Origin: a bacterium
Lineage (GTDB): Bacteria > Elusimicrobiota > Elusimicrobia > UBA1565 > UBA9628
Assembly (NCBI GenBank): GCA_021782205.1
Contig: JAJXVH010000004.1
Location: 35,226-99,225 of the forward strand
DNA: 64,000 nucleotides
Direction: 5' to 3'
The translations under genes and the position numbers were made by a program. Under the pieces are notes generated by a model. It was not told the DNA's origin, did no database searches, and was given only the letters and a program-made list of their open reading frames with translations. Shown piece by piece: positions 1 to 64,000 of the stretch; the stretch's first letter is position 1, and the number at the start of each line of letters is the position of its first letter.

Positions 1-27
1 AGTTGAGGCCCGCATCGGTTCGGCTTC

Positions 28-56
28 TTGCCAAAGATGGCCGTGGCCGCTAGAAT
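28..56 (+). promoter_or_regulatory. Promoter of the alcohol dehydrogenase gene
   Basis: TTGCCA at 28-33 and TAGAAT at 51-56 are separated by exactly 17 nt, a good housekeeping-sigma promoter. Transcription would start near 63, leaving a leader of about 35 nt that carries a clear GGAGG ribosome site just before the ATG at 99. Confidence 0.6.
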
Positions 57-98
57 GGGCGGACGGCGAGTCGCCGCGATTCGACGGACGGAGGGTTC

Positions 99-1112
99 AT
101 GGCCAAGATGAAATCGGTTCAGGTCGCGAAGGCGGGCGGAGCGTTCGAAATCGCGGCGCGCGACGTTCCGGAGCCCGGCACCGGAGAAGTCCGCGTCAAG
201 GTCGAGGCCTGCGGGCTTTGCCACGGAGACTCGCTTGTTAAGGACGGCCACTGGCCGGGTATTCAATACCCGCGAACACTCGGGCACGAAATCGCGGGCA
301 CGGTCGACGCGATCGGCGCGGGACCGACCATCTGGAAGAAAGCCCAGCGCGTCGGCCTGGGCTGGGCGGGGGGGCATTGCGGCCTCTGCGCGGCTTGCCG
401 GCGCGGAGCTTTTATGGCGTGCCGGGACGCACGGATCACCGGCATCCATTTCGACGGAGGCTACGGAGAATACGTGATCGCCGCCGGCGTGGCGCTGGCG
501 GCGCTGCCGGATGAGATTTCTTTTGCCGAGGCGGCACCCATCCTTTGCGCGGGCGTCACCACCTTCAACGCCCTGCGCCACACGTCCGCGCGGGCCGGGG
601 ACCTGGTGGCCGTGCAGGGCATCGGCGGACTGGGGCACATGGGCGTCCAGTTCGCCCGCAAAATGGGCTTTAAAACCGTGGCGATTTCGAGAGGTGCGGA
701 CAAGGAGGCTTTGGCCCGGGAGCTGGGAGCCCACGTCTACCTGGACGATTCAAAAGGAACGGCGGCGGCGGAACTGCAGAAAATGGGCGGCGCCCGGGTC
801 ATCCTGGCCACCGCGCCGCACAGCCCGTCGATTTCCGCGTTGGTCGACGGACTGGGCCTGGACGGGGAATTGATGGTCGTTAGCGGCGCGCCGACGCCCA
901 TGCAGGTCAGCCCGCTTCAATTGATCCCAGGACGGCGCACGATCCGCGGTTGGGCGTCGGGTACGGCGGCCGATAGCGAGGACGCGCTGAACTTCTGCGC
1001 GCTGACGGGCATCCGCCCGCGGGTGGAGGCTTTCCCGCGCGAGCAGGCCGCGCGCGCCTACGAGCGCATGATGTCCAACAATGCGAGATTCCGCGCCGTA
1101 CTCGTTGGGTAA
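99..1112 (+). CDS. Zinc-dependent alcohol dehydrogenase (MDR superfamily)
   Basis: Oxidises an alcohol or reduces an aldehyde with NAD(P)(H) in the cytoplasm. The 337-residue length is normal for AdhP/AdhA-type enzymes. Visible are the catalytic-zinc motif with Cys41 and the GHE motif at 62-64, four structural-zinc cysteines at about 94, 97, 100 and 108, and a Rossmann motif GIGGLGHMG near 175. The start follows a GGAGG site and a good promoter. The gene stands alone, with a decayed gene in the opposite direction downstream. The substrate cannot be told from sequence; a cinnamyl-alcohol-type or general primary alcohol dehydrogenase is equally possible. Confidence 0.9.
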   Translation: MAKMKSVQVAKAGGAFEIAARDVPEPGTGEVRVKVEACGLCHGDSLVKDGHWPGIQYPRTLGHEIAGTVDAIGAGPTIWKKAQRVGLGWAGGHCGLCAACRRGAFMACRDARITGIHFDGGYGEYVIAAGVALAALPDEISFAEAAPILCAGVTTFNALRHTSARAGDLVAVQGIGGLGHMGVQFARKMGFKTVAISRGADKEALARELGAHVYLDDSKGTAAAELQKMGGARVILATAPHSPSISALVDGLGLDGELMVVSGAPTPMQVSPLQLIPGRRTIRGWASGTAADSEDALNFCALTGIRPRVEAFPREQAARAYERMMSNNARFRAVLVG

Positions 1113-1148
1113 TTTTTTAGTCCGGCGGCTTGGAGGACGGGGCGCGCG

Positions 1149-1440
1149 TTAATTTGGAGCGGACTGGGCCAGCGCGAGAAGTTCGCTCACCGACCTCTGG
1201 TCGTAGGCGTGCTTTCCGTAACGGCAGGCGACGACGTCGCCGCGGACGGATATTAGGAAGTCCGCGGGAGCCGGCCAGGGCTCCCCGGACGATCGCGGGC
1301 CAGGCCCGGGGATCGAGTAGCGCCCGCAGGGAGTATTCGACGCCGAGGCGGCGATAGAGCTTTTTTCTGGATCGCCGACGACGTCGAGTGGTTCCCGGAT
1401 CAGGGATCGCGACGGGCGCGCCGTGTATATCGAACAGCTG
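1149..1440 (-). pseudogene. Decayed peroxiredoxin-like (AhpC/TSA) gene remnant
   Basis: The last third in one frame reads PAPADFLISVRGDVVACRYG followed by HAYDQRSVSELLAL, matching the C-terminal end of peroxiredoxin-like AhpC/TSA proteins. Just upstream the frame makes no sense, but after a run of six A (near 1363-1368) the next frame gives LYRRLGVEYSLRALLDPRAW, the expected preceding segment. At about 1270-1285 the match returns to the first frame. There are therefore two frame disruptions, and I find no N-terminal half with the peroxidatic cysteine before the tRNA. I read this as a degraded gene. A homopolymer sequencing error could explain the first shift but not the missing N-terminus. 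Confidence 0.6.
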
Positions 1441-1508
1441 TTATAGGCTCCGGGAAAAGCAAAAAGCCGCTCTCTCGACTGAGAAGCGGCTCTTACTAGG
1501 ACGAAAGC

Positions 1509-1586
1509 TGGCGGGGCCAACGGGATTCGAACCCGTGATCTCCGCCTTGACAGGGCGGCGTGTTAGGCCAGCTACACCATGACCCC
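1509..1586 (-). tRNA. tRNA-Asp (GTC), CCA end encoded
   Basis: Read on the minus strand, a 7-bp acceptor stem (GGGGTCA with TGGCCCC), a D-arm stem GTGT/ACAC, an anticodon stem CGCCG/CGGCG with loop CTGTCAA, and a T arm ACGGG-TTCGAAT-CCCGT fold into a standard cloverleaf. The anticodon is GTC, so it decodes GAC/GAU. The discriminator is G, and CCA follows directly at 1511-1509, so the 3' end is encoded in the DNA. It lies downstream of the cold-shock gene but beyond that gene's terminator. Confidence 0.95.
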
Positions 1587-1642
1587 AGCGGCGTCAGTAT
1601 ATCACATTCGCCGCGACTCGCCAAACGGCGCGCGTCCGGCGT

Positions 1643-1682
1643 AAAAAAGAACCCCCGTCGCCGCGGGAGCGGCGACGGGGGC
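1643..1682 (-). terminator. Intrinsic terminator of the cold-shock gene
   Basis: On the minus strand a GC-rich stem of 13 bp (CCCCCGTCGCCGC with its complement, loop TCCC) is followed by TTCTTTTTT. It lies about 20 nt after the cold-shock stop codon and before tRNA-Asp. It is the only textbook intrinsic terminator I see in the window. Confidence 0.9.
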
Positions 1683-1703
1683 GCTTCAGTTGTTCGTGAG
1701 CTG

Positions 1704-1907
1704 TTAAAGCTTGCGAACGTTCGAGGCCCGCGGTCCCTTGTCGGACTGCTGCACGTCGAACTCGACGGCCTGGTTCTCCGCCAGGGTCTTGAAGCCTTCG
1801 CCCATGATCGACGTATGATGGACGAACAGGTCCTTGGAGCCGTCGTCCGGCGTGATGAACCCGAAGCCCTTCTGGTCGTTGAACCACTTCACTTTGCCCG
1901 TAGCCAT
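1704..1907 (-). CDS. csp: Cold-shock protein (CspA family)
   Basis: A 67-residue single-domain cold-shock protein that binds single-stranded RNA/DNA and acts as an RNA chaperone. It shows RNP1 (KGFGFI, about residues 13-18) and RNP2 (LFVHH, about 27-31). The ATG at 1907 is preceded by AGAGGA. An upstream in-frame extension to 2018 is rejected because the family starts with MxxGxVKWF. It has its own TATAAT promoter, a structured leader of about 75 nt and a strong terminator, so it is a single-gene unit. Homologues are often cold- or growth-phase-regulated through such leaders, but this paralogue's role cannot be told from sequence. Confidence 0.95.
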
Positions 1908-1991
1908 GTCGTTGTAAGTCCTCTTTTGGTGCGTCTTGCTCACGTACGTCTGTGTAGCGGGAGGCGTTCCCGCCTCCGTGGCACTATTATA
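1908..1991 (-). promoter_or_regulatory. Promoter box and structured 5' leader of the cold-shock gene
   Basis: A perfect TATAAT lies at 1991-1986 on the minus strand. No good -35 sits at 17 nt; the nearest candidate, TTGGCA at 2018-2013, is 21 nt away. The expected RNA begins close to a 7-bp hairpin, GGAGGCG-GGAA-CGCCTCC (1977-1960), with a GNRA tetraloop, then runs about 50 nt to the AGAGGA ribosome site. The hairpin could stabilise the 5' end or take part in cold-responsive folding; that role is inference. Confidence 0.6.
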
Positions 1992-2042
1992 GCACGCGCG
2001 GCGCGGCACGCGTGCCAAAAATGGCCGGCGCGGCCCGGGCCG

Positions 2043-2777
2043 TCAGGCGGAGGGCCGCGCCCAGGCCTCGGCGGCGGCCAGCTTCTCGGGCGTGCCGATG
2101 TCGTGCCAGGCGTGGGGGGCGGAGAGCCGGCCGCGGATGTCGGCTCCCGCGGCGGCCAGGCGCAGGTAGGTCTTCGTGATGGAGAACGCCCCGGATTCGG
2201 AGATGAGGTCCAGGAACGGGGGGGAGATCACGTGGACGCCCTCGAACGGCAGGCGCCGCGCGCCGGTGACCGCGCCTTTGGCCCAGGTCGTCCGCCCGGA
2301 AGAGCGATCCTCGTGGCCGACCAGGCGGTCCTTGGCGTCGAACAGGTAGGCGCGGGAGCTGTCGCGCTCGCCCACGGCGAGGGTGGCCAGGGCGCCGCTC
2401 TCCAGGTGGGCGGCGTAGAGCGCGCGCAGGTCCAGGTCGGTCAGGATGTCGGCGTTGTGGACGAAGAAGGGCTGCCGCCCGCGCAGGAGCAGAGACGCCT
2501 TCTTGAGGCCGCCGCCGGTGTCCAGCAGGGCGTCGTCCTCGCGCGAGACCGCGATGGGCACGCCGCGCCGCCGCGACAGGTCGGCGCAGAACTCGGCCAC
2601 GCGCGCGGCGAAATGGTGCGCGTTGACCACGAAGGAGTCCGCGCCGGCGTCCTGCAGGCGGACCAGCACGCGTTCGAGCATGGGCACGCCCGCCACGGCG
2701 ATCAGGGCCTTCGGCGTGGCGGCGGTCAGCGGCCCCAGGCGCGAGCCCACGCCGGCGGCCAGGATCAAGGCTTTCAT
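2043..2777 (-). CDS. murU: Sugar-phosphate nucleotidyltransferase, MurU-like (N-acetylmuramate 1-phosphate uridylyltransferase)
   Basis: A 244-residue nucleotidyltransferase that starts with the NTP-binding signature LAAGVGSRLGPLT and a TPKAL lysine motif, with HNADILTDLD in the middle for metal binding. The short length without a C-terminal hexapeptide domain fits MurU, which makes UDP-MurNAc from MurNAc-1-P. The ATG overlaps the stop of the upstream AmgK-like kinase gene (ATGA), and that partner is the strongest argument for the assignment. Together the two would recycle cell-wall N-acetylmuramate directly to UDP-MurNAc, bypassing MurA. A mannose-1-P or glucose-1-P specificity cannot be excluded. 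Confidence 0.75.
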   Translation of the reverse strand: MKALILAAGVGSRLGPLTAATPKALIAVAGVPMLERVLVRLQDAGADSFVVNAHHFAARVAEFCADLSRRRGVPIAVSREDDALLDTGGGLKKASLLLRGRQPFFVHNADILTDLDLRALYAAHLESGALATLAVGERDSSRAYLFDAKDRLVGHEDRSSGRTTWAKGAVTGARRLPFEGVHVISPPFLDLISESGAFSITKTYLRLAAAGADIRGRLSAPHAWHDIGTPEKLAAAEAWARPSA

Positions 2778-4198
2778 TTTTCGGGCCAGCTCTTTTTTTC
2801 GCGGTGCGCGACGCTCACGGACACGCCCTGGTCGCGCAGGTGCTTGGCCAGGCGCTCCGCGCAGTACACGGAGCGGTGCTGGCCGCCGGTGCAGCCGAAG
2901 GCGACGAGCAGATGCGTGAAGTTGCGCCGCCCATAGTCCGCGACGGCCTGGTCGATCAGCGCGAAGGCCGAGCGCGTCCAGCGCTCCACGCTCTCTTCCC
3001 GGGAAAGGAAGGCGATGACGTCGGCGTCCAGGCCCGAGGAGCGCTTGAATTGGACGTGGCGTCCCGGGTTGGGCAGGCAGCGGCAGTCGAAGACGTAGCC
3101 GCCGCCGTGGCCCTTGTCGTCGCGCGGCATGCCGTGCTTGTAGGAAAAGCTCTGGATCTGCACCGTCAGCGTCAGCTTCGCCGCGCCGAACTGGCGCAGT
3201 TCCGAGGAGCCGATCAGGCGCTTGAAGACGGCCATGAGCTCCGGCGCTTCGACGGGTAGGTTGGACGTCAGCAGGAGGTGCTCGATGTTGCGGATGGCGT
3301 AGGGGATGCTTTGCAGAAACAGCGGTTTTTTTTCGTGGAAGCCGCGCAGGCCGTAGGCGCCCATGGCCTGCATGATGCGGATCAGCGCGAAGCCAGGGAA
3401 ATACTTCTTGAACTCGGCCTTGTCGACCGCGGCGTGCTTCGAGGCCTCCGCGATGTAGAAATCCAGAAGCTCGTCGCGCAGTTCGAAGGGGACGTCCGCC
3501 TTGGCGTCGTAGAGCAGGGAGGCGATGTCGTATTGCAGCGCGCCGCGCCGTCCGCCCTGATAGTCGATGAAGTACGGCCGCCCGTCCTTGAGCATCACGT
3601 TGCGCGATTGAAAGTCGCGGCACAGGAAGTAATCGCGGTCGGCGGCCAGCAGGTAATCGGCGAACACGGAGAAGTCCTGCTCCAGGCGCTCCTCGTGGAA
3701 GACGACGCGGCCGAGCGTCAGGAAGTAATACTTGAAGTAGTTGAGGTCCCACAGCATCGACTGGCGGTCGAAACTGCGGCGCGGGTAGCACCAGCGCTCG
3801 TCGATGCCGCGGCCCGCGACGATCTGGATTTTCGGCAACCAAGTGACGACGTCCCGGTAGGCCGCGACCACGTCCGGCGGAAAGCCCGCGGCCGTGCGCC
3901 GGCGTCCCAGGAATTGGAACAACGTCGTGTCGCCCAGGTCCTCCTCCAGGTAGGCGGTCCCGGACGCGTCCTCGGCGTAGATCTCGGGCACGGGGATGCC
4001 TTCGCGGCGGAAGTGCTTGGAGAACTCGATGAACGCGCGATTTTCCTTTATATCGTCGTTGAGCACGCCGATCGCGACCGCGTCGCCGCCGCTGAGGCGG
4101 TAGATGCGGCGGTTGGAGCCTTCCGCGCGCACGGGTGCGGAGCTATCGGGGGTGCGGCCGAAGCGCGCGCGAAACAGGGCCTGCAGCGGATCGGGCAT
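2774..4198 (-). CDS. AmgK-like amino-sugar kinase fused to a RapZ C-terminal domain
   Basis: 474 residues with two parts. Residues about 20-320 are an aminoglycoside-phosphotransferase fold kinase: a LEEDLGD segment, catalytic loop CRDFQSRNVM (Cys where many family members have His) and metal-binding IDYQGG. Residues about 340-470 match the C-terminal half of RapZ, with FKRSSGLD, LLVAFGCTGGQHRSV and a terminal HREKK. AmgK enzymes phosphorylate N-acetylmuramate or N-acetylglucosamine at C1, and the overlapping MurU gene supports that role. E. coli RapZ senses glucosamine-6-phosphate through this domain, so the fusion may link amino-sugar recycling to sensing; this is inference. A TAATAT box ends 6 nt before the ATG, so the mRNA may be leaderless. 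Confidence 0.8.
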   Translation of the reverse strand: MPDPLQALFRARFGRTPDSSAPVRAEGSNRRIYRLSGGDAVAIGVLNDDIKENRAFIEFSKHFRREGIPVPEIYAEDASGTAYLEEDLGDTTLFQFLGRRRTAAGFPPDVVAAYRDVVTWLPKIQIVAGRGIDERWCYPRRSFDRQSMLWDLNYFKYYFLTLGRVVFHEERLEQDFSVFADYLLAADRDYFLCRDFQSRNVMLKDGRPYFIDYQGGRRGALQYDIASLLYDAKADVPFELRDELLDFYIAEASKHAAVDKAEFKKYFPGFALIRIMQAMGAYGLRGFHEKKPLFLQSIPYAIRNIEHLLLTSNLPVEAPELMAVFKRLIGSSELRQFGAAKLTLTVQIQSFSYKHGMPRDDKGHGGGYVFDCRCLPNPGRHVQFKRSSGLDADVIAFLSREESVERWTRSAFALIDQAVADYGRRNFTHLLVAFGCTGGQHRSVYCAERLAKHLRDQGVSVSVAHREKKSWPEK

Positions 4199-4229
4199 GA
4201 GACGATATTAGCTAATCGGAGCGTTCTCG

Positions 4230-5501
4230 TCAGGCCGCCACGGCCGGAACCGTCGCGGCCGACGCGGCCGCCAGAGGCAGACGCAGCGTGAAGCGCGCGC
4301 CGCCGCCGGGCCGGTTCTCGGCCTCCAAATCCCCGCCCAGGCGGCGCGCGGCCTCGCGCGACAAATTCAGCCCCAGCCCGGTGCCGCCCGTCGTGGAGAA
4401 AGGCTGGAAGAGCCGCCCCAGCACCGCCAGCGGGATGCCGGGGCCGTCGTCCTCCACGGTCAGAGCCGCCAGAGACCGGCCGTTTTGTTCCTCGCGCCGA
4501 ACGCGGACATGGATGTTGCCCCCGTCCGTCATCGCCTTGGCCGCGTTGCCGAACAGATTGAGCAGGATGCGTTCCAGGTCCTGGGACGGCGCATCCGCGC
4601 AGAGATTTTCGGACGGCTCGCGCACGACCTCCACGTGGCGCGAGCGCAGGATCGGCTCGGCCAGCGAGGTCGCCGCCTCGATGACCGTCGCCAGTTGCTT
4701 CGGCGCGGCCGTCTCGCTGGCTTTCGACAGCAGCCCGGCGCAGAGGTCCGAGCAGAACGCGGCGGCCGACTCGATGCGTCCCAGATCCTTGGCCAGCGCC
4801 GGGTCGTCGACGCCTCGATCCAGGTGCAGGCGCGCGTAGGAGCGCACGACCATCAAAGGCGTGGCCAGGTCGTGCGCCGCGCGGGCCCAGACGGCGGAGA
4901 TCGAATGCAGGCCGCGCTCGCGTTCCCAGGCCGCGGCCGTCGCGCGCGAGGTTTCCTCCAGGCTCTCGATCTCCAGGCGCTGCAGGCGCACGCGATCCTC
5001 GGCCTCGCGCTCCGCGCGCGACAGCAGCCACAGCCCGCCGGCCGCGCAGGCGAGTATGCCTGTCTTCAGGGCCAGTTCGAAGGTGACGCCGGCGTTCCAG
5101 TGATCGAAGCGGGACACATACAGCGCCGCGTTGGACGCGCAGGCGCCGACGGCGGTCCAGGCCAAGGCGCGGCTGTCCAGCAGAATCGCCGCGGTGAATA
5201 GAGGCATCAGGTAGAGCACCCACAGCGTGGACTCGCTGCCGCCCGACCATTCCTGCACCGCCGCGATCGCGCCGAAACCGGCCAGCAAGGTCAGCGCGTG
5301 CAGCCAGGCCTGGCGCGGCGCCAGGCGTATCGACAGGCTGGCGGAGAGGCTTGACGCCAGCAGGGCGGCGAACGGATACAGCGCCTGCGGCAGCACCAGA
5401 TGGGGGTCGTCCTTGGCCAGGAACGCCAGACCGCACATCACGATCCACAGCGCGGCCTCGAAGCGTGCGGCGCGGTCGCGGCGATCCTGGTTTTCCATCA
5501 T
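4230..5501 (-). CDS. Membrane-bound sensor histidine kinase
   Basis: 423 residues. The N-terminal 165 residues form about five to six hydrophobic segments with no obvious extracytoplasmic domain, followed by a coiled linker. The dimerisation motif is AAHDLATPL (phospho-acceptor His about 218), then the ATP-binding N box NLFGNAAKAM, G1 DDGPGIP and G2 GTGLGLN. A GGGAG ribosome site precedes tandem ATGs. No response regulator is adjacent, so it is an orphan kinase and its signal is unknown. A promoter for the downstream kinase/murU pair overlaps its stop region. Confidence 0.9.
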   Translation of the reverse strand: MMENQDRRDRAARFEAALWIVMCGLAFLAKDDPHLVLPQALYPFAALLASSLSASLSIRLAPRQAWLHALTLLAGFGAIAAVQEWSGGSESTLWVLYLMPLFTAAILLDSRALAWTAVGACASNAALYVSRFDHWNAGVTFELALKTGILACAAGGLWLLSRAEREAEDRVRLQRLEIESLEETSRATAAAWERERGLHSISAVWARAAHDLATPLMVVRSYARLHLDRGVDDPALAKDLGRIESAAAFCSDLCAGLLSKASETAAPKQLATVIEAATSLAEPILRSRHVEVVREPSENLCADAPSQDLERILLNLFGNAAKAMTDGGNIHVRVRREEQNGRSLAALTVEDDGPGIPLAVLGRLFQPFSTTGGTGLGLNLSREAARRLGGDLEAENRPGGGARFTLRLPLAAASAATVPAVAA

Positions 5502-5657
5502 CGCGGTTCTCCCGGGCGGCCTCGCCCTGCGGTCAGTGTGCGCGCGCTCGCCGAAGCGTCGCCTAGCCGGCGCTGAAGAGGCGCTGAAGCGCTCGCTTGC
5601 GCGTCGCGGATGTCCTATGATGAAGCGCCTGCCGGGGGGAGGCGCGAGGAGATCGTG

Positions 5658-5681
5658 ATGAAAGACGAGGTCGCGGCGTGA
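5658..5681 (+). CDS. Seven-codon upstream mini-ORF coupled to the TauE/SafE gene
   Basis: ATG at 5658 has an ideal GAGGAG site 6 nt upstream, encodes MKDEVAA, and its TGA overlaps the GTG start of the permease gene as GTGA. The permease start has only a weaker GAGG of its own. The arrangement suggests ribosomes load on the mini-ORF and re-initiate at the GTG. It could be incidental, but a similar mini-ORF precedes zapA in this window. Confidence 0.35.
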   Translation: MKDEVAA

Positions 5682-6442
5682 GCGGCGGGCACGGCTACAT
5701 CGAGGCCCTGCTCGGGGTAGGGACCTTGGTGGGGTTCCTCTCCGGGCTTTTGGGCAAGGGCGGCAGCGCCGTCACCACGCCCATCCTGCAGGTTTTTCTC
5801 CACGTGCCGGACTACCTGGCGCTCGCCTCGCCCCTGCCCAGCGCGCTGCCGACCTTGCTGGCCGCGGCGTGGGCCTACCGCGGCCGCGGGCTGGTCGACG
5901 AGCGCGTGGTGAAATCGTGCGCGCTGTGGGGATTTCCGGCCACGATCGCCGGCTCCTTTTTGAGCGCGCGCGTCAGCGGCCCGGCGCTGATGGTGATGAG
6001 CGCCCTGCTGATCGCGGGCCTGGGCGTCTCCTTGGTCTTCGAGGGCGAGCCGCCGCAGGGAGGCGGCCCGCCGCCCACGGCTTGGAAGGTCGCCGCGATC
6101 GCGATTTTCGTCGGCGGCCTCTCCGGCCTGCTCGCCAATTCCGGCGGCGTGCTGTTCGGTCCGTTGTTCATCAGCGTCCTGCGCCTGCCCACGAAGACGG
6201 CGATCGCCTGCTCGATGATCGTCGCGGCGATTCTGGCCGTGCCCGGCCTGGCCGTGCACGTCTACTTGGGCCACGTGGACTGGACCATCGTCGTCGCGCT
6301 GTCGGTCGCGGCGATTCCTTCTTCCTATCTGGGCGCGCGGCTGGCCCTGCGCCTGCGCGACAAGACCTTGCTGCGCGTCTACGGCGCCCTGCTGTCGCTG
6401 TTCGGTCTCTATGACGTCTGGTTCAGCCTGCGCGGCCATTGA
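5678..6442 (+). CDS. TauE/SafE family membrane permease (DUF81)
   Basis: A 254-residue integral membrane protein with about eight hydrophobic segments and the two-fold repeat typical of the family: LSGLLGKGGSAVTTP in the first half and LSGLLANSGGVLFGP in the second. Family members export sulfite, sulfoacetate or related organosulfur anions, but no sulfur gene lies nearby, so the substrate is open. The GTG at 5678 places translation just before the first membrane segment and overlaps the upstream mini-ORF stop. Confidence 0.85.
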   Translation: MSGGHGYIEALLGVGTLVGFLSGLLGKGGSAVTTPILQVFLHVPDYLALASPLPSALPTLLAAAWAYRGRGLVDERVVKSCALWGFPATIAGSFLSARVSGPALMVMSALLIAGLGVSLVFEGEPPQGGGPPPTAWKVAAIAIFVGGLSGLLANSGGVLFGPLFISVLRLPTKTAIACSMIVAAILAVPGLAVHVYLGHVDWTIVVALSVAAIPSSYLGARLALRLRDKTLLRVYGALLSLFGLYDVWFSLRGH

Positions 6443-6483
6443 GCCGCGTCTTCGCGTTGTATACAATGCGTTCGGAGAAAAAA

Positions 6484-8514
6484 ATGACCACCGCCCTTCT
6501 GCTGGCCCTCGCTCTTCCCGCTTTCGCCGCCGATGCTCCCGCCCCCGCGCCCGCCGCGGCCGCGGCCGTGTCCTCCTTCGACCCGTCGGCGCTGGACCGC
6601 ACCGCGTCGCCGTGCACGGACTTCTATCAATTCGCCTGCGGCGGCTGGGTCAAGGCGCACCCGATCCCGCCCGACCAGTCGCGCTGGGGCCGCTTCAACG
6701 AGCTGGCCGAGCGCAACCGGCTGGTTCTGCGCGGGATTCTTGAGAAGGCCGCCGCCGGTCCGAAAACCGATCCCGTCGACCGCCGCCTGGGCGACTTGTG
6801 GGGGGCGTGCATGGACGCCGACGCGGTCGAGGCGAAGGGAACCGATCCGATCAAGGACGAGCTGGCCGCCGTCGACGCGCTGAAGACGTCCTCCGAACTT
6901 CCCGCGCTCCTGGCGCGCCTGCACGCGGAGGGCGTGTCCGCGGGCTTCTCCTTCGACTCCGACCAGGACTACAAGGACTCGACGAAGGTGATCGCCGAGT
7001 TCGACCAGGGCGGCCTGGGCCTGCCCGACCGCGACTACTATCTGAAGACGGACGCGAAGTCCGCGCGCCTGCGCCGCCTCTATGAATGGCACGTCGCCAA
7101 GGTCTTCGGCCTGCTCGGCGACGACCTGCCGACCGCGGCCGCGGAGGCCGAGACCGTGATGCGCGTGGAGACCGCGCTGGCGCAGGTCTCCCAGGACCGC
7201 GTGACGCGGCGCGACCCCGACAACGTCTACCACCGCGAGGCGTTGACCGAGTTCGAGTCCCTGGCGCCGGGTTTCGACTGGGGTGCCTACGTCGCCGACG
7301 CGCACGCGCCGGAATCTCCTTGGATCAACGTGGTGTCCACGGGCTTCGCGGCCGGCTTCGCGTCCTTGGCGTCGACCACGCCGATCGCCGACTGGAAGAC
7401 CTACTTGCGCTGGCACGTGGCCGCGGCCGCGTCGCCGTGGCTGTCGAAGGCGTTCGTCGACGAGGCCTTCGACTTCGGCGGGCGCACGCTCACCGGGGCC
7501 AAGGAGCTCAAGCCGCGCTGGAAGCGCTGCGAGGAGCTGGCCGATGGACTCATCGGCCACGACCTGGGCCGGCGCTACGTGGAGCTGACCTTCGGCGCCG
7601 ACGGCCGGGCGCGGACCACCCAGCTCATCGACGCGCTGGACGCCTCGCTCTCCCAGGACTTGAAGACGCGCGACTGGATGAAGGCCAAGACGCGGAAGCT
7701 GGCGCAGGAGAAGCTGGCCGCGATCGCGCGCAAGATCGGCGGGCCGGACCAGTGGCGCGACTATCAGGGCGTCGTGATCTCAAGCGCCGACCTGCTGGGC
7801 TCCGTGCGCAGCGCCCAGGCCTACGAAGTGCGCCGCCGTCTCGACAAGATCGGCAAGCCGGTGGACCGCTCGGAATGGGACATGACCCCGCCCACGGTCA
7901 ACGCGTACTACAATCCCCAGCTCAACGAGATCGTCTTCCCCGCCGGCATCCTCCAGCCGCCGTTCTTCGACCGCGCCGGCGACCAGGCCTTCAACCTGGG
8001 CGCCATCGGGGTGGTCATCGGCCACGAGATGACGCACGGCTTCGACGACCAGGGCCGCAAGTTCGACGCGAAAGGCAACCTGTCCGACTGGTGGACGCCC
8101 GAGGACGCCCGGAAGTTCGAGGAAAAATCCCAGTGCCTCGTCGATCAATACGGAAGCTACGAGGCCGTGCCCGGCGTCAAGCTCAACGGCAAGCTGACCT
8201 TGGGAGAGAACACCGCCGACAACGGCGGCGTGCGCCTGGCCACGATGGCCTTGGACGCGCTGAAGAAGGCCAAGGCCGTGGGCGGGCTGGTCGACGGATT
8301 TACGCCGGAGCAGCGGCTCTACCTGGGCTTCGCCCAGGTCTGGTGCTCCAACCAGACCGAGGAGAGCGCGCGTCTGCTCGCGCAGGTGGACCCGCACTCC
8401 GCGCCGCGCTGGCGCGTGATCGGCCCCCTGTCCAACACGCCCGAGTTCGCCAAGGCGTTCTCCTGCAAGCCCGGCGACGCGATGGTCCCGGCCAAGACCT
8501 GCCGGGTCTGGTAG
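6484..8514 (+). CDS. Secreted M13 family (neprilysin-like) zinc metallopeptidase
   Basis: 676 residues with a signal peptide (MTTALLLALALPAFA, cleavage after about residue 16). The mature N-terminus has the M13 signature TDFYQFACGGW. The catalytic motif VIGHEMTHGFDDQGR supplies HExxH, and GENTADNGG supplies the downstream zinc-ligand glutamate. The C-terminal CRVW is the family's usual CxxW end. The ATG at 6484 follows GGAG with good spacing and gives a clean signal peptide; the longer reading from 6439 does not. It probably degrades peptides in the periplasm or outside the cell. It stands alone, with a TACAAT box at about 6462-6467. Confidence 0.95.
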   Translation: MTTALLLALALPAFAADAPAPAPAAAAAVSSFDPSALDRTASPCTDFYQFACGGWVKAHPIPPDQSRWGRFNELAERNRLVLRGILEKAAAGPKTDPVDRRLGDLWGACMDADAVEAKGTDPIKDELAAVDALKTSSELPALLARLHAEGVSAGFSFDSDQDYKDSTKVIAEFDQGGLGLPDRDYYLKTDAKSARLRRLYEWHVAKVFGLLGDDLPTAAAEAETVMRVETALAQVSQDRVTRRDPDNVYHREALTEFESLAPGFDWGAYVADAHAPESPWINVVSTGFAAGFASLASTTPIADWKTYLRWHVAAAASPWLSKAFVDEAFDFGGRTLTGAKELKPRWKRCEELADGLIGHDLGRRYVELTFGADGRARTTQLIDALDASLSQDLKTRDWMKAKTRKLAQEKLAAIARKIGGPDQWRDYQGVVISSADLLGSVRSAQAYEVRRRLDKIGKPVDRSEWDMTPPTVNAYYNPQLNEIVFPAGILQPPFFDRAGDQAFNLGAIGVVIGHEMTHGFDDQGRKFDAKGNLSDWWTPEDARKFEEKSQCLVDQYGSYEAVPGVKLNGKLTLGENTADNGGVRLATMALDALKKAKAVGGLVDGFTPEQRLYLGFAQVWCSNQTEESARLLAQVDPHSAPRWRVIGPLSNTPEFAKAFSCKPGDAMVPAKTCRVW

Positions 8515-8516
8515 CG

Positions 8517-8571
8517 CCGCCGCGCGTTCGTTTTTTGTTGCGTTGAACGTGCGGCGGGCTCGGGCTATCCT
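8517..8571 (+). promoter_or_regulatory. Long hairpin followed by a promoter placed for a leaderless start
   Basis: CCGCCGCGCGTTC (8517-8529) pairs with GAACGTGCGGCGG (8545-8557) except for one G-T position, around a T-rich 15-nt loop, immediately after the M13 stop codon. The 3' arm also contains the -35 TTGAAC (8543-8548), 17 nt before TATCCT (8566-8571), which ends 6 nt before the ATG at 8578. The hairpin may protect or end the M13 transcript; it lacks a T run after the stem. Confidence 0.6.
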
Positions 8572-8577
8572 GAGGCC

Positions 8578-8991
8578 ATGAACGCTTTGGCCCGCCTGCT
8601 GGGACTGCCCGCCGCCCGGTCCGCGCCGCCGGTCGATGCGAAGCCGGCGGCCGTCGCCGTCGCGCCGCAGGCTCCGCGCGAGATGCGCGAAGAAGAAGGG
8701 CGCGTTCAGTTTCGCGGCCTGCTGTGGCGTCCGGTGGTGACGGTCGACGACACGGCGCTGCTGGTGGTGGCCGCGCGCGCGGGTCTGCCGCACTGCGCGC
8801 GTTGCGAGAAGCCCCTGTCGCTGGCGGCGGGCGGCCAGGAACGCTGGGTCTGTCCCGCCTGCGGGGAGTCGCACTCCGGCGTGGAGACGGACTTCTTCGC
8901 CGCCGAGTCGGTGGCCGCCGCCCGCGTGCGCGAGTTCCTGTCCGGGCATCCCGGCTTTCGGCCCGCGCCGGGCCTGCCCGCGGCGGCCTAA
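8578..8991 (+). CDS. Small zinc-ribbon protein of unknown function
   Basis: 137 residues, rich in Ala, Arg and Val. The only recognisable feature is one zinc ribbon: CARCEKPL and CPACGESH, about 20 residues apart near positions 75-105. No membrane segment or signal peptide. A TTGAAC/TATCCT promoter ends 6 nt before the ATG with no Shine-Dalgarno room, so the mRNA is probably leaderless. I do not recognise the family. Confidence 0.65.
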   Translation: MNALARLLGLPAARSAPPVDAKPAAVAVAPQAPREMREEEGRVQFRGLLWRPVVTVDDTALLVVAARAGLPHCARCEKPLSLAAGGQERWVCPACGESHSGVETDFFAAESVAAARVREFLSGHPGFRPAPGLPAAA

Positions 8992-9079
8992 AGCCGGCCG
9001 CGCGGCGTCATATCCCCGTGACTTCGGCGTCGCGCGCGCGCCATGGCCCGCCCCGCGCCATCGCGGCTATACTGACGCC

Positions 9080-9883
9080 GTGGCCCATCGCGAGCACGAC
9101 TGCGACGACGGCGAGCCCCGGCGCTGGCGCGCGATCTGGATTTCGGACATTCATCTGGGCACGCGCGACTGCAAGACCGCGTTCCTGTTGGAATTCCTGA
9201 AAGAGAACGAGTCCGACGTCCTGTACCTCGTCGGCGACGTGATCGACGGCTGGCGCCTGAAGACCTCCTGGCACTACTGGGACCAAAGCCACAACGACGT
9301 GGTGCAGAAAATCCTGCGCAAGGCGCGCAAAGGCGCGCGCGTGATCCTGGTGCCGGGCAACCATGACGAGGCGTTCCGGGATTTCGGCGGCATGCATTTC
9401 GGCGGCGTCGAGGTCGCGCTGGAAGCCGTGCACGCGACCGCCGACGGGCGGCGCTTTCTTGTGGTGCACGGCGACCAATTCGACGGGATCGTGCGCCACG
9501 CCAAGGCCCTCGCCGTGCTGGGGACCTGGGCTTACGACCTGGCCCTGCGCGTCAATCATTGGTTCAACGCCGCGCGGAGGCTGTTCGGCCTGCCGTATTG
9601 GTCGTTGTCGGCCTACCTGAAGCACAAGGTCAAGAACGCGGTGGCGTTCATCGCGAAGTTCGAGGAGGAGATGATCGCGGAGACGCGTCGTCGCGGCCTG
9701 GACGGCGTGATCTGCGGCCACATCCATCACGCGGAAATCCGCGACGCGGGCGGGGTGCTCTACTGCAACGACGGCGACTGGGTGGAAAGCTGCACGGCTT
9801 TGGTGGAGGATTTCGACGGGTCGCTGAAGCTTCTGCGCTGGGCCGAGGAGCGCCGACGGCCGCGCGCGGCGGCCGCCGCGTGA
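9080..9883 (+). CDS. LpxH-like metallophosphoesterase (UDP-2,3-diacylglucosamine diphosphatase family)
   Basis: 267 residues with all calcineurin-type metal motifs: ISDIHLG, GDVIDGW, PGNHDE, VHGDQFD and GHIHH. This pattern and length fit the COG2908 group related to LpxH, which hydrolyses UDP-diacylglucosamine to lipid X in lipid A synthesis. The GTG at 9080 is preceded 6 nt upstream by TATACT and no ribosome site, suggesting a leaderless mRNA. Its TGA overlaps the GTG of the glycosyltransferase gene (GTGA), so the two are co-translated and a lipid or envelope role is likely. The exact substrate is not proven. Confidence 0.8.
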   Translation: MAHREHDCDDGEPRRWRAIWISDIHLGTRDCKTAFLLEFLKENESDVLYLVGDVIDGWRLKTSWHYWDQSHNDVVQKILRKARKGARVILVPGNHDEAFRDFGGMHFGGVEVALEAVHATADGRRFLVVHGDQFDGIVRHAKALAVLGTWAYDLALRVNHWFNAARRLFGLPYWSLSAYLKHKVKNAVAFIAKFEEEMIAETRRRGLDGVICGHIHHAEIRDAGGVLYCNDGDWVESCTALVEDFDGSLKLLRWAEERRRPRAAAAA

Positions 9884-11121
9884 GCGTCGCGGCGCGGCCG
9901 CGCCCGAGAATACTGATCCTGCACGCCTCCGTCGGCGCGGGCCACACGCGCGCGGCGCGGGCTGTGGCGGACGCGCTGGCGTCGCGCGCGCCCCAGGCGC
10001 AAGTCCAAGTCGTCGACGCGCTGGAATTGGCGCGCCCGCTATTCCGGCGCGTGTACGGCGAGGGCTACTTGGGCCTGGTCGAGCACGCCCCGGCGCTGTT
10101 CGGCTTGCTTTACGAACGGACCGACCGGCCTTGCGGCCGCGCCGCGTTGGGCGACCGCCTGCGCCGGGCCGTGCAGAATTGGGGCGCGCCGCGCCTCGTC
10201 GAATTTTTAGAGAAGGGTCGTTGGGACGCGGTGGTGCACACGCATTTTCTGGCGCCGGAGCTGTGCGCCGCGTCGGCGCGCGCGGGGCGCTTGAGCGCTC
10301 CCCAACTCACCGTCGTCACCGACTACGACGCGCACCGGATCTGGGCGGGCAATTCGCGCGCGCGCTACTGCGTGGCCGGCGCCGCGGCGGCCGCGTCCCT
10401 GCGCGCGCATGGCGTCGCCGCGGATGCCATCGCGGTGACGGGCATACCGGTGGACCCCGCCTTCGCGCGGCCGTCGGATCAGGAGACGGCGCGGCGGGAG
10501 TTCGGCCTGTCCGGCGCGCGTCCCGTCGTGGTGTTGTCGGCGGGCGGCCACGGCGTGGGTCCGTTGGAGGAGTTCTACCGCGCCCTGCTGGCGTGCTCGA
10601 CGCCGTCGCGGATCGTGGCCGTCTGCGGCCGCAACGAGGACGCGCGCCGCCGCCTGACGGCGATCGCCCCGCCGCCGCGTCATCGCGCGCTCGTGCTGGG
10701 CTACACCGACCAGATGCGGACCTTGATGGCCGCCGCCGACCTGCTGGTCACCAAGCCCGGCGGCCTCACCGTCTCGGAGGCGCTGGCCGTCGGCCTGCCC
10801 ATGGCGCTGATCCGCCCCATCCCGGGCCAGGAAGAACGCAACGCCGATTTTCTTCTGAAGGGCGGCGCGGCCGTCCGCGCGGGTTCTCCGGCCGCGCTGA
10901 CCGGCGTGGTGGACGGAACGCTCTCCTGCGCGGACCGTCTCGCCGAACTGGGCCGGCGCGCGCTCAGCCTCGGTCGCCCGCGCGCCTCCTTCGACGTCGC
11001 GGAGCGGGTTTTGAGATTGGCCGTAAACGACGGCGAACGGCCGCGAGCGTTGACAAGTCGGGACAGGGGGGCTATAGTTAGCGCTGGAGGAACACCCCAT
11101 GGCCCTGATCGACCGCGTTAA
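9880..11121 (+). CDS. MGDG synthase / UgtP-like lipid glycosyltransferase
   Basis: 413 residues. The N-terminal domain starts with ILILHASVGAGHTRAARAV, the glycine-rich motif of monogalactosyldiacylglycerol synthases and processive diacylglycerol glucosyltransferases. TDYDAHRIW near residue 145 and the C-terminal nucleotide-sugar site TKPGGLTVSEALAVGLP complete the GT28/MurG-like signature. It would act at the inner face of the membrane, moving a sugar from a UDP donor to a diacylglycerol-type lipid. The GTG start overlaps the stop of the LpxH-like gene, and its last 23 nt overlap the SPFH gene, whose promoter lies inside this gene. Confidence 0.85.
   Translation: MSVAARPRPRILILHASVGAGHTRAARAVADALASRAPQAQVQVVDALELARPLFRRVYGEGYLGLVEHAPALFGLLYERTDRPCGRAALGDRLRRAVQNWGAPRLVEFLEKGRWDAVVHTHFLAPELCAASARAGRLSAPQLTVVTDYDAHRIWAGNSRARYCVAGAAAAASLRAHGVAADAIAVTGIPVDPAFARPSDQETARREFGLSGARPVVVLSAGGHGVGPLEEFYRALLACSTPSRIVAVCGRNEDARRRLTAIAPPPRHRALVLGYTDQMRTLMAAADLLVTKPGGLTVSEALAVGLPMALIRPIPGQEERNADFLLKGGAAVRAGSPAALTGVVDGTLSCADRLAELGRRALSLGRPRASFDVAERVLRLAVNDGERPRALTSRDRGAIVSAGGTPHGPDRPR
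11050..11078 (+). promoter_or_regulatory. Consensus promoter of the SPFH gene, inside the glycosyltransferase gene
   Basis: TTGACA (11050-11055), a 17-nt spacer and TATAGT (11073-11078) form the closest match to the sigma-70 consensus in the window. It lies in the last codons of the glycosyltransferase gene and would drive the SPFH and methyltransferase genes, with a GGAGG site at 11086-11090. Confidence 0.75.
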
Positions 11122-12079
11122 ATACGACGGACCCGCCGACGTGCTGGTCTGGCGCTTCCCGCAGGACAACCTGAGCTGGGGCACGCAGGTCATTGTCAAT
11201 CAGGCTCAAGAGGCGATCTTCTTCAAGGGCGGCCAGGCGCTCGACACCTTGGGACCCGGCACGCACCTGCTGCGCACGGCCAACGTCCCGTTCCTGCGTC
11301 GGCTGATCGCGGCACCCTTCGGCGGCGAGACGCCGTTCACCGCCGAGATCTACTACGTCAACAAGGCCGTGGACATGGACGTGAAGTGGGGCACGAACAA
11401 CCCCATCCCGGTCATGGACCCGAAGTTCAACGTGTTCCTGCCCGTGCGCGCGTTCGGCCAGTTCGCCATCCAGGTGGCGGACTCGCGCGCCTTCGTGACG
11501 CAATTGTCGGCCACCAGCCCGCAGTTCACCGTCGATCAGCTCTCGAACTATTTCCGCGGCGTCCTGCTGACGAAGGCCAAGGACTACATCGCCGAGACGA
11601 TCATAAAGGAAAAAATCAACGTCCTGGAGATCGCCGCGCATCTGGAGGCCATGTCCGGGGCTCTGCAGACCAAGCTGACCGACGACTTCGCCAAGTTCGG
11701 CGTCAAGCTGGTCAACTTCTACCTGAACTCCGTCGACGTGCCGGAAGACGACGACACCGTGGTGCGCCTTAAAAAAGCGCTGGCCGACCGCGCGGAGCTG
11801 GACATCCTGGGCGACAAATACCAGCAGAAGCGCACGCTCGACGTCATGGAGAAGGCCGCGGGCAACTCCGGCGGCGGAGCGGGCGCCGGCATGGGCGCGG
11901 GGCTGGGCCTGGGCGCGGGGCTGGGCATGGGCCAGATGATGGCGGGCGCGATGGGCGGGGCGATGCCGGGCGCTGCCGGCGCCGCGGCCGCCGCGGGGGC
12001 GAAGTTCTGCGCGTCGTGCGGCAAGCCTTTGGCGCCCGGCGGCAAGTTCTGCGCCGAGTGCGGCGCGAAAGTTGGCTGA
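11099..12079 (+). CDS. SPFH-domain protein with C-terminal zinc ribbon
   Basis: 326 residues. Residues about 25-230 are an SPFH/stomatin-like domain of the type annotated as virion core or YdjI-like protein, followed by a low-complexity Gly/Met/Ala stretch (about 255-300) and a double-CxxC zinc ribbon (FCASCGKPL and FCAECGAK). No membrane segment is visible, so it probably associates with membranes peripherally. SPFH proteins scaffold membrane or stress complexes; the precise role is unknown. Own strong promoter and GGAGG site. The methyltransferase gene starts within its last codons. Confidence 0.85.
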   Translation: MALIDRVKYDGPADVLVWRFPQDNLSWGTQVIVNQAQEAIFFKGGQALDTLGPGTHLLRTANVPFLRRLIAAPFGGETPFTAEIYYVNKAVDMDVKWGTNNPIPVMDPKFNVFLPVRAFGQFAIQVADSRAFVTQLSATSPQFTVDQLSNYFRGVLLTKAKDYIAETIIKEKINVLEIAAHLEAMSGALQTKLTDDFAKFGVKLVNFYLNSVDVPEDDDTVVRLKKALADRAELDILGDKYQQKRTLDVMEKAAGNSGGGAGAGMGAGLGLGAGLGMGQMMAGAMGGAMPGAAGAAAAAGAKFCASCGKPLAPGGKFCAECGAKVG

Positions 12080-13025
12080 CGTCTGCCCGGCGTGCCGGCG
12101 CGGCGCGCCGGTGTTCGCCTGCCGCGCGCTGCTGTACGCGGGCCGGGAGCGCGACGCGGCCGAATGCGGCGCCTGCGGGGCGGCCTTCTATTGGCCGGTG
12201 CCGCCGCTGGAGGAGATCGCGCGTTGCTATCCGCCCGCCTACTACGGCGGCTTCTTCAAGCAATACTGGAAGGACTACTACAAAGGCCGCGCGCTGGCCG
12301 ACCGCCTGACGCGCTGGCGCGAGAGCGGGGATTTCCTGGACGTCGGCTGCGCGCTGGGCACCATGCTGGCGGGCCTGCGCGATCACTCGCGCTGGACTGC
12401 GCGCGGCATGGAATTTTCCGCGGACGCGGCGGCGCTGGGGCGGGAGCTCAACGGCGCGGAGATCGTCAGCGCGCCGTTGTCGGCCGCGCCCTTTGCCGAC
12501 GCCGCGTTCGACTACGTCCATATCAACAACGTGCTCGAGCACGAATTCGACCCGCGCGCGGCGCTCACGGCGTCGGCGCGCCTGCTGCGTCCCGGCGGCC
12601 GCCTGGAGCTGATCGTGCCCAACGGGCCCGTCGATTTTCTGCCCAACAAGACGCTGTTCCGGCGCTGGGGGCGCGCCGTGCCCACGCGACACGGCGGCCA
12701 TCTGTTCTTCTTCTCGCGCCGTTCGCTGGAGACGATGCTGGAAGACGCCGGCTTTCGCGTGCTGTCGATCCGGTCCTTCCACCTGAAGCTCGGCGCCAAG
12801 GCGCGCGGCCTTCTGCCGCGCGCGTATAAGAATTTCAAGAAGCCCTTGCCGCCCGTCGACGCGGCGGTCAAGCCTCCGGCGTTCACGCTGGAGCAGGGGC
12901 GCGCCCTCATTCCGCCCGCGCCGAGCTGGCCGCTGTACCGGCTGTCGAACGCGTGGCGGCGTCTGTGGCGATTCTCCGGCAGCGACTTCGGCTACGACTT
13001 CGAGGTCATGGCCGAGCGCCGTTGA
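12072..13025 (+). CDS. Class I SAM-dependent methyltransferase with N-terminal zinc-binding motif
   Basis: 317 residues. The N-terminus has CPACRR and CGACGAAF, resembling the zinc-binding front of sugar C-methyltransferase-like proteins. Then comes a Rossmann methyltransferase core: motif I FLDVGCALGTML (about residue 92), VHINNVLEHEFDP as the post-I/II region and LLRPGGRLELIVPN as motif III. A TTG start at 12072 overlaps the SPFH stop by 8 nt, so the two are translationally coupled. The substrate is unknown; a cell-surface glycan or lipid is plausible from context. Confidence 0.8.
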   Translation: MADVCPACRRGAPVFACRALLYAGRERDAAECGACGAAFYWPVPPLEEIARCYPPAYYGGFFKQYWKDYYKGRALADRLTRWRESGDFLDVGCALGTMLAGLRDHSRWTARGMEFSADAAALGRELNGAEIVSAPLSAAPFADAAFDYVHINNVLEHEFDPRAALTASARLLRPGGRLELIVPNGPVDFLPNKTLFRRWGRAVPTRHGGHLFFFSRRSLETMLEDAGFRVLSIRSFHLKLGAKARGLLPRAYKNFKKPLPPVDAAVKPPAFTLEQGRALIPPAPSWPLYRLSNAWRRLWRFSGSDFGYDFEVMAERR

Positions 13026-13031
13026 CGCGGT

Positions 13032-13769
13032 TTATTTCCGGGGCTTGTCGAGCAGTCCGCCCAGGGCCGACATGATCGTGCTGCGGGCCTGATCCAGGAC
13101 CTTGCCGCCGGCATTTTGCGCCGCGCCGCGCGCGGACGCCTCCACGGCGCGCAGGGCTTGGGCCGCGACCTCGGCCGGCGAGCGGCGCGGGCCGCCCAGG
13201 TTCGTCAGATGGACGTCCGGCAGCGCGACGCTGAGCTTCCGCCCTCCGAGCGCGGCCGCGGCCAGACCCACCTTGCCGCCGGTCACGGAGAAATCTTCGA
13301 TGAGAAGCGACTTGCTCGGCTTGGCCGGCGCGGCCGAGGGCTTGGCTTCGGCGGACGCGCCGCCGGCCTCGGCGGCGGCATGCTCGGCATTGTCGCGCAG
13401 GCGCGTCAGGTTCGAGCCGTCGGGGCCGATCTCCCAGGTCAGCTCCGGCGCCGCGACCGCGACGCGCTCGACGACGATGGTGTCGGTGAGCAGCGAGGAG
13501 AGCCTGACGGCGATGTCGACGGACCCCACGCGCACGGCGCTGGCGCTCTTGAAGCCCTCGGGGTTGCCGATCACCAGTCCTTCCAAGGTCCCGCGCCCCG
13601 ACAGCGGCGAGAGCGTGACGCGCGCCAGCGTGACCGGCGCGCCCAGCACGCGCGGCCCCGCGGCCTCCACGGCGGCCGTGATGATGCGCCCCAGATTGAC
13701 GGACACGACGACGGCCGCGACCGCCAGCAAGACCACTCCCGCCGCCGCCGCCCAGATCAGCTTCTTCAT
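13032..13769 (-). CDS. AsmA-like membrane-anchored protein
   Basis: 245 residues: one N-terminal membrane segment (about 4-27) followed by a region resembling the start of AsmA/DUF748 proteins (VTLARVTLSPLSGRGTL and GLVIGNPEGF), ending in an Ala/Gly-rich tail. AsmA-family proteins act in the periplasm in outer-membrane lipid transport or assembly; this one is far shorter than classical AsmA. The ATG follows AGAGGAGGA. Upstream on the minus strand a TACAGT box is visible. It is divergent from glgC and converges with the methyltransferase gene. Confidence 0.65.
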   Translation of the reverse strand: MKKLIWAAAAGVVLLAVAAVVVSVNLGRIITAAVEAAGPRVLGAPVTLARVTLSPLSGRGTLEGLVIGNPEGFKSASAVRVGSVDIAVRLSSLLTDTIVVERVAVAAPELTWEIGPDGSNLTRLRDNAEHAAAEAGGASAEAKPSAAPAKPSKSLLIEDFSVTGGKVGLAAAALGGRKLSVALPDVHLTNLGGPRRSPAEVAAQALRAVEASARGAAQNAGGKVLDQARSTIMSALGGLLDKPRK

Positions 13770-13850
13770 CGCGAGGTCCTCCTCTGAAAACGCCCTAGCG
13801 CTACTGTATCAAAACGCGATCAAATGCGCCGCGCGGACGCGCCCGCGCTC

Positions 13851-13879
13851 TTGCCTTCGCGCCGCCGGGGAGCTACAGT
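13851..13879 (+). promoter_or_regulatory. glgC promoter giving a leaderless transcript
   Basis: TTGCCT (13851-13856), a 17-nt spacer and TACAGT (13874-13879) end 6 nt before the GTG start at 13886. Transcription would therefore begin at or next to the start codon. No ribosome site can fit. Confidence 0.7.
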
Positions 13880-13885
13880 AGACGT

Positions 13886-15127
13886 GTGAAGATCGAGGGC
13901 GCCCGCGCCGAACGCCGCAAGCGCGTATTGGCGTTCGTGCTGGCGGGCGGCAAGGGCCAGCGGCTTGAGCCTCTGACCACGTACACGCCCAAGCCCGCGG
14001 TCACCTTCGGCGGCATCTACCGCATCATCGACTTCACGCTCAGCAACTGCCTGAACTCCGACATCCACAACATCTACGCGCTGGTGCAGTATAAATCCGC
14101 GGACCTGATCCGGCACCTGCGCGACGGCTGGCAGAATTACTTCTCCACCGGCCGCGGCGAATATCTGGAGGTGATCCCGCCCCAGTACGCGGCCACCGAC
14201 CAATCCTACGCCGGCACCGCGGACGCGATCTATCAGAATCTCTATCTGCTGGAGCAGGAGAATCCGGACCACGTCGCGATCCTGGCCGGCGACCACATCT
14301 ACAAGATGGACTACCGCAAGATGATCGCCTGCCACCGCGACCACGACGCGGACCTGACGGTCGGTTCGGTCGAGGTGCCGCTCAAGGACGGAACCGAGTT
14401 CGGCATCATCCAGTCCGACGCGACGGGCCGGGTGCTGGGTTTCCAGGAGAAACCCAAGGACCCGCCTCCGATCCCGGGCAACCCGGCGTGTTGCTACGCC
14501 TCCATGGGCATCTATGTCTTCAAGCCCGCGGCGCTGTCCGAGGCGCTGAGGACCGACGCGGCCGACGCGTCCAGCAGCCACGACTTCGGCAAGGACATCA
14601 TCGCGCGCATGGTCGCCACGCGGCGCGTGTTCACCTACAGCTTCGTCGACGAGAACGGAAAAACCGCCAAGTATTGGCGCGACGCCGGCACGCTCGACGC
14701 CTACTACTCCGCGAACATGGACCTGATCGGCGTCGACCCGATCTTGAACCTCTACGACGAGGACTGGCCCATCCGCGCGGCCGCGGTGCAGGCCCCGCCG
14801 CCGAAGACCGTGTTCCGCGCCGAGGGCCGGACCGGCAGCGCGGTCGACTCCATGCTGTCTCCGGGCTGCATCGTCAGCGGCGGCACGGTCATCCATTCCA
14901 TCCTGTCGCCGCACGCCTGCGTGCACAGCTGGGCGCACGTGGAGGACTCGATCCTCTTCGAGCGCGTGGACGTGGGCCGCCGGGCGCGCGTGCGCCGCGC
15001 CATCATCGCCGAGGGCGTGAAGATCCCGCCCGACGCCGTGATCGGCTACGACGAGGTCCAGGACCGCGCGCGCTTCCTGATCACCGAAGGCGGCGTCGTC
15101 GTCGTGTCCAAGGACGCGCGCATCTAG
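13886..15127 (+). CDS. glgC: Glucose-1-phosphate adenylyltransferase
   Basis: 413 residues, the usual length. Makes ADP-glucose from glucose-1-phosphate and ATP, the committed step of bacterial glycogen synthesis. The N-terminus shows VLAGGKGQRLEPLT, followed by a KPAV(T)FGG motif and SNC, then GDHIYKMDY and the glucose-phosphate-binding EKP motif (FQEKPKDP). The C-terminal part has the left-handed beta-helix repeats of the family. No other glycogen gene is adjacent. The GTG at 13886 is supported by the promoter 6 nt upstream. Confidence 0.95.
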   Translation: MKIEGARAERRKRVLAFVLAGGKGQRLEPLTTYTPKPAVTFGGIYRIIDFTLSNCLNSDIHNIYALVQYKSADLIRHLRDGWQNYFSTGRGEYLEVIPPQYAATDQSYAGTADAIYQNLYLLEQENPDHVAILAGDHIYKMDYRKMIACHRDHDADLTVGSVEVPLKDGTEFGIIQSDATGRVLGFQEKPKDPPPIPGNPACCYASMGIYVFKPAALSEALRTDAADASSSHDFGKDIIARMVATRRVFTYSFVDENGKTAKYWRDAGTLDAYYSANMDLIGVDPILNLYDEDWPIRAAAVQAPPPKTVFRAEGRTGSAVDSMLSPGCIVSGGTVIHSILSPHACVHSWAHVEDSILFERVDVGRRARVRRAIIAEGVKIPPDAVIGYDEVQDRARFLITEGGVVVVSKDARI

Positions 15128-15348
15128 CGCGCGCTCGCGCGATTTTAGGTCTCGTTGAAAAACAACTGATTCATCTTGTCTTGCGTCCTTTCGGATGAAT
15201 CGTGTGGTTCCAGTCGCCATGGAGTCGTTCGCGCACGATATTCAGACCGGACATCCGCGCGTCCGGGATAACGACCGGGCCGACACCCTGGATGCTCCAG
15301 CCGCCTTGGCCGCCCCGCCGGGATGTGTCAGTTGTTGTTTAACAGTTC
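15128..15348. other. Intergenic spacer with a weak hairpin
   Basis: Between the convergent glgC and hybrid kinase genes. Right after the glgC stop, CGCGC-GCTC-GCGCG (15128-15141) is followed by ATTTT and could be a weak terminator. A second inverted repeat, GATTCATC/GATGAATC, lies about 15168-15205, and CCGGAC/GTCCGG near 15249-15268. I see no coding potential or RNA gene here. Confidence 0.35.
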
Positions 15349-17724
15349 CTAATCGGCGCGGCCGACTGCCTCGTGCACTCGCCGGCAGAGTTCGACCATT
15401 GTAAACGGCTTGACCAGAAGTCCGGCGTCCGCGTTGTCCGTGCCGGATGCGTGCCCGGAGATAAGCACAGTGCGGACCGTCGGGCGGCTGCGGCGCAGTT
15501 GCGCGGCGAAGGCGCGGCCGTCCATGCCCGGCAGGGCGATGTCGCACAGCACCGCGTGGATTTCCGCGCGGTGCGCGGCTTCCACCGCGCAAGCCTCTTC
15601 GGCGTCGTGGCAGGCCAGCGCCGTGTAGCCTTGGGCTTTCAGAACGCGCTCGATCATGCGCCGCAAGTCGTCGTCGTACTCGACGATCAAGACGGTCTCG
15701 CCGGCGCCCCGGAGAGGGGCCGCGGAACCGGCCTGAGCCGAGCGTGTGGGCGAGGGCGCGGCGGCCAGCGGGAGATAGAGCCGGAAGGTCGTGCCGCGTC
15801 CCGGCGCGCTATCGACGCCGATATGCCCGCCCGCGCCGTCCGCGACCGTCCTCACGATGGCCAGCCCCAGCCCGGTGCCATGACCCGCCGGCTTCGTCGT
15901 GAAAAACGGCTCGAACAAACGCGCCTTCACTTCCGGGCTCATCCCGCTGCCCGTGTCAACGACGCTCAGGCGCGCGTACAGACCCGGGACGCCGCCTCCC
16001 TCGGACTGCGTAGAATCAATCGTGCCGTCGGCGACGTCGACGCGGATGGTCAGCGTCCCGCCGTCGGGCATGGCGTCGCGCGCGTTGACGGCCAGGTTGA
16101 GCAGCGCTTGATCGAGCGCGGTCGGGTCGATGAGCGCCCAGACCGGCGTCGCCGACGTGTCCAAGCGTAGGGCTATGTTCGCGTTCAGGACGCGGCGCAG
16201 GAGTTTTTGAACGGCGGCAACCGCCGCGTTGAGATCCAACAACTCGGCTTTTCCCGGGCCCTTGCGTCCGAACGACAGCAGTTGGCGCGTCAAATCCGCC
16301 GCCCGCGCGCAGGCCCGCAGTATTTCCCGGGCGTCCTGGGACGTCTGCGATTCGGGATGGGCCGAGGCGATGAACTCGCCGTAGCCTGCGATGGCCGTCA
16401 GCAGGTTGTTGATGTCGTGCGCCACGCCGCCGGCCAGAAGGCCCAGGGGCTCCATCTTCTGCGCTTGGAGGAACTGATCGGCGAGCCGACGCTCGCGGCT
16501 GACGTCGCGCTTTACGGCGATGTAGTGGACCGTTCTTCCGCCGCGGCGGACCGGAGCGATGGCGGCTTCTTCTTGGAACAGCGTGCCGTCCTTGCGTTTG
16601 TTGACGAACTGCCCGCGCCAGACGTCGCCGCGCGTCAGCGTCGCCCAAAGCTCCTCGTAGAAGCCGCGGCTCTGTCGTCCGCTTTTTAGGAAGGATGGAT
16701 TTCCCCCCAAAACCTCGGCGCGTTCGTAGCCGGTCGCGCGCGTGAAGGCGGGGTTCACGTATTCGATTCGCCCCGCGGCGTCGGTGATGATCACGGCCTC
16801 GCTCAACTGCTCCACCGCGCGCAGGAGCAGGGCGCGGCGGCGGCTCAGTCCGTGGCGCGCGCGCGCGGCCTCTCCACGCAGCAGACGCACGAGCACCAGG
16901 CCCGACAGCAGACCCAGCGCCGAAAAGCCGAAAACAAACAGCGCCTCGCGCCGGCGAACGGGGCCCAAAGCCCCTCCGCTGTCCAGTTTCGCGGTCACCA
17001 CCCAGTTGCTGTCTGGCACGCTTTCGGCGAAAGCCAGGACGGGCGCGCCGCGGTAGTCGACGCCGGACAGCAACCCACGCTCTCCGCGCAGGGCGCGCGC
17101 GCCGACCAGCCCCGGCGTCAGCATCGAAACATGCCGGCGCGGCGGCGTTTCGAGCCGGTCGTTCCAAAACGCGATTTCGTCGCCGTCGCGGCGGAGCAGG
17201 GACGTGTAAAGTCCGTCGGACGTTTTTTTCGGCGCCGGGTACTCACCGGCGAGCGCGGCGACGGGAGTTTGCGCGCGCAGGCTGGCGTGGGGGCCGAACG
17301 CGGGCGCGGGCACTTCCAGGCTCCACGCGCCAGGCACGGGCTTGGGCTGTCGCGGAACGGAGAGGACTATTTTCCCGGACGCGACCAGGCGTACCGATAA
17401 AAAGCCCCGGTGGTTCATCAGCACGGCGATCGTGCGCGCGGCGCGGCTACGGGCGGAGGCGTCGCCGGCGAGGGCGCGGCGGCAGTCGTTCATGAACGAC
17501 TCGTCTCCGGCCAGGAAATTCAAGGCGGACAAGTCCTCGCGGGTCGCCGCGACGACGGCGCGCGTCCGCGCGTCGGCGGCTGCTTGAAGCCGCGCCACCT
17601 GCGCGCGCTCGATTTCGCGGGACTGCGCGCTCGCGGACAGCCAGCCCAGCGCTCCGGCGACGGCGACGGAGCCGAGGATGGTCGCGTAGACGGGCGCGTT
17701 CTTCATGGCCGCTTTGCCCAACAT
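15349..17724 (-). CDS. Hybrid sensor histidine kinase with PAS and C-terminal receiver domain
   Basis: 791 residues: N-terminal membrane segment (about 12-30), an extracytoplasmic sensor region of about 230 residues, a second membrane segment (about 265-285), a PAS domain (about 305-425; TDAAGRIEYVNPAF), histidine kinase (phospho-acceptor in GGVAHDINNLLTAI about 450; G2 GTGLGLAI) and a receiver domain at about 670-785 whose acceptor Asp lies in CDIALPGMDG. The sensor is probably dCache-like, but that is a guess. ATG starts at 17724 and 17706 are both possible, and neither has a clear ribosome site. No separate response regulator is adjacent. Confidence 0.9.
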   Translation of the reverse strand: MLGKAAMKNAPVYATILGSVAVAGALGWLSASAQSREIERAQVARLQAAADARTRAVVAATREDLSALNFLAGDESFMNDCRRALAGDASARSRAARTIAVLMNHRGFLSVRLVASGKIVLSVPRQPKPVPGAWSLEVPAPAFGPHASLRAQTPVAALAGEYPAPKKTSDGLYTSLLRRDGDEIAFWNDRLETPPRRHVSMLTPGLVGARALRGERGLLSGVDYRGAPVLAFAESVPDSNWVVTAKLDSGGALGPVRRREALFVFGFSALGLLSGLVLVRLLRGEAARARHGLSRRRALLLRAVEQLSEAVIITDAAGRIEYVNPAFTRATGYERAEVLGGNPSFLKSGRQSRGFYEELWATLTRGDVWRGQFVNKRKDGTLFQEEAAIAPVRRGGRTVHYIAVKRDVSRERRLADQFLQAQKMEPLGLLAGGVAHDINNLLTAIAGYGEFIASAHPESQTSQDAREILRACARAADLTRQLLSFGRKGPGKAELLDLNAAVAAVQKLLRRVLNANIALRLDTSATPVWALIDPTALDQALLNLAVNARDAMPDGGTLTIRVDVADGTIDSTQSEGGGVPGLYARLSVVDTGSGMSPEVKARLFEPFFTTKPAGHGTGLGLAIVRTVADGAGGHIGVDSAPGRGTTFRLYLPLAAAPSPTRSAQAGSAAPLRGAGETVLIVEYDDDLRRMIERVLKAQGYTALACHDAEEACAVEAAHRAEIHAVLCDIALPGMDGRAFAAQLRRSRPTVRTVLISGHASGTDNADAGLLVKPFTMVELCRRVHEAVGRAD

Positions 17725-17773
17725 ATGTGTTCTTTAGCAACGATGAGGCCAGGAAGGGCGGTGCCGCGGCGCG

Positions 17774-18490
17774 CTACAGCGAGGCGCGCAGGCGGCCGGC
17801 GTCGAGGAGGCGCTCGCCGCCGCAGTCGGGGCATTTCTCGGGGCGCGTCACGTAGGGCTGTTTGCACGTCGCGCACAGGAAGCGCACCGAGGGTTCGAGC
17901 GCCGCGGCGACCTCGGGCACGGTCAGCAGCGCGCCGCACTCGCAGCGGCCGCCGTCGGCGGTCTCGCCGCAGCGCGGGCAGGGTCCCGGCGCGTGGCGCG
18001 CGGAAAACCACACGGCGCACTCGGAACAGCGCGCCTGGCCGGCGTCCGCGGCGCCGCCGCAGACGGGGCAGGCGCGGCCCGGCGCGGTATGAACCGGCCG
18101 GGGATCGGCCGCGGCGGTCGGCTCGGGGCCGTCGTCGCGCAGAACGCGCCGGCAGGCGTCCGCGACCGCCTGCTCCATGGGAATGCCGGCGCGGAGCTTG
18201 GCGATGATCGCCGTGCTCAGCGCGCGAACGACGGGGTTGTCCTCGCCCGCGTCGTCTTCGTCCGTCGCGGCGACCAGTTCCAGGCCGCAGGACAGGCAGA
18301 CGCCGCCGTGGTCGCCGCGATCCTCGACTTTCCCGCCGCAGGCGGGGCAGGCGTCCAAGGCCGACGCGTCCGGCCCGTCTTCTTCGGACGCGGCGGCGGC
18401 CGGCGGCGAGAGATGTTGGCCGCACTGGTCGCAGTAGGCGGCATCCTCGGCGTTTTCGCGGCGGCAGGCGGGGCAGGTCTTTTCGCTCAC
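17774..18490 (-). CDS. Multi-zinc-ribbon protein of unknown function
   Basis: 238 residues with about seven CxxC pairs: CPACRR and CDQCG (zinc ribbon 1), CPACGG and CLSCG (2), CPVCGG and CSEC (3), CPRCGE and CECG (4), and CATC and CPDCGG (5). A helical stretch between ribbons 2 and 3 has no recognisable fold. Such proteins often bind nucleic acid or act as adaptors, but no function can be assigned. The GTG start has TATCCT ending 6 nt upstream, predicting a leaderless message. It is divergent from the GDT1 gene, with only about 35 bp between start codons. Confidence 0.7.
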   Translation of the reverse strand: MSEKTCPACRRENAEDAAYCDQCGQHLSPPAAAASEEDGPDASALDACPACGGKVEDRGDHGGVCLSCGLELVAATDEDDAGEDNPVVRALSTAIIAKLRAGIPMEQAVADACRRVLRDDGPEPTAAADPRPVHTAPGRACPVCGGAADAGQARCSECAVWFSARHAPGPCPRCGETADGGRCECGALLTVPEVAAALEPSVRFLCATCKQPYVTRPEKCPDCGGERLLDAGRLRASL

Positions 18491-18525
18491 GGCGCAAGGA
18501 TAGCAAGAGTGATAGAATGCGCGCC

Positions 18526-19119
18526 ATGCCGACCTCCGGCGCGTTTACCTGGGATCCCCGCCTGTTCGTCCTGACGTTCGCGGCGATCTTCGTCGCGGAA
18601 CTCCCCGACAAGACCGCGCTGGCCACGATGATGCTGGCCTCGCGCCGCCGGCCGTCGGCGGTCTTCGCGGGGGCCGCGGCGGCTTTCGCGGTGCAGAGCG
18701 CGATCGCGGTGGTTTTCGGGGGGGCGTTGTCGCGCCTGCCGCCACGACTGGTGCGCTCCGGAGCCGGCATTCTTTTCTTCGTCTTCGCCGCGGTGATGTG
18801 GCGGCGCAGTCCCGAATCGGAAGGCGCCGCGCCTTCCGCCGACCATCGTCATTTCTGGAAAACGGCCGTGGCGGCCTTTATGGTGATCTTCGCGGCGGAG
18901 TGGGGGGACCTGACGCAATTGGCGACCGCCGCGCTGGCGGCGCACTCGCGGCGGCCTTTGACGATTTTTCTGGCTGCGACGGCGGCCTTGTGGGCGGTGG
19001 CGGCGTTGGGGGCGGCTTTGGGTCTCCGCCTGGGCCGCGCGTTTAATCCGCGCCGTCTGGAAATCGCCGCGGCGGTCGTCTTCGCCGGGCTGGGAGCGTA
19101 TTTGCTCCTGGCGGCGTGA
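18526..19119 (+). CDS. GDT1/TMEM165 family (UPF0016) divalent-cation transporter
   Basis: 197 residues with six hydrophobic segments in two repeats, each with the family's acidic motif: ELPDKTALATM in the first and EWGDLTQLAT in the second. Characterised relatives move Mn2+ or Ca2+ across membranes, in bacteria mostly Mn2+ export. The second motif has Leu where K/R is usual, and the first has Pro where Gly is usual. The start at 18526 has TAGAAT ending 7 nt upstream; an in-frame ATG at 18517 overlaps that box and is less likely. It runs in the same direction as the Sel1 gene. Confidence 0.85.
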   Translation: MPTSGAFTWDPRLFVLTFAAIFVAELPDKTALATMMLASRRRPSAVFAGAAAAFAVQSAIAVVFGGALSRLPPRLVRSGAGILFFVFAAVMWRRSPESEGAAPSADHRHFWKTAVAAFMVIFAAEWGDLTQLATAALAAHSRRPLTIFLAATAALWAVAALGAALGLRLGRAFNPRRLEIAAAVVFAGLGAYLLLAA

Positions 19120-19160
19120 AGCGGCTCGACTTCGCGCCGGGAAGCATCGTAGAATGGCTC

Positions 19161-20105
19161 ATGACCGCTCGAACCCCGGCGCTGATCTTGTGTCTGACGG
19201 CGCTCGCTTCCGCCGCCGCTGCCGTTCCCCGTCCGGACTTGCTGGCCGCCGCGAAGAAAGCTCACGACGAAAACCGCGAGCCGGATGAGGTCCGCCTGGT
19301 TAAGGAAGCGGTCGCCGCCGGCGATCCGCGCGCCGAGTTCTGGCTGGGCATCCTGTATGAGCGCGGCCACGGCGTGCCGCAGGATCAGAAGGAAGCCCTG
19401 AGCTGGTTCTTCCGCGCCGCCAACGCCGGGGACGCGATGGCCGAAGGCCGGCTGGGCTTCCTGTTCTACACGGGCCGCGGCGTGCCCCAGGACTACGAGC
19501 GCTCTTTCTCCTGGTATACGAAGTCCGTCACGGGCAAGAACGTCTCAAAGAATCGCCTGGCCGCGTCTTGGTGCAATTTGGGCAACCTCTACTTCTGGGG
19601 CCGCGGTACGCCGAAGAATCCGGCCAAGGCGCGGGACTGCTACAGCCGCGCCGCGGACCTGGGCAGCGCGTTCGCGCAGAACAATCTGGGCTACTTCCTC
19701 GAGCACGGCATCGGAGGCGCGCGCGACTACGCGCAGGCGGTGGCGTGGTATCGAAAGGCCGCGGAGCAGGGACTGGCGTCCGCGCAGAGCAACGTCGGCG
19801 TGATGGTCGACGAGGGGCGCGGCACCGCGTCCGACGCTCTGGCCGCGGCGGGCTGGTATCGCAAGGCCGCGCGTCAAGGAAGCGCTCAGGCGCAATACCA
19901 CTTGGGCCGCGCTTACGAACTGGGCCGCGGCGTGGGCAAGGATCTGGTGCAGGCCTACGCGTGGTACTCTGTGGCGGGAGCGCGCGGCGGCAAGGCGGCC
20001 AAGGACAGCCAGGACAGCCTGGCGCGGCTGAAAACCGTGCTGACGTCCGACCAACTCGCCCGCGCCGAGGCCGTCGCCGCGCAGGAAGGCAAGAATCATG
20101 ATTAG
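19161..20105 (+). CDS. Secreted Sel1-repeat (TPR-like) protein
   Basis: 314 residues: a signal peptide (about 1-22, ending LASAAAA) followed by about six Sel1-like repeats of 36 residues, such as AEFWLGILYERGHGVPQDQK and AQYHLGRAYELGRGVGKD. Sel1 repeats mediate protein-protein contacts, and exported members often act in envelope signalling or stress. The ATG at 19161 has TAGAAT ending 5 nt upstream; an upstream in-frame ATG at 19116 would bury the signal peptide. Its stop overlaps the lipoprotein gene start by 8 nt. Confidence 0.85.
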   Translation: MTARTPALILCLTALASAAAAVPRPDLLAAAKKAHDENREPDEVRLVKEAVAAGDPRAEFWLGILYERGHGVPQDQKEALSWFFRAANAGDAMAEGRLGFLFYTGRGVPQDYERSFSWYTKSVTGKNVSKNRLAASWCNLGNLYFWGRGTPKNPAKARDCYSRAADLGSAFAQNNLGYFLEHGIGGARDYAQAVAWYRKAAEQGLASAQSNVGVMVDEGRGTASDALAAAGWYRKAARQGSAQAQYHLGRAYELGRGVGKDLVQAYAWYSVAGARGGKAAKDSQDSLARLKTVLTSDQLARAEAVAAQEGKNHD

Positions 20106-20799
20106 GCGCGCGTTCACCGTTTGCGCCGTGGCCGCGGCCGCCGCGCTGTGCGGCTGCGCCACGCCGGCCGTGGTCCTGGTCAGCGCGGACTACTCCGCGA
20201 GCAGGATCAAGAAGGTGGCGATGGCGCCGTTCCGGGATTTCCCCGGCTCGGCCGGTTCCGGAGAGATCGCCGCCGACGTCTTCGAGGAATACCTGTTGAT
20301 GCCCGGCTATCAGCTGGTCGAACGCCGCCAGGTCGACGCGCTTCTCAAGGAGCACGGCTTCGAGTTGTCGGGCAACGTCGACCCGAACCAGATCAAGCAG
20401 TTGGGCCACATGCTGGGAGTCGACGCGCTGGTCCTGGGCTCCGTGTCGGATTTCCAGGGTGCCAGCGAGCAGACGGTGATGGTCGACGTGCCGCAGGAGA
20501 CCATGCCCCCTCTGTACGGAGGCATGGTCGGCGAATACGGCGGCGCATACGGGCAGGGCTATGCGGCCAGCGTCGGCTACGGCTACGGAATGCCGACGGA
20601 GACCTCCATCCCGGAGACGGAGTTCGTGCCCGCGCACGTGGCCTTCACGGCCAAGCTGGTGGACGTGGAATCCGCCGAGGTGCTGTGGACCGTCTCCACG
20701 GGCAGCGACGGCAACGATCCGGGCTCCGCCTTGCAGGCGGCTTCCTCCAAGGCGATGAGCTCTTTGGTCGAACAGCTGCGCCGACTGCCGCCGCACTGA
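20098..20799 (+). CDS. CsgG-like lipoprotein
   Basis: 233 residues with a lipoprotein signal (lipobox ALCGC, lipidated Cys about residue 20). The mature part resembles the CsgG/TolB-N-like fold: VAMAPFRDF, YQLVERRQVDALLKEHGF and LGVDALVLGSVSDF, with a Gly/Tyr-rich insertion at about 140-165. CsgG itself is the curli export pore, but many short relatives are of unknown use, and no curli genes lie here. Overlap with the Sel1 gene suggests a joint envelope function. Confidence 0.75.
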   Translation: MIRRAFTVCAVAAAAALCGCATPAVVLVSADYSASRIKKVAMAPFRDFPGSAGSGEIAADVFEEYLLMPGYQLVERRQVDALLKEHGFELSGNVDPNQIKQLGHMLGVDALVLGSVSDFQGASEQTVMVDVPQETMPPLYGGMVGEYGGAYGQGYAASVGYGYGMPTETSIPETEFVPAHVAFTAKLVDVESAEVLWTVSTGSDGNDPGSALQAASSKAMSSLVEQLRRLPPH

Positions 20800-20811
20800 T
20801 CCGGGACCGTC

Positions 20812-22209
20812 ATGAGCGAGCGCGCGTGGAAGACGATCATCGAGCCGTTCAAGGCCAAGGTCGTGGAGCCTTTGGCCTTCACGACGCGTGCGGAGCGCGA
20901 GGCCGTCCTGAGCGAGGCGGGCTGGAACCTGTTCAAGGTCCCCGCCGACAAGGTGCTCATCGACCTGCTCACCGACTCGGGCACCTCGGCGATGTCGGCC
21001 GAGCAGTGGTCGGCGATGATGCGCGGCGACGAGTCCTACGCGGGCGCGCGCAGCTTCTTCACGCTGGAAGCCGAGGTGCGCGGCCTGACCGGCCTCAAGC
21101 ACGTCCTGCCCATGCACCAGGGCCGCGCGGCCGAACGCGTGCTGTTCAAGGCGACCGGCGGTCCCGGCAAGGTCTTCCTCTCTAATTCGCATTTCGACAC
21201 CACGCGCGCCAACATCGAGGCGACGGGCGCCGAGGCGCTGGACCTTCCCGTGCCCGGCGCGCTGGACTTCGGCCGGCCGGCGCCGTTCAAGGGCGACGTG
21301 GACCTGGCCGCACTCGACGCCAAGATCGCGGAGCTGGGCGCCCCGCGCGTGGCGATGATCATCATGACCTTGACCAACAACTCCCTGGGCGGCCAGCCGG
21401 TGTCGTTGGCCAACCTGCGCGCCGCTCGCGAGATTTCGAAGCGGCATAAAGTCCCGCTTTTCCTTGACGTCGCGCGCTTCGCGGAGAACTCCTGGCTGGT
21501 CAAGCTGCGCGAGCCGGGCCAGGCGGACCGTACGCCGGCGCAGATCGCGCGCGAGGCGTTTTCTTATTGCGACGGCTGCTGGATGAGCTCCAAGAAGGAC
21601 GCCTTCGTCAACATCGGCGGATTTCTGGCGCTCAACGACGACGCTCTGGCCAAATCCTGCCGCGACGAAATGATCCTGGGCGAGGGCTTTCCGACCTACG
21701 GCGGGCTGGCGGGCCGTGACTTGGAAGCGCTTGCCGTGGGCTTGCGCGAGGCGCTTGACGAGCACTACCTGCGCTACCGCATCCGCTCCGTGGAATACCT
21801 GGGCGACGGCCTGCGTGGAGCGGGCGTGCCCATCGTGGAGCCGCCCGGCGGCCACGCCATCTACATCGACGCCCGCCGCCTCCTGCCGCACATCCCGCCG
21901 CAGGGCTATCCCGCGCAGGCGCTGGCCTGCGAGCTGTATCTGACCGCGGGCGTGCGCTCGGTGGAGATCGGCACCTTGATGTTCGGCCGCCGCGGCCCGT
22001 CCGGCGAGGTCCTGCCCGCCAGCATGGAGCTGGTGCGCCTGGCCGTCCCGCGCCGCGCCTACACGCAAAGCCACGTGGACTTCCTGATCGAGGTCATGGC
22101 CGACGTCGCCGCCCGCGCCCGGGACATCAAGCCTCTGCGCCTGGTCGAGGCGCCCGCGCGCCTGGGCCACTTCACCGCCCGTTTGGAGCCGGCCGTCGCC
22201 AGCCTATAA
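20812..22209 (+). CDS. tnaA: Tryptophanase (beta-eliminating lyase, PLP-dependent)
   Basis: 465 residues, family length. Splits L-tryptophan into indole, pyruvate and ammonia. The PLP lysine is in MSSKKDAFVNIGGF. Two positions that separate tryptophanase from tyrosine phenol-lyase favour tryptophanase: an Asp in HFDTTR (Asp137 in E. coli TnaA, Thr in TPL) and Ile in VRSVEIGTL where TPL has its substrate-binding Arg381. Some segments (NIGGFLALNDD, YGGLAGRDLEA) look TPL-like, so the activity needs testing. It follows the lipoprotein gene by 12 nt; there is no tnaC-like leader peptide or permease gene nearby. Confidence 0.85.
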   Translation: MSERAWKTIIEPFKAKVVEPLAFTTRAEREAVLSEAGWNLFKVPADKVLIDLLTDSGTSAMSAEQWSAMMRGDESYAGARSFFTLEAEVRGLTGLKHVLPMHQGRAAERVLFKATGGPGKVFLSNSHFDTTRANIEATGAEALDLPVPGALDFGRPAPFKGDVDLAALDAKIAELGAPRVAMIIMTLTNNSLGGQPVSLANLRAAREISKRHKVPLFLDVARFAENSWLVKLREPGQADRTPAQIAREAFSYCDGCWMSSKKDAFVNIGGFLALNDDALAKSCRDEMILGEGFPTYGGLAGRDLEALAVGLREALDEHYLRYRIRSVEYLGDGLRGAGVPIVEPPGGHAIYIDARRLLPHIPPQGYPAQALACELYLTAGVRSVEIGTLMFGRRGPSGEVLPASMELVRLAVPRRAYTQSHVDFLIEVMADVAARARDIKPLRLVEAPARLGHFTARLEPAVASL

Positions 22210-22225
22210 AAGCAAGTGCGTAGTC

Positions 22226-22254
22226 TTGCACGGAAGCCAAATAGGGGCTAAGCT
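22226..22254 (+). promoter_or_regulatory. Promoter of the outer-membrane protein gene
   Basis: TTGCAC (22226-22231) and TAAGCT (22249-22254) with a 17-nt spacer, in the 99-bp gap after tryptophanase. The leader of about 50 nt ends in GGAGGACAAGCG before the ATG at 22309. Confidence 0.55.
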
Positions 22255-22308
22255 TGATCCATTGCAACGACCTCGGCGCCGTAGCGTCGAGGCTGTGGAG
22301 GACAAGCG

Positions 22309-23184
22309 ATGTTTGAATCGAAATCGGGTTTCGTTTTTCTTGGCGCATGGACGCTTTTTGTTCTGTTCTCGGCGACGGTCGACGCGCGGGCTCAGGCGGA
22401 TGATAAGCCGTCGCGACTTAATCCCGCGATCCTGTCCGTCGACAACAGCGTGAGCCTGTCCTACGTGGGCTCCAGCGTCTACTACATCGAGCCCGACAAC
22501 GGCCAGATCGGCAGCGGCTTCAATGATTCCGAGAAGGGCAATATCAAAGGTGGCCGCGGGGCGTTCTCGTATATGGGCTCGCACGGGGAGTTCGTGCAGG
22601 CGCAATACACGGGCCAGGAGGGCAAGCTCAACTACGACGGTTTTCTCATCGGCGGGCCGCCCTACGTACCGCTCAACTCCACGTCTCGCTCGACGGTCCA
22701 GGAATTCGACGCCAAGGCCGGGGTGGGGTTTGCCGTCGCCCGCTCCTGGGTGTTCACACCGTACGTGACCGCGGGACGGCGCTACTGGGTGCGCGAGCTG
22801 GGGCTGGGCACGTCCGGCGGCTACAACGAGTCGTACTCCTTCGGCTACCTGGGTTTCGGGAACTTGATCCAATATTCTCCGCAGAAGCGCCTGGTCTTGT
22901 CCTTGGATCTGTCGGCGGCGAAGATGATGGACGCCAACATTAACGTGCCCTCCGCGGGGCTGAACCATACCGTGCTGGGCCCGGGCCCGGTGATTCGCGC
23001 CGGAGTGGAAGCGGACTACCGTTTGTGGCGCTGGCTGCATGGCTTCGTCGGCCTGGACTACACATACTTCAATTTCTGGCAGAGCGCCACGCAGGCGTCC
23101 GGCTACCTGGAGCCGGTCAGCCGTACGGAGCTGTACTCCGCGTCGGCGGGTTTGCGCGTCTCCTTCAAGAACCTCCTGCCCTGA
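22309..23184 (+). CDS. Outer-membrane beta-barrel protein of unknown function
   Basis: 291 residues with a signal peptide (about 1-30, cleaved near ARAQA). The rest alternates short amphipathic strands rich in Tyr, Gly and Ser, for example AYSRSWVFTPYVT-type strands and LVLSLDLSAAKMMD, typical of an 8-12 strand barrel; the last strand YSASAGLRVSFKNLLP ends close to the C-terminus. No specific family is recognised. Good promoter and a GGAGG site. It is followed 21 nt later by a membrane-protein gene. Confidence 0.7.
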   Translation: MFESKSGFVFLGAWTLFVLFSATVDARAQADDKPSRLNPAILSVDNSVSLSYVGSSVYYIEPDNGQIGSGFNDSEKGNIKGGRGAFSYMGSHGEFVQAQYTGQEGKLNYDGFLIGGPPYVPLNSTSRSTVQEFDAKAGVGFAVARSWVFTPYVTAGRRYWVRELGLGTSGGYNESYSFGYLGFGNLIQYSPQKRLVLSLDLSAAKMMDANINVPSAGLNHTVLGPGPVIRAGVEADYRLWRWLHGFVGLDYTYFNFWQSATQASGYLEPVSRTELYSASAGLRVSFKNLLP

Positions 23185-23205
23185 AACAGGCATAATTTCG
23201 GCCGT

Positions 23206-25074
23206 ATGATGACCAACCGCGCGCGGTCGATTCTGCCCGCAGCACTGGCCGCGGCGGTGTTCCTTGTTTTCGCGGCGCGTCCGCTGGCGGTTTCGTTCCT
23301 GCGCGCGCGCGCCGCGCGCTCGGACCCGGCGGGCTGGGCGCGCGGGCCCATGTCGGGACGCGGCGCGGTGCTCCTGCCGGAGCTGTTCGGCACGCGCCTG
23401 CACGACGAGGCGCTCTACGCCGCGCGCGCGCGACAGGTCCTGCTTCACGGCCGGCCGATCAGTCCCTATGGTCCGGCGCGGGCGGACGACGGCTCCTGGC
23501 TGGACGACGCCTTGGAGATGTATCTGACGGCGGGCGCCATCGCGCTGGCGGGCGGCGACGTCGACCGCGCCTGGGATATTCTTGCGCCCGTTCTGGCCGC
23601 GGCGTGGTTTCTGGCGATTTTCCTGCTGCTGAAGCGCTGGACGGGCCGCGACGACGCGGCCGCGCCGCTGGCGCTGGCGGCGGCGCTTCTGCCGGACGCG
23701 TCGGTGTGGCTGTTGGACGTCAACCTGCACGCGGGGGTGCTTTGGACGCGCTGGCGCGACGTGTTCTTCGGCTCGGGTGCCGCGATCGGGCCGATTTTTC
23801 ACCGCCTGCCCTCGCCGCTGCTGTCCTATTTTCTGCTCGCGGGCCTGCTGGCGGGCGCGTGGCGTTTGGCCGTTGAGGACGAGTCGCGCCCGGTCGCGGC
23901 GGCGGCGCTGGGCGCGGGCTTCGGTCTGCTCACTCTCGTGCATCCTTACGAGTGGAGCTTCGGCCTGGCCGCGCTGGCGGCCTTTGCCGCGGCGGCGTTC
24001 GTCCCGGGCTGGTGCGGGCGCGGCGCGCGGCGCAATCTGCTGGTGGCCGTCGGCGCGGCGCTGGCGGTTTCGGCGGCGTACGCGGCGCTGATCGCGGCGA
24101 GCATCCCCGCGGACCTGCGCCGCGGAAGCCTTGCGGTCATCGGCGTTCAGGCGACGCGGCGCTTCAACCGCGCCGCGCTGATCCATCCCCTGGTCGCGGC
24201 CCTGGCCGCGGCGCTGGCTTTGTGCGAGCCCTCGCCGCGCCGTCGCGCCGCGTACGTCCTGCTGGCCTGCGCCCAGTTGGCCGCCTTCGCGGCGCGCGAA
24301 GCGCAGGTGGTCTTCGGCTTCGCCGTCCAGCCGTTTCACTATATACCTCTGGCCGGCGCGGCCGGGGGCGTCCTGCTTCTGCTGGCGGCGGCCGACGCGC
24401 TGGCGCGCGCGCCGTTCTGGGGCCGGAAGGCGGCGGCCGCCGCGGGCGCGCTCCTGCTCGCGCTGGCTCTGGGAGAGCAGCTGCGCCAGGCGCGGGCGTG
24501 CTACCGCCTGCTGGGCCTGCCGCCAGGTTTGGAGGCGGGGCTGGCCTGGCTGGACGCGCACGCGCCGGCGGACTCCTTGGTGCTGACGCCGTCCATGGAG
24601 GCGGACCTGGCGGTCTCCCTGCGCACGCGCGCGCGCGGCTGGGTGCCGACGGCGTTTCCACCCTTGGCGTCGAGCTTCACGGAGGAAGGCTACTGCCGGA
24701 TCGTCGGCCGCATGATCGGCGCGCTTGATCTGGACGCGGATCGTTTCTTGTCCGAGCGCTTTCTCATCCCCGCCGCGCGCGACGCGCGCGAGGCGCGGCT
24801 GGTCGAGGACGAGCGCCGCGGCGTGCTTGATCCCGCCGCGTGGGAATCCGTGGAATGGTTTCATCCCCTGCGCTTCGACGATCCCGGCCCGGGCTGGGTC
24901 CTGGAGGACCGCGCGCGCATCAAGGCTTTCGCCGCGTCCGCACCGCCGGTGCCGCGCCCCTTCTACGCCTGGATCGACGCCCGCGACCGCGTCTACCTGC
25001 GCCGGCCTTTGGCGGAATTGGGCGGACAGGCGGTCTACCGCGCGGCGGATGTGGAGATAGACTTATTTCGCTGA
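23206..25074 (+). CDS. Large integral membrane protein, possibly GT-C-like
   Basis: 622 residues: about 11-13 hydrophobic segments over residues 8-460, then a soluble C-terminal region of about 150 residues. An early loop has GTRLHDEALYAARARQ, with acidic residues in the place where GT-C glycosyltransferases keep catalytic Asp/Glu, and the overall shape is like dolichyl-phosphate-sugar-dependent transferases. I cannot name a family. A TAATTT box ends 7 nt before tandem ATGs. topA follows after 7 nt and is probably co-transcribed. Confidence 0.6.
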   Translation: MMTNRARSILPAALAAAVFLVFAARPLAVSFLRARAARSDPAGWARGPMSGRGAVLLPELFGTRLHDEALYAARARQVLLHGRPISPYGPARADDGSWLDDALEMYLTAGAIALAGGDVDRAWDILAPVLAAAWFLAIFLLLKRWTGRDDAAAPLALAAALLPDASVWLLDVNLHAGVLWTRWRDVFFGSGAAIGPIFHRLPSPLLSYFLLAGLLAGAWRLAVEDESRPVAAAALGAGFGLLTLVHPYEWSFGLAALAAFAAAAFVPGWCGRGARRNLLVAVGAALAVSAAYAALIAASIPADLRRGSLAVIGVQATRRFNRAALIHPLVAALAAALALCEPSPRRRAAYVLLACAQLAAFAAREAQVVFGFAVQPFHYIPLAGAAGGVLLLLAAADALARAPFWGRKAAAAAGALLLALALGEQLRQARACYRLLGLPPGLEAGLAWLDAHAPADSLVLTPSMEADLAVSLRTRARGWVPTAFPPLASSFTEEGYCRIVGRMIGALDLDADRFLSERFLIPAARDAREARLVEDERRGVLDPAAWESVEWFHPLRFDDPGPGWVLEDRARIKAFAASAPPVPRPFYAWIDARDRVYLRRPLAELGGQAVYRAADVEIDLFR

Positions 25075-25081
25075 GAACGTC

Positions 25082-26866
25082 ATGAAGCTGGTCATCGTCG
25101 AGTCGCCCAACAAGGTCGGCAAGATCAAGGGATTTCTGGGTCCCGACCACCGCGTGGCCGCGTCGTTCGGCCACGTGCGCGACCTGCCGTCGACCGGGGA
25201 TCTAGCGGTGAAATTCGAGGGCGGCAAGATCATTCCCGCCTACGTGCCCATCGAGCGCTCGGCGCGGCACATCAAGGAATTGCGCGAGCTGGCCCAGAAG
25301 GCCGACGAGGTCCTGCTGGCCACCGATCCGGACCGCGAGGGGGAGGCGATCGCCTGGCACGTCAGCCGCCTGCTGGGCGAGCGCAAATACTCCCGCGTGG
25401 TGTTCCGCTCCATCACCAAAGCCGAGGTGCAGAAGGCGATGGCGAGCGCGCGCCCGCTTGACCAGAATCTGGTCGACGCCCAACAGGCGCGGCGCGTCCT
25501 GGACCGCGTGGTGGGCTGGGTGGTCAGTCCGACCTTGCGCCAGGTCTCCAAGGACGCGCGTTCCGCGGGCCGCGTGCAGTCGGTGGCCGTGCGGCTGGTG
25601 GCCGAGCGCGAGAAGGAGATCGGCAAGCACAGCGTCGTGGACTATTTCATTCTCTCCGCGAAGCTGGAAAAGCACGGCGCGCCGCCTCCGTTTTCAGCGA
25701 AGCTGATCACCTGGAAAAATCATCCGCTGGGCCAGCGCCTGCGCGACCCCGCCTTGGCGGAGAAGACCGTCGCTTGGGCAAAGACCGTGCCGTGGCAGGT
25801 CCTGTCCTGCGACCGGCGCGACTCCGCGCGCCACGCGCCGCCGCCGTTCACCACCGCGACGGTCCAGCAGGCGGCGTCCGTGAAATTGGGGCTCAATCCC
25901 GACGCGACGATGAAGCTCCTGCAAAGCCTCTTTGAAGACGGGCGGATCACCTATCACCGCACGGACTCCGTGGCGCTCTCCCCCGAGGCGCTGGCCGACG
26001 CGCGCCAAGTCATCCAGAAGGAATTCCCGCCGGAATACCTTCCCAAGGCGCCCGTCATCCACGCCACCAAGTCCGCCAACGCCCAGGAAGCGCACGAGGC
26101 CATCCGTCCCACGCATCCGCAATCCGGCGCCGACGCGCTGAGCGGCGAGGGCGGCCGGCTGTATCGCCTGATCTGGCAGCGCTTCATCTCCTGCCAGATG
26201 GCGGCGGGCCGCGACCAGATCACCACCATCGACGTGGCCTGCGCGCCGGGGGCGTGGAAGGACGAAAAGGAAGGACCGGTGCCCATGGGGATCTTCCAGG
26301 CCAAAGGCAAGGTCGTGCTGTTCGACGGCTGGCGCCGTCTGGCGGGCGGCGACGCCACCGAGGAAGCCAGAAAAAAGAGCGACAAGGACGCCGAGGGCGA
26401 CGACGATGCGGACGCCGAATTGCCGCTGCTTGAGCCGGGAGACGCGCTGACCTTGCTGGACATCGCCGCGCTCAAGCGCGCCACCAAGCCGCCGCCGCGC
26501 TACACCCAGGCGTCCTTGATCAAGAAGCTGGAGGCCGAGGGCATCGGGCGGCCGTCCACGTATGCCGCGATCATGCGCGTCATTCTAGAGCGCGGCTACG
26601 TCAAGGAGGACAAGCGCAAGCTTGCCGCCACCGCGCTGGGCCTGTCCGCCGTCGATTTCCTGATCCGGCACTACTCCGGCAACTTCATCGATCTGGACTA
26701 CACCGCCCGCCTGGAGAGCGACCTGGACAGGATCGCGCGCGGCGAGGCATCGTGGGAAAAAATCGTCACGGACGCGAGCTTCGCCGTCATTCAATTGGCC
26801 CGCGGCGCGGGGCTGTGGTACGATCCGCTGGCGCCGCGTCCGCCGCGGCCGGCGAAGCCGGGTTAA
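25082..26866 (+). CDS. topA: DNA topoisomerase I (type IA), short form without zinc ribbons
   Basis: Relaxes negatively supercoiled DNA. 594 residues: TOPRIM domain at 1-120 (VIVESPNKVGKIKGFLG; DPDREGEAIAWH), then the type IA core with the active-site Tyr in GRITYHRTDS near 295 and the SLIKKLEAEGIGRPSTYA motif near 480. An acidic insert (KKSDKDAEGDDDADAE) lies near 430-445. The protein ends shortly after the core, so the C-terminal zinc ribbons that bring E. coli TopA to 865 residues are missing. It may be the only topoisomerase I or a shorter second paralogue. The stop overlaps the convergent porV stop by 4 nt. Confidence 0.93.
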   Translation: MKLVIVESPNKVGKIKGFLGPDHRVAASFGHVRDLPSTGDLAVKFEGGKIIPAYVPIERSARHIKELRELAQKADEVLLATDPDREGEAIAWHVSRLLGERKYSRVVFRSITKAEVQKAMASARPLDQNLVDAQQARRVLDRVVGWVVSPTLRQVSKDARSAGRVQSVAVRLVAEREKEIGKHSVVDYFILSAKLEKHGAPPPFSAKLITWKNHPLGQRLRDPALAEKTVAWAKTVPWQVLSCDRRDSARHAPPPFTTATVQQAASVKLGLNPDATMKLLQSLFEDGRITYHRTDSVALSPEALADARQVIQKEFPPEYLPKAPVIHATKSANAQEAHEAIRPTHPQSGADALSGEGGRLYRLIWQRFISCQMAAGRDQITTIDVACAPGAWKDEKEGPVPMGIFQAKGKVVLFDGWRRLAGGDATEEARKKSDKDAEGDDDADAELPLLEPGDALTLLDIAALKRATKPPPRYTQASLIKKLEAEGIGRPSTYAAIMRVILERGYVKEDKRKLAATALGLSAVDFLIRHYSGNFIDLDYTARLESDLDRIARGEASWEKIVTDASFAVIQLARGAGLWYDPLAPRPPRPAKPG

Positions 26867-27825
26867 AAGGAGTAAGTCAGCGACAGGTAGTTCGACATGC
26901 CCAGCACGCCCAGCGGGGCGAAGGCGTAGTCGAAGCCGATGCTGCTGAATTTCGCGCCCAGGCCCAGGCTGAGGCCGTCGAAGGAGCCCGCCTGGCCGAT
27001 GGAGCGCGAGTTGAAGCCCGCGCGCATGGCGAACGTGCCGCCGTCGAAATCCACGCGGTATTCGGTGCCCAGCGCGGCGTAGGGCTGATTATTGACGGGC
27101 TCGTTGACGTCCAAGGCCAGCAGCCAGGAGTCGGTCAAGTCGACGGCCGTGCCCAAGCGCAGGTTCTGCGGCAGAGGGTCGGAGGCGGCCTGGAACTTGA
27201 GCTGGCCGCCCAGGTTCTGCGCGCCGTAGGACAGGCGCACGTCGCGGTCGAAGAGCTGGAACGGCGCGCTGACGAAGCCCAGGTCGAGGGCGAACGTGTC
27301 GGCGGTTTTCGTGATGGTGGACTGGACGTATTTGACGCTGGCGCCGAAGCTGGCGCCGTCGAAGATGCCCAGGTCCTCGTTGTGCACCATGTAGCCGTAG
27401 CCGAAGGTGGCGGCCAGGTCGTTGGGGTGGAAGGTGCTGCCGGTGGACGCGCCGGTGGCGTCGGTCTGGTCGATGCCGGGCTGGGTCAGGTATTGGATGG
27501 CTCCGCCCACGCCGCCCCACTTGCCGATGGACTGGCCGTAGCCTAGATACTCGTAGTTGATGCCCGCGGGCAAGGTCTCGGCCATGAAGGAGGCGGAGCG
27601 GCCGTGGACGCGCGCCAAGCCCGCGGGGTTCCAGTAGATCGAGTCGGCGTCGTCGACGACCGCGCCGTAGGCGCCGCCCATGCCCTCGGCGCGCGCTCCC
27701 GCGCCCAGCTCCAGGAATTGCGCGCCCGTGGTGCCCACGTCGAGCGTCTGGAAGCCCGCGCGGGCGGGTGCGACCGCCAGCAGCAGGGCCGCCGCGGCGG
27801 CCGTCAGGGACTTCGCGCGCCTCAT
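26863..27825 (-). CDS. PorV/UPF0164 family outer-membrane protein
   Basis: 320 residues: a signal peptide (cleaved near ARAGF), then the family signature FLELGAGARAEGMGGAYGAV and DADSIYWNPAGLARV, followed by a beta-barrel related to FadL and ending in LSLTYSF. PorV (LptO) shuttles and modifies type IX secretion cargo in Bacteroidota; similar proteins occur in other diderm phyla. It lies 4 nt after the FN3 protein gene, whose C-terminus looks like a T9SS/FlgD-type domain, so the pair may be a secretion partner and cargo. Other T9SS genes are not in the window. Confidence 0.85.
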   Translation of the reverse strand: MRRAKSLTAAAAALLLAVAPARAGFQTLDVGTTGAQFLELGAGARAEGMGGAYGAVVDDADSIYWNPAGLARVHGRSASFMAETLPAGINYEYLGYGQSIGKWGGVGGAIQYLTQPGIDQTDATGASTGSTFHPNDLAATFGYGYMVHNEDLGIFDGASFGASVKYVQSTITKTADTFALDLGFVSAPFQLFDRDVRLSYGAQNLGGQLKFQAASDPLPQNLRLGTAVDLTDSWLLALDVNEPVNNQPYAALGTEYRVDFDGGTFAMRAGFNSRSIGQAGSFDGLSLGLGAKFSSIGFDYAFAPLGVLGMSNYLSLTYSF

Positions 27826-27829
27826 CGGT

Positions 27830-29803
27830 TCATCGCTCGACGGCCACGCGCATGAGTTTCTTGATGCCGGCGCCCTGGATCACGGCCAGGTAGACGCCGC
27901 TGGCCACGTAGCTGCCCGCGGCGTTGCGTCCGTCCCAGCCCGCGTTGCCGGAACCGTCGGCGGCGATGTCGGCGACCTTCTCGCCGATGTAGGTGAAGAT
28001 GCGCACGCGCGTGCCCGGCGGCAGGTTGCGGAAAGTCATCAGTTGGCCGGGATTGACGACGGGACGCAGGGGGTTGGGTCCCACGGTGATGCCGGAGATG
28101 CCCGCCGGCGGTGCCGCGCCGAAGACCTGGTAATAGCCCAAGGTCTGCGCGACGACGACCAAGGTGTTGTTGGGCCCGCGCGAGGACGCCAGCGGCGTCC
28201 AGCCGTGCGCGGGATCATCGTAGTCGATCGTCAGGGAGGCGGGATCGACGCTGCCGATCTGCGCGGGCAGATAGGACGCCGACACGGTCAGCGAGGCGGT
28301 GGGGTAGACGACCGCGCCGTTGGCGGGGTTGACCGCGGTGACCTGGAACAAGATCGGTTGGCCGCCGCTGCCGGGAATGGACACGGCGTCGGCGGGCATG
28401 CCGGGCGGCGGGGTGATCTGAGACTCGACGGCGGAGGAGACGAGGATGTTCACGTTCGATGAGAACGTTCCCGAGGCGAAGCTTACGCCGATCACCGACG
28501 CGGGCAGGACGAAGGTCAGCGCGCCCTGGGCTTCGGCGGGCACGGTGACGATGCTGATAGGAAACGAGGTCGAGGGGACGACGTTGTAGAGGGTCTTGTC
28601 GAAGTCCGAGAGGATTCCGGCGGCGTTGACCGCCTGGACCGTGAAGTAGAGGGTCGCGCCGCCGGAGAGGTTCGGCAGTATTGCCGTCGTCGCCTGCGTG
28701 GAGACGGTGATCGTGGAGGTCAGATGGGTCCACCACTCGATGTTGTAGGTCGTGCCCGGCGGATTGTTGTTGGCGCCCCAGGACAGGACGGCCGAGGCGG
28801 TCGCCGAGGAGAGGCTCAACAAGGTCAGGCCCGTGGTCGGCGCGGCCAGGGTGTTCACGGTGAACGGCGCGGAGTTCGTGGAGCTGGTCAGGCCGAAGGA
28901 TTGTATGTAGTCCGTGTAGGTGGTGTTCGGTATCAGCCCCGTCTGATTGATGGCGAGTTGATTGGGCCCCAAAAGCGCCGACGCGGCCACCCCCGAGTCC
29001 TCGAAGAGCTGGTAGTTGATGGCGCCCGTGCTGGCCGTCCAGGACCAGGCGATCGAGGAGATGCCCAGCGCGTAGCTGCCGGAACTGATCACGGCCTGGT
29101 TGTCGATGGGCGGAAGCGTCGTCGAGAGCGTCACGTCGAAGCCGGAGGGAAAGCCGTTGACGTTGACGGCCTGGACCTGGAAGTTGACGGTTTGCCCCCC
29201 GGGCAGGTCGTTGATCGTGGCGGTCGTGGAGCCGACGGAGACCGACGTGGTCGAGAAAACGACCGGCGTGCTGCCGGCCACATACCACTCGACGTTGTAA
29301 ACCGTGGCGACCGGGTTGCCGCTGCCGTCCCAGCTCAAGGTCTCGGCCGTGCCGTTGAGCACGAGCAGGGCGCTGCCGTTGGGCTGGGCGGCCTGGGTGT
29401 AGAGGCTCGACGTGGAGGAATCCACGACGTGGCCGGCGCTGCTGGCCTCGACCATGAAGGAGACCGAGGTGTTCGTCGAGTAGCCGACGATGGTGGCGGA
29501 ATAGTTGTTCAGCGCGGTCTGCGTGGAGGCGAGCGGAAAGTCCGTGCTGGAGACCACCGCGTAGTCCGTCATCGTGTCGCCGAACCAGGTCACGGTGATC
29601 GAGGAGACGCCGACCGGGAAGGCGTAGATGCCGGTGGCGGCGGTTTGGGCGCGGGCGGGGCGGACCGAGAGTACGGCGAAGGCCGCGCAGACGGCCGCCG
29701 TCCAAACCCATCCCCGCCGGGAACGCGGCGGATTGACCGCCGCTTGGCCTCGCTCCGCGGCTGACGGCGGAATAACGGACTTTGCGCCGTCGTCGCTCGA
29801 CAT
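27830..29803 (-). CDS. Secreted fibronectin type III repeat protein with T9SS/FlgD-like C-terminal domain
   Basis: 657 residues from the ATG at 29803. A signal peptide has an unusually long N-region, with the hydrophobic core at about residues 33-48 (VWTAAVCAAFAVLSV, cleaved near ARAQ). Then come three to four FN3-like modules, each with WDGSGNP, WSWTAS or WGANNNPP strands and YNVEW/YNIEW, a segment of about 150 residues with immunoglobulin-like strands, and a final 85-residue domain (GITVGPNPLRPV, WDGRNAAGSYVASGVYLAV, KKLMRVAVER) like T9SS type A sorting or FlgD Ig domains. The start codon and N-region lie inside a palindromic element (29696-29829), and no ribosome site is visible, so the true start is uncertain. 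Confidence 0.75.
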   Translation of the reverse strand: MSSDDGAKSVIPPSAAERGQAAVNPPRSRRGWVWTAAVCAAFAVLSVRPARAQTAATGIYAFPVGVSSITVTWFGDTMTDYAVVSSTDFPLASTQTALNNYSATIVGYSTNTSVSFMVEASSAGHVVDSSTSSLYTQAAQPNGSALLVLNGTAETLSWDGSGNPVATVYNVEWYVAGSTPVVFSTTSVSVGSTTATINDLPGGQTVNFQVQAVNVNGFPSGFDVTLSTTLPPIDNQAVISSGSYALGISSIAWSWTASTGAINYQLFEDSGVAASALLGPNQLAINQTGLIPNTTYTDYIQSFGLTSSTNSAPFTVNTLAAPTTGLTLLSLSSATASAVLSWGANNNPPGTTYNIEWWTHLTSTITVSTQATTAILPNLSGGATLYFTVQAVNAAGILSDFDKTLYNVVPSTSFPISIVTVPAEAQGALTFVLPASVIGVSFASGTFSSNVNILVSSAVESQITPPPGMPADAVSIPGSGGQPILFQVTAVNPANGAVVYPTASLTVSASYLPAQIGSVDPASLTIDYDDPAHGWTPLASSRGPNNTLVVVAQTLGYYQVFGAAPPAGISGITVGPNPLRPVVNPGQLMTFRNLPPGTRVRIFTYIGEKVADIAADGSGNAGWDGRNAAGSYVASGVYLAVIQGAGIKKLMRVAVER

Positions 29804-29829
29804 CCCGTCGGGGATGGGTTTGGACGGCG
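29696..29829 (+). repeat. Structured palindromic element, copy 1
   Basis: A 26-nt arm at 29696-29721 is complementary to 29804-29829 at 25 of 26 positions, enclosing 82 nt. Inside, GCGGCGG-ATTGA-CCGCCGC (29725-29743) forms a hairpin, followed by TTGGCCTCG (29744-29752), and CTCGACATCCCG lies at 29796-29807. The same core motifs in the same order occur on the opposite strand in copy 2 although the arms differ. The element covers the FN3 gene start and encodes the signal-peptide N-region and first hydrophobic residues. Confidence 0.8.
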
Positions 29830-29956
29830 TTCCACACAGCCAACGGCACGAGCTCATTGGCGCGGCGGCTGCGCCGCCGACGCCTAGGGGGGCAATAGGA
29901 AATTCCTCAACGGCACTGAAGCGGAGCGATGAATAGGACGGGAAGCTGGGGGCGAT
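29830..29956. other. Spacer between the two palindromic elements
   Basis: 127 bp upstream of the FN3 gene. It contains a small GC hairpin, GGCGGC-TGC-GCCGCC (about 29863-29877), and a short A/T-richer patch (AGGAAATTCCT). I see no convincing promoter and no coding sequence. Confidence 0.4.
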
Positions 29957-30082
29957 CGGCGGTCGGAGGGACCTTCGGCGGGATGTCGAGTCCGGACGGC
30001 GCAGAGCCGTCGCACCGCCGCCGGACGAGGCCAAGCGCGGCTCAATGCCGCGCGTGCCCGCCGAAGGTCCCTCCGACCGCCG
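29957..30082 (-). repeat. Structured palindromic element, copy 2 (inverted orientation)
   Basis: A perfect 26-bp inverted repeat, 29957-29982 with 30057-30082, encloses 74 nt. Read on the minus strand the interior has GCGCGGC-ATTGA-GCCGCGC (30053-30035), TTGGCCTCG (30034-30026) and CTCGACATCCCG (29990-29979), in the order seen in copy 1 on the plus strand. Stem bases differ between the copies but stay paired. It lies wholly in the 310-bp gap between the autotransporter stop and the FN3 gene. Confidence 0.8.
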
Positions 30083-30113
30083 GCCGATATGCATCTGTTT
30101 ATTCATCATTCCA

Positions 30114-32678
30114 TTAGAACCGTATCCGAACATCCGCGTTCGCGGTCCGCGCGACGAAGTCCGAGCGCAGGTCCTCGGACGCGCCCAGGTCGGCCGTCAC
30201 GTCCGTGCCGAAGCCGAACGCCAGGCTCACGCCGGCCGCCAGCGCCTCGCGCGACACGTCGGCGGTGTTGACGGAGAGCGCGCCCGCGCCGCCGTTCGCG
30301 AATTGCGCGGAGATCGCGCGGCTTTGATTGGCGAACTCGTGCTCCCAGGCGGCGTTGGCCGACGGGGTGAACGTAAACCAGTCGCCGAAGCGGTGCGAGA
30401 TCTTCGCGCCCAGGCTGGAACGCAGGGAGTTGAAATCGAACGGGGCCACGCTTTGATCCAGGCCTCCGGCGCCGCTCTCGGTGAAGCCCGCGACGCTCAG
30501 CCGGTCGTAATCCAGGCCCGCGGTCGGCGTCAAAGTGGTGCGTCCGCGCTTGAGGTCGTAGCCCGCCGAGGAGTCGAAGTTCAGTTCCGTGCCGGTGGGC
30601 GAGGCGGTCGCCGTGCGGCCCAGGTTGACGATATTCCGGCTGGTCGTGAAGGAGTCGAGCGCCGTGCCCAGGTAGGTGGTTTGGTGGAACGCGCCGTTCC
30701 AGTACGTCTCATAGCCGCCCAGGCGCAGGCTGCTGTTGGTGGCCTCGCCCAGGCCGTCGCCCAGCATGGAGGAGCCGGTGACGTAGCCGCCGGAGAATCC
30801 CGCGGCGAAGCGGTCGCTGAAGCGGTAGTCGGCGCCCGCGGTGCCGCCGAACGCGCTGAAGCCGTAGCCGGGCTGGAAGCCCGAGGCGCCGTTGATTCCG
30901 TCGAGATGGCCGGAGGTGTACAGCATCGAGGCGAAGGTGCCCCACGGGGTGTCGAGCGGATTGACGAAGGGCACCAGCGGCACGGGCCCGCCGCCGCCGT
31001 CGGCGACGAGCGTGCCCGGATAGGGCGACGCGGAGGCCAGGCCGGACTCGTCGATGCCGCCGCGTCCGGCCTGCAGGGCCGCGGCGCGCGCGCCCACCGC
31101 CTGCGCCTGCAGCCCCGCGCCCGCCGTGGCCAGTCCGCCCAAGGCCGAGTAGGCGATGGGTCCCAACTGGTCCAGCGTCGCGTTGAACTGCGCCTGCTGA
31201 CCGGGCGTGAACGCCGTGGTGTTGAGCTGGCCGAGCACCGTCGCCAGGTCCGCGGAGGACGCGCCGTTGGCCGTGTTCAGTCCGCCCGCGACCGAGGCCT
31301 GGTTGGCGGTCTGGCCGGCCATGACCAGAGACGGCTCCTTCAGCGTCAGCAGTTCCCGCGTGCCGGACTGCGTGAGCGTGTAGGCGTAGCCCGAGGCGAC
31401 CGTGACGGTTGGATTGAAGTCGCTGGGCAAGGTCCCGGCGCTGACGATCACGTAGCTGCCCGAGGCCGGGCGCTGCTCGATCGACAAGGTCTGGCCGCTC
31501 AGCGCCGCGGCACCCGACACGTTCAGGCTCGGCGCGGTGAAGATCGGATAGACGCCCAAGGTGCTGGCGGAGGCGGCCGTGTAGTTGCCCGTGATGCTCA
31601 ACGTCGCGGCGCCGGTGCGCAAGGTGCCGTTGTTGCTCACGTTATTGGTGATTTGCTGGTTGAAGCCCATCATGTCGAACGTGCCGCCCGCGTTGACGGT
31701 GAGCAGGCCGTTCGTCGGGAGGCCGTTGGCGACCCCGAGCGCCAGCGTGCCGGAGTTGATCGTGGTGCCGCCGGTCCAGGCGTTGCCGCTGCCGCTGAGC
31801 GTGATGACGCCGGCCCCGCCGTTGGTGTCCTGGACGGTCACGCCGTTGGCGCCGCCGGCGATGGCGCCCGACAAGGTCGCAGCGCTGCCGTAGGCGTCGA
31901 GCGTGGTATTGCCGAGAAACGTGAACGTGTTGGGCAGGTTCGCCGCGGAGACGAAGCGCAGCGTGTTTGCTCCGTCGAGGGTCGTAGCACCCGTGCCCAA
32001 GCCGCTGCCGCCCAGGCCGACGGTCAGGCCGGAGGCGAAGGTGGTGGGGCCCGTGTAGTAGCTGGTGCCGGTCAGCGCGATCAATCCTCCGCCTGTGGCC
32101 TGCACGCTCAGGCCGCCCGTGCCGAACAGGGTGCCGGAGAATGTGGCGTTGTGGCCGTTGGCGTCCAGGATGTTGGCGTTGCCGTTGACCTGCATGTTGT
32201 TGGTCAGCGTGCCGGCCGTTTGCATCAGCAAAGTCGCGCCGGTCAAGGAGAGGGAGCCGCCGTTCGCGCCGCCGAACGCCGAGAGATTGGCGACGCCGAC
32301 CTTCACGCCGTCGATCACGGTGACGCCGGTGTAGGTGTTGGCGCCGGACAGCGAGATCATGCCGCCGCCGACGCCGTCCTTCAGCGTCAGGGAGTTTCCC
32401 GCGCCGCTGAAGACGCCGGACCACGTGGAGCTTTGGCCGTTGGCGTCGAGGGTGCCGTTATAGTTGGGGTCGATCTGCACGGCGGCGGCATACGCGCCGC
32501 CGGAGGTGTCCTGCAAGGTTCCGTTCTGAAATTCATAGTAGGCGGGCGGGACGTTGCTGGCGTTGGTGACCGGCAGGACGGTGTTGACGATCACCGCCTG
32601 CGCGCGCGCGGAGGTCCGGAGCAGGAGGCCGAGAAAGGCCGCGCCGAGGGCCGCGCGGCGAAGGGAGAACGTGATCAT
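30114..32678 (-). CDS. Autotransporter (type Va) with beta-strand-repeat passenger
   Basis: 854 residues. Signal peptide at about 1-27 (ALGAAFLGLLLRTSARAQA). The passenger carries autotransporter-associated beta-strand repeats such as MISLSGANTYTGVTVIDG, LIALTGTSYYTGPTTF and VITLSGSGNAWTGGTTI, typical of a beta-helix. The last 270 or so residues form the autotransporter barrel, with YRFSDRFAAGFSGGYVTGSS and a final strand ending NADVRIRF with terminal Phe. No protease or lipase active site is visible, so it is probably an adhesin or surface structure. A TACAAT box lies 14 nt before the ATG at 32678; a longer TTG start at 32702 overlaps that box. Confidence 0.85.
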   Translation of the reverse strand: MITFSLRRAALGAAFLGLLLRTSARAQAVIVNTVLPVTNASNVPPAYYEFQNGTLQDTSGGAYAAAVQIDPNYNGTLDANGQSSTWSGVFSGAGNSLTLKDGVGGGMISLSGANTYTGVTVIDGVKVGVANLSAFGGANGGSLSLTGATLLMQTAGTLTNNMQVNGNANILDANGHNATFSGTLFGTGGLSVQATGGGLIALTGTSYYTGPTTFASGLTVGLGGSGLGTGATTLDGANTLRFVSAANLPNTFTFLGNTTLDAYGSAATLSGAIAGGANGVTVQDTNGGAGVITLSGSGNAWTGGTTINSGTLALGVANGLPTNGLLTVNAGGTFDMMGFNQQITNNVSNNGTLRTGAATLSITGNYTAASASTLGVYPIFTAPSLNVSGAAALSGQTLSIEQRPASGSYVIVSAGTLPSDFNPTVTVASGYAYTLTQSGTRELLTLKEPSLVMAGQTANQASVAGGLNTANGASSADLATVLGQLNTTAFTPGQQAQFNATLDQLGPIAYSALGGLATAGAGLQAQAVGARAAALQAGRGGIDESGLASASPYPGTLVADGGGGPVPLVPFVNPLDTPWGTFASMLYTSGHLDGINGASGFQPGYGFSAFGGTAGADYRFSDRFAAGFSGGYVTGSSMLGDGLGEATNSSLRLGGYETYWNGAFHQTTYLGTALDSFTTSRNIVNLGRTATASPTGTELNFDSSAGYDLKRGRTTLTPTAGLDYDRLSVAGFTESGAGGLDQSVAPFDFNSLRSSLGAKISHRFGDWFTFTPSANAAWEHEFANQSRAISAQFANGGAGALSVNTADVSREALAAGVSLAFGFGTDVTADLGASEDLRSDFVARTANADVRIRF

Positions 32679-32712
32679 GATGCCGGGCGTCGATTGTATC
32701 AAGTTCGACGGC

Positions 32713-33141
32713 TCAGCGCCCGGGCCAGCAGGCCGTGCGCACGGCGGCCAGCCCCGGCGCCAGCGCCGACCAGCGCGAGGCGGCCTGGAAGGCGAGCAGG
32801 GCGGCGTTGACGCCGGAGACGGCGAAGACCAGCGCCAGGGAAAGATCGCCGACCCAGCGATGCGCGCCGTTGAGGCGGCGGCGCGCGAAAGCCAGGTAGC
32901 CGGCCGCCGCGCCCAGCGCCGGCGCCAGCATGACGTAGACGATCAGCGCGGCGGAGTCGGCGCCGTCGCGCAGCGGCCCCGTGCAGGCCGCGCCCAGCGC
33001 GGTCACGGCGGCGCGCGAGGCGGGTCCCGCCAGCGCGGCCAGCAGGAGCCAGAGGGCGGCGGGCTGAAGATAGAGGCGGCGCAGGAACAGAGGAATGTCG
33101 AATGGCGCGCGGCGAGCGCCGGAGCGCGCGGACGGGCTCAT
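32713..33141 (-). CDS. Small integral membrane protein of unknown function
   Basis: 142 residues with four hydrophobic segments (about 27-45, 60-80, 95-115 and 120-140) after a short basic, Pro/Arg-rich N-terminus. The ATG overlaps the purF stop as ATGA, so it is co-translated with purF. The open frame extends upstream to 33366, but that part is antisense-like Arg-rich sequence and is rejected. No family is recognised. Confidence 0.6.
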   Translation of the reverse strand: MSPSARSGARRAPFDIPLFLRRLYLQPAALWLLLAALAGPASRAAVTALGAACTGPLRDGADSAALIVYVMLAPALGAAAGYLAFARRRLNGAHRWVGDLSLALVFAVSGVNAALLAFQAASRWSALAPGLAAVRTACWPGR

Positions 33142-34514
33142 TTGACGGCTTCGGCGACCTGGTAGTCGGGAATGGGCGTGGGGTAGCGGCGCGTGAAGCA
33201 GGCGTCGCACCAGCCGCTCTCGTCGCCTTTGCCCACGGCGCGCAGCATTCCCTGGAGGCTCAAGTGGCGCAGGCTGTCGACGCCCAGGAACTTGCGGATG
33301 TCCTCCTGGGAGTGGACGTTGGCGATGAGTTCCGCGGCGCGCGGCGTGTCGATGCCGTAGTAGCACGGCGAGACGATGGGGGGGCTGGTCACGCCCATGT
33401 GGATCTCGCGCGCGCCGGCCTCGCGCAGGCTGCGGCAGATCTTCTTCGAGGTGGTGCCGCGCACGATCGAATCGTCGATGAGCAGCACGCGCTTGCCGCG
33501 CAGGGCCTCGGGGACCGGGGCGAGCTTGAGCTTGGCGGCGCGCTCGCGCAGCTCCTGCGTGGGCTTGATGAAGGTGCGGCTGACGTAGTGGGAGCGCACC
33601 AGGCCCATCTCGAAGGGAATGCCGGACACTTCCGAGAAGCCGAGCGCGGCCGACACGCCGGAGTCCGGCACCGGCACCACCACGTCGGCCTGCACGCCCG
33701 CCATCTCGTGGGCCAGCGCGCGGCCCAGGTCGCGGCGCGCGGCCTGCACGCCGCGGTTGAAGATCACGGAGTCGGGGCGCGCGAAATAGACCTGCTCGAA
33801 GACGCAGCGCGCGGGCGCGGGCACCGGCGCGAAGGGCTTGAGCGTGCGCAGCTTGCCGTCCTCGACGATGGCCAGCTCTCCCGGCTCCAGCTCCCGCACC
33901 GTCTGCGCGCCGACCAGGTTCAACGCGGACGTTTCAGACGCGAACACGTGCGCGGCCCCCAGCCGGCCCACGATCAAAGGCCGAAAACCGTAGGGATCGC
34001 GCGCCGCGATCAGCTTGTTCGGCGTCAGCAGGAGCAGGGAGTAGGCGCCCTCGACCTGGCGCAGGCTGGCGATCAGCGCGTCCTCGATGGGGCCGTCCTG
34101 GCGCGCGAGCAGGTGCACGATGACCTCGGAATCCGTCGAGGATTGGAAGATCGCGCCGCGCGCCTCCAGCTTCTTCTTGAGCTGGAGCGCGTTGGTCAGG
34201 TTGCCGTTGTGCGCGATGGCGACCGGGCCGTGGCCGGTGTTGTAGACCAGCGGCTGGGCGTTCTTGAGCTGGCTGGCGCCGGTCGTGGCGTAGCGCACGT
34301 GGCCGATGGCCACGCCGCCTTCCAGGCCCGCCGCCTCGCCGCCGGAAAAAACCTCGGAGACCAGGCCCATGCCCACGCGCGTGTGGAAGTTGCCGTCCGT
34401 GCCCGCGGCCACGATGCCCGCCGACTCCTGGCCGCGGTGCTGAAGCGCGAACAGTCCCAGTTGGGCCGTCTCGGCCGCGTCCGGCCGTCCGGCCACGGCG
34501 AGTATTCCGCACAT
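33138..34514 (-). CDS. purF: Amidophosphoribosyltransferase
   Basis: 458 residues. Catalyses the first step of purine synthesis, PRPP + glutamine to phosphoribosylamine. Cys2 of MCGILAVAG is the glutaminase nucleophile after Met removal. HRGQESAGIV, HVRYATTG and HNGNLTN mark the Ntn-hydrolase domain, and LLIDDSIVRGTTSKKI is the PRPP-binding loop. The four cysteines of clostridial/Bacillus-type PurF iron-sulfur binding appear partly present (CVFEQVYFARPDS; CYYGIDTP; CDACF). The ATG at 34514 is preceded by TATACT ending 6 nt upstream, predicting a leaderless message. No other pur gene is adjacent. Confidence 0.97.
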   Translation of the reverse strand: MCGILAVAGRPDAAETAQLGLFALQHRGQESAGIVAAGTDGNFHTRVGMGLVSEVFSGGEAAGLEGGVAIGHVRYATTGASQLKNAQPLVYNTGHGPVAIAHNGNLTNALQLKKKLEARGAIFQSSTDSEVIVHLLARQDGPIEDALIASLRQVEGAYSLLLLTPNKLIAARDPYGFRPLIVGRLGAAHVFASETSALNLVGAQTVRELEPGELAIVEDGKLRTLKPFAPVPAPARCVFEQVYFARPDSVIFNRGVQAARRDLGRALAHEMAGVQADVVVPVPDSGVSAALGFSEVSGIPFEMGLVRSHYVSRTFIKPTQELRERAAKLKLAPVPEALRGKRVLLIDDSIVRGTTSKKICRSLREAGAREIHMGVTSPPIVSPCYYGIDTPRAAELIANVHSQEDIRKFLGVDSLRHLSLQGMLRAVGKGDESGWCDACFTRRYPTPIPDYQVAEAVK

Positions 34515-34520
34515 GAGTCC

Positions 34521-34537
34521 AGTATAGCTAGTATAAT
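34521..34537. promoter_or_regulatory. Compact divergent promoter pair between purF and a zinc-ribbon gene
   Basis: Only 30 bp separate the start codons. TATACT on the minus strand (34526-34521) ends 6 nt before the purF ATG, and TATAAT on the plus strand (34532-34537) ends 7 nt before the ATG at 34545. The two -10 boxes are 5 bp apart, so polymerase could not occupy both at once and neither mRNA would have a leader. Confidence 0.65.
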
Positions 34538-34544
34538 CGCCCCG

Positions 34545-35033
34545 ATGAAATGCCCGTCCTGCGCCGCGGAGTGCGCCGAGGGAGCGCTTGAGTGCGCGTC
34601 CTGCGGCGTGATCTTCGCCAAGCTGGCGGCGCGGCGGCGGCGCGAGCGCGAGGAGGCGGAGCGGGCCCTGGCGCAGTTGGGCGCCCAATCCTCGCCCGTG
34701 GTCGACCCCCTGCTGGGCCGCGCGGTGGCCGCGGTCGCGTTCGCGATCTGGGCCGGGGTGATGAGCTACTTCGTGGTCCAGCAGATGCGCCGGCGCCCCG
34801 CGCCGCGCCCGTCTTCGTCCGCGCGCGCCGTCGCCGTGCCGGTCGTCGTGCCGGCGCTCTCGACGGCCCCGGCCGCGTCCAGTTTGCTACAATCTTCGTC
34901 GACGGCCGCCGCCGCGCCCGCCCCCGATGCGCACCAAGACCCTCAAGAAACGCAAGATCCACGTCGTCACCCTCGGGTGCTCGAAGAACCTCTACGACTC
35001 CGAGGTTCTGATGGGCCAGCTCAAGGCCAATAA
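34545..35033 (+). CDS. Zinc-ribbon membrane protein of unknown function
   Basis: 162 residues: an N-terminal zinc ribbon (MKCPSCAAEC; CASCGVIFAK), a charged helix (about 27-45), one membrane segment (about 60-80) and an Ala/Ser/Pro-rich low-complexity tail. The last 35 codons overlap the rimO start by 107 nt, an unusually long overlap; the C-terminal residues there look like an out-of-frame reading of rimO, so the ancestral stop may have been lost. TATAAT ends 7 nt before the ATG. Confidence 0.6.
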   Translation: MKCPSCAAECAEGALECASCGVIFAKLAARRRREREEAERALAQLGAQSSPVVDPLLGRAVAAVAFAIWAGVMSYFVVQQMRRRPAPRPSSSARAVAVPVVVPALSTAPAASSLLQSSSTAAAAPAPDAHQDPQETQDPRRHPRVLEEPLRLRGSDGPAQGQ

Positions 35034-36237
35034 GTTCGACGTCGAGCACGAGACCGACCCGGACGACGCGGCCGTCGTCGTCATCAACACCTGCGGCTTC
35101 ATCGACAACGCCAAGGCCGAGTCGATCGACACCATCCTGCGCTACGCCGAGGCCAAGAAGAAGGGCTTGGTGGAGAAGGTGGTGGTCACCGGCTGCCTGT
35201 CGGAGCGCTACAAGGACGACCTGGTCAAGGAGTTCCCGGAGGTCGACGATTTCTTCGGCACGCGCGACCTGCCGACCTTGCTCAAGTCCCTGGGCGCCGA
35301 CTACAAGCACGAGCTCGTCGGCGAGCGCCTGCTGACCACGCCGCGCCACTTCGCCTATTTCAAGATCTCCGAGGGCTGCGACCGGCCCTGCTCGTTCTGC
35401 GCCATCCCGCTGATGCGCGGCAAGCACGTCTCCACGCCCATCGAGGACCTAGTGGCCGAGGCGCGGCGCCTGGTCGCGGCGGGCACGCGCGAGCTCCTGC
35501 TCATCGCGCAGGATTCCACCTACTACGGCCTCGATCTCTACGGCAAGCGCCGCCTGGCGGATCTGTTAAAGGCCCTGTCCGACGTGGAGGGCCTGGGCTG
35601 GATCCGCCTGCATTACGCGTTTCCGGCGGGCTTCCCGCTGGACGCGCTGGACGTGATGCGCGAACGTCCGAACATCTGCAAATACCTGGACATGCCGCTC
35701 CAGCACGTCTCCGACCGCATGCTCGCCTCCATGCGCCGCGGCACGACCAAGGCCAAGACGGAGGCGCTGGTCGCGTCGATCCGAGAGAAGATCCCCGGCG
35801 TCGCCCTGCGCACGACCTTGATCGCGGGCTATCCCGGCGAGACCAGGAAGGACCATGAGGAGATGCTGGAGTGGGTGGAGCGCACGCGCTTCGACCGGCT
35901 GGGTGTTTTCGAGTATTCGCACGAAGAGAACACCGGCGCCTTCGCGCTGAAAGACGACGTGCCCGCCCGCGAGAAGAAGCGCCGCGCCGAGGCCGTGATG
36001 GCTCTTCAGCAGGGGATCTCCCGCGAGATCAACGCGGCCAAGGTCGGCAGGACGTTCCAGGTCCTCATCGATCGAAAAGAGGGCAGCCAGTTCATCGGCC
36101 GGACGCAATACGACTCTCCGGAGGTCGACAACGAGGTGTATGTCGACGCCAAGAAGCACTACCTGCGCCTGGGCGACTTCGCCGACCTGCGCGTGACGTC
36201 CGCCGCCGAGTACGACCTGACCGCCGAGCCGGCCTAG
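34927..36237 (+). CDS. rimO: Ribosomal protein S12 methylthiotransferase
   Basis: 436 residues. A radical-SAM enzyme that adds a methylthio group to Asp of ribosomal protein S12. N-terminal UPF0004 domain with HVVTLGCSKNLYDSE and further Cys at VVINTCGF and VTGCLSE that bind the auxiliary cluster; the radical SAM motif is CDRPCSFCAIP; a C-terminal TRAM-like domain runs from about residue 370. The order and spacing follow RimO rather than MiaB. The ATG at 34927 lies within the preceding gene; a later start would cut the first strand. Its stop overlaps the convergent SGNH gene stop by 4 nt. Confidence 0.95.
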   Translation: MRTKTLKKRKIHVVTLGCSKNLYDSEVLMGQLKANKFDVEHETDPDDAAVVVINTCGFIDNAKAESIDTILRYAEAKKKGLVEKVVVTGCLSERYKDDLVKEFPEVDDFFGTRDLPTLLKSLGADYKHELVGERLLTTPRHFAYFKISEGCDRPCSFCAIPLMRGKHVSTPIEDLVAEARRLVAAGTRELLLIAQDSTYYGLDLYGKRRLADLLKALSDVEGLGWIRLHYAFPAGFPLDALDVMRERPNICKYLDMPLQHVSDRMLASMRRGTTKAKTEALVASIREKIPGVALRTTLIAGYPGETRKDHEEMLEWVERTRFDRLGVFEYSHEENTGAFALKDDVPAREKKRRAEAVMALQQGISREINAAKVGRTFQVLIDRKEGSQFIGRTQYDSPEVDNEVYVDAKKHYLRLGDFADLRVTSAAEYDLTAEPA

Positions 36238-37532
36238 AGCCCGGCCAGCGCGCGGTCGGCGGGCTTGAGCGGTTCGGCGATTCGGCCCGCGCGGCGCAGA
36301 CGGGCGAAGGTCTGGCGGTAGAGTTCGGCCAGCGTCGAGTCGCCCAGACCCAAGATTTCTTCCGGAACGAGGTCCGCGTTGGGCGCGGCCCGCAGAGCCG
36401 ACTCCATGCAGCGCGCGGCGCGCGCGTGCAGCTTATGAGATAGGAAAAACAGCGCGAGGAGATCTTCGATGTGCGTGCGGTACTCGCCGTCGGCCAAACC
36501 CAGGAGGCGCTCCTGCGCGGCGGGCGGCGGGACGCGGTTCCAGCGCCAGCGAACGCCGGGCGCTGGGAGGCCCGCGGCTTGGAGGGCGCGCGCCGCGTCC
36601 ACGGCGACCAGGCGCTCGCCGTCGGCGTCGACGTGGACGATGTCGATGAAGCGCCCGACGGGAACATCGTCGAGCGAGGAGTACGGCAATTCGAGAGCCC
36701 GCGCGGTTTCGGCGGTCGCCCGTCGTTGGCGCGCGAGCGCGGGCAGACCAGGGAACGTCGGCGCGAAGTCGTCCCAGCTGGGCAGGCCGAGAACGACGAG
36801 CGGCACGCCCGCCGCGCGCGCGCGGGCGGCGAACGCGCGCAGGCGGTCGGCGTGAGCGGCCACAAGAGCGTCGTTTTCCTCATTCGTCAACACGGCGACG
36901 GCGGAGGCGACGATGCCGCGGCGCGGCGCGGGCCCCAGCCCGCGCGCCAGCACGCGGAACGCCGCGCTGTGCGCCAGCAATTCCAGCCGGAGCTTCAGGG
37001 CGGCGCGTCCCCATGCTCCGCCGCGAGGACGGCGCAAGAGAAAATGGGGATAGTCGTCGTAGCCGACGCGGACGACCAGCGCGTCCGGCGCGAAGCCCAG
37101 CGCCTGGTCGAACACGGTTTCCAGGCGCGCGCCGTCCCAGGCGTGGATGCCGAGATTGAGAACCTCGACGCGCCGTCCGGGGAGTGCTGCGCGCAGCAGC
37201 AGCTCCAGGCGTTCCGGGTAGCCTCCGCGCGGCTGGTAGGGCCAGCCCGCGGTCGTGGAGTCTCCGACGCAGACGACGCGAAACGTTCCGGAGGACGCAT
37301 GCGTGCTGAAGCGCTTGTCCGGGTTGGAGAGGCGCACGAGGCCGGGGTCCGTCCGGCAGGAGCCGCCCGCGTCGCAGACGAAAGCCGGCCGCGTTCCCGC
37401 GACCCAGAGCAAAGCGCTTTCCGTGTCGGTCGGCGCGCCGCCCGGCCAGGACCGCGCGGCCAGTTCCACGGCGAAGGCGGCGGCCGCAGGCGCGAGGACG
37501 ACGAGGGCTAGCCGCGCGGCGGTTCGGTGCAC
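36234..37532 (-). CDS. SGNH/GDSL-type hydrolase or acyltransferase-associated protein
   Basis: 432 residues: an N-terminal membrane anchor or signal segment (about 5-25), then an SGNH fold with block I VVCVGDSTTAG (nucleophile Ser), block II-like LNLGIHAWDG and block V DIVHVDADGERLVA. The C-terminal 100 residues are helical, with no named domain. Beside the carbamoyltransferase/DUF5989 cluster, such hydrolases are common and may deacylate or acylate a surface glycan; this is inference. A GTG start with TAACGT ending 6 nt upstream suggests a leaderless message. It is divergent from the cluster, with 49 bp between starts. Confidence 0.8.
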   Translation of the reverse strand: MHRTAARLALVVLAPAAAAFAVELAARSWPGGAPTDTESALLWVAGTRPAFVCDAGGSCRTDPGLVRLSNPDKRFSTHASSGTFRVVCVGDSTTAGWPYQPRGGYPERLELLLRAALPGRRVEVLNLGIHAWDGARLETVFDQALGFAPDALVVRVGYDDYPHFLLRRPRGGAWGRAALKLRLELLAHSAAFRVLARGLGPAPRRGIVASAVAVLTNEENDALVAAHADRLRAFAARARAAGVPLVVLGLPSWDDFAPTFPGLPALARQRRATAETARALELPYSSLDDVPVGRFIDIVHVDADGERLVAVDAARALQAAGLPAPGVRWRWNRVPPPAAQERLLGLADGEYRTHIEDLLALFFLSHKLHARAARCMESALRAAPNADLVPEEILGLGDSTLAELYRQTFARLRRAGRIAEPLKPADRALAGL

Positions 37533-37581
37533 GCGGCGACGTTAGCAAATGCCGCCGCGCGCGATGAAGTAGAATCAGGGC

Positions 37582-37830
37582 GTGGAAACGGAGGAGCGTC
37601 CTTCCCGGTGGGAGCGGTTGCGGCGCCGCCTGCGCGAAGCGGGGCGCGCCGCGGCGCGCACGCAGGCCGCGGTCCTCTTCACCCTCGCCTATGTTTTGGT
37701 GATCGGCCCCGCATCGATGGTCGGCCGCCTGTTCGGCGCGGACCTGCTCTCGCGGCGCCGCGCGGCGAAGACCGGCTGGCTGGAGCGGCCGGCGCGCGCG
37801 GCGCGCGAGTCCTTGGACGGCGCCGGATGA
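37582..37830 (+). CDS. Small SxtJ-like single-pass membrane protein
   Basis: 82 residues, one hydrophobic segment (AVLFTLAYVLVIGPASMVGR) followed by LFGADLL and a basic tail with KTGWLER. This resembles the C-terminal end of SxtJ-family proteins, which usually sit beside carbamoyltransferases. A GTG start with TAGAAT ending 6 nt upstream. Its TGA overlaps the carbamoyltransferase ATG, so the two are coupled. The function is unknown. Confidence 0.65.
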   Translation: METEERPSRWERLRRRLREAGRAAARTQAAVLFTLAYVLVIGPASMVGRLFGADLLSRRRAAKTGWLERPARAARESLDGAG

Positions 37831-39623
37831 GGATTCTGGGCGTCAGCTTCGACTACCACGACGCGGCCGCGGCGCTGGTCGTCGACGGCGTGCCCGTGGC
37901 GGCGGCGCAGGAGGAGCGCTTTACGCGCGTCAAGCACGACCGCCGCTTGCCCGAGAGCGCGGCGCGCTGGTGCCTGTCGCGCGCGGGGCTGGCTTTCGGC
38001 GACCTGGACGCGGTCGTCTTCTACGAGAAACCCTTTCGCAAGCTGTCGCGCATCCTGAGCAACAGCTTGGAGACGTTTCCGCACTCGGCGGCTCTGTTTC
38101 GCCGCGCGGCGGGGGCGTGGCTGGACGAGCGGCTGTGGGTGGGACCGCGGCTGGAGCGCGCGTTCGGCCTGGCCCCGGGCAAGGTCCTGTTCTGCGAGCA
38201 TCACGTGTCGCACGCGGCCAGCGCCTTCTTCGCCTCGCCGTTCGACGAGGCCGCGGTGCTGGTCGTCGACGGCGTCGGCGAGTGGGCCACCGCCTCCGTC
38301 GGGCGCGGCCGGCGCGGCGCGGACGGCGGCTGGGAGCTGACGCTCGACGCGGAGATGCGCTACCCGCACTCGCTGGGCCTGCTCTACTCCGCGTTCACCG
38401 CCTATCTGGGCTTCGAGGTCAACGAGGGCGAATACAAGGTCATGGGCCTGGCGCCCTACGGCCGGCCGCGCTTCGCCGACGAAATCCGCGCCATGCTGAA
38501 GCCGTTCGGCGACGGCTCGTTTCGTCTGGACCTGGACTGGTTCGCTTTCCACCGCGATCCCGCGCGCGCGTTCGCCGCGCGCTTTGAAAGCGCCTTCGGC
38601 CCCGCGCGCGCGCCCGACGCGGGCGACCCGGCCCAGGACGCGCGCCTGTGCGACGTGGCGGCGAGCGTTCAGCTGGTCTGCGAGGAGCTGGTGCTGGCCA
38701 TGGCCCGTGAGGCCGCGCGGCGCACGGGCTCCAAGAACCTCTGCCTGGCGGGGGGCGTGGCGCTGAACGCGACGGCCAACGGGCGGCTCTTGCGCGAGGG
38801 CCCCTTCGCGCGCGTCTTCATCCAGCCCGCGGCCGGCGACGCGGGCGGAGCGCTGGGCGCCGCGCTGTTCGCCGCGCACGCGCTGGGCCGGCCGCCGCGC
38901 TGGGAGATGACGCGCGCGGACCTGGGTCCCGAGTATTCGACCGCCGAGGCCGCGGCGGCGCTGACGCGCGCGGGACTGCCTTTCGAGGAATTGCACGATG
39001 ACGCCGCTCTGAGCGGCCGCGTGGCGCAGTTGCTGGCCGCGGGCCGCGTGGTGGGCTGGCACCAGGGCCGCTCGGAGTGGGGGCCGCGCGCCTTGGGCGG
39101 ACGCTCCATCCTGGCCGACCCGCGCGCGGCGGAGATGAAGCGCGCGCTCAACGAGAAGATCAAGTTCCGGGAGCTCTTCCGGCCGTTCGCGCCGTCCGTC
39201 GCGGCGGAGTCTCTGGGGGAGTGGTTCGACGTGGGCCCCGGTCCGACGCCTCAGCCCTACCGCTTCATGCTGGCCACGGTACCCGTGAAGGCGGAACGCC
39301 GCGCGGGCCTGGGCGCGGTCGCGCACGTGGACGGCTCGGCGCGCGTGCAGTCCGTGGAGAAGGCGCTCAGCCCGCTTTACCACCGGCTGATCTCGGATTT
39401 CGGCGCCTTGACGGGAACGCCGTCGGTGGTCAATACTTCGTTCAATCTGAAAGGGGAAGCCATGGTCGAGACGCCGGACGACGCCGTCGCCACGTTCCTG
39501 GCCAGCGGGATGGACGCGCTGGCGGTGGGGCGGCTGCTCGTGACGAAGCGTCCCGACGGTCCGCTTCCCGGGAGGAAACCATGGGCCGCGTCCGCGACGC
39601 CGTCCGACGGCTGGGGGTGGTAG
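37827..39623 (+). CDS. Carbamoyltransferase (NodU/CmcH/TobZ family)
   Basis: 598 residues. The N-terminal Kae1-like domain binds a metal with HHVSHAASAFF (His about 129 and 133) and has VDGVGEWAT and EYKVMGLAPYG; GGVALNATANGRL is the carbamoyl-adenylate/ATP region. The C-terminal YrdC-like domain has GRSEWGPRALGGRSIL and NTSFNLKGEAMV. The enzyme moves carbamoyl from carbamoyl phosphate to a hydroxyl of a sugar or other metabolite. The cluster has no glycan synthesis genes to fix the acceptor. The start at 37827 overlaps the SxtJ-like gene; a longer frame from 37527 is antisense to the SGNH gene and rejected. Confidence 0.92.
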   Translation: MRILGVSFDYHDAAAALVVDGVPVAAAQEERFTRVKHDRRLPESAARWCLSRAGLAFGDLDAVVFYEKPFRKLSRILSNSLETFPHSAALFRRAAGAWLDERLWVGPRLERAFGLAPGKVLFCEHHVSHAASAFFASPFDEAAVLVVDGVGEWATASVGRGRRGADGGWELTLDAEMRYPHSLGLLYSAFTAYLGFEVNEGEYKVMGLAPYGRPRFADEIRAMLKPFGDGSFRLDLDWFAFHRDPARAFAARFESAFGPARAPDAGDPAQDARLCDVAASVQLVCEELVLAMAREAARRTGSKNLCLAGGVALNATANGRLLREGPFARVFIQPAAGDAGGALGAALFAAHALGRPPRWEMTRADLGPEYSTAEAAAALTRAGLPFEELHDDAALSGRVAQLLAAGRVVGWHQGRSEWGPRALGGRSILADPRAAEMKRALNEKIKFRELFRPFAPSVAAESLGEWFDVGPGPTPQPYRFMLATVPVKAERRAGLGAVAHVDGSARVQSVEKALSPLYHRLISDFGALTGTPSVVNTSFNLKGEAMVETPDDAVATFLASGMDALAVGRLLVTKRPDGPLPGRKPWAASATPSDGWGW

Positions 39624-39760
39624 GCGGCCTGCTGCGCTTTCTTTGGCGCGAGCGGTTGTGGTGGATGATCCCCATGCTGCTTGCGCTGGCGGCCGTGGCC
39701 GCGCTGATCGTGCTGGGCTCCAACCCCGCGGTGGCGCCTTTCGTCTACACGTTGTTCTGA
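39581..39760 (+). CDS. DUF5989-like small membrane protein
   Basis: 59 residues: a basic amphipathic start (MGRVRDAVRRLGVVGGLLRF), the LWRERLWWMIPML motif and one membrane segment, ending in PFVYTLF. This pattern matches DUF5989 proteins that accompany carbamoyltransferase and SxtJ genes. The ATG has an excellent GGGAGG site and lies inside the last 43 nt of the carbamoyltransferase gene in another frame. It is probably a membrane partner of the modifying enzyme. Confidence 0.8.
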   Translation: MGRVRDAVRRLGVVGGLLRFLWRERLWWMIPMLLALAAVAALIVLGSNPAVAPFVYTLF

Positions 39761-39766
39761 GGGAGC

Positions 39767-40354
39767 GTGGGCAAAGGAAGATTGGAGGCGTTCAGCGACG
39801 GCGTGATCGCGATCATCATCACGATCATGGTGCTGGACTTAAAACCCCCGCGGGGCGCGGACTGGGCGTCGTTGACGCCTCAGCTGTCGGACTTCATTTC
39901 TTATGTGATCAGCTTCGTCTACGTCGGCATCTACTGGAACAACCACCACCACATGTTCCACGCCGCCAAGAAGGTGAACGGCGCCGTGCTGTGGGCCAAC
40001 CTCCATCTGTTGTTCTGGCTGTCCTTGGTTCCGTTCGTGACGGCGTGGGCGGGCCGCACGTCTTTCGCGGGCGGGCCGACGGCGGCGTATGCCGCGGTCC
40101 TGCTGATGGCGGCCGTCGCCTATTACATCCTGTCGCGCGCGTTGATCCGTCTCCACGGCCGGCAGTCCGCGCTCGCGGTGGCCATCGGCGGGGATTTCAA
40201 GGGGCTGCTGTCCGTGGCGCTTTATATCGCCGCGATCGCGCTGGCTTTTTTAAGCGCGCGCCTGTCCTTGTGCGTGCTGCTCGCCGTGGCGCTGATGTGG
40301 CTGGTGCCCGACACGCGCATCGAGAGGGTCCTGAACGCGGCGGAGGAAGCCTGA
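39767..40354 (+). CDS. TMEM175-family (DUF1211) membrane protein, predicted potassium channel
   Basis: 195 residues with six hydrophobic segments. The first helix has the family signature RLEAFSDGVIAIIITIMVL (the FSD motif that lines the pore), and NNHHHMFH follows helix 2. Unlike most bacterial homologues, which carry the signature in a single copy per subunit and assemble as tetramers, nothing is unusual here. The GTG start follows GAGGGAG, 6 nt after the DUF5989 stop, so it may be read through from the carbamoyltransferase unit. Confidence 0.85.
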   Translation: MGKGRLEAFSDGVIAIIITIMVLDLKPPRGADWASLTPQLSDFISYVISFVYVGIYWNNHHHMFHAAKKVNGAVLWANLHLLFWLSLVPFVTAWAGRTSFAGGPTAAYAAVLLMAAVAYYILSRALIRLHGRQSALAVAIGGDFKGLLSVALYIAAIALAFLSARLSLCVLLAVALMWLVPDTRIERVLNAAEEA

Positions 40355-40471
40355 CGGCGGCCGTATTCGGACAAGCCGTCGCTGCGGACGGAGAACTTCC
40401 CGCAGCCGAAGCCTGGGGACATGGAACTTTTTGCCCTCCTCGATCGTATGTAGGGGTGCCGCGGCGAATGG

Positions 40472-41710
40472 ATGCCGGGCCGGGAGAGGGTTGTGATACA
40501 ATACCAACACGGAAATCAGGAACTGTTTCCCTTCGACGACATGCCTGTGCTAACTCAGCCGCGTCCTCGAAAAAATATTTCCGAAGGCTCCACCGTGCTT
40601 GCACCGACGATCATGGAGTTCTTCGCGGGCATCGGGCTGGTTCGTTATGCTTTCGAAAAGGAAGGTTGGTCCGTCAAGTTCGCCAACGACATCGACCCCG
40701 CGAAGCATAAAATATACGAGCTGAATTTTTCCGGCGACGATTTCATCTGTGACGATATCCATCGCTTGCAGCCGTCATGCCTCCCCGCGGTCACACTGGC
40801 CACTTCCTCCTTCCCCTGCACCGATGTTTCTTTGGCCGGGGCTCGCAAAGGTCTGAAAGGCGAACAATCGGGCGCTGTGCTCCCGTTCCTCAGCCTCATG
40901 AAGCGCATGGGCGAGCGCAGGCCGCCGCTGGTCCTCCTGGAAAACGTCCTCGGACTTCTTTCCTCCCATGACGGCGGCGATTTCAGGTTCATCATCCAGC
41001 AGCTCAATTCGATCGGCTATGATTGCGACGCCGTCGTGGTTAACGCGGTCCACTTCATACCGCAAAGCAGGCCGCGCCTCTTTATATTCGGAGTCCGACG
41101 CGACATCCCAAGCCCTTATCCGGCCTCTGCGCTCATATCGATCGTTCCCAAGGATGAGGCTCGTCCTGCCGCCCTGCTGGAAGCGATCCGTAAAAATAGC
41201 GATCTCAAGTGGCGGTTTCACTGCGAATTACAGCAACTCCCCGCGCCCACGAGCGATCTGACCGCGTTCCTGGAACAAGGTCTCGACGATTCGGTCTGGT
41301 GGGATGAAGCTCGAACCTCCCGGTTCATCCAACAGCTCAGCCCTCTGCATTCCAACGTCGTGGGCGCTCTTCAAAACAAGAGCCGTTATTCCTACGGCAC
41401 CGCATACCGAAGAATGCGCCCTCATGGCATCCGCATGGAGACACGATTCGACGGCGTCGCCGGCTGTCTGCGCACTCCTCGCGGAGGCAGCAGCCGGCAA
41501 GTCGTTGTGCGGTGCGGCCGCGGATCGGTTAAAGTGCGGTTCATGACTCCTCGAGAATATGCCCGCCTGCAAGGTGTGGACGAAGGCTATGACGTCGGGG
41601 ATTCGGCGGGCGCGGCGCTGTTCGGCTTTGGCGACGCGGTCTGTGTTCCGGCGGTGAGATGGGTCGCGAGAAATTACGCCAACCCATTCGTCGCTGTGGT
41701 GAAATCGTGA
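40472..41710 (+). CDS. DNA (cytosine-5-)methyltransferase
   Basis: Up to 412 residues. Motif I MEFFAGIGLVRYAF, motif II FANDID, catalytic motif IV SSFPCTDVSLAG (Cys nucleophile), motif VI LLENVLG, motif VIII QSRPRLFIFG, motif IX TPREYARLQG and motif X FGFGDAVCVPAVRWVA are all present, so it should be active. The start is unsure: ATG 40472 overlaps a TACAAT box (40497-40502); ATG 40541 or GTG 40595 (with GAAGG upstream) are alternatives, and the domain begins at about 40600. It is clearly A/T-richer than its neighbours and is coupled (GTGA) to a GIY-YIG nuclease, which suggests a transferred restriction-modification cassette. Confidence 0.92.
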   Translation: MPGRERVVIQYQHGNQELFPFDDMPVLTQPRPRKNISEGSTVLAPTIMEFFAGIGLVRYAFEKEGWSVKFANDIDPAKHKIYELNFSGDDFICDDIHRLQPSCLPAVTLATSSFPCTDVSLAGARKGLKGEQSGAVLPFLSLMKRMGERRPPLVLLENVLGLLSSHDGGDFRFIIQQLNSIGYDCDAVVVNAVHFIPQSRPRLFIFGVRRDIPSPYPASALISIVPKDEARPAALLEAIRKNSDLKWRFHCELQQLPAPTSDLTAFLEQGLDDSVWWDEARTSRFIQQLSPLHSNVVGALQNKSRYSYGTAYRRMRPHGIRMETRFDGVAGCLRTPRGGSSRQVVVRCGRGSVKVRFMTPREYARLQGVDEGYDVGDSAGAALFGFGDAVCVPAVRWVARNYANPFVAVVKS

Positions 41711-42378
41711 CTTCTTCCGATTTGCCCGAAGAAGTCGCCGCGATTCGCGGATCGATTTCTAAATTTCTGGATCAAAAAGATGACGACGGCAGAAAGATCG
41801 GCAACTCCAATTTCGGAGTGTATGCCTTCTACGATTACGACAGAGAACCGATATACGTCGGGCAGACCAAGGAGCAGCTCCGCGTTCGCATCCTGCGGCA
41901 TCTGACCAACCAGCGCACGGATGCCGTCGCGATGAACGTCTTGGATCCGTTCGAAGTGGCGGAAATCGAGGTCTGGCCCATATATCCGACCAAGAGTGAA
42001 CGAGCGGTTATCGGAGAAATTCTGGACCGCGCGGAATACACGGTCTTTGAGAAGGTCCTGCGAGAATCCGCCTTGAAAGCGGTTCTAAACGAAAAAGACA
42101 TTCCCAAGAAGACGAAGACCACGCTTCCGCGCCCGTACCGGGCGCGCATCATTCCTGACGAAGTCTACGCGCTGAGGAAGCACCCTGACATCCGAATTGC
42201 GCGGCGCGCAAGCACCATCGCCGCGTTGGCGCGCGTGATCAGCGAGCGAGACGTTTCCAAAGGTCTGCGCCGCACGCTGCTCACCCAAGCGCGCCGCTTG
42301 GAGAGCCTGGCCAGGATTCGCTTGGACCAAATAACCGGGGATGCTCCGGTCGAAAATCCCGGCAAAGATGCCGCGTAA
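41707..42378 (+). CDS. GIY-YIG nuclease, probable type II restriction endonuclease
   Basis: 223 residues from the GTG at 41707, which overlaps the methyltransferase stop. The GIY-YIG domain spans about residues 35-130: FGVYAFYD for GIY, PIYVGQTK for YIG, Arg in LRVRILRHL, then a Glu-bearing helix (ERAVIGEILDRAEY) and an Asn (VLN). The C-terminal 90 residues are basic and helical, and could bind DNA. Pairing with a cytosine methyltransferase recalls Eco29kI-type systems, which use the same nuclease fold, but the target site cannot be read. A/T-richer than its neighbours, like the methyltransferase. Confidence 0.8.
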   Translation: MTSSDLPEEVAAIRGSISKFLDQKDDDGRKIGNSNFGVYAFYDYDREPIYVGQTKEQLRVRILRHLTNQRTDAVAMNVLDPFEVAEIEVWPIYPTKSERAVIGEILDRAEYTVFEKVLRESALKAVLNEKDIPKKTKTTLPRPYRARIIPDEVYALRKHPDIRIARRASTIAALARVISERDVSKGLRRTLLTQARRLESLARIRLDQITGDAPVENPGKDAA

Positions 42379-42411
42379 AGACCGGCGATTAAGCGACGTT
42401 CCTCGCGCGGT

Positions 42412-42657
42412 CTAGTCTTCGTGCCCGGCGAAAGGCTTTTGGACCAGCTTGCCGCCTTCCTTGGACAGCGCCTCGACCTTGGTCTTGGCGTCCTCCAGGC
42501 GCTTGGACAAGTCCTTGGCCAAGGTGACGCCCTGCTCGAAGAGTTCGAGGGAATCCTCCAAGCCCTTGTCGCCGGCCTCCAGCTCGCGCACCAGGTCCTC
42601 CAGGGTCTGGAGGGATTTCTCGAACGGCTCGGGCTTGTCGGATTTCGCTTTCGTCAT
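42412..42657 (-). CDS. xseB: Exodeoxyribonuclease VII small subunit
   Basis: 81 residues, helical hairpin: FEKSLQTLEDLVRELEAGD and LEDSLELFEQGVTLAKDL are the family signature. Several copies bind each XseA to form exonuclease VII, which degrades single-stranded DNA in repair. Its ATG overlaps the xseA stop (ATGA). It is convergent with the nuclease gene. Confidence 0.95.
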   Translation of the reverse strand: MTKAKSDKPEPFEKSLQTLEDLVRELEAGDKGLEDSLELFEQGVTLAKDLSKRLEDAKTKVEALSKEGGKLVQKPFAGHED

Positions 42658-43847
42658 GAGGTGACCTCGCAGGAGAGCTCGCCTTCGTGGAGACGGACGC
42701 GGATGTCGTCGCCCGTCTTCACTTGGCCGGCCTTCGTGATGATTTTCCCGTCGCGGGTGGCGATCGCGTAGCCGCGGCCCAGGACCTTCAGCGGGCTGAT
42801 CGCGTCCAGCCGGCCGGCGGTCGCGCCCAGGCGCAGGCCCAGGCGCTCCAAGAGGCGGCGCGCGCCTTCCGGCAGGCGGGCGGAGAGCTCATCGACGCGC
42901 TGGGCGCGCTGCTCCCACAAACGCCGCGGGTCCTGCAGGAGCGGGTGGGCGGCCGCGTAGGCCAGGCGGCGGCCCAGCGCTTCCAGGCGGTCGCGCAGGT
43001 TCTGGGCCATCGCGTCGGCGTGCTCGAAGACGCGGTCGCGCAGGGCGGCTTTTTCGGTCACGACCAGTTCCGCGGCGGCCGAGGGCGTGGGCGCGCGCAG
43101 GTCGGCCACGAAGTCGGCGATGGTCCAGTCCGTCTCGTGGCCCACGCAGGACACCACGGGGATGCGCGACGCCGCGATGGCGCGCGCCACGGGCTCCTCG
43201 TTGAAGGCCCACAGGTCCTCGATGGAGCCGCCGCCGCGGCCGACCAGCAGGACGTCGGTGTCGGGCGATAGTTCATTGAAGCCGCGCACGGCCTCGGCGA
43301 TCTCCTCGGCCGCGCCCGGGCCCTGCACCTTCACCGGCCAGACGCGGATGTCCAGGCCCGGCCAGCGGCGCGAGAGGACGTTGATGATGTCGCGCACCGC
43401 GGCCCCTTGGCCGGAGGTGACCACGCCGACGCTGTCCGGGTAGGGCGGCAGGGGCTTCTTGCGCGCCTCGTCGAAGAGGCCCTCGGACTGGAGCTTGGCC
43501 TTGAGCTGCTCGAGCGCCAGCTGGAGCGCGCCCTTGTCGCGCGGCTCCGCGGCCTGGATCACGAGCTGGAGCTCCCCGCGCGGCTCGTAGGACGTCACGC
43601 GCCCGCGCACCAGGACCTTCAGTCCGTCCTGGAACTTGAACTTCACGCCGAACGACGCGCCCTTGAACAGCACCGCGCGCACCTGCGCCTTGTCGTCCTT
43701 GAGCGTCAGGTAGGTGTGCCCCGACGGGTAGGCCTTGCAGTTGGAAATCTCGCCTTCGACCCAGAGCTCCGCGAACGAAGCCTCCAGAAGCTCGTGGACC
43801 TGGGCGTTGAGTTCCGCGACCGTGAACACGCGCGCCGTTCGGTCCAC
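42654..43847 (-). CDS. xseA: Exodeoxyribonuclease VII large subunit
   Basis: 397 residues: an N-terminal OB fold (FTVAELNAQVHELLEASF), then the catalytic domain with GVVTSGQGAAVRDI, VGRGGGSIEDLWAFNEE, and SCVGHETDWTIADFVADLRAPTP-type sequence ahead of a coiled coil; it ends in the usual LGRGYAI element. Shorter than E. coli XseA (456) because of a shorter coiled coil. It follows a small membrane protein gene by 4 nt and overlaps xseB. Confidence 0.96.
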   Translation of the reverse strand: MDRTARVFTVAELNAQVHELLEASFAELWVEGEISNCKAYPSGHTYLTLKDDKAQVRAVLFKGASFGVKFKFQDGLKVLVRGRVTSYEPRGELQLVIQAAEPRDKGALQLALEQLKAKLQSEGLFDEARKKPLPPYPDSVGVVTSGQGAAVRDIINVLSRRWPGLDIRVWPVKVQGPGAAEEIAEAVRGFNELSPDTDVLLVGRGGGSIEDLWAFNEEPVARAIAASRIPVVSCVGHETDWTIADFVADLRAPTPSAAAELVVTEKAALRDRVFEHADAMAQNLRDRLEALGRRLAYAAAHPLLQDPRRLWEQRAQRVDELSARLPEGARRLLERLGLRLGATAGRLDAISPLKVLGRGYAIATRDGKIITKAGQVKTGDDIRVRLHEGELSCEVTS

Positions 43848-43851
43848 CGCG

Positions 43852-44136
43852 CTACTCCGTTTTTGGATGCAGCACGTAGGCCAGCGCCGAGGACGCGAGC
43901 AACCAGCCGAACAGGAAGCGGATCAGCCCGATGTCCGCGCCCGCGCCGGGACCGGCCGCCCAGGCGATGAGCGCCGCCGTCATCGCCGCCCCGACCTTCT
44001 CCGCGAGCGAGCGCGGCCCCAGCTGGCGCATCAAGGACGCCGTCAGCAGGCCCGCGACCAGTCCGCCTATAATATCGGCTCCCGCGACCATCCAAAGAAT
44101 GCCGCCCGCGATCAGTCCGCCCGCCAAAACGCGCAT
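43852..44136 (-). CDS. Small membrane protein of unknown function
   Basis: 94 residues with three hydrophobic segments and Gly/Ala-rich helices. I chose the ATG at 44136 rather than the longer frame (44169) because TATTAT ends exactly 6 nt upstream, which overlaps the longer reading. It is the first gene of the unit leading into xseA and xseB. No family is recognised. Confidence 0.6.
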   Translation of the reverse strand: MRVLAGGLIAGGILWMVAGADIIGGLVAGLLTASLMRQLGPRSLAEKVGAAMTAALIAWAAGPGAGADIGLIRFLFGWLLASSALAYVLHPKTE

Positions 44137-44268
44137 AGCGTGATAATACAAAACACTCGCCGCGCCCATGCGTGGCTTTGCCGAACCTGCATCGACGCGA
44201 CTATCACCGGTGCCACTGATTATCGTTAGCGCCGCACCGGATTCGCGCGGTACCGCACCACTTAGACG

Positions 44269-45564
44269 CTACTTCTTGGCGCGCAAAACGTTCAGCCGCT
44301 CGGAAATGCGCTTCTCGTCGCCTTGGTCCGTCGGCTCGTAGAAGCGCTTGGGGTCGGGCATGTAGTCCTGCGCGACCCAGTGGCCGGGAAAATCGTGGGC
44401 GTACTTGTAGCCCTGGCCGTGGCCGCGCTCCTGGGCGTCCATGTTCGCGTCGCGCAGGGGCAGGGGGACCTCGCGCGCGGGGCCGGAGCGGACTTCGCTG
44501 AGCGCGGCGTCGACGGCCAGGTAGGCGGCGTTGGACTTCGGCGCGCAGGCCACGAACAGCGCGGCTTGGCTGAGCGGGATGCGCGCCTCGGGCATGCCCA
44601 GGACCTCGGCGGCGTGGAAGGCGGCTTGGGCCACCAGCAAGGCCCGGAAGTCCGCGTTGCCCACGTCCTCGGCCGCGCAGATCAGGATGCGGCGGGCGAT
44701 GAAGCGCGGGTCCTCGCCGGCCTCCAGCATCTTGGCCATCCAATAGACGGCCGCGTCGGGATCGGAGCCGCGCATGGATTTGATGAAGGCGGAGATGTGG
44801 TCGTAGTGGTCGTCGGATTTCTTGTCGTAGCGGATCTGGCGCTTCTGAATGGACTCCTCGGCGACGGCCAACGTGACGCGGCGGCCGCCGTCGCCGTCCG
44901 CGGCGGTGGTCAGCGCGGCGATCTCCAGGGCGTTGAGCAGGCGGCGCGCGTCGCCGCCCGCGTGGCGGATCAGGTGCGCCTTGGCCTCCGGAGACAGGGA
45001 GACCTTCAGCGCGGCCACGCCGCGCTCCGCGTCCGCGCAGGCCTTGTCCAGGATCTTCGCCAGTTCCTCCTCCGGGATGGGCAGGAACTCGAAGGCGGTC
45101 ACGCGCGAGCGCAGGGCGGCGTTGACGTAGAAGCCGGGGTTCTCCGTGGTCAGGCCGATGAGCAGGACGTCGCCGCGCTCCACGGAGGGCAGGAGCGCGT
45201 CCTGCTGGGTCTTATTAAAATGATGGATCTCGTCGACCAGCAGCAAGGTGCGCCGGCCCAGGCTCTGCGCCGCGTAGCGCGCCGCCTCCACGGCCTTGCG
45301 GATGTCGGCCACGCCCGCGGTGACCGCGTTGAGCTCCACGACCTCCGCGTTGGACCGCGCGGCGATGTGGCGCGCCAGCGCGGTCTTGCCGCAGCCCGGC
45401 GGGCCGAAGAAAAGCGCGGAGGCGAACTTGCCGCTCTCCACCAGGCGGCGCAGGAGCTTGCCGGGTCCCAGCAGGGCCTGCTGGCCGGAAAACTCGTCGA
45501 GCGCGCGCGGCGCCATGCGCGCGGCCAGCGGGGCCGCGGAGCCGGCGGCGAACAGCTCGCTCAC
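44269..45564 (-). CDS. rarA: Replication-associated recombination protein A
   Basis: 431 residues. AAA+ ATPase related to the clamp loader and RuvB, acting at stalled replication forks (MgsA/RarA). Walker A GPPGCGKTALA at about 56-66, Walker B LLLVDEIHHFN, sensor 1 LTTENP, and the C-terminal tetramerisation domain with DDHYDHISAFIKSMRGSD and YKYAHDFPGHWVAQDYMP. A GTG start overlaps the zapA stop (GTGA). Last gene of the infC-to-rarA unit; the 99 bp downstream contain no clear terminator. Confidence 0.95.
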   Translation of the reverse strand: MSELFAAGSAAPLAARMAPRALDEFSGQQALLGPGKLLRRLVESGKFASALFFGPPGCGKTALARHIAARSNAEVVELNAVTAGVADIRKAVEAARYAAQSLGRRTLLLVDEIHHFNKTQQDALLPSVERGDVLLIGLTTENPGFYVNAALRSRVTAFEFLPIPEEELAKILDKACADAERGVAALKVSLSPEAKAHLIRHAGGDARRLLNALEIAALTTAADGDGGRRVTLAVAEESIQKRQIRYDKKSDDHYDHISAFIKSMRGSDPDAAVYWMAKMLEAGEDPRFIARRILICAAEDVGNADFRALLVAQAAFHAAEVLGMPEARIPLSQAALFVACAPKSNAAYLAVDAALSEVRSGPAREVPLPLRDANMDAQERGHGQGYKYAHDFPGHWVAQDYMPDPKRFYEPTDQGDEKRISERLNVLRAKK

Positions 45565-45860
45565 GCGGCGGCCGCGGCCAGGGCGTCGCGCAAGGTCTGC
45601 GCGAACTGCTCGGCGCGCCCCTCCACCAGGCGGCGCAACGTCTCCGCGGCGGCGCGCTCGCGGTCCAGGTCCGCGGCCAGCGACAGCGCGACCAGCAGCG
45701 CCAGCTTGGAGGTGTCGGCCACGCTCTTGTTCTGGTTCTGCAGTTCGGCCAGCCGCTCGCCGACCCGCTGGGCCAGCATGTTGATCTCGATGGGGGTCAG
45801 ACCCTCCATCTCCACCACCAGCCGCCGCGAGCCGATCTGGACCTCGACTTTCTCGTTCAC
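45561..45860 (-). CDS. zapA: Cell division protein ZapA
   Basis: 99 residues: N-terminal VEVQIGSRRLVVEMEGLTPI strand region, then the NMLAQRVGERLAELQNQNKS helix typical of ZapA and a C-terminal coiled coil. ZapA bundles FtsZ filaments. The GTG start is the last codon of the 3' arm of a perfect 10-bp hairpin (45858-45880), and an 11-residue mini-ORF ends across it (GTGA). These features suggest its translation depends on ribosomes coming from upstream. Confidence 0.85.
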   Translation of the reverse strand: MNEKVEVQIGSRRLVVEMEGLTPIEINMLAQRVGERLAELQNQNKSVADTSKLALLVALSLAADLDRERAAAETLRRLVEGRAEQFAQTLRDALAAAAA

Positions 45861-45892
45861 GCGCGGCCCCGCCGCGCGTGAATTTCCTTCAT
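45857..45892 (-). CDS. Eleven-residue mini-ORF and start-codon hairpin ahead of zapA
   Basis: ATG at 45892 encodes MKEIHARRGRA and stops with TGA overlapping the zapA GTG. A GAGG lies about 9 nt before the ATG. The sequence of its second half is the palindrome CACGCGCGGC-GGG-GCCGCGCGTG, so a ribosome translating the mini-ORF would melt the hairpin that hides the zapA start. Confidence 0.35.
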   Translation of the reverse strand: MKEIHARRGRA

Positions 45893-45903
45893 CAACAAAG
45901 ACC

Positions 45904-46143
45904 TCACGCGATCTTCTCTAACTTTTCGGAGAGCTTCGCCAGGCGCGACTTGATCCGCTCGTGGCGGCCGAGCGCCAGCTTGGCCTCGCGCAGCTCGTCC
46001 TTGGCGCGCTTGTGCTCGTCTTCCATCCGCGCCAGGCGCGCGCGCAGGGCGCGGTTGTCGGACGCGGCCTGGCGCAGGGCGTCGGCGGACTGCTTGACCA
46101 GAGCCTCCAATTGCTTGAGGCCTTGAAGCGAGGCGTTGATCAT
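45904..46143 (-). CDS. ZapB-like coiled-coil protein
   Basis: 79 residues, almost wholly heptad-repeat coiled coil (LKQLEALVKQSADALRQA and ALRARLARMEDEHKRAKD). ZapB partners ZapA at the Z ring and has just this size and shape, and the adjacent zapA supports the call, but sequence alone cannot prove it. The ATG lies 4 nt after the pheT stop. Confidence 0.65.
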   Translation of the reverse strand: MINASLQGLKQLEALVKQSADALRQAASDNRALRARLARMEDEHKRAKDELREAKLALGRHERIKSRLAKLSEKLEKIA

Positions 46144-46147
46144 GGGC

Positions 46148-48544
46148 CTAGCCCCGCAGGACCGCGCCCAGCCGCGCGCCCAAAGCCGCGACGATTTTCT
46201 CGACGAAGCCGGCGACCTCGGCGTCGGTCAGGGTGCGGTCGGCCCGGCCGAAGGTGAGGCGCACGGCCAGGCTCTTCTTGCCGTCGGGGATGTTCTTGCC
46301 TTCATAGACGTCGAAGAGCAGCACGCCCTGAAGTTCGGCGAGCTTGCAGCCGTGCACCGCGGCCTCCACCTCGGCGTAGGTGCGCGCCTTGTCGAGCACG
46401 AGGGCCAGGTCGCGGCGGGAGACCGGCAGCCGGGAAAAATCATTGAATCGCGCGGCGGCCGCGGGGCGCGCGGCCAGGCGGTCCAGGTTGACCTCGAAGA
46501 GCACCGCGCCCTCGCGCTCCAGGTCGAAGGCGCGCGCCGCGCGCGGGTGCAGCCAGCCCACCGTGGCGACCGGCGCGCCGTCCAGCAGCGCGCGCAGGGC
46601 GTTGACGGGATGAAAAAGCGGATCGCAGACCCAGCGCCCGGCGGCGCCCTCTCCGGGCTTGGCCCAGGTCAGCGCGCCGCCGGCCAGAAGCTCCTCGACC
46701 GCGGCCTTCGCGTCGGCAAAGCCCGCCCGCGGCGCGCGCGCGGACTGCCAGCGCGCGTCCAGCACCGGACCCAGGAGCAGCCCCGCGACGCGCCAGCCTT
46801 CGACCAGCGCTCCGTCTTTTTGAGAATAGGCTTTCCCGACTTCAAACAGGCGCACCGCGTCGACGCCGCGGCTGAGGTTGTAGGCGGCGTTCTTGAGCAA
46901 GCCCGGCAGCAAGGTCGGCCGCATCACGGCCCAGTCCTCCGACAGCGGCTTGGCCACGCGCGGCAGGCCCTCGGCCGGCAGCCGCGCGGCGGCCAGCGTC
47001 TTCTCGGAGAGCATGTCGTAGTTGCAGGCCTCGGCGTAGCCGAGCGCCGCCAGCCGCGCGCGCACGCGGCGCGAGGTCTTCTCGACCGGCGTCAGCGTCG
47101 CCGCGCGCGGCGCCAGCGCGCCCAGGCGGTAGGGGATGCGCTCGTAGCCCAGGAAGCGGCCGATCTCCTCGGCCAGGTCGTTGGCCGTGGCCAGGTCGCG
47201 GCGCCAGGACGGAGCGCGGAAAACCAGCGCGTCGCCCTCGGCCTTGAACTCGGCGGCGATGGCGCGCAGGACGCGGTTGATTTCATCGGCGGAAAACGTC
47301 GCGCCTAAAATAGCGTTCAGCCGTGCGGCCGTGGCGCGGATTTCAGAATTGGGCGAGGTTGGCGCGCCGACGACGGCGGCCGCGCCCGCTCGACCGCCCG
47401 CGGTTTCCACGATGAGCGCCGCCGCGCGCGCGGAGGCGGGTGCCGCGCCCGCGGGGTCCACGCCGCGCTCGAAGCGATAGGAGGAATCCGAGCGCAGGTG
47501 CGTCTTCTGAGACGAACGGCGGACCTCGGAGGCGAGGAAGCAGGCGCTCTCCAGCACCACGCGCGTGGTCGACTCCGTGACGGCGGTCTGCGTGCCGCCC
47601 ATGACGCCGGCGAGTGCCACGACCTTGCGTTCGTCGGCGATGACGAGAAGGCCTTCGGGCAGATCGTACGTCTTATGGTCCAGGGCCAGCAGCTTCTCGC
47701 CCGCGCGCGAGCGGCGCACGATCAGCGTGCCGCCTTCGAGCTTGTCCGCGTCGAAGGCGTGCAGGGGCTGACCGGCGTCATGAAGGATCAGATTAGTGAC
47801 GTCGACCACGCCGTTGATCGGGCGCAGACCGACGGCCTCAAGCCGCCGGCGCGCGGAGTCGGAAGACGGGCCGACCTTGACGCCCTCGATCAGGCGTGCC
47901 GAGTAGTACGGGCACGCCGCGGCGTCCTCCACGCGGACGGGGAACGTCCCGCCCGTCGGCTCCTCGCGCGGGAGCTCCAGAGGCTTCAAGCTCTTGCCCA
48001 GCGCCGCCGCCAGCTCGCGCGCCAGGCCGCGGTGCGACAGGCAGTCCGGGCGGTTCGAGGTGATCTCCACTTCCAGGACGTCGTCGGCGGGTCCCAATTG
48101 AGAACCCACGTCGGAGCCGAGCGTCGGGCCCTCGCCCAATACCCAGATGCCGTCGTTGTCCTTGGGCAGCCCCAGCTCGGCGCGCGAGCAGATCATGCCT
48201 TGGCTTTCCACGCCGCGCAGCTTGCGGCCCTCGATCTTGAAATTCCCCGGCAGAACCGCGCCGATGCGCGCGAACGCGATGGTCTGCCCCGCGGCCACGT
48301 TCGGCGCGCCGCAGACCACGTTCCACTTCTGCGCGCCGTCGTCGACCACGCACACCGCCAATTTGTCCGCGTTGGGATGCTTGTCCTTGGCCAGCACCTT
48401 GCCCACGACCACGCCGCTGAACTGCGGCCCCAGGCGCTGCACGCCCGCGACCTCGAAGCCGATCTTGAGCAGCGCCGCCGACAGGTCGGCCGCGCCCCCG
48501 TCGAAGTCGAGATGGGCTTTAAGCCAGTTAGACGAGATCTTCAT
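46148..48544 (-). CDS. pheT: Phenylalanyl-tRNA synthetase beta subunit
   Basis: 798 residues, normal length. N-terminal tRNA-binding OB domain (VVGKVLAKDKHPNADKLAVC), B3/B4 editing domain (EITSNRPDCLSHRGLARELAA), B5 domain, and C-terminal FDX-ACB anticodon domain (FSRLPVSRRDLALVLD). Forms the alpha2-beta2 enzyme with PheS. Its ATG lies 17 nt inside the pheS 3' end. Confidence 0.98.
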   Translation of the reverse strand: MKISSNWLKAHLDFDGGAADLSAALLKIGFEVAGVQRLGPQFSGVVVGKVLAKDKHPNADKLAVCVVDDGAQKWNVVCGAPNVAAGQTIAFARIGAVLPGNFKIEGRKLRGVESQGMICSRAELGLPKDNDGIWVLGEGPTLGSDVGSQLGPADDVLEVEITSNRPDCLSHRGLARELAAALGKSLKPLELPREEPTGGTFPVRVEDAAACPYYSARLIEGVKVGPSSDSARRRLEAVGLRPINGVVDVTNLILHDAGQPLHAFDADKLEGGTLIVRRSRAGEKLLALDHKTYDLPEGLLVIADERKVVALAGVMGGTQTAVTESTTRVVLESACFLASEVRRSSQKTHLRSDSSYRFERGVDPAGAAPASARAAALIVETAGGRAGAAAVVGAPTSPNSEIRATAARLNAILGATFSADEINRVLRAIAAEFKAEGDALVFRAPSWRRDLATANDLAEEIGRFLGYERIPYRLGALAPRAATLTPVEKTSRRVRARLAALGYAEACNYDMLSEKTLAAARLPAEGLPRVAKPLSEDWAVMRPTLLPGLLKNAAYNLSRGVDAVRLFEVGKAYSQKDGALVEGWRVAGLLLGPVLDARWQSARAPRAGFADAKAAVEELLAGGALTWAKPGEGAAGRWVCDPLFHPVNALRALLDGAPVATVGWLHPRAARAFDLEREGAVLFEVNLDRLAARPAAAARFNDFSRLPVSRRDLALVLDKARTYAEVEAAVHGCKLAELQGVLLFDVYEGKNIPDGKKSLAVRLTFGRADRTLTDAEVAGFVEKIVAALGARLGAVLRG

Positions 48545-49604
48545 CGAATTGATTGAGGAAGCGCAGGTCGTTGACGTAAAAATCGCGGATGTCGGGCACC
48601 CCGTGCAGGAGCATGGCCACGCGCTCCACGCCGATGCCGAAGGCGAAGCCGGACCACTTCTCCGGATCCCAGCCGACGTTGCTCAGGACCTTCGGATTCA
48701 CCACGCCCGCGCCCAGCAGCTCGATCCAGCCGGTGTGCTTGCACGACGCGCAGCCGGCGCCGGAGCAGAAGAAGCATTTCGCGTCGACCTCGGTCGACGG
48801 CTCGGTGAACGGGAAATAGGAGGGGCGAAAACGCGTCTTCGTGCCTTGGCCCAGCAGGCTTTCCAGGAACGTCTGCAGGTGGCCCTTGAGGTCGGCGAAG
48901 CCGACGCGTTCATCGACGACCAGGCCCTCGACCTGGTGGAAGACCGCGGAGTGCGTCGCGTCGATCTGCTCGTGGCGGAAGACGCGGCCCGGGCAGACGA
49001 TGCGGATGGGCGGCTGCTGGGCTTCCATGGCGCGGATCTGCACGGTGGACGTGTGCGTGCGCAGCAGCAGCGGCAGGCCGCTCAGGTAGAAGGTGTCGTG
49101 GCTGTCGCGCGCGGGGTGGTCGTCGGGGATGTTCAGCGCGGAAAAATTGTGGCGCTCGTCCTCGGCGAACGGGCCCTCGGCCCACGAGTAGCCCATGCGC
49201 TGGAAAATGTCCGCGATCGCGTGCAAGGTCGTCGTCAGCGGGTGGAGGCGGCCGCGCGGCGGCCGCAGGGACGGCAAGGTCAGGTCGACGGCGTCTTTCA
49301 GCAGCGCCGCCCCGTCCGCGTCGCTCTCCAGCGCGGCGTGACGAAGCGCGAATTTCCGTTCGATGGACGCCTTGAGCTCCTGCGCCCGGGGGCCCAGCTC
49401 CCGGCGGTCCTCAAGGCTCAGGTTCTTGAGGTCCTTCAGGAGCAGCGTCAGCGCGCTGCTGCGGCCCAAAAATTCGACGCGGCGTCCCTCGAGGTCTTCG
49501 AGGGACGCCGCGGTCGCGATCAGGTCCACGCCGTCGGCGCGGAGGCTCGACTCGACGCGCGCGCAGGCCTGCTGCCAGGCGTCGCGCGTCGTCGTCGGCT
49601 CCAT
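48528..49604 (-). CDS. pheS: Phenylalanyl-tRNA synthetase alpha subunit
   Basis: 358 residues. Class II synthetase core: motif 2 IRIVCPGRVFRHEQIDATH and motif 3 FGIGVERVAMLLHGVPDIRD, with the N-terminal coiled coil before it and HPLTTTLHAIADIFQRMGY opening the core. A CxxC...CxxC loop (CFFCSGAGCASCKHTGW) is present, a zinc-like insertion seen in some bacterial PheS. The start follows the rplT stop by 10 nt without a clear ribosome site. Confidence 0.98.
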   Translation of the reverse strand: MEPTTTRDAWQQACARVESSLRADGVDLIATAASLEDLEGRRVEFLGRSSALTLLLKDLKNLSLEDRRELGPRAQELKASIERKFALRHAALESDADGAALLKDAVDLTLPSLRPPRGRLHPLTTTLHAIADIFQRMGYSWAEGPFAEDERHNFSALNIPDDHPARDSHDTFYLSGLPLLLRTHTSTVQIRAMEAQQPPIRIVCPGRVFRHEQIDATHSAVFHQVEGLVVDERVGFADLKGHLQTFLESLLGQGTKTRFRPSYFPFTEPSTEVDAKCFFCSGAGCASCKHTGWIELLGAGVVNPKVLSNVGWDPEKWSGFAFGIGVERVAMLLHGVPDIRDFYVNDLRFLNQFDEDLV

Positions 49605-49614
49605 GGCCGGCGTC

Positions 49615-49968
49615 TTAGGCGGCGGAGCCGGAGGCCAGCGTGACCAGCTTCTTGAACGACGCGCCGTCGCGCGCGGCCAGCTCGGAGAGCATCTTGCGGT
49701 TGAGCGTGATGCCCGCCTTCTTCAGGCCGTTCATGAAGCGACCGTAGGTCGTGTCGTTGATGCGGCAGGCGGCGTTGATGCGCTCGATCCACAGGGAGCG
49801 GAAGTCGTCCTTCTTTTCCTTGCGGCCCTTGTAGGCCTCGTTGAGCGAAGCCTCGACCTGCTGCTTGACCATCCGCCAGCGCGAGCGCTTGGCGGAGTAG
49901 TTGCCCTTGGCGAGCTTGAAATACTTCTTCTTGTGGGCGCGGGTGGTGACGCCGGATTTGATTCTCAT
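49615..49968 (-). CDS. rplT: Ribosomal protein L20
   Basis: 117 residues, the standard length, with the signature RSLWIERINAACR and GLKKAGITLNRKMLSELA. Binds 23S rRNA early in 50S assembly and in several bacteria represses its own operon. The ATG follows GAGG and lies 9 nt after rpmI. Confidence 0.98.
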   Translation of the reverse strand: MRIKSGVTTRAHKKKYFKLAKGNYSAKRSRWRMVKQQVEASLNEAYKGRKEKKDDFRSLWIERINAACRINDTTYGRFMNGLKKAGITLNRKMLSELAARDGASFKKLVTLASGSAA

Positions 49969-49977
49969 GGCTGGCCT

Positions 49978-50175
49978 CTAGGCGTAAGGAAGAAACCGGC
50001 GCATCGTCTTGGCGTCGGTGTTGTTCAGGGTGGAGCTGCCGCGCAGGAAGCGGCGGCGCTTGCCGCCCAGCGGGGCCATCAAATGGCGCTGGCCGGGGTG
50101 TTCGTGCTTGAACTTGCCGGCGGCGTTGGTGCGAAAGCGCTTCTTGGCGCCGGAGTGCGACTTCATCTTGGGCAT
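49978..50175 (-). CDS. rpmI: Ribosomal protein L35
   Basis: 65 residues with MPKMKSHSGAKKRFR and HLMAPLGGKRRRFLRG, typical of L35. The ATG has AGAGGAAG upstream. It lies 23 nt after infC in the conserved infC-rpmI-rplT order. Confidence 0.98.
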   Translation of the reverse strand: MPKMKSHSGAKKRFRTNAAGKFKHEHPGQRHLMAPLGGKRRRFLRGSSTLNNTDAKTMRRFLPYA

Positions 50176-50198
50176 GACTTCCTCTACTCGCGCGTCTG

Positions 50199-50744
50199 TT
50201 AGTGCGGCTTGGGAATCAACGTCATCACGAGGCGGTTGCGGTCAGGCATCGGCGCCTGCTCGACGACCGCCTTTGCGGCCAGCTTCTCCTGCAGCGACAT
50301 CAGCAGCTTGAAGCCCAAATCACGGTGCTGCATCTCCCGGCCGCGGAAGACCACCGTGATGCGCACCTTGTCGTGCGCGTCGATGAACTCCTCGATCTGC
50401 CGGACCTTCACGTCCAAATCGTGCGCGCCGATGTTCGGGCGGAACCGCAGTTCCTTCAGAAGACCGGCCTTCTGCTTCTTGCGCGCCTCGCGCTCCTTCT
50501 TCTCCTGATCGTATTTGTACTTCGAGTAAGCCAGAATCTTGCAGACCGGCGGATTGGCGCTGGCGGCGATCTCCACCAAGTCCAACCCGCGCTGACGGGC
50601 GATGCCCAAGGCCTCGCTGACGGGACGAACGCCGATCTGGCTGCCGTCGGAGTCGATCACGCGGACCATGGAGGCCCGGATCGCCTGATTGACGCGGGTG
50701 TAATCGCGCGTTTCGCGCGGGGGATATCGATTGTTGATCGCCAC
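50199..50744 (-). CDS. infC: Translation initiation factor IF-3
   Basis: 181 residues from a GTG at 50744 preceded by TAGGAGCTCA, a strong ribosome site. The N-terminal domain starts NNRYPPRETRDYTRVNQAIR and has VRVIDSDGSQIGV, linker DLVEIAASANPPVCKI; the C-terminal domain has KELRFRPNIGAHDLDVK and VRITVVFRGREMQHRDLG. An open frame extending upstream to 50846 is rejected, since it overlaps the promoter. First gene of the eight-gene unit ending in rarA. Confidence 0.97.
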   Translation of the reverse strand: MAINNRYPPRETRDYTRVNQAIRASMVRVIDSDGSQIGVRPVSEALGIARQRGLDLVEIAASANPPVCKILAYSKYKYDQEKKEREARKKQKAGLLKELRFRPNIGAHDLDVKVRQIEEFIDAHDKVRITVVFRGREMQHRDLGFKLLMSLQEKLAAKAVVEQAPMPDRNRLVMTLIPKPH

Positions 50745-50781
50745 TGAGCTCCTAAATTTACGGTCGCGACAGCGAAAGTCT

Positions 50782-50813
50782 ATGGTAGCAATTGACGGCG
50801 GGGGCGTCAATTG
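50782..50813 (-). promoter_or_regulatory. infC operon promoter with overlapping palindrome
   Basis: On the minus strand TTGACG (50810-50805), a 17-nt spacer and TACCAT (50787-50782) form a strong promoter. A perfect 9-bp inverted repeat, CAATTGACG/CGTCAATTG (50789-50797 and 50805-50813), covers the -35 and spacer and looks like an operator. The leader is only about 30 nt, too short for an L20-type attenuator. Confidence 0.7.
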
Positions 50814-50893
50814 TTCTCTCTTTGTTGGGCCGCGCGTTCGAGCCATCCGGCTACACTTAAAAGGTCGGCCGCCGTTGCGGCAGGAGCATCGAG

Positions 50894-51091
50894 ATGAACA
50901 TCGCGGGTTTCACCGGCACCAGTTTGGACGCGGGCCGGCAGATCGTCATGGGCGGAGGCACCGTTCAGGAAATACTCCTCCTTGGCAGCTTCGTCGTGTT
51001 CGGCGTCGTTCTTTTTTCTTGCGCCCTTGGCCTCTGCTCGCGCAGTCGCGCTCACCCCAGCGCGGCGCGCTACACGTCGCCGCGGCGGTGA
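50894..51091 (+). CDS. Small single-pass membrane protein, hypothetical
   Basis: 65 residues with one membrane segment (ILLLGSFVVFGVVLFSCALG) and a basic tail. An AGGAG site lies 7 nt before the ATG, and a TACACT box at 50852-50857 is suitably placed. It sits between infC (divergent) and the RuBisCO-like gene, whose 3' end it overlaps by 22 nt. The ribosome site and clean hydrophobic helix argue that it is real, but there is no homology I recognise. Confidence 0.45.
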   Translation: MNIAGFTGTSLDAGRQIVMGGGTVQEILLLGSFVVFGVVLFSCALGLCSRSRAHPSAARYTSPRR

Positions 51092-52197
51092 GCAGGCGCC
51101 AGCGCGGCGCGAAAGGCGCGCGCCCCGGCCTCGGGGCCGCCAGGCTGCATCAAAAGAGAACCACCCACCAGCCAGACCGCGTCTTCGCCGAAATCTTCCG
51201 CCATGTCGGCGGCGTTGTCCAGGCGCATGCCGCCGCCGGGGGCGGGCCAGGCGGGCGCCAGAGCGCCCAGCGGCGCGCGCGCGCGCGCCGCGATGCCCCG
51301 GCACTCCGCGCGCGTGAAGGCGAAGCGGCCGCCGGCGTTCGGAAAAACGGAGACGTCCGCCCCGATCAGGCGCGTCAGAGTCCCTAAGTAGAGAGAGGTC
51401 TCCATGCCGTGCGAGCGGTCGGCGTAGAACGCGCCGGAAAACGCGGGATGCGCCATGTAGACGGCCGGGTGCTTGGCCGACAAGCGGCGGACCTCGTCGA
51501 GGCCGACGATCGCCGGGCAGACCAGCACGCCACGCAAGCCCAGCTTCAGAACGAACTTCAGCCGCGCCTCCAGCTCCTGCTGGGGCCCGGACAGGTGCGG
51601 CAGATACAGGCACAGGCGCTTGGCGCGCGCGTTCTCGGCCAACACCGCGTCCGCGATCCTGGCCACGCGCTCCTTGAATGAGGCGAAGTCCGCGTCGACG
51701 ATGTTCTGGTCGTCCTTGGCGATGTCGCCGCCGCCGCGCGCGAACGCGGCCGCCGTCGCGGCCAGCTCCGCGGGCGAAGAGCCCATGGGCTTGAGCGCGG
51801 TCGCCAGCAGCGGCCGGCCCTCGACGCCCAGCATTTGTCTCAACCCCGGCACGCCGAAGCTGGGGCCGGGGTAGGACGCGAGCAGGGCGTCCGGCAGGCG
51901 CACGTCCACCAGACGCACGCCCGGCCAGATCGACGCGTTGCCGAAGATCAAATTGAGCAGGGTCCCCAAGCCGCCCGCGGCCAGCGCGGCCGGGAATTCG
52001 ATCTCCGCGCGCAGGCGCCCGCCGTCGACCGGCGTCACCGCGCCCACGCGGCCGACGATGCCGTCGCGGATGGCGGGCGGCAGGGGGAAGTCGAGCGGCA
52101 CCTCGACGGTCTCTTCGAAGGCGATCAGGCGCGCGGCGCGCTCGGCCTCGGCCGCGGGGCCGGGAAGCTCGTAGACGGCGGTCAGGCGCTCGTTCAC
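51070..52197 (-). CDS. RuBisCO-like protein (form IV large-subunit homologue)
   Basis: 375 residues. The TIM-barrel signature is visible: ATALKPMGSSP and GGGDIAKDDQNI correspond to the RuBisCO TxKPK and GGxDFxKDDE motifs. Relative to true RuBisCO, the second Lys of KPK is Met, the carbamylated Lys and following Asp are kept, the Glu is Gln, and loop 6 Lys is absent (PNAGGRFAF). It should therefore not fix CO2. Relatives are enolases, isomerases or decarboxylases of sugar-phosphate-like substrates; no methionine-salvage gene is adjacent. A GTG start at 52197 has TATCAT ending 7 nt upstream. Confidence 0.88.
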   Translation of the reverse strand: MNERLTAVYELPGPAAEAERAARLIAFEETVEVPLDFPLPPAIRDGIVGRVGAVTPVDGGRLRAEIEFPAALAAGGLGTLLNLIFGNASIWPGVRLVDVRLPDALLASYPGPSFGVPGLRQMLGVEGRPLLATALKPMGSSPAELAATAAAFARGGGDIAKDDQNIVDADFASFKERVARIADAVLAENARAKRLCLYLPHLSGPQQELEARLKFVLKLGLRGVLVCPAIVGLDEVRRLSAKHPAVYMAHPAFSGAFYADRSHGMETSLYLGTLTRLIGADVSVFPNAGGRFAFTRAECRGIAARARAPLGALAPAWPAPGGGMRLDNAADMAEDFGEDAVWLVGGSLLMQPGGPEAGARAFRAALAPAHRRGDV

Positions 52198-52204
52198 GGG
52201 CGGT

Positions 52205-52246
52205 ATGATATCACACGGGCCCACCCGCCCGCGATTTTGCTAACCT
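52205..52246. promoter_or_regulatory. Divergent -10 boxes for the RuBisCO-like and YihY genes
   Basis: TATCAT on the minus strand (52210-52205) ends 7 nt before the GTG at 52197. TAACCT on the plus strand (52241-52246) ends 7 nt before the ATG at 52254. No consensus -35 is evident for either. The start codons are only 56 bp apart. Confidence 0.5.
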
Positions 52247-52253
52247 CGCCTCG

Positions 52254-53066
52254 ATGCGCCGCCTCCTGGCCCGCTTTGAAGAGAAACTGCCGATCCTGCC
52301 CAGTTTCGCGGCGGCGATGTCGTTCTACTTCGTCGTCTCGCTGATCCCGTTTTTGATCGTGGTCTCGCGGCTGGCGGCGTGGCTGTTTTCGGCCAACTTG
52401 CTGCCCACGCTGTCGACGCTCCTGCGCGAGGCTCTGCCGCCCGAGAGCCGCCTGCGCGGCGAAGGCCTGGCCGCGGCGGTGCAGGGGGCCGGCGGCGCGG
52501 GCCTGGGCCTGGCGGGCACTTTGGCCGCGGTGTGGACCGCGTCGAGCGGCCTCAACGAGATGGCCCGCGCGGTGCACTTCATTTTTTCCGACGAGCGCCA
52601 TCCGCATCCCGGCGGCTGGATGCGGCGCGTGAAGTCCGTGGGCCTGCTGGGCATCTGGGCCGTCGCCATCGGGGCGGCGGCGCTTCTTCTGGTGCTGATT
52701 CCGGTGGCGATCGGCGCGCTCGACCGCTTCGGCGTGGACCCCGTGCTGCCCGCGGCGCTGGGTGCGGCGGTACGCTACCCCGTGGCGTTCGCCCTGCTGT
52801 TCGCCGCGTTCGTGCTCACCTACGCCTACATCCCCAAGCCCGAGCATCGCCCGCGCTGGCGCGCCGCCGCCGTCGGCGGCTTCGTCGCGGCGCTCTGCTG
52901 GCTGGGCACCTGCTTCATCTTCGCCTACTTCCTGCCGCGCGTCTGGCGCGTGAGCCTGTTTCACGGCGTGCTGAGTTCCGCGCTGGCGACGCTGGTGTGG
53001 GCTTACTGCGGCTGTTGGGGCGTCATCGTGGGCGCCTGCTGGGCCGCCGCGCTGCGCGAGTCCTGA
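52254..53066 (+). CDS. YihY/BrkB family inner-membrane protein (UPF0761)
   Basis: 270 residues with six hydrophobic segments. Family features: LPSFAAAMSFYFVVSLIPFL near the start, WTASSGLNEMARAVHFIF in the middle and GVLSSALATLVWAYCGCWGV at the end. Once misnamed ribonuclease BN; the function is unknown, possibly export. Its last 64 nt overlap the convergent symporter gene. Confidence 0.85.
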   Translation: MRRLLARFEEKLPILPSFAAAMSFYFVVSLIPFLIVVSRLAAWLFSANLLPTLSTLLREALPPESRLRGEGLAAAVQGAGGAGLGLAGTLAAVWTASSGLNEMARAVHFIFSDERHPHPGGWMRRVKSVGLLGIWAVAIGAAALLLVLIPVAIGALDRFGVDPVLPAALGAAVRYPVAFALLFAAFVLTYAYIPKPEHRPRWRAAAVGGFVAALCWLGTCFIFAYFLPRVWRVSLFHGVLSSALATLVWAYCGCWGVIVGACWAAALRES

Positions 53067-54424
53067 GCGCGCGCCGCCAGCCCCGCGCCCCAGACCAGCG
53101 CCGAGAGCGCCAGGCCCGGAAACGACGGCTCAAGACCCAGAGGCGTGGCGCCGCCGTTGAGGCGCGCCGCGACGACCCACGCGAGCGACGCGAAAAAACC
53201 CGACAGCGACACGGCGACCGCCCAGCGCGGGCCCACGCGCAGGCGCGGCCGGTAGACGCCGAGCATGGGCAGAAGCAAGCCCGGAATCACCGCGCTGCCG
53301 ATCGCGTACCACAAGTCCACGACGGAGGGCACCAGCCGCGCCAGCACAAACGCCAGCGCCGCGGCGGCGACCAGGCCGGCGCGTACGCGCGCGGGCGCCG
53401 CGTCGGCGGAGGCTCCCGGCAGGCGTCCGCCCAGGTCCTGGCCCAGGCTCACGGCCGACAACAGGGTCTTGGCCTGCAGAGCGGCCAGGATCGACGCCGA
53501 GATTCCCGCATAGAAAAGTCCGCGCGCCACGTGCGGCATCACGGCGTCGGCCAGGCGCGGGAAGGCGAGAGTCGCGTCGGCGAGGTTGGGCAGGGCCGCG
53601 CGCGCGTACAGACCGGCGGTCGTGGTCATCAGGTCGAAAACGGCCCAAAATCCTATCGACATCAAAATGCCCCGCCGCGCGACCGCGGGCGACGCGGCGG
53701 CCGCGCAGCGCTGGTGAAACGACGGATCGACCAGGGTCCAGACCGCGATCACCCACCAGCCGGCCGCCTTCCACGGGCTGATGCCGCCCAGCCACGTCAG
53801 GTGCCCCGGCGGCAGGCGCGCGGCCAGCGCCGCGGGTCCGCCGACGGCGTGAAACGCGAAGGGTAGGATCAAGGCGAAGCCGCCGAACATCACGACGATC
53901 TGCAGGCGGTTGGCCGCCACGTCGGCGCGCAGGCCGGAGCGCCAGACCAGCGCGACGGCCGCGACCGCGGCCGCGGCCGACGCGGCCCAAAGCCCGACGC
54001 CCGACAGGCAGGAGGCCAAGGTCCCGGCCATCAGCACCTCGTCGGCCGGGCAGGCCAGCAGGAACACGAGAGCGGCCCCGATAAGCGCCGCGGTCCTTCC
54101 GTAGGAAACGTCCAGGTGATCGGCGATGGTGCGTCCCGGCTCCAGGCGCACGCGCTCGGCCAGCCACAAGGCGTAAATGGCGGCGAAAAGATAATAAGGC
54201 AGCGCCTGCGTGGTCCAGTTGGCCAGGCCCGAGGACCAGGTGAACTCGCCCACGCCCAGCACCCCGCCGTAGAACGTGGGCACGAGCGTGGCCACGAACT
54301 GCGGCAAGGTCAGCGCGCGCGAGGCCAGCACGTAATCGTCAAGCCCGCCCCCGGCGCGGCGCGCGCGCGCGCCCAGAGCCAGCGCCGCGGCCAGGAAAGC
54401 GACGACGATCAGCAGGTCGATCAC
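53003..54424 (-). CDS. Sodium:solute symporter family protein
   Basis: 473 residues with about 12-13 hydrophobic segments and the SSS-family pattern: LDDYVLASRALTLPQFVATL in the first loop, TFYGGVLGVGEFTWSSG near helix 2 and GISASILAALQAKTLLSAVSL in the middle. Na+-coupled uptake of an unknown solute. The GTG start lies 10 nt after the RseB-like stop, so it is the last gene of the ddl/ECF unit. The C-terminal Ser/Gln-rich tail overlaps the YihY gene end. Confidence 0.88.
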   Translation of the reverse strand: MIDLLIVVAFLAAALALGARARRAGGGLDDYVLASRALTLPQFVATLVPTFYGGVLGVGEFTWSSGLANWTTQALPYYLFAAIYALWLAERVRLEPGRTIADHLDVSYGRTAALIGAALVFLLACPADEVLMAGTLASCLSGVGLWAASAAAAVAAVALVWRSGLRADVAANRLQIVVMFGGFALILPFAFHAVGGPAALAARLPPGHLTWLGGISPWKAAGWWVIAVWTLVDPSFHQRCAAAASPAVARRGILMSIGFWAVFDLMTTTAGLYARAALPNLADATLAFPRLADAVMPHVARGLFYAGISASILAALQAKTLLSAVSLGQDLGGRLPGASADAAPARVRAGLVAAAALAFVLARLVPSVVDLWYAIGSAVIPGLLLPMLGVYRPRLRVGPRWAVAVSLSGFFASLAWVVAARLNGGATPLGLEPSFPGLALSALVWGAGLAARAQDSRSAAAQQAPTMTPQQPQ

Positions 54425-54434
54425 GCTCGGCCGT

Positions 54435-55448
54435 TTAGCGCAGCGACTTCGCGATCTCGGCCATCAGGTCGCGCGACACGTCGGACATCATCACGTAGTG
54501 CCTTGCTCCCACGCGCCACTGCATGACCTTGCCCGCCGTCGACGCGCGCAGGGGGCCGGGCAGGGCCTCGCGACCCGCGGGAATGGCCGCGTTTTTCGGG
54601 AGACGTACGGGGCGGTCGGTCTGGAACACCGACAGCACGGTCAGACCGTCGGTGTAGCGGGCGTGGCGCACGGGGCTCTTGCGCACGAGGAATACGTCGG
54701 CGCTTTCAAAAATGAAGCCGCCCGGGAGTTTGTCGGGAAACGTCGTGCCGCTGCGCGCGCGCAATTGGTCGAGCGTCAGGAAGCGCGGCGCGAGCGCGCG
54801 GGCGTGGACCACGGAGCCGGCGCTCGTCGAATCCTCGACGTGGAACAGTTCTTCTGATTGCGCTTGGCGCGGCGAGATCGAGAGGAACTGGGCTTCGCTG
54901 GCGAACGGGCGTCCGGGCAGCCAGCGCTTGAGGCGCAGGACGATCTTCGTGTCGCGGTCGATCCACAGCGTCTGCCGGGCCTTGCCCGCGGCTTTCGGAG
55001 CGAAGCTCAGACGCCACGTCGCGCGTCCGGCCACCGTTTCGCCGGTGCTCACGGACAGGTCGTAGTTCGACAGCAAGGTCGCGCGTTCCAGTTCCGGCGC
55101 CAGAACCTTGTCGCCGGAGCCGACGGCGTCTCCGACGATGGTGCGTCCGGACTTGATCAGGCGCACGCTCTCCTGGTCGCCGTCGCTGATCAGCACGCGC
55201 GAGGCGGCTCCGTCCGGAGTCAGGAACTCGCGGCGGATTTGGTCCGGAGGACGGACGTAGACGCGCATCTCCTCGGCGCGCGAGCGCAGGCGGCCGTCGG
55301 CGGCTCGTCCGTACCACTGCGTGACGATCACGCGTCCTTGGTAGGGGACCGACGGCGCGGCCAGGGCCGCGTCGAGGAGCGTTTCCGGCTCCGGCAGCGC
55401 CCGGGCGGGCGCGGGAGCCAACGCGGCGGCCAGCAGAAGGGACAGCAG
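54435..55448 (-). CDS. Exported RseB/MucB-like (LolA-fold) protein
   Basis: About 337 residues. The mature part resembles the RseB/MucB N-terminal lipoprotein-binding domain (VPYQGRVIVTQWYG and TLWIDRDTKIVLRLKRW) plus a smaller C-terminal domain ending in an SDVSRDLMAEIAKSLR helix. In the sigma-E system RseB binds the anti-sigma factor and senses mislocalised lipids or proteins, and the two upstream genes are exactly such a sigma/anti-sigma pair. The signal peptide (LLSLLLAAALAPAPARA) has no ATG, GTG or TTG at its front; a CTG at 55448 lies 7 nt after GGAG at the anti-sigma stop, so I place the start there. Confidence 0.75.
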   Translation of the reverse strand: MLSLLLAAALAPAPARALPEPETLLDAALAAPSVPYQGRVIVTQWYGRAADGRLRSRAEEMRVYVRPPDQIRREFLTPDGAASRVLISDGDQESVRLIKSGRTIVGDAVGSGDKVLAPELERATLLSNYDLSVSTGETVAGRATWRLSFAPKAAGKARQTLWIDRDTKIVLRLKRWLPGRPFASEAQFLSISPRQAQSEELFHVEDSTSAGSVVHARALAPRFLTLDQLRARSGTTFPDKLPGGFIFESADVFLVRKSPVRHARYTDGLTVLSVFQTDRPVRLPKNAAIPAGREALPGPLRASTAGKVMQWRVGARHYVMMSDVSRDLMAEIAKSLR

Positions 55449-55452
55449 GCGG

Positions 55453-55926
55453 CTACTCCGTCGTCCCGTCCGCGGCGTCCGCGTAGGTCAAAGTCAGCGG
55501 ATCGGAGTAGGACGAGGCGACCAGGTTGGGTTCGGGCACCAGGGCCTCGGCGCTGTAGCGCTCGTGCGCGGCGAGCAGGGGCTCCAGCGGCAGGTCGCCC
55601 GCGGGTGAAAGCGAGCGCGACCAGACGGAGAACGCCAGCGCCGCGGCCGCGACCGCACCGACGGGCACCCAGAACGCGGGATTCATGAAGGCGGCCGTCC
55701 AGGGGCGCGCGCCCACGTAGCGATGCTCCAAGTTCAGGGCCAAGTCGGCGGGCAAGGTGCGGCGGGGCGCCGCGGCGAGCAGGCGCTTGACGTGGCGCAG
55801 GGACTCCAGCTCCCGCCGGCACGCGCCGCAGTCGTCCAGGTGCGCCTGGGCGCGCGCGCGCGCCGCGCCGGAAAGCGCGCCGTCCAAGAAGGCCGAAATC
55901 TCTTCGCCGACGATATGTTCTTTCAT
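55453..55926 (-). CDS. Membrane-bound anti-sigma factor with zinc-finger domain
   Basis: 157 residues. The N-terminal anti-sigma domain has the ZAS motif HLDDCGACRRE (H-x3-C-x2-C) near residues 29-37. A membrane segment (FWVPVGAVAAAALAFSVW) lies at about 85-103 and a periplasmic tail of about 50 residues follows. It should hold the co-encoded ECF sigma factor inactive at the membrane until envelope stress. Its ATG overlaps the sigma-factor stop (ATGA). Confidence 0.88.
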   Translation of the reverse strand: MKEHIVGEEISAFLDGALSGAARARAQAHLDDCGACRRELESLRHVKRLLAAAPRRTLPADLALNLEHRYVGARPWTAAFMNPAFWVPVGAVAAAALAFSVWSRSLSPAGDLPLEPLLAAHERYSAEALVPEPNLVASSYSDPLTLTYADAADGTTE

Positions 55927-56471
55927 GACGCCACGCCCCCGCGCTTTTCCAGCGCTTCGTACTCCCGCCTCAACAGCAGGCGGCCCTGGTGTATCCGCGA
56001 CCGCACCGTGCCCACCGGCACGTCCGCCACCTGGGCGATCTCTTCATACGAAAGGCCTTCGATGTCGCACAGCACCACCGCCGCCTTGAACAAAGGCGGA
56101 ACCCGTTCCAGCGCCTTCTGCAGAAGGTCCAGGCTTTCCCGCCGCGCCAGTTCGTCGTGCGCGGCGACCGCGTCTTCCGGCAGAATATCCGCCCAGCCCG
56201 CGTCCTCGACCGGCGACGGCGCGTCCAGCGACACCGTGCGGCTGTGCGAATGCCGCCGCATGCCGTCCAGGAAGACGTTGTGCAGTATGCGCAGGAGCCA
56301 AGAGTCGAAGGGCCGGGACGCGTCATACGCCCCGGCGTGCTCGAAGGCCCGCGCGAACGATTCCTGCACTAGATCCCTCGCATCCTGTTCGTTGCCGGAC
56401 AACCGGTAGGCGAAGTTGTAGGCCTTATCGCCCGCCTGCGCGATCAGTCCGGCGAACGTCTGAGCGTCCAT
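55923..56471 (-). CDS. ECF-family RNA polymerase sigma factor (RpoE-like)
   Basis: 182 residues. Region 2 at about 10-75 (AYRLSGNEQDARDLVQESFARAF and FDSWLLRILHNVFLDGMRR) and region 4 at about 115-170 (LPPLFKAAVVLCDIEGLSYEEIA-like helix, then VPVGTVRSRIHQGRLLLRR). Gene order with the anti-sigma and RseB-like genes matches the RpoE-RseA-RseB envelope-stress module. The ATG at 56471 follows GGTGGAGAAG; an open frame reaching 57248 is antisense-like and rejected. It lies 14 nt after ddl. Confidence 0.93.
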   Translation of the reverse strand: MDAQTFAGLIAQAGDKAYNFAYRLSGNEQDARDLVQESFARAFEHAGAYDASRPFDSWLLRILHNVFLDGMRRHSHSRTVSLDAPSPVEDAGWADILPEDAVAAHDELARRESLDLLQKALERVPPLFKAAVVLCDIEGLSYEEIAQVADVPVGTVRSRIHQGRLLLRREYEALEKRGGVAS

Positions 56472-56485
56472 CTTCTCCACCTTTA

Positions 56486-57619
56486 TTACGCGCGGCGGGG
56501 CGGTTGGTTCGGACCTTTCCGGCCGCCGGCGTCGGCGCTCAAGCGCCGCCGCGCGCGCGCGCGCCGCCGGGCGAGGTCGATCAGGTTGGAGAGGAGGCGC
56601 GGCGTGGGCAGGCCGGACTCGCGCCACAGGCGCGGATACATGCTGGCGGGAGTGAAGCCGGGCAAGGTGTTGGGCTCGTTGAGGTAGACCGCGCCGGTGC
56701 GCCGATGCACGAAGAAATCCACGCGCGCCAGGCCGTAGAGGTCCAGCGCGCGGAACGCGGCCAGCGCGACTTCGCGCACCCGCGCGGCGGTCTTCGCGGG
56801 CAGGGGCGCGGGCACGATCAGGCGCGCGCCGTCCGGGTCCAGGTATTTCGCGCGGTAATCGTAGAACTCCGCGTTGGGCGCGATCTCGCCCACGATCGAG
56901 GCCTTGAGCGCCAGCCGGTCGCCGGAGGGCGCCCACGGATCGCCGAGAACGGCGGTCTCGATCTCGCGCGCGGGGATGCCTTTTTCCACGAGAGCCTTGT
57001 CGTCGTAGCGCAGGGCTTCGCGCAGGGCGGCCGCCACTTCCGCGGGGGATTTGACCTTGACGACGCCCACCGAGGAGCCCATGCGCGCGGGCTTGATGAA
57101 CACCGGGTAGCCGAAGCGCCGCGCGGCGTCCTGCGCCGCCGCCGCGTCGCGCGCGACGGCCCAGGGGACCTGCGGCAGCCCCGCTTCGGCGCACAGGCGC
57201 TTGCTGGCTTCCTTGTCCATGCCCGCCGCCGAGCCCAGCACGCCGCATCCCACGTAGGCCGCGCCGGTCAATTCCAGCATCCCCTGAAGCGTGCCGTCCT
57301 CACCCATGGGCCCGTGCAGGACCGGGAACACGCAGTCCTCCGCGCCCAAGGACGAGAACAGCGTCCAGGGGTTGATCGGTCGTGCGCCGCGGCGCAGGCG
57401 GCGCACGGCGGCCGGGCGCGCGTGCAGGTCGGCGGGCGTCTCGGCGAGCAAGGCCGCGGGGCGGACCTCCGCCCAGGAGCCGTCGGCGCCGATGTGCACC
57501 AGGCGCGTGCGGTAGCGGCGCGCGTCCAGGTTGGCGACGACGCACTGCGCCGAGACCAAAGAGACCAATCGCTCCGAGGAGCGGCCTCCGCACAGTACGA
57601 CGACGGTCGCGCGGCTCAT
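56486..57619 (-). CDS. ddl: D-alanine--D-alanine ligase
   Basis: 377 residues. ATP-grasp enzyme making D-Ala-D-Ala for peptidoglycan. N-terminal VVLCGGRSSERLVSLVSA (the catalytic Glu in SSER), VFPVLHGPMGEDGTLQGMLE, PVFIKPARMGSSVGVVKV and the metal-binding NEPNTLPGFTPASMYP. The C-terminal 30 residues are Arg-rich and extend past the usual end. The unusual feature is its place in an operon with an ECF envelope-stress system and a sensor kinase, instead of with mur or fts genes. Confidence 0.96.
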   Translation of the reverse strand: MSRATVVVLCGGRSSERLVSLVSAQCVVANLDARRYRTRLVHIGADGSWAEVRPAALLAETPADLHARPAAVRRLRRGARPINPWTLFSSLGAEDCVFPVLHGPMGEDGTLQGMLELTGAAYVGCGVLGSAAGMDKEASKRLCAEAGLPQVPWAVARDAAAAQDAARRFGYPVFIKPARMGSSVGVVKVKSPAEVAAALREALRYDDKALVEKGIPAREIETAVLGDPWAPSGDRLALKASIVGEIAPNAEFYDYRAKYLDPDGARLIVPAPLPAKTAARVREVALAAFRALDLYGLARVDFFVHRRTGAVYLNEPNTLPGFTPASMYPRLWRESGLPTPRLLSNLIDLARRRARARRRLSADAGGRKGPNQPPRRA

Positions 57620-57629
57620 CGCGGTGGAC

Positions 57630-59165
57630 CTAGCGCGGGGATTCCTGCAGAAGATGCAGGACCTTCTTGACGAACAAATTCTTCTCGAAGGGCTTGAGCA
57701 GGACGTCCTTAGCGCCGGCGGCGCGCGCGCGGTCGACGGCCTCGGAATAGCCGGTCAGCACCAGCACCGGGACGCGCTCTCCGTCGGGCAGGCGGCGCAG
57801 GCGCGAGAGGACCTCGAAGCCGTCCATGCCGGGCATCATGACGTCGAGGATGACCAGGCTGGGTGCCTCGTCTTTTATTTTTTCCAGCGCCTCGAAACCG
57901 GAGCGGGCGCTCGTGATCGACAGGTTGCGGCTGACGCTGGCCAAAAACAGCATCAGCACCTCGACCAGGTCCGCGTTGTCCTCGACGATCAGCACGCTTT
58001 TCTTGCGCGCCCCGCCGGAGTCGTCGACGACGGAAGGCGCGGCGTCCGGCGCGCACGTCGGCAGTTCCAGCCGCGCGGTCGTGCCGCTGCCCGCGCCGCG
58101 GCTTTCCAGCCAAATGCGGCCGCCCAGGGAGTCGACGATGTCCTTGGACAGCGGCAGGCCCAGGCCCAGACCCGGGTACTCGCGGGTCGGGCCTTGATTG
58201 GCGGCGAAAAAGCGTTCGAAGACGTGCGGCAGGAGCTCCGGCGCGACGCCGGGACCGCGGTCGGTCACGGAGAGGAGCGCGCGGCCGCCCGCGCTTTCCA
58301 GCGCCACGTCGAGCGCCCCTTCGGCGGGACTGAACTTCGTCGCGTTCGAAAGCATGTTGTCGACCACTTCGGCCAGGCGCTCCGCGTCGGCCAGCACCCA
58401 CGTCGGGTCTTCGCCCAGCCGCGCGGCCACGTTCAATTTCTTGCGCTTGACGTCCTTGCCCGCGCGCTCCAGACGCTGCGCGACGATCGCGCGCAGATCG
58501 GCGGGTTTGAGCAGAAGCGGCTTGCGGCCCTCGTGGACCTCGCGGATGCGCAGGATGTTGTTGAGCGTGCCCAGCAGGCCTTCGGCGCGCTCGACGACGG
58601 CGGTCAGAGCCTTTTTCTGCGCGTCGTTGACGTCGCCCAGGCCCCCGTCGCGCAAGGTGTTGGCGTAGCCGATGACGACGGTCAGCGGCGTGCGCAGCTC
58701 ATGGCTGACGTTGGCGATGAACTCGTTTTTCATCTGGTTGACCTGGCGCAGTTCCATGTTCTGGTTGACCAGGTCCCGGATTTCGACGACGCGGCGCAGG
58801 ACCTTGCCCAGGTCGGCCTTTTGAATATCGTCGTGCGTCATGTAGTCGATCGCGCCCTTCTTCATCGCGGCCACGGCCACCTGCTCGGTGCCGGAAGTCG
58901 TGGTCATCACGACGGCGGTTTTCGGGTGATGCTGACGGATTTTTTCCAAAATATCGAGGCCGTCCGTGGGCGGCAGGCGATAATCGAGGAAGACTAAGTC
59001 GAAGGTTTTTGCCTGCAGGCGGCGCAAGGCGTCGTCGCCGTCGCCGGACATGGCGATGTCGAGGTGCGCGCCGGGGATGCGGCTGAGAAGAAGCTTGAGC
59101 AGTTCCCGGCTCTCGGCCTGGTCGTCGACGATCAGGATGGAGAAGTCGGAGGCGGGCTCGGGCAT
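57630..59165 (-). CDS. Receiver-kinase-receiver hybrid signalling protein
   Basis: 511 residues, no membrane segment: an N-terminal receiver (about 8-125; acceptor Asp in LVFLDYRLPPTDG), histidine kinase (about 150-390; NVSHELRTPLTVVIGYANTL, N box DNMLSNATKFSPAEG and G2 GLGLGLPL) and a C-terminal receiver (about 395-505; VILDVMMPGMDG). Such soluble proteins relay signals from other kinases. The ATG at 59165 is preceded by TACAAT ending 9 nt upstream without a ribosome site. First gene of the unit with ddl, the ECF module and the symporter. Confidence 0.92.
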   Translation of the reverse strand: MPEPASDFSILIVDDQAESRELLKLLLSRIPGAHLDIAMSGDGDDALRRLQAKTFDLVFLDYRLPPTDGLDILEKIRQHHPKTAVVMTTTSGTEQVAVAAMKKGAIDYMTHDDIQKADLGKVLRRVVEIRDLVNQNMELRQVNQMKNEFIANVSHELRTPLTVVIGYANTLRDGGLGDVNDAQKKALTAVVERAEGLLGTLNNILRIREVHEGRKPLLLKPADLRAIVAQRLERAGKDVKRKKLNVAARLGEDPTWVLADAERLAEVVDNMLSNATKFSPAEGALDVALESAGGRALLSVTDRGPGVAPELLPHVFERFFAANQGPTREYPGLGLGLPLSKDIVDSLGGRIWLESRGAGSGTTARLELPTCAPDAAPSVVDDSGGARKKSVLIVEDNADLVEVLMLFLASVSRNLSITSARSGFEALEKIKDEAPSLVILDVMMPGMDGFEVLSRLRRLPDGERVPVLVLTGYSEAVDRARAAGAKDVLLKPFEKNLFVKKVLHLLQESPR

Positions 59166-59316
59166 CGCGGGGGGATTGTAGCAGACGGACCAGCGATCGT
59201 CCAGGGCAAGAAGAAAGACCAATTGCGCGGACGAGGCATACGCAGCGAGACGGATTTCGTTCTGGGGCCATTCAAGCATTGACGACCGACCTCCCTAATA
59301 AGTTCCCTTTCCCCTT

Positions 59317-60738
59317 GTGGTCCGCTCGCTCTCGATCTTCGCCTTCACGGCCTGCCTGGCCTGGTTCTGTTTCGCCCTCGGCAGCGGGGAGGTCGTCTGG
59401 CTTCCGGCCTTTTCCTGCGTCCTGGCCGCTTGGTGGGCTGGCTCGGCGCGTCACCCTGGGCGGCTGTGGCGCGAGCGTCCGGCCGTGTGCGTGTTCCTCG
59501 CCGGCCTGACGGCCTATTTCTCCACTTTCCATTGGCACGGCGGCGACGACCTGCCGAGCATCCTGCTGCCCTTCGCCGTACTGCGCGGCCACACCTTGGC
59601 CTTGGACGGCTACCTTGACTGGTTGAGCGGCCCCAACGCCTGGTACGTCATCGAGGTCGGTGGCCGCCATCTGTCGTTTTATCCCCCCGGAGCCGGCCTC
59701 ATGGCCCTGCCGCTCTACGTCATTGTCTGGCTGTTCAAGCCGCCCGTCACGGCCGTGCTGCTGCGCGACTTATCGAAGGTCAGCGCCGCGTTGATCACGG
59801 CAGGCTCGGCCGCCGCGCTCTGGAAGGCGCTGGAGCGGCGCTGTTCGCGCCGCTGGGCCCTGAGCCTCTGCGCGCTCTACGGTCTGGGCTCCTGGGCCTT
59901 CAGCGTGAGCAGCCAGGGCTTGTGGCAGCATGGCCCGGCACAACTGGCGACGGCCTTGGGCTTGTGGGCGCTCTGCGAGACGGGCTGGCGCTGGGACGCG
60001 CTGGCGGGCCTGGCCTTGTCGGCCGCGGTGGCGATCCGTCCCGATGGCGTATGGTTCGCCGTAGCGGCATTCGCGGCGCTTCTGCTGCAACGCCGGTCGC
60101 GCTTGCCCGGTTTCTGCCTTGGTGCGGCCGTTCCGGCCGTCCTGACCGCCGCCTACTGGCTGCATTACACGGGACGGCTGCGTCCGCCCGATATGGGCAT
60201 TCAGTCCGCCATGTTCGGCAACTTCCAGCCGCAGGCGTTCTGGGCCCTGCTCGCCAGCCCGACGCGCGGCCTGCTCGTCTTTTTTCCTGCCGCCCTCTTC
60301 GGCGCCTGGGGCACCTGGCGCGCGCGCAGGGACGCGCTGCGGCCGCTGATGCTGGCCGCCTGCGCCGCGCAATGGCTGATGCTGTCTTTCTATGACGGCT
60401 GGGTGGGGGGCAACACGTTCGGCACGCGCTACTTCGCCGTGACCGCGCTCGTTCTGACCTGGCTGTGCGCCGACGTGGAGGATGAAGTCCGGCGCTCGCC
60501 GCGGCGGATCAAGGCCTGGAGGGCCTGCCTGTGCTATTGCGTGGCGCTGCACGCCCTCGGGGCGTATTTGCGCTGGCCGGGCCCGCCCAGCGTGGCCGGG
60601 CAGAAGGCCGCGGCCTGGGACTGGAAGCTCTATCCGCCGGTCGCCGCCGTCGAGGGGCTCATTGATACGTCGCGCCGGAAAAGCTATCCTGTTCGTCCCG
60701 ATGAGTTTCGCGCCCGCCTCCGCGTCCCCGCACCCTGA
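59317..60738 (+). CDS. Integral membrane protein, GT-C-like, unknown function
   Basis: 473 residues with about ten hydrophobic segments. Loop features include GGDDLPSILLPFAVLRGHTL, YPPGAGLMALPLYV and GGNTFGTRYFAVTALVL; paired acidic residues in the first loop resemble GT-C glycosyltransferases, and similar proteins are often annotated as dolichyl-phosphate-mannose transferase-like. The GTG start is tentative; there is no clear ribosome site. The hpt promoter and start lie inside its 3' end. Confidence 0.6.
   Translation: MVRSLSIFAFTACLAWFCFALGSGEVVWLPAFSCVLAAWWAGSARHPGRLWRERPAVCVFLAGLTAYFSTFHWHGGDDLPSILLPFAVLRGHTLALDGYLDWLSGPNAWYVIEVGGRHLSFYPPGAGLMALPLYVIVWLFKPPVTAVLLRDLSKVSAALITAGSAAALWKALERRCSRRWALSLCALYGLGSWAFSVSSQGLWQHGPAQLATALGLWALCETGWRWDALAGLALSAAVAIRPDGVWFAVAAFAALLLQRRSRLPGFCLGAAVPAVLTAAYWLHYTGRLRPPDMGIQSAMFGNFQPQAFWALLASPTRGLLVFFPAALFGAWGTWRARRDALRPLMLAACAAQWLMLSFYDGWVGGNTFGTRYFAVTALVLTWLCADVEDEVRRSPRRIKAWRACLCYCVALHALGAYLRWPGPPSVAGQKAAAWDWKLYPPVAAVEGLIDTSRRKSYPVRPDEFRARLRVPAP
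60662..60690 (+). promoter_or_regulatory. Promoter of the hpt-ftsH-folP-glmM unit
   Basis: TTGATA (60662-60667) and TATCCT (60685-60690) with a 17-nt spacer, inside the end of the membrane-protein gene. The ATG of hpt is 10 nt further on, so any leader would be only a few nucleotides. Confidence 0.65.
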
Positions 60739-61258
60739 CGTGAAGAAAATCCTGTTCGACGAGGACACCCTGCGCGCCCGCGTGCGTGAACTGGGCGCGC
60801 GCATCACCCGCGACTACTCCGGCCGTCGGCTGATGGTCGTCGGCGTGCTCAAGGGCAGCCTGATCTTCATGGCCGACCTTTTGCGCGCGATCGGTCCGGA
60901 GGTCGACGTGCACGTGGATTTCGTCGCGGTCTCCTCCTATGCGGGCTCGGCTTCGACAGGGACCATCCGGGTTCTTCTGGACCTGCGCGAGAATCCCGAG
61001 GGCCGCGACGTGCTGGTCGTCGAGGACATCGTTGACACGGGCCTGACGCTTTCCTCCTTGACCGAGACCTTGCGCGCGCGCAGGCCCGCCAGCCTGGAAG
61101 TCTGCACCTTGCTCGACAAGGTCTCCTGCCGCAAGACGCCGTTCCAGCCCAAGTACAAGGGCTTCGAGATTCCGGACGAGTTCGTCGTCGGCTTCGGCCT
61201 GGACTACGACGAGCGCTACCGTCAACTGCCCTACGTTGCGATCCTGAGGACACCCTGA
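60701..61258 (+). CDS. hpt: Hypoxanthine phosphoribosyltransferase
   Basis: 185 residues. Salvages hypoxanthine and guanine to IMP and GMP with PRPP. The PRPP motif VLVVEDIVDTGLTL and the PPi loop VLKGSLIFMADL are clear, and the C-terminal DYDERYRQLPYVAIL is typical. The ATG at 60701 overlaps the end of the previous gene by 38 nt and is supported by the promoter; a later GTG near 60740 is possible. ftsH begins at the next base after its stop codon, a widely conserved neighbour pair. Confidence 0.95.
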   Translation: MSFAPASASPHPDVKKILFDEDTLRARVRELGARITRDYSGRRLMVVGVLKGSLIFMADLLRAIGPEVDVHVDFVAVSSYAGSASTGTIRVLLDLRENPEGRDVLVVEDIVDTGLTLSSLTETLRARRPASLEVCTLLDKVSCRKTPFQPKYKGFEIPDEFVVGFGLDYDERYRQLPYVAILRTP

Positions 61259-61259
61259 G

Positions 61260-63068
61260 ATGGAAACCAAGAACTTGAAGCAGGCGGCGATGTGGGGTTT
61301 CGGCCTTTTGGCGATGCTGATCCTGTTCAACAGCGTTAAGGGCACCGTGCCGTTGGAAAAAGAGATTCCGTATTCGGAGTTCAAGCAACGCCTCGACCAA
61401 GGTGTGATCACCGACGTGCGCGTGCGTCCGGACCTGATCCAGGGCTCCTATCGCGACGACAAGGGCCAGCCGCAGAGCTTCCGGACCTTGCCGCTCAACG
61501 ACCCGAACCTAGTCGGGGAGCTGGAGCAGCACAAGGTCGCCAGCTTCCAGGGCGAGCCCGACCGCTCCTGGATGTCGGGGCTTCTGCTCAATGTCGGCGG
61601 CATCCTGCTCTTCTTCGTGCTGTGGTGGTTTTTCGTTATCCGCCAGGTCCAGGTGGGCGGCAAGCAGGCGATGTCGTTCGGCCGTTCCAAGGCGAAGATG
61701 GTCGACGACAAGAAGAAAAAGACCGTGTTCGCCGACGTGGCCGGCTGCGACGAATCCAAGGAAGAACTGTCCGAGGTCGTCGAATTCCTGAAGCACCCGG
61801 AAAAATTCCAGAAGTTGGGCGGCAAGATGCCGCGCGGCGTCTTGCTCTTCGGACCTCCCGGAACGGGCAAGACGCTGCTGGCGCGCGCCGTCGCCGGCGA
61901 GGCGGGCGTGCCGTTCTTCTCCGCCTCGGCCTCGGAGTTCGTGGAGATGTTCGTCGGCGTCGGCGCGTCGCGCGTGCGCGACCTCTTCGAGCAGGCCAAG
62001 AAGGCGGCTCCGGCCGTGATCTTCATCGACGAGCTGGACGCCGTGGGCCGGCACCGTTTCGCGGGCATCGGCGGCGGCCACGACGAGCGCGAGCAGACGC
62101 TCAATCAGCTGCTCATCGAGCTCGACGGCTTCGAGCAGAACCAGGGCATCATCCTGATCGCGGCCACCAACCGCCCCGACGTGATCGACCCGGCCCTGCT
62201 GCGGCCGGGCCGCTTCGACCGTCAGATCGCCGTGCCGATCCCGGACATGAAGGGGCGCGAGGCGATTCTCCGGGTGCATTCGAAGAACGTGAAAATGGCC
62301 GCGGACGCGGACCTGGCCATCGTCGCGCGGCGCACGCCGGGGTTCGCCGGCGCGGACCTGGCCAACGTGATCAACGAGGCGGCGCTGATGGCCGCGCGCA
62401 AAGGCAAGGAGGGCGTGGAGCTCACCGATTTGGAAGAGGCCATCGAGCGGGTGATGGCCGGCCCGCAGCGGCGGACCAGCCTGATGAGCGAAAAGGAAAA
62501 GAAGGTCGTCGCGTATCACGAGTCCGGACACACCTTGGTCGCCAAAATGTTGCCCGGCGCGGACCCCGTGCACAAGGTCTCCATCGTGTCGCGCGGTCAC
62601 GCCCTCGGCTACACGTTGCAGCTGCCGCTCGACGACAAGTATCTGACCTCCCGCGTCGACATCTTGAACCGGCTGGCGATCCTGCTGGGCGGACGCGCGG
62701 CGGAGGAAGTCACCTTCGACGAGATCACGACGGGCGCTTCCGACGACCTGTCCAAGGCGACCGCCTACGCCACGCGCATGGTCACCGAGTTCGGCATGAG
62801 CGACCGCGTGGGCCCGCTGTCCTTGAAGAAGCCCGACCAGGAGGTCTTCCTGGGCCGCGACCTCAACCACGGCACGGGCTATTCGGAGCGCACGGCCCAA
62901 CTCATCGACGAGGAGGTCAAGCGCCTGGTGGTGGACGCGCAGACGAAGGCGCGCGACATCCTGGCGGCCAACCGCAAGGCGCTCGACGAACTGGCGAAGT
63001 CCCTGTTCGACCGGGAAGTGCTCAACGGCGAAGACATCGATGCGATCCTCCTGGCCGCGCGGGCCTGA
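61260..63068 (+). CDS. ftsH: ATP-dependent membrane zinc metalloprotease FtsH
   Basis: 602 residues. Two membrane segments (about 10-27 and 104-123) flank a periplasmic domain; the AAA+ module has Walker [20 protein letters not shown], Walker [12 protein letters not shown] and the arginine-finger region [15 protein letters not shown]; the protease motif is HESGH (about 422). Degrades misfolded membrane proteins and regulators. Follows hpt by 1 nt; folP starts within its last 29 nt. Confidence 0.98.
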
Positions 63069-63900
63069 AGCCCCGCCGCCCCCGTCGCGGCCGCTGCGCT
63101 TTCGCGCGCCGCGGCTGATGGGCGTGGTCAACGTCACGCCCGACTCTTTCTACGCGGGCAGCCGCGCGCCCTCGACGGAGTCCGCCGTGGAGCGCGCCCT
63201 GCGCCTCATCGAGGACGGCGCGGACCTGATCGACGTGGGGGGGCAGTCGACGCGGCCGGGTTCGGACTCGGTCCCGCTCGACGTGGAGCGCGCGCGCGTG
63301 ATTCCGGTGATCGCGGCGCTGGCCCGCCAAGTCAAGGTCCCGATCTCCATCGACACCGACAAGGCCGCGGTCGCGGCCGAGGCTTTGGACGCGGGCGCGC
63401 GCATCGTCAACGACGTGACGGCTCTGCGCGGCGATCCGGCCATGGCCGCCGTCGCGGCGCGCGCCGAACGCACGGTGCTGATGCACATGCTGGGCACCTG
63501 CCCGAAGACCATGCAGGACGAGCCGCATTATGACGACGTGGTCGCGCAGGTCCGTGAGTTTTTGTCCGAGCGCCTGGACGCGTTCGCCGCGGCCGGCGGC
63601 GATCCGGCGCGGGTGTGGATCGATCCGGGGGTGGGCTTCGGAAAGGACCTGCAGGACAATCTGGCGCTGATCAAGCACGTCGGCGACCTGGCCGCGGTCG
63701 CGCCGGTTCTGCTGGGCGTTTCGCGCAAGTCTTTTCTGGGCAAGATCCACGCCGACATGGGGCCGCAGGAGCGCCTGCCGGCCTCCCTGGCGCTCGCGTC
63801 CTGGGCGGGATTTGCCGGTGTGGAAGTCCTGCGCGTGCACGACGTGGCCGAGACGAAGCGCGCGCTCGAAGCGTTGTCCGCCGTCGTGGGGGCGCCGTGA
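63040..63900 (+). CDS. folP: Dihydropteroate synthase
   Basis: 286 residues. Joins dihydropterin pyrophosphate to p-aminobenzoate in folate synthesis. LMGVVNVTPDSFYAG, DLIDVGGQSTRPGSD, SIDTDKAAVAAEALDAGA, DPGVGFGKDLQDN and LLGVSRKSFLG are all in place. The ATG at 63040 lies inside the ftsH 3' end; the conserved domain begins at about residue 20, so a later non-ATG start is possible. The ftsH-folP-glmM order is widespread in bacteria. Confidence 0.96.
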   Translation: MRSSWPRGPEAPPPPSRPLRFRAPRLMGVVNVTPDSFYAGSRAPSTESAVERALRLIEDGADLIDVGGQSTRPGSDSVPLDVERARVIPVIAALARQVKVPISIDTDKAAVAAEALDAGARIVNDVTALRGDPAMAAVAARAERTVLMHMLGTCPKTMQDEPHYDDVVAQVREFLSERLDAFAAAGGDPARVWIDPGVGFGKDLQDNLALIKHVGDLAAVAPVLLGVSRKSFLGKIHADMGPQERLPASLALASWAGFAGVEVLRVHDVAETKRALEALSAVVGAP

Positions 63901-63928
63901 TGGGCCATCGTGCGTCGCGGAGCGGCGC

Positions 63929-64000
63929 GTGAGCGAGCGCCTCTTCGGCACCGACGGCGTGCGCGGCGTGCCCGGCCGCGAGCCGCTGACCCCGCGCACC
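63929..64000 (+). CDS. glmM: Phosphoglucosamine mutase, 5' part only
   Basis: The first 24 codons read MSERLFGTDGVRGVPGREPL and continue past the window end. LFGTDGVRG is diagnostic of GlmM, which converts glucosamine-6-P to glucosamine-1-P for UDP-GlcNAc. A GTG start follows GGAG with 6-nt spacing, 28 nt after folP. Confidence 0.9.
   Translation, partial: MSERLFGTDGVRGVPGREPLTPRT

Follow-up and report, generated by a model that had tools for sequence, protein, structure and literature searches.

We identified a real family of intergenic inverted-doublet repeats in bacteria of the phylum Elusimicrobiota, which is of a known general kind and has an unusual mode of arm change. The element, found in a 64-kb window (the window being the whole stretch of DNA that was analyzed, 64,000 nucleotides), is an inverted doublet of approximately 390 bp, which consists of two hairpin units of approximately 130 nt and recurs as a whole. 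The doublet is one copy of a dispersed intergenic DNA repeat. It is reasonably probable that this repeat spreads as a non-autonomous mobile element and that DNA copying, and not selection on an RNA, preserves the complementarity of its arms.

The initial annotation had described two palindromic copies in the window, and re-reading of the sequence confirmed their coordinates, the ATTGA loops, the positions of TTGGCCTCG and CTCGACATCCCG, the three compensated pairs by which the small hairpins of the two units differ, and the nearly perfect pairing of the outer arms. The structures are thus real, but they are not independent copies. In the window's genome (G000), the shared motif has 10 exact matches in 6 contigs, compared to none for a reversed control pattern, and the matches are of two types, A with 56 bp over the motif and B with 63-64 bp. 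Where both types lie on the same contig, they are arranged as an inverted pair, A(+)...B(-), which indicates that a single recurring doublet accounts for both reported copies, these being its ends A and B. The parts of the window doublet are listed in the table; the pairing of unit A reaches positions 29953-30086 if mismatches are allowed.

Table. Parts of the inverted doublet in the 64-kb window, with positions counted from the first letter of the window
Feature	Position	Strand	Basis or property
Unit B of doublet	29696..29829	+ (core strand = +)	inverted repeat; match to covariance model (CM) R1, 153.1 bits
Outer arms of unit B	29696-29722/29803-29829		96% complementary over 27 nt
Small 7-bp hairpin of unit B with ATTGA loop	29725..29743	+	sequence; folds
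Spacer between units, 127 bp	29830..29956	.	aligned in other whole-element copies, 84-89% identity
Third small GC hairpin, within spacer	29859..29884	.	predicted fold of doublet
Unit A of doublet	29957..30082	- (core strand = -)	inverted repeat; match to CM R1, 116.2 bits
Outer arms of unit A	29957-29982/30057-30082		100% complementary over 26 nt
Small 7-bp hairpin of unit A with ATTGA loop	30035..30053	-	sequence; folds
Leader outside unit A, GATGAATAAAC...ATATCGGC, common to some other copies	30083..30109	-	flanks read by eye

On its A side the element is adjoined by an autotransporter gene (PF03797), whose stop codon is followed by the leader and then by unit A; on its B side lies a gene that encodes a fibronectin type III protein (PF00041). 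RNA folding of the two window units gave z-scores of -7.48 and -7.97 relative to shuffled sequences, and the whole doublet folded as DNA gave -9.91. The two units are the sole places in the window where inverted 13-mers occur 40-120 bp apart. The possibility of two chance palindromes is ruled out by this absence of other such inverted repeats and by the copies found elsewhere. Short motifs alone are uninformative, as CTCGACATCCCG with up to two mismatches occurs 15 times, compared to 12.1 expected. A simple scan of the window copy revealed neither a sigma-70-like promoter nor a terminator. In a search of the window with Rfam 15, only a tRNA reached the gathering threshold, and the best match to the element was weak (E-value 0.019, 25.6 bits, compared to a cut-off of 268); the 401-bp element had no match in plasmid and phage collections. 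On the minus strand (window 29804-30133), the fibronectin-type gene has an open reading frame that continues through the element and whose likely start, ATGTCGAGC, is within unit B; the protein may hence owe its start to the insertion. A reading frame from unit B into the next gene was found in the window and before recN. A coding role of the element was set aside since, by eye, the frame is not continued into a gene in three other copies.

Further copies were found by covariance model search of the window's own and related genomes. A first model, built from 11 units, matched 17 of the 44 genomes of the family at an E-value of 0.01, with at least 14 places in G000 among the matches listed; match counts per genome include both strands of a single palindrome. 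A wider model, built from 38 units, matched 21 of 340 genomes of the phylum at an E-value of 1e-4, namely 15 of the 19 genomes of the genus, four in three other genera of the family, and two elsewhere in the order. The last two (G025 and G030) are the weakest matches of the table, and the usual loop is absent from them by eye. The four remaining genomes of the genus (G002, G008, G012, and G018) had no units at an E-value of 0.1 in a smaller search with laxer filters. A scan of named genomes for the exact pattern yielded nine records, seven of them titled Elusimicrobia bacterium. The two other records (L106, and L113, which is titled Rhodoglobus) had no CM match at an E-value of 0.001 and are probably chance matches.

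Over the fetched loci we counted 137 units, taken from 104 of the 156 rows of one match table and 33 of the 44 rows of another, after removal of matches to the other strand of one and the same palindrome, of L132, of L168:1776, and of three L105 rows. These units form 86 groups, 51 doublets and 35 singles, some of the singles being cut by contig ends. The order within the doublets is plus then minus in 51 of 51, and the units are separated by 19-160 bp, except in one case where the two hits overlap. CM matches of full length cover 111-143 nt, and each unit is built of an outer stem of approximately 26 bp around a core of approximately 70-90 nt. By a simple GC3 rule, which gives rough gene contexts, 23 doublets lie between tandem genes, eight between divergent and seven between convergent genes, with 13 undetermined. 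Several features accompany the units. In the small hairpin, columns 32/46 and 33/45 of the alignment described below (A3) hold a TC-opposite-TC mismatch in 17 of 38 units; because this two-pair mismatch is present in units of other genera too, it looks like a conserved internal loop. Short degenerate repeats of ACGGC or AACGGC adjoin many units (e.g., L116 2200-2250, L167 2763-2833, and L171 2110-2175). Long palindromes that start with GGTGTCAG and end with CTGACACC were observed at L179:515-593 and L181:254-317 (G016 and G003), and GGTGTCAG was found near units in L155 and L168 as well; palindromes bounded in this manner are probably another repeat family.

The flanks of at least nine groups match the flanks of groups in other species, and therefore the sites are shared, among them nadK-recN, pdxJ-glmS, mlaE-mlaF, and purM-purN. 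These genes, and the asnB-like gene mentioned below, are named by recognition of their translated sequences. Between G000 and G010, the flanks of four shared doublet sites are 90-94% identical and those of a shared single are 84% identical. The same junctions can be filled or empty. The nadK-recN junction measures 346-436 bp with units in three of 15 genomes (G000, G005, and G013) and -4 to 19 bp in the 12 others, which are empty. The pdxJ-glmS junction is filled, at 341-477 bp, in four of 16 genomes (G000, G010, G005, and G013, with one unit found in G005), and otherwise measures -3 to 9 bp in 11 genomes and 58 bp in G008. At a third site, G010 (contig C172) has 501 bp including a doublet, compared to 2 bp in G000 (the empty version, at window ~54426-54429), with flanks 90.7 and 91.9% identical; the unaligned bases number 34 in G012, 26 in G018, 72 in G013, 149 in G005, and 623 in G002. 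At a fourth site, a doublet is present in G007, and at most 16 bp are found in G003, G009, G016, and G017, with 78, 530, and 543 unaligned bases in G014, G011, and G001, respectively. At one filled/empty pair, with flanks 90-92% identical and insert ends that are not fixed, no target duplication was recognized.

In a tree of four proteins from 16 genomes, G012 is sister to G000 and G010 with a bootstrap value of 100, and the nodes that place G005, G013, and the group of G004 and G018 are weak (44-74). In spite of this sister position, G012 lacks the element at the two operon junctions, nadK-recN and pdxJ-glmS, which requires parallel insertion, precise loss or transfer at least once. Both junctions are tight in G012, G002, G004, and G018, and both are filled in G000, G005, and G013; three of the former four genomes are devoid of units, and G004 contains two. 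From the filled and empty sites we infer that the element is mobile and that the filled state arose by insertion, with support from outgroups at two sites. The suggestion of a mobile or duplicated family made in the initial annotation is thus borne out by the many copies in this genome and its relatives, by filled and empty junctions, and by strong covariation, where the opposite outcome would have been no further copies and no covariation beyond the first two.

The pairing of the stems was assessed in alignment A3, which holds 38 units picked for diversity and in which the small hairpin was extended by hand to seven pairs. Of the 23 pairs of the outer helix, 22 show two-sided changes, and 97.7% of its cells are paired. 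The covariation score of the whole structure, which was predicted from A3 itself, is 0.714; shuffles score 0.192 and slid partners 0.179 at most. One measure, the count of further pair types, did not exceed that of the shuffles, 80 of 500 of which reach the same value. The changes avoid G-U: only 6 of 863 outer-helix cells (0.7%) are G-U and nine are A-C, compared to 121 G-U of 1426 cells (8.5%) and nine A-C in a control with the RNase P RNA of 14 genomes of the genus. Likewise, the ratio of one-sided to two-sided changes is 5:289 in the outer helix and 29:92 in RNase P RNA. The inner helices contain G-U in 21 of 446 cells, 18 of these in one column. Over all sufficiently long units (2967 cells), the mismatches in the outer arms, read on the core strand, comprise 55 A-C, 19 G-T, and 178 of other types, or 50, 19, and 112, respectively, in a non-redundant set. 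A-C exceeds G-T on this strand in every class of flanking gene direction. The avoidance of G-U, together with this excess whichever way the flanking genes run, argues that selection on an mRNA fold is not the simplest cause, and a DNA palindrome with jointly rewritten arms fits the data better than a conserved RNA.

The arms of the two window units had been called wholly different in the initial annotation. Across the family, the arms are not wholly unrelated, as loose patterns such as CGGCGG...GGCGGG are kept. Among seven groups of units with identical cores, the arms clearly differ and still pair in four, and are the same or nearly so in three. Two units of one genome (L158:2370- and L157:2501-) and one of another (L180:2438-) have a letter-identical 71-nt core but not the same arms, and in each unit the two arms are complementary except for 2-3 mismatches. 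Units L047:991+ and L118:2594+ have a common 74-nt core, with seven arm positions changed, six of them on both sides. In the 104 pairs of units with cores at least 95% identical, 255 arm differences are two-sided and 235 one-sided. Since one-sided differences are about as common as two-sided ones in close pairs, ordinary stepwise compensation explains a part of the changes; half-changed arms exist and seem to be resolved with time. Turnover is also seen at orthologous sites. The A units of G000 and G010 at mlaE-mlaF are 75% identical, and that of G010 is 94% identical to the A unit of the window, which lies at another locus; different subfamilies thus occupy one orthologous site. Three B units of G000, at purM-purN, the asnB-like gene, and nadK-recN, are mutually 99% identical and are 95-96% identical to the purM-purN unit of G010. 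Other units track their orthologs better (window A unit, 98%; pdxJ-glmS A unit, 92%). In the fetched loci (446 kb), a scan for inverted repeats of at least 15 bp with spacers of 3-40 revealed 12 outside the units. None of these is a core-less, empty unit; one, by eye, is a shortened unit.

If the favored reading of a non-autonomous mobile DNA repeat is correct, the doublet would move as a hairpin in single-stranded DNA by means of an enzyme supplied in trans. Template switching, in which one arm is copied from the other, would then yield the paired arm changes, as in quasipalindrome correction, where PMC7202029, in the parts that concern this process, describes how imperfect inverted repeats are perfected in this way. 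Conversion or transfer of cores between units might be an alternative to template switching. We saw no movement, transposase or target duplication, and because many sites are common to several species, movement would be slow, or homologous recombination may explain a part of the spread. A bolder form of this proposal, which is possible and which we put forward tentatively, is that the conserved core of approximately 70-90 nt spreads in inverted pairs while the stems of approximately 26 bp are replaced as a matched pair, so that at the edges the fold, and not the sequence, is inherited and is renewed at the level of DNA. By a different account, the repeats are old and vertically inherited, gene conversion has homogenized them, the empty junctions arose by deletion, and none of the repeats is currently mobile. 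The shared orthologous sites, the higher similarity of some B units within a genome than between genomes, and the empty junctions of G012 next to its filled sisters are in line with such a history; the empty junctions are, however, tight and unscarred (1-19 bp), and the fillings present in G010 only and in G007 only, with several empty relatives, look like gains. We consider this account unlikely. A mobile core that inserts into pre-existing palindromes, with the arms being target sequence, would explain identical cores within different paired arms, and PMC3733652 mentions some REP dimers inside long palindromes. This is highly improbable, given that core and arms stay together within subfamilies (e.g., eight units of G007 with nearly the same arms) and that no empty palindrome was found among the 12 other inverted repeats of the fetched loci.

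The undescribed structured RNA proposed in the initial annotation, transcribed within an mRNA or from a promoter of its own, would have its fold selected, e.g., for mRNA processing or stability, with dispersal being secondary. A role in mRNA processing or stability has been reported for ERIC sequences. The very strong covariation, the stable fold and the intergenic places inside operons would suit such an RNA, and the mismatch bias becomes, on the opposite strand, an excess of G-U over A-C, explicable by a transcript from that strand. Nevertheless, the proposal did not hold up well and we judge it improbable, as the element reaches no Rfam gathering score, the outer stem nearly lacks G-U, the mismatch bias is independent of gene direction, no promoter was found in the window copy by the simple scan, and four of the 19 genomes of the genus have no units. 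The units might instead be giant REPs that form a REPIN proper and are moved by a RAYT (Y1) transposase. The inverted doublets, of which the singles may be remnants, the presence of Y1 transposase genes in 12 of 16 genomes, and the mismatches within the small hairpin, which recall the bulge required in E. coli REPs as described in the relevant part of PMC8266576, are compatible with this. The identity is nonetheless distinctly improbable: a GTAG tag at the 5' foot is present in one of 131 units (12 nt outside and 4 nt inside the foot scanned), the units are too long at 111-143 nt, 20 of 36 Y1 places examined had no unit within approximately 1.5 kb (best CM E-value there 0.11), and G013 has no Y1 match despite more than 40 unit matches. 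The tag of CGTC REPs is not a feature of the family either, with CGTC within reach of the 5' foot in seven of 131 units; its complement GACG was found close to this foot in 41 of these units, above the other tags tried. The only Y1 match in the window's genome is at G000:C102:2821-3153 (L200), with no unit found near.

It is common to interpret covariation as evidence of a functional RNA. The present repeat, which comes and goes between genes, combines very strong covariation with almost no G-U and could be a test case for the distinction of DNA-level palindromes from selected RNAs. The family also adds a dispersed repeat to a little-studied phylum, and the element alters junctions at recN, glmS and other genes that are widely conserved.

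Among literature titles on palindromic, intergenic or transposable repeats of Elusimicrobia or Elusimicrobiota, none named such a family, and a search on intergenic palindromic repeats in general returned known families. The term ERIC-like, used in the initial annotation, applies only if it is taken broadly, for any intergenic palindromic repeat. Like ERIC and the MITE-like repeats of 100-200 bp described in PMC2229807, the units are intergenic palindromes of approximately 130 nt without a gene; unlike ERIC, for which the description in the same source gives short terminal repeats, TA ends and target duplication, they form inverted doublets, the comparison being one of descriptions only. The Caulobacter intergenic repeats (CIR), in the account of PMC2229807, resemble the element in having two long inverted-repeat arms and a linker in intergenic DNA. 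They differ, again by description only, in the GANTC of their terminal loop: loops in the family are ATTGA or similar, those of the window copy being ATTGA, with a GACTC seen by eye elsewhere in unit A. Quasipalindrome correction, as treated in PMC7202029, is a mutational process and not an element, and is invoked here solely to explain the paired arm changes. In architecture, the element also resembles REPINs and REP doublets, as far as the descriptions in PMC3116915, PMC3733652, and PMC8266576 extend: these are intergenic and multicopy, with inverted pairs of palindromic units and a spacer. The sections of PMC3116915 and PMC3733652 on REPINs and REP dimers present them as inverted doublets, and mention compensatory changes in the spacer hairpin and dimers within long palindromes. 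REPs themselves are described in PMC8266576 as sequences of 20-50 nt with a tetranucleotide, mostly GTAG. CGTC REPs have a stem of 8-9 bp and a loop of 4-5 nt, in contrast to the outer stem of approximately 26 bp and core of approximately 70-90 nt here. Unlike REPs as a whole, which in these descriptions are short, tagged by GTAG or CGTC and conserved in sequence, the units of the present family are 111-143 nt long, lack GTAG, and have long arms that vary while their pairing stays.
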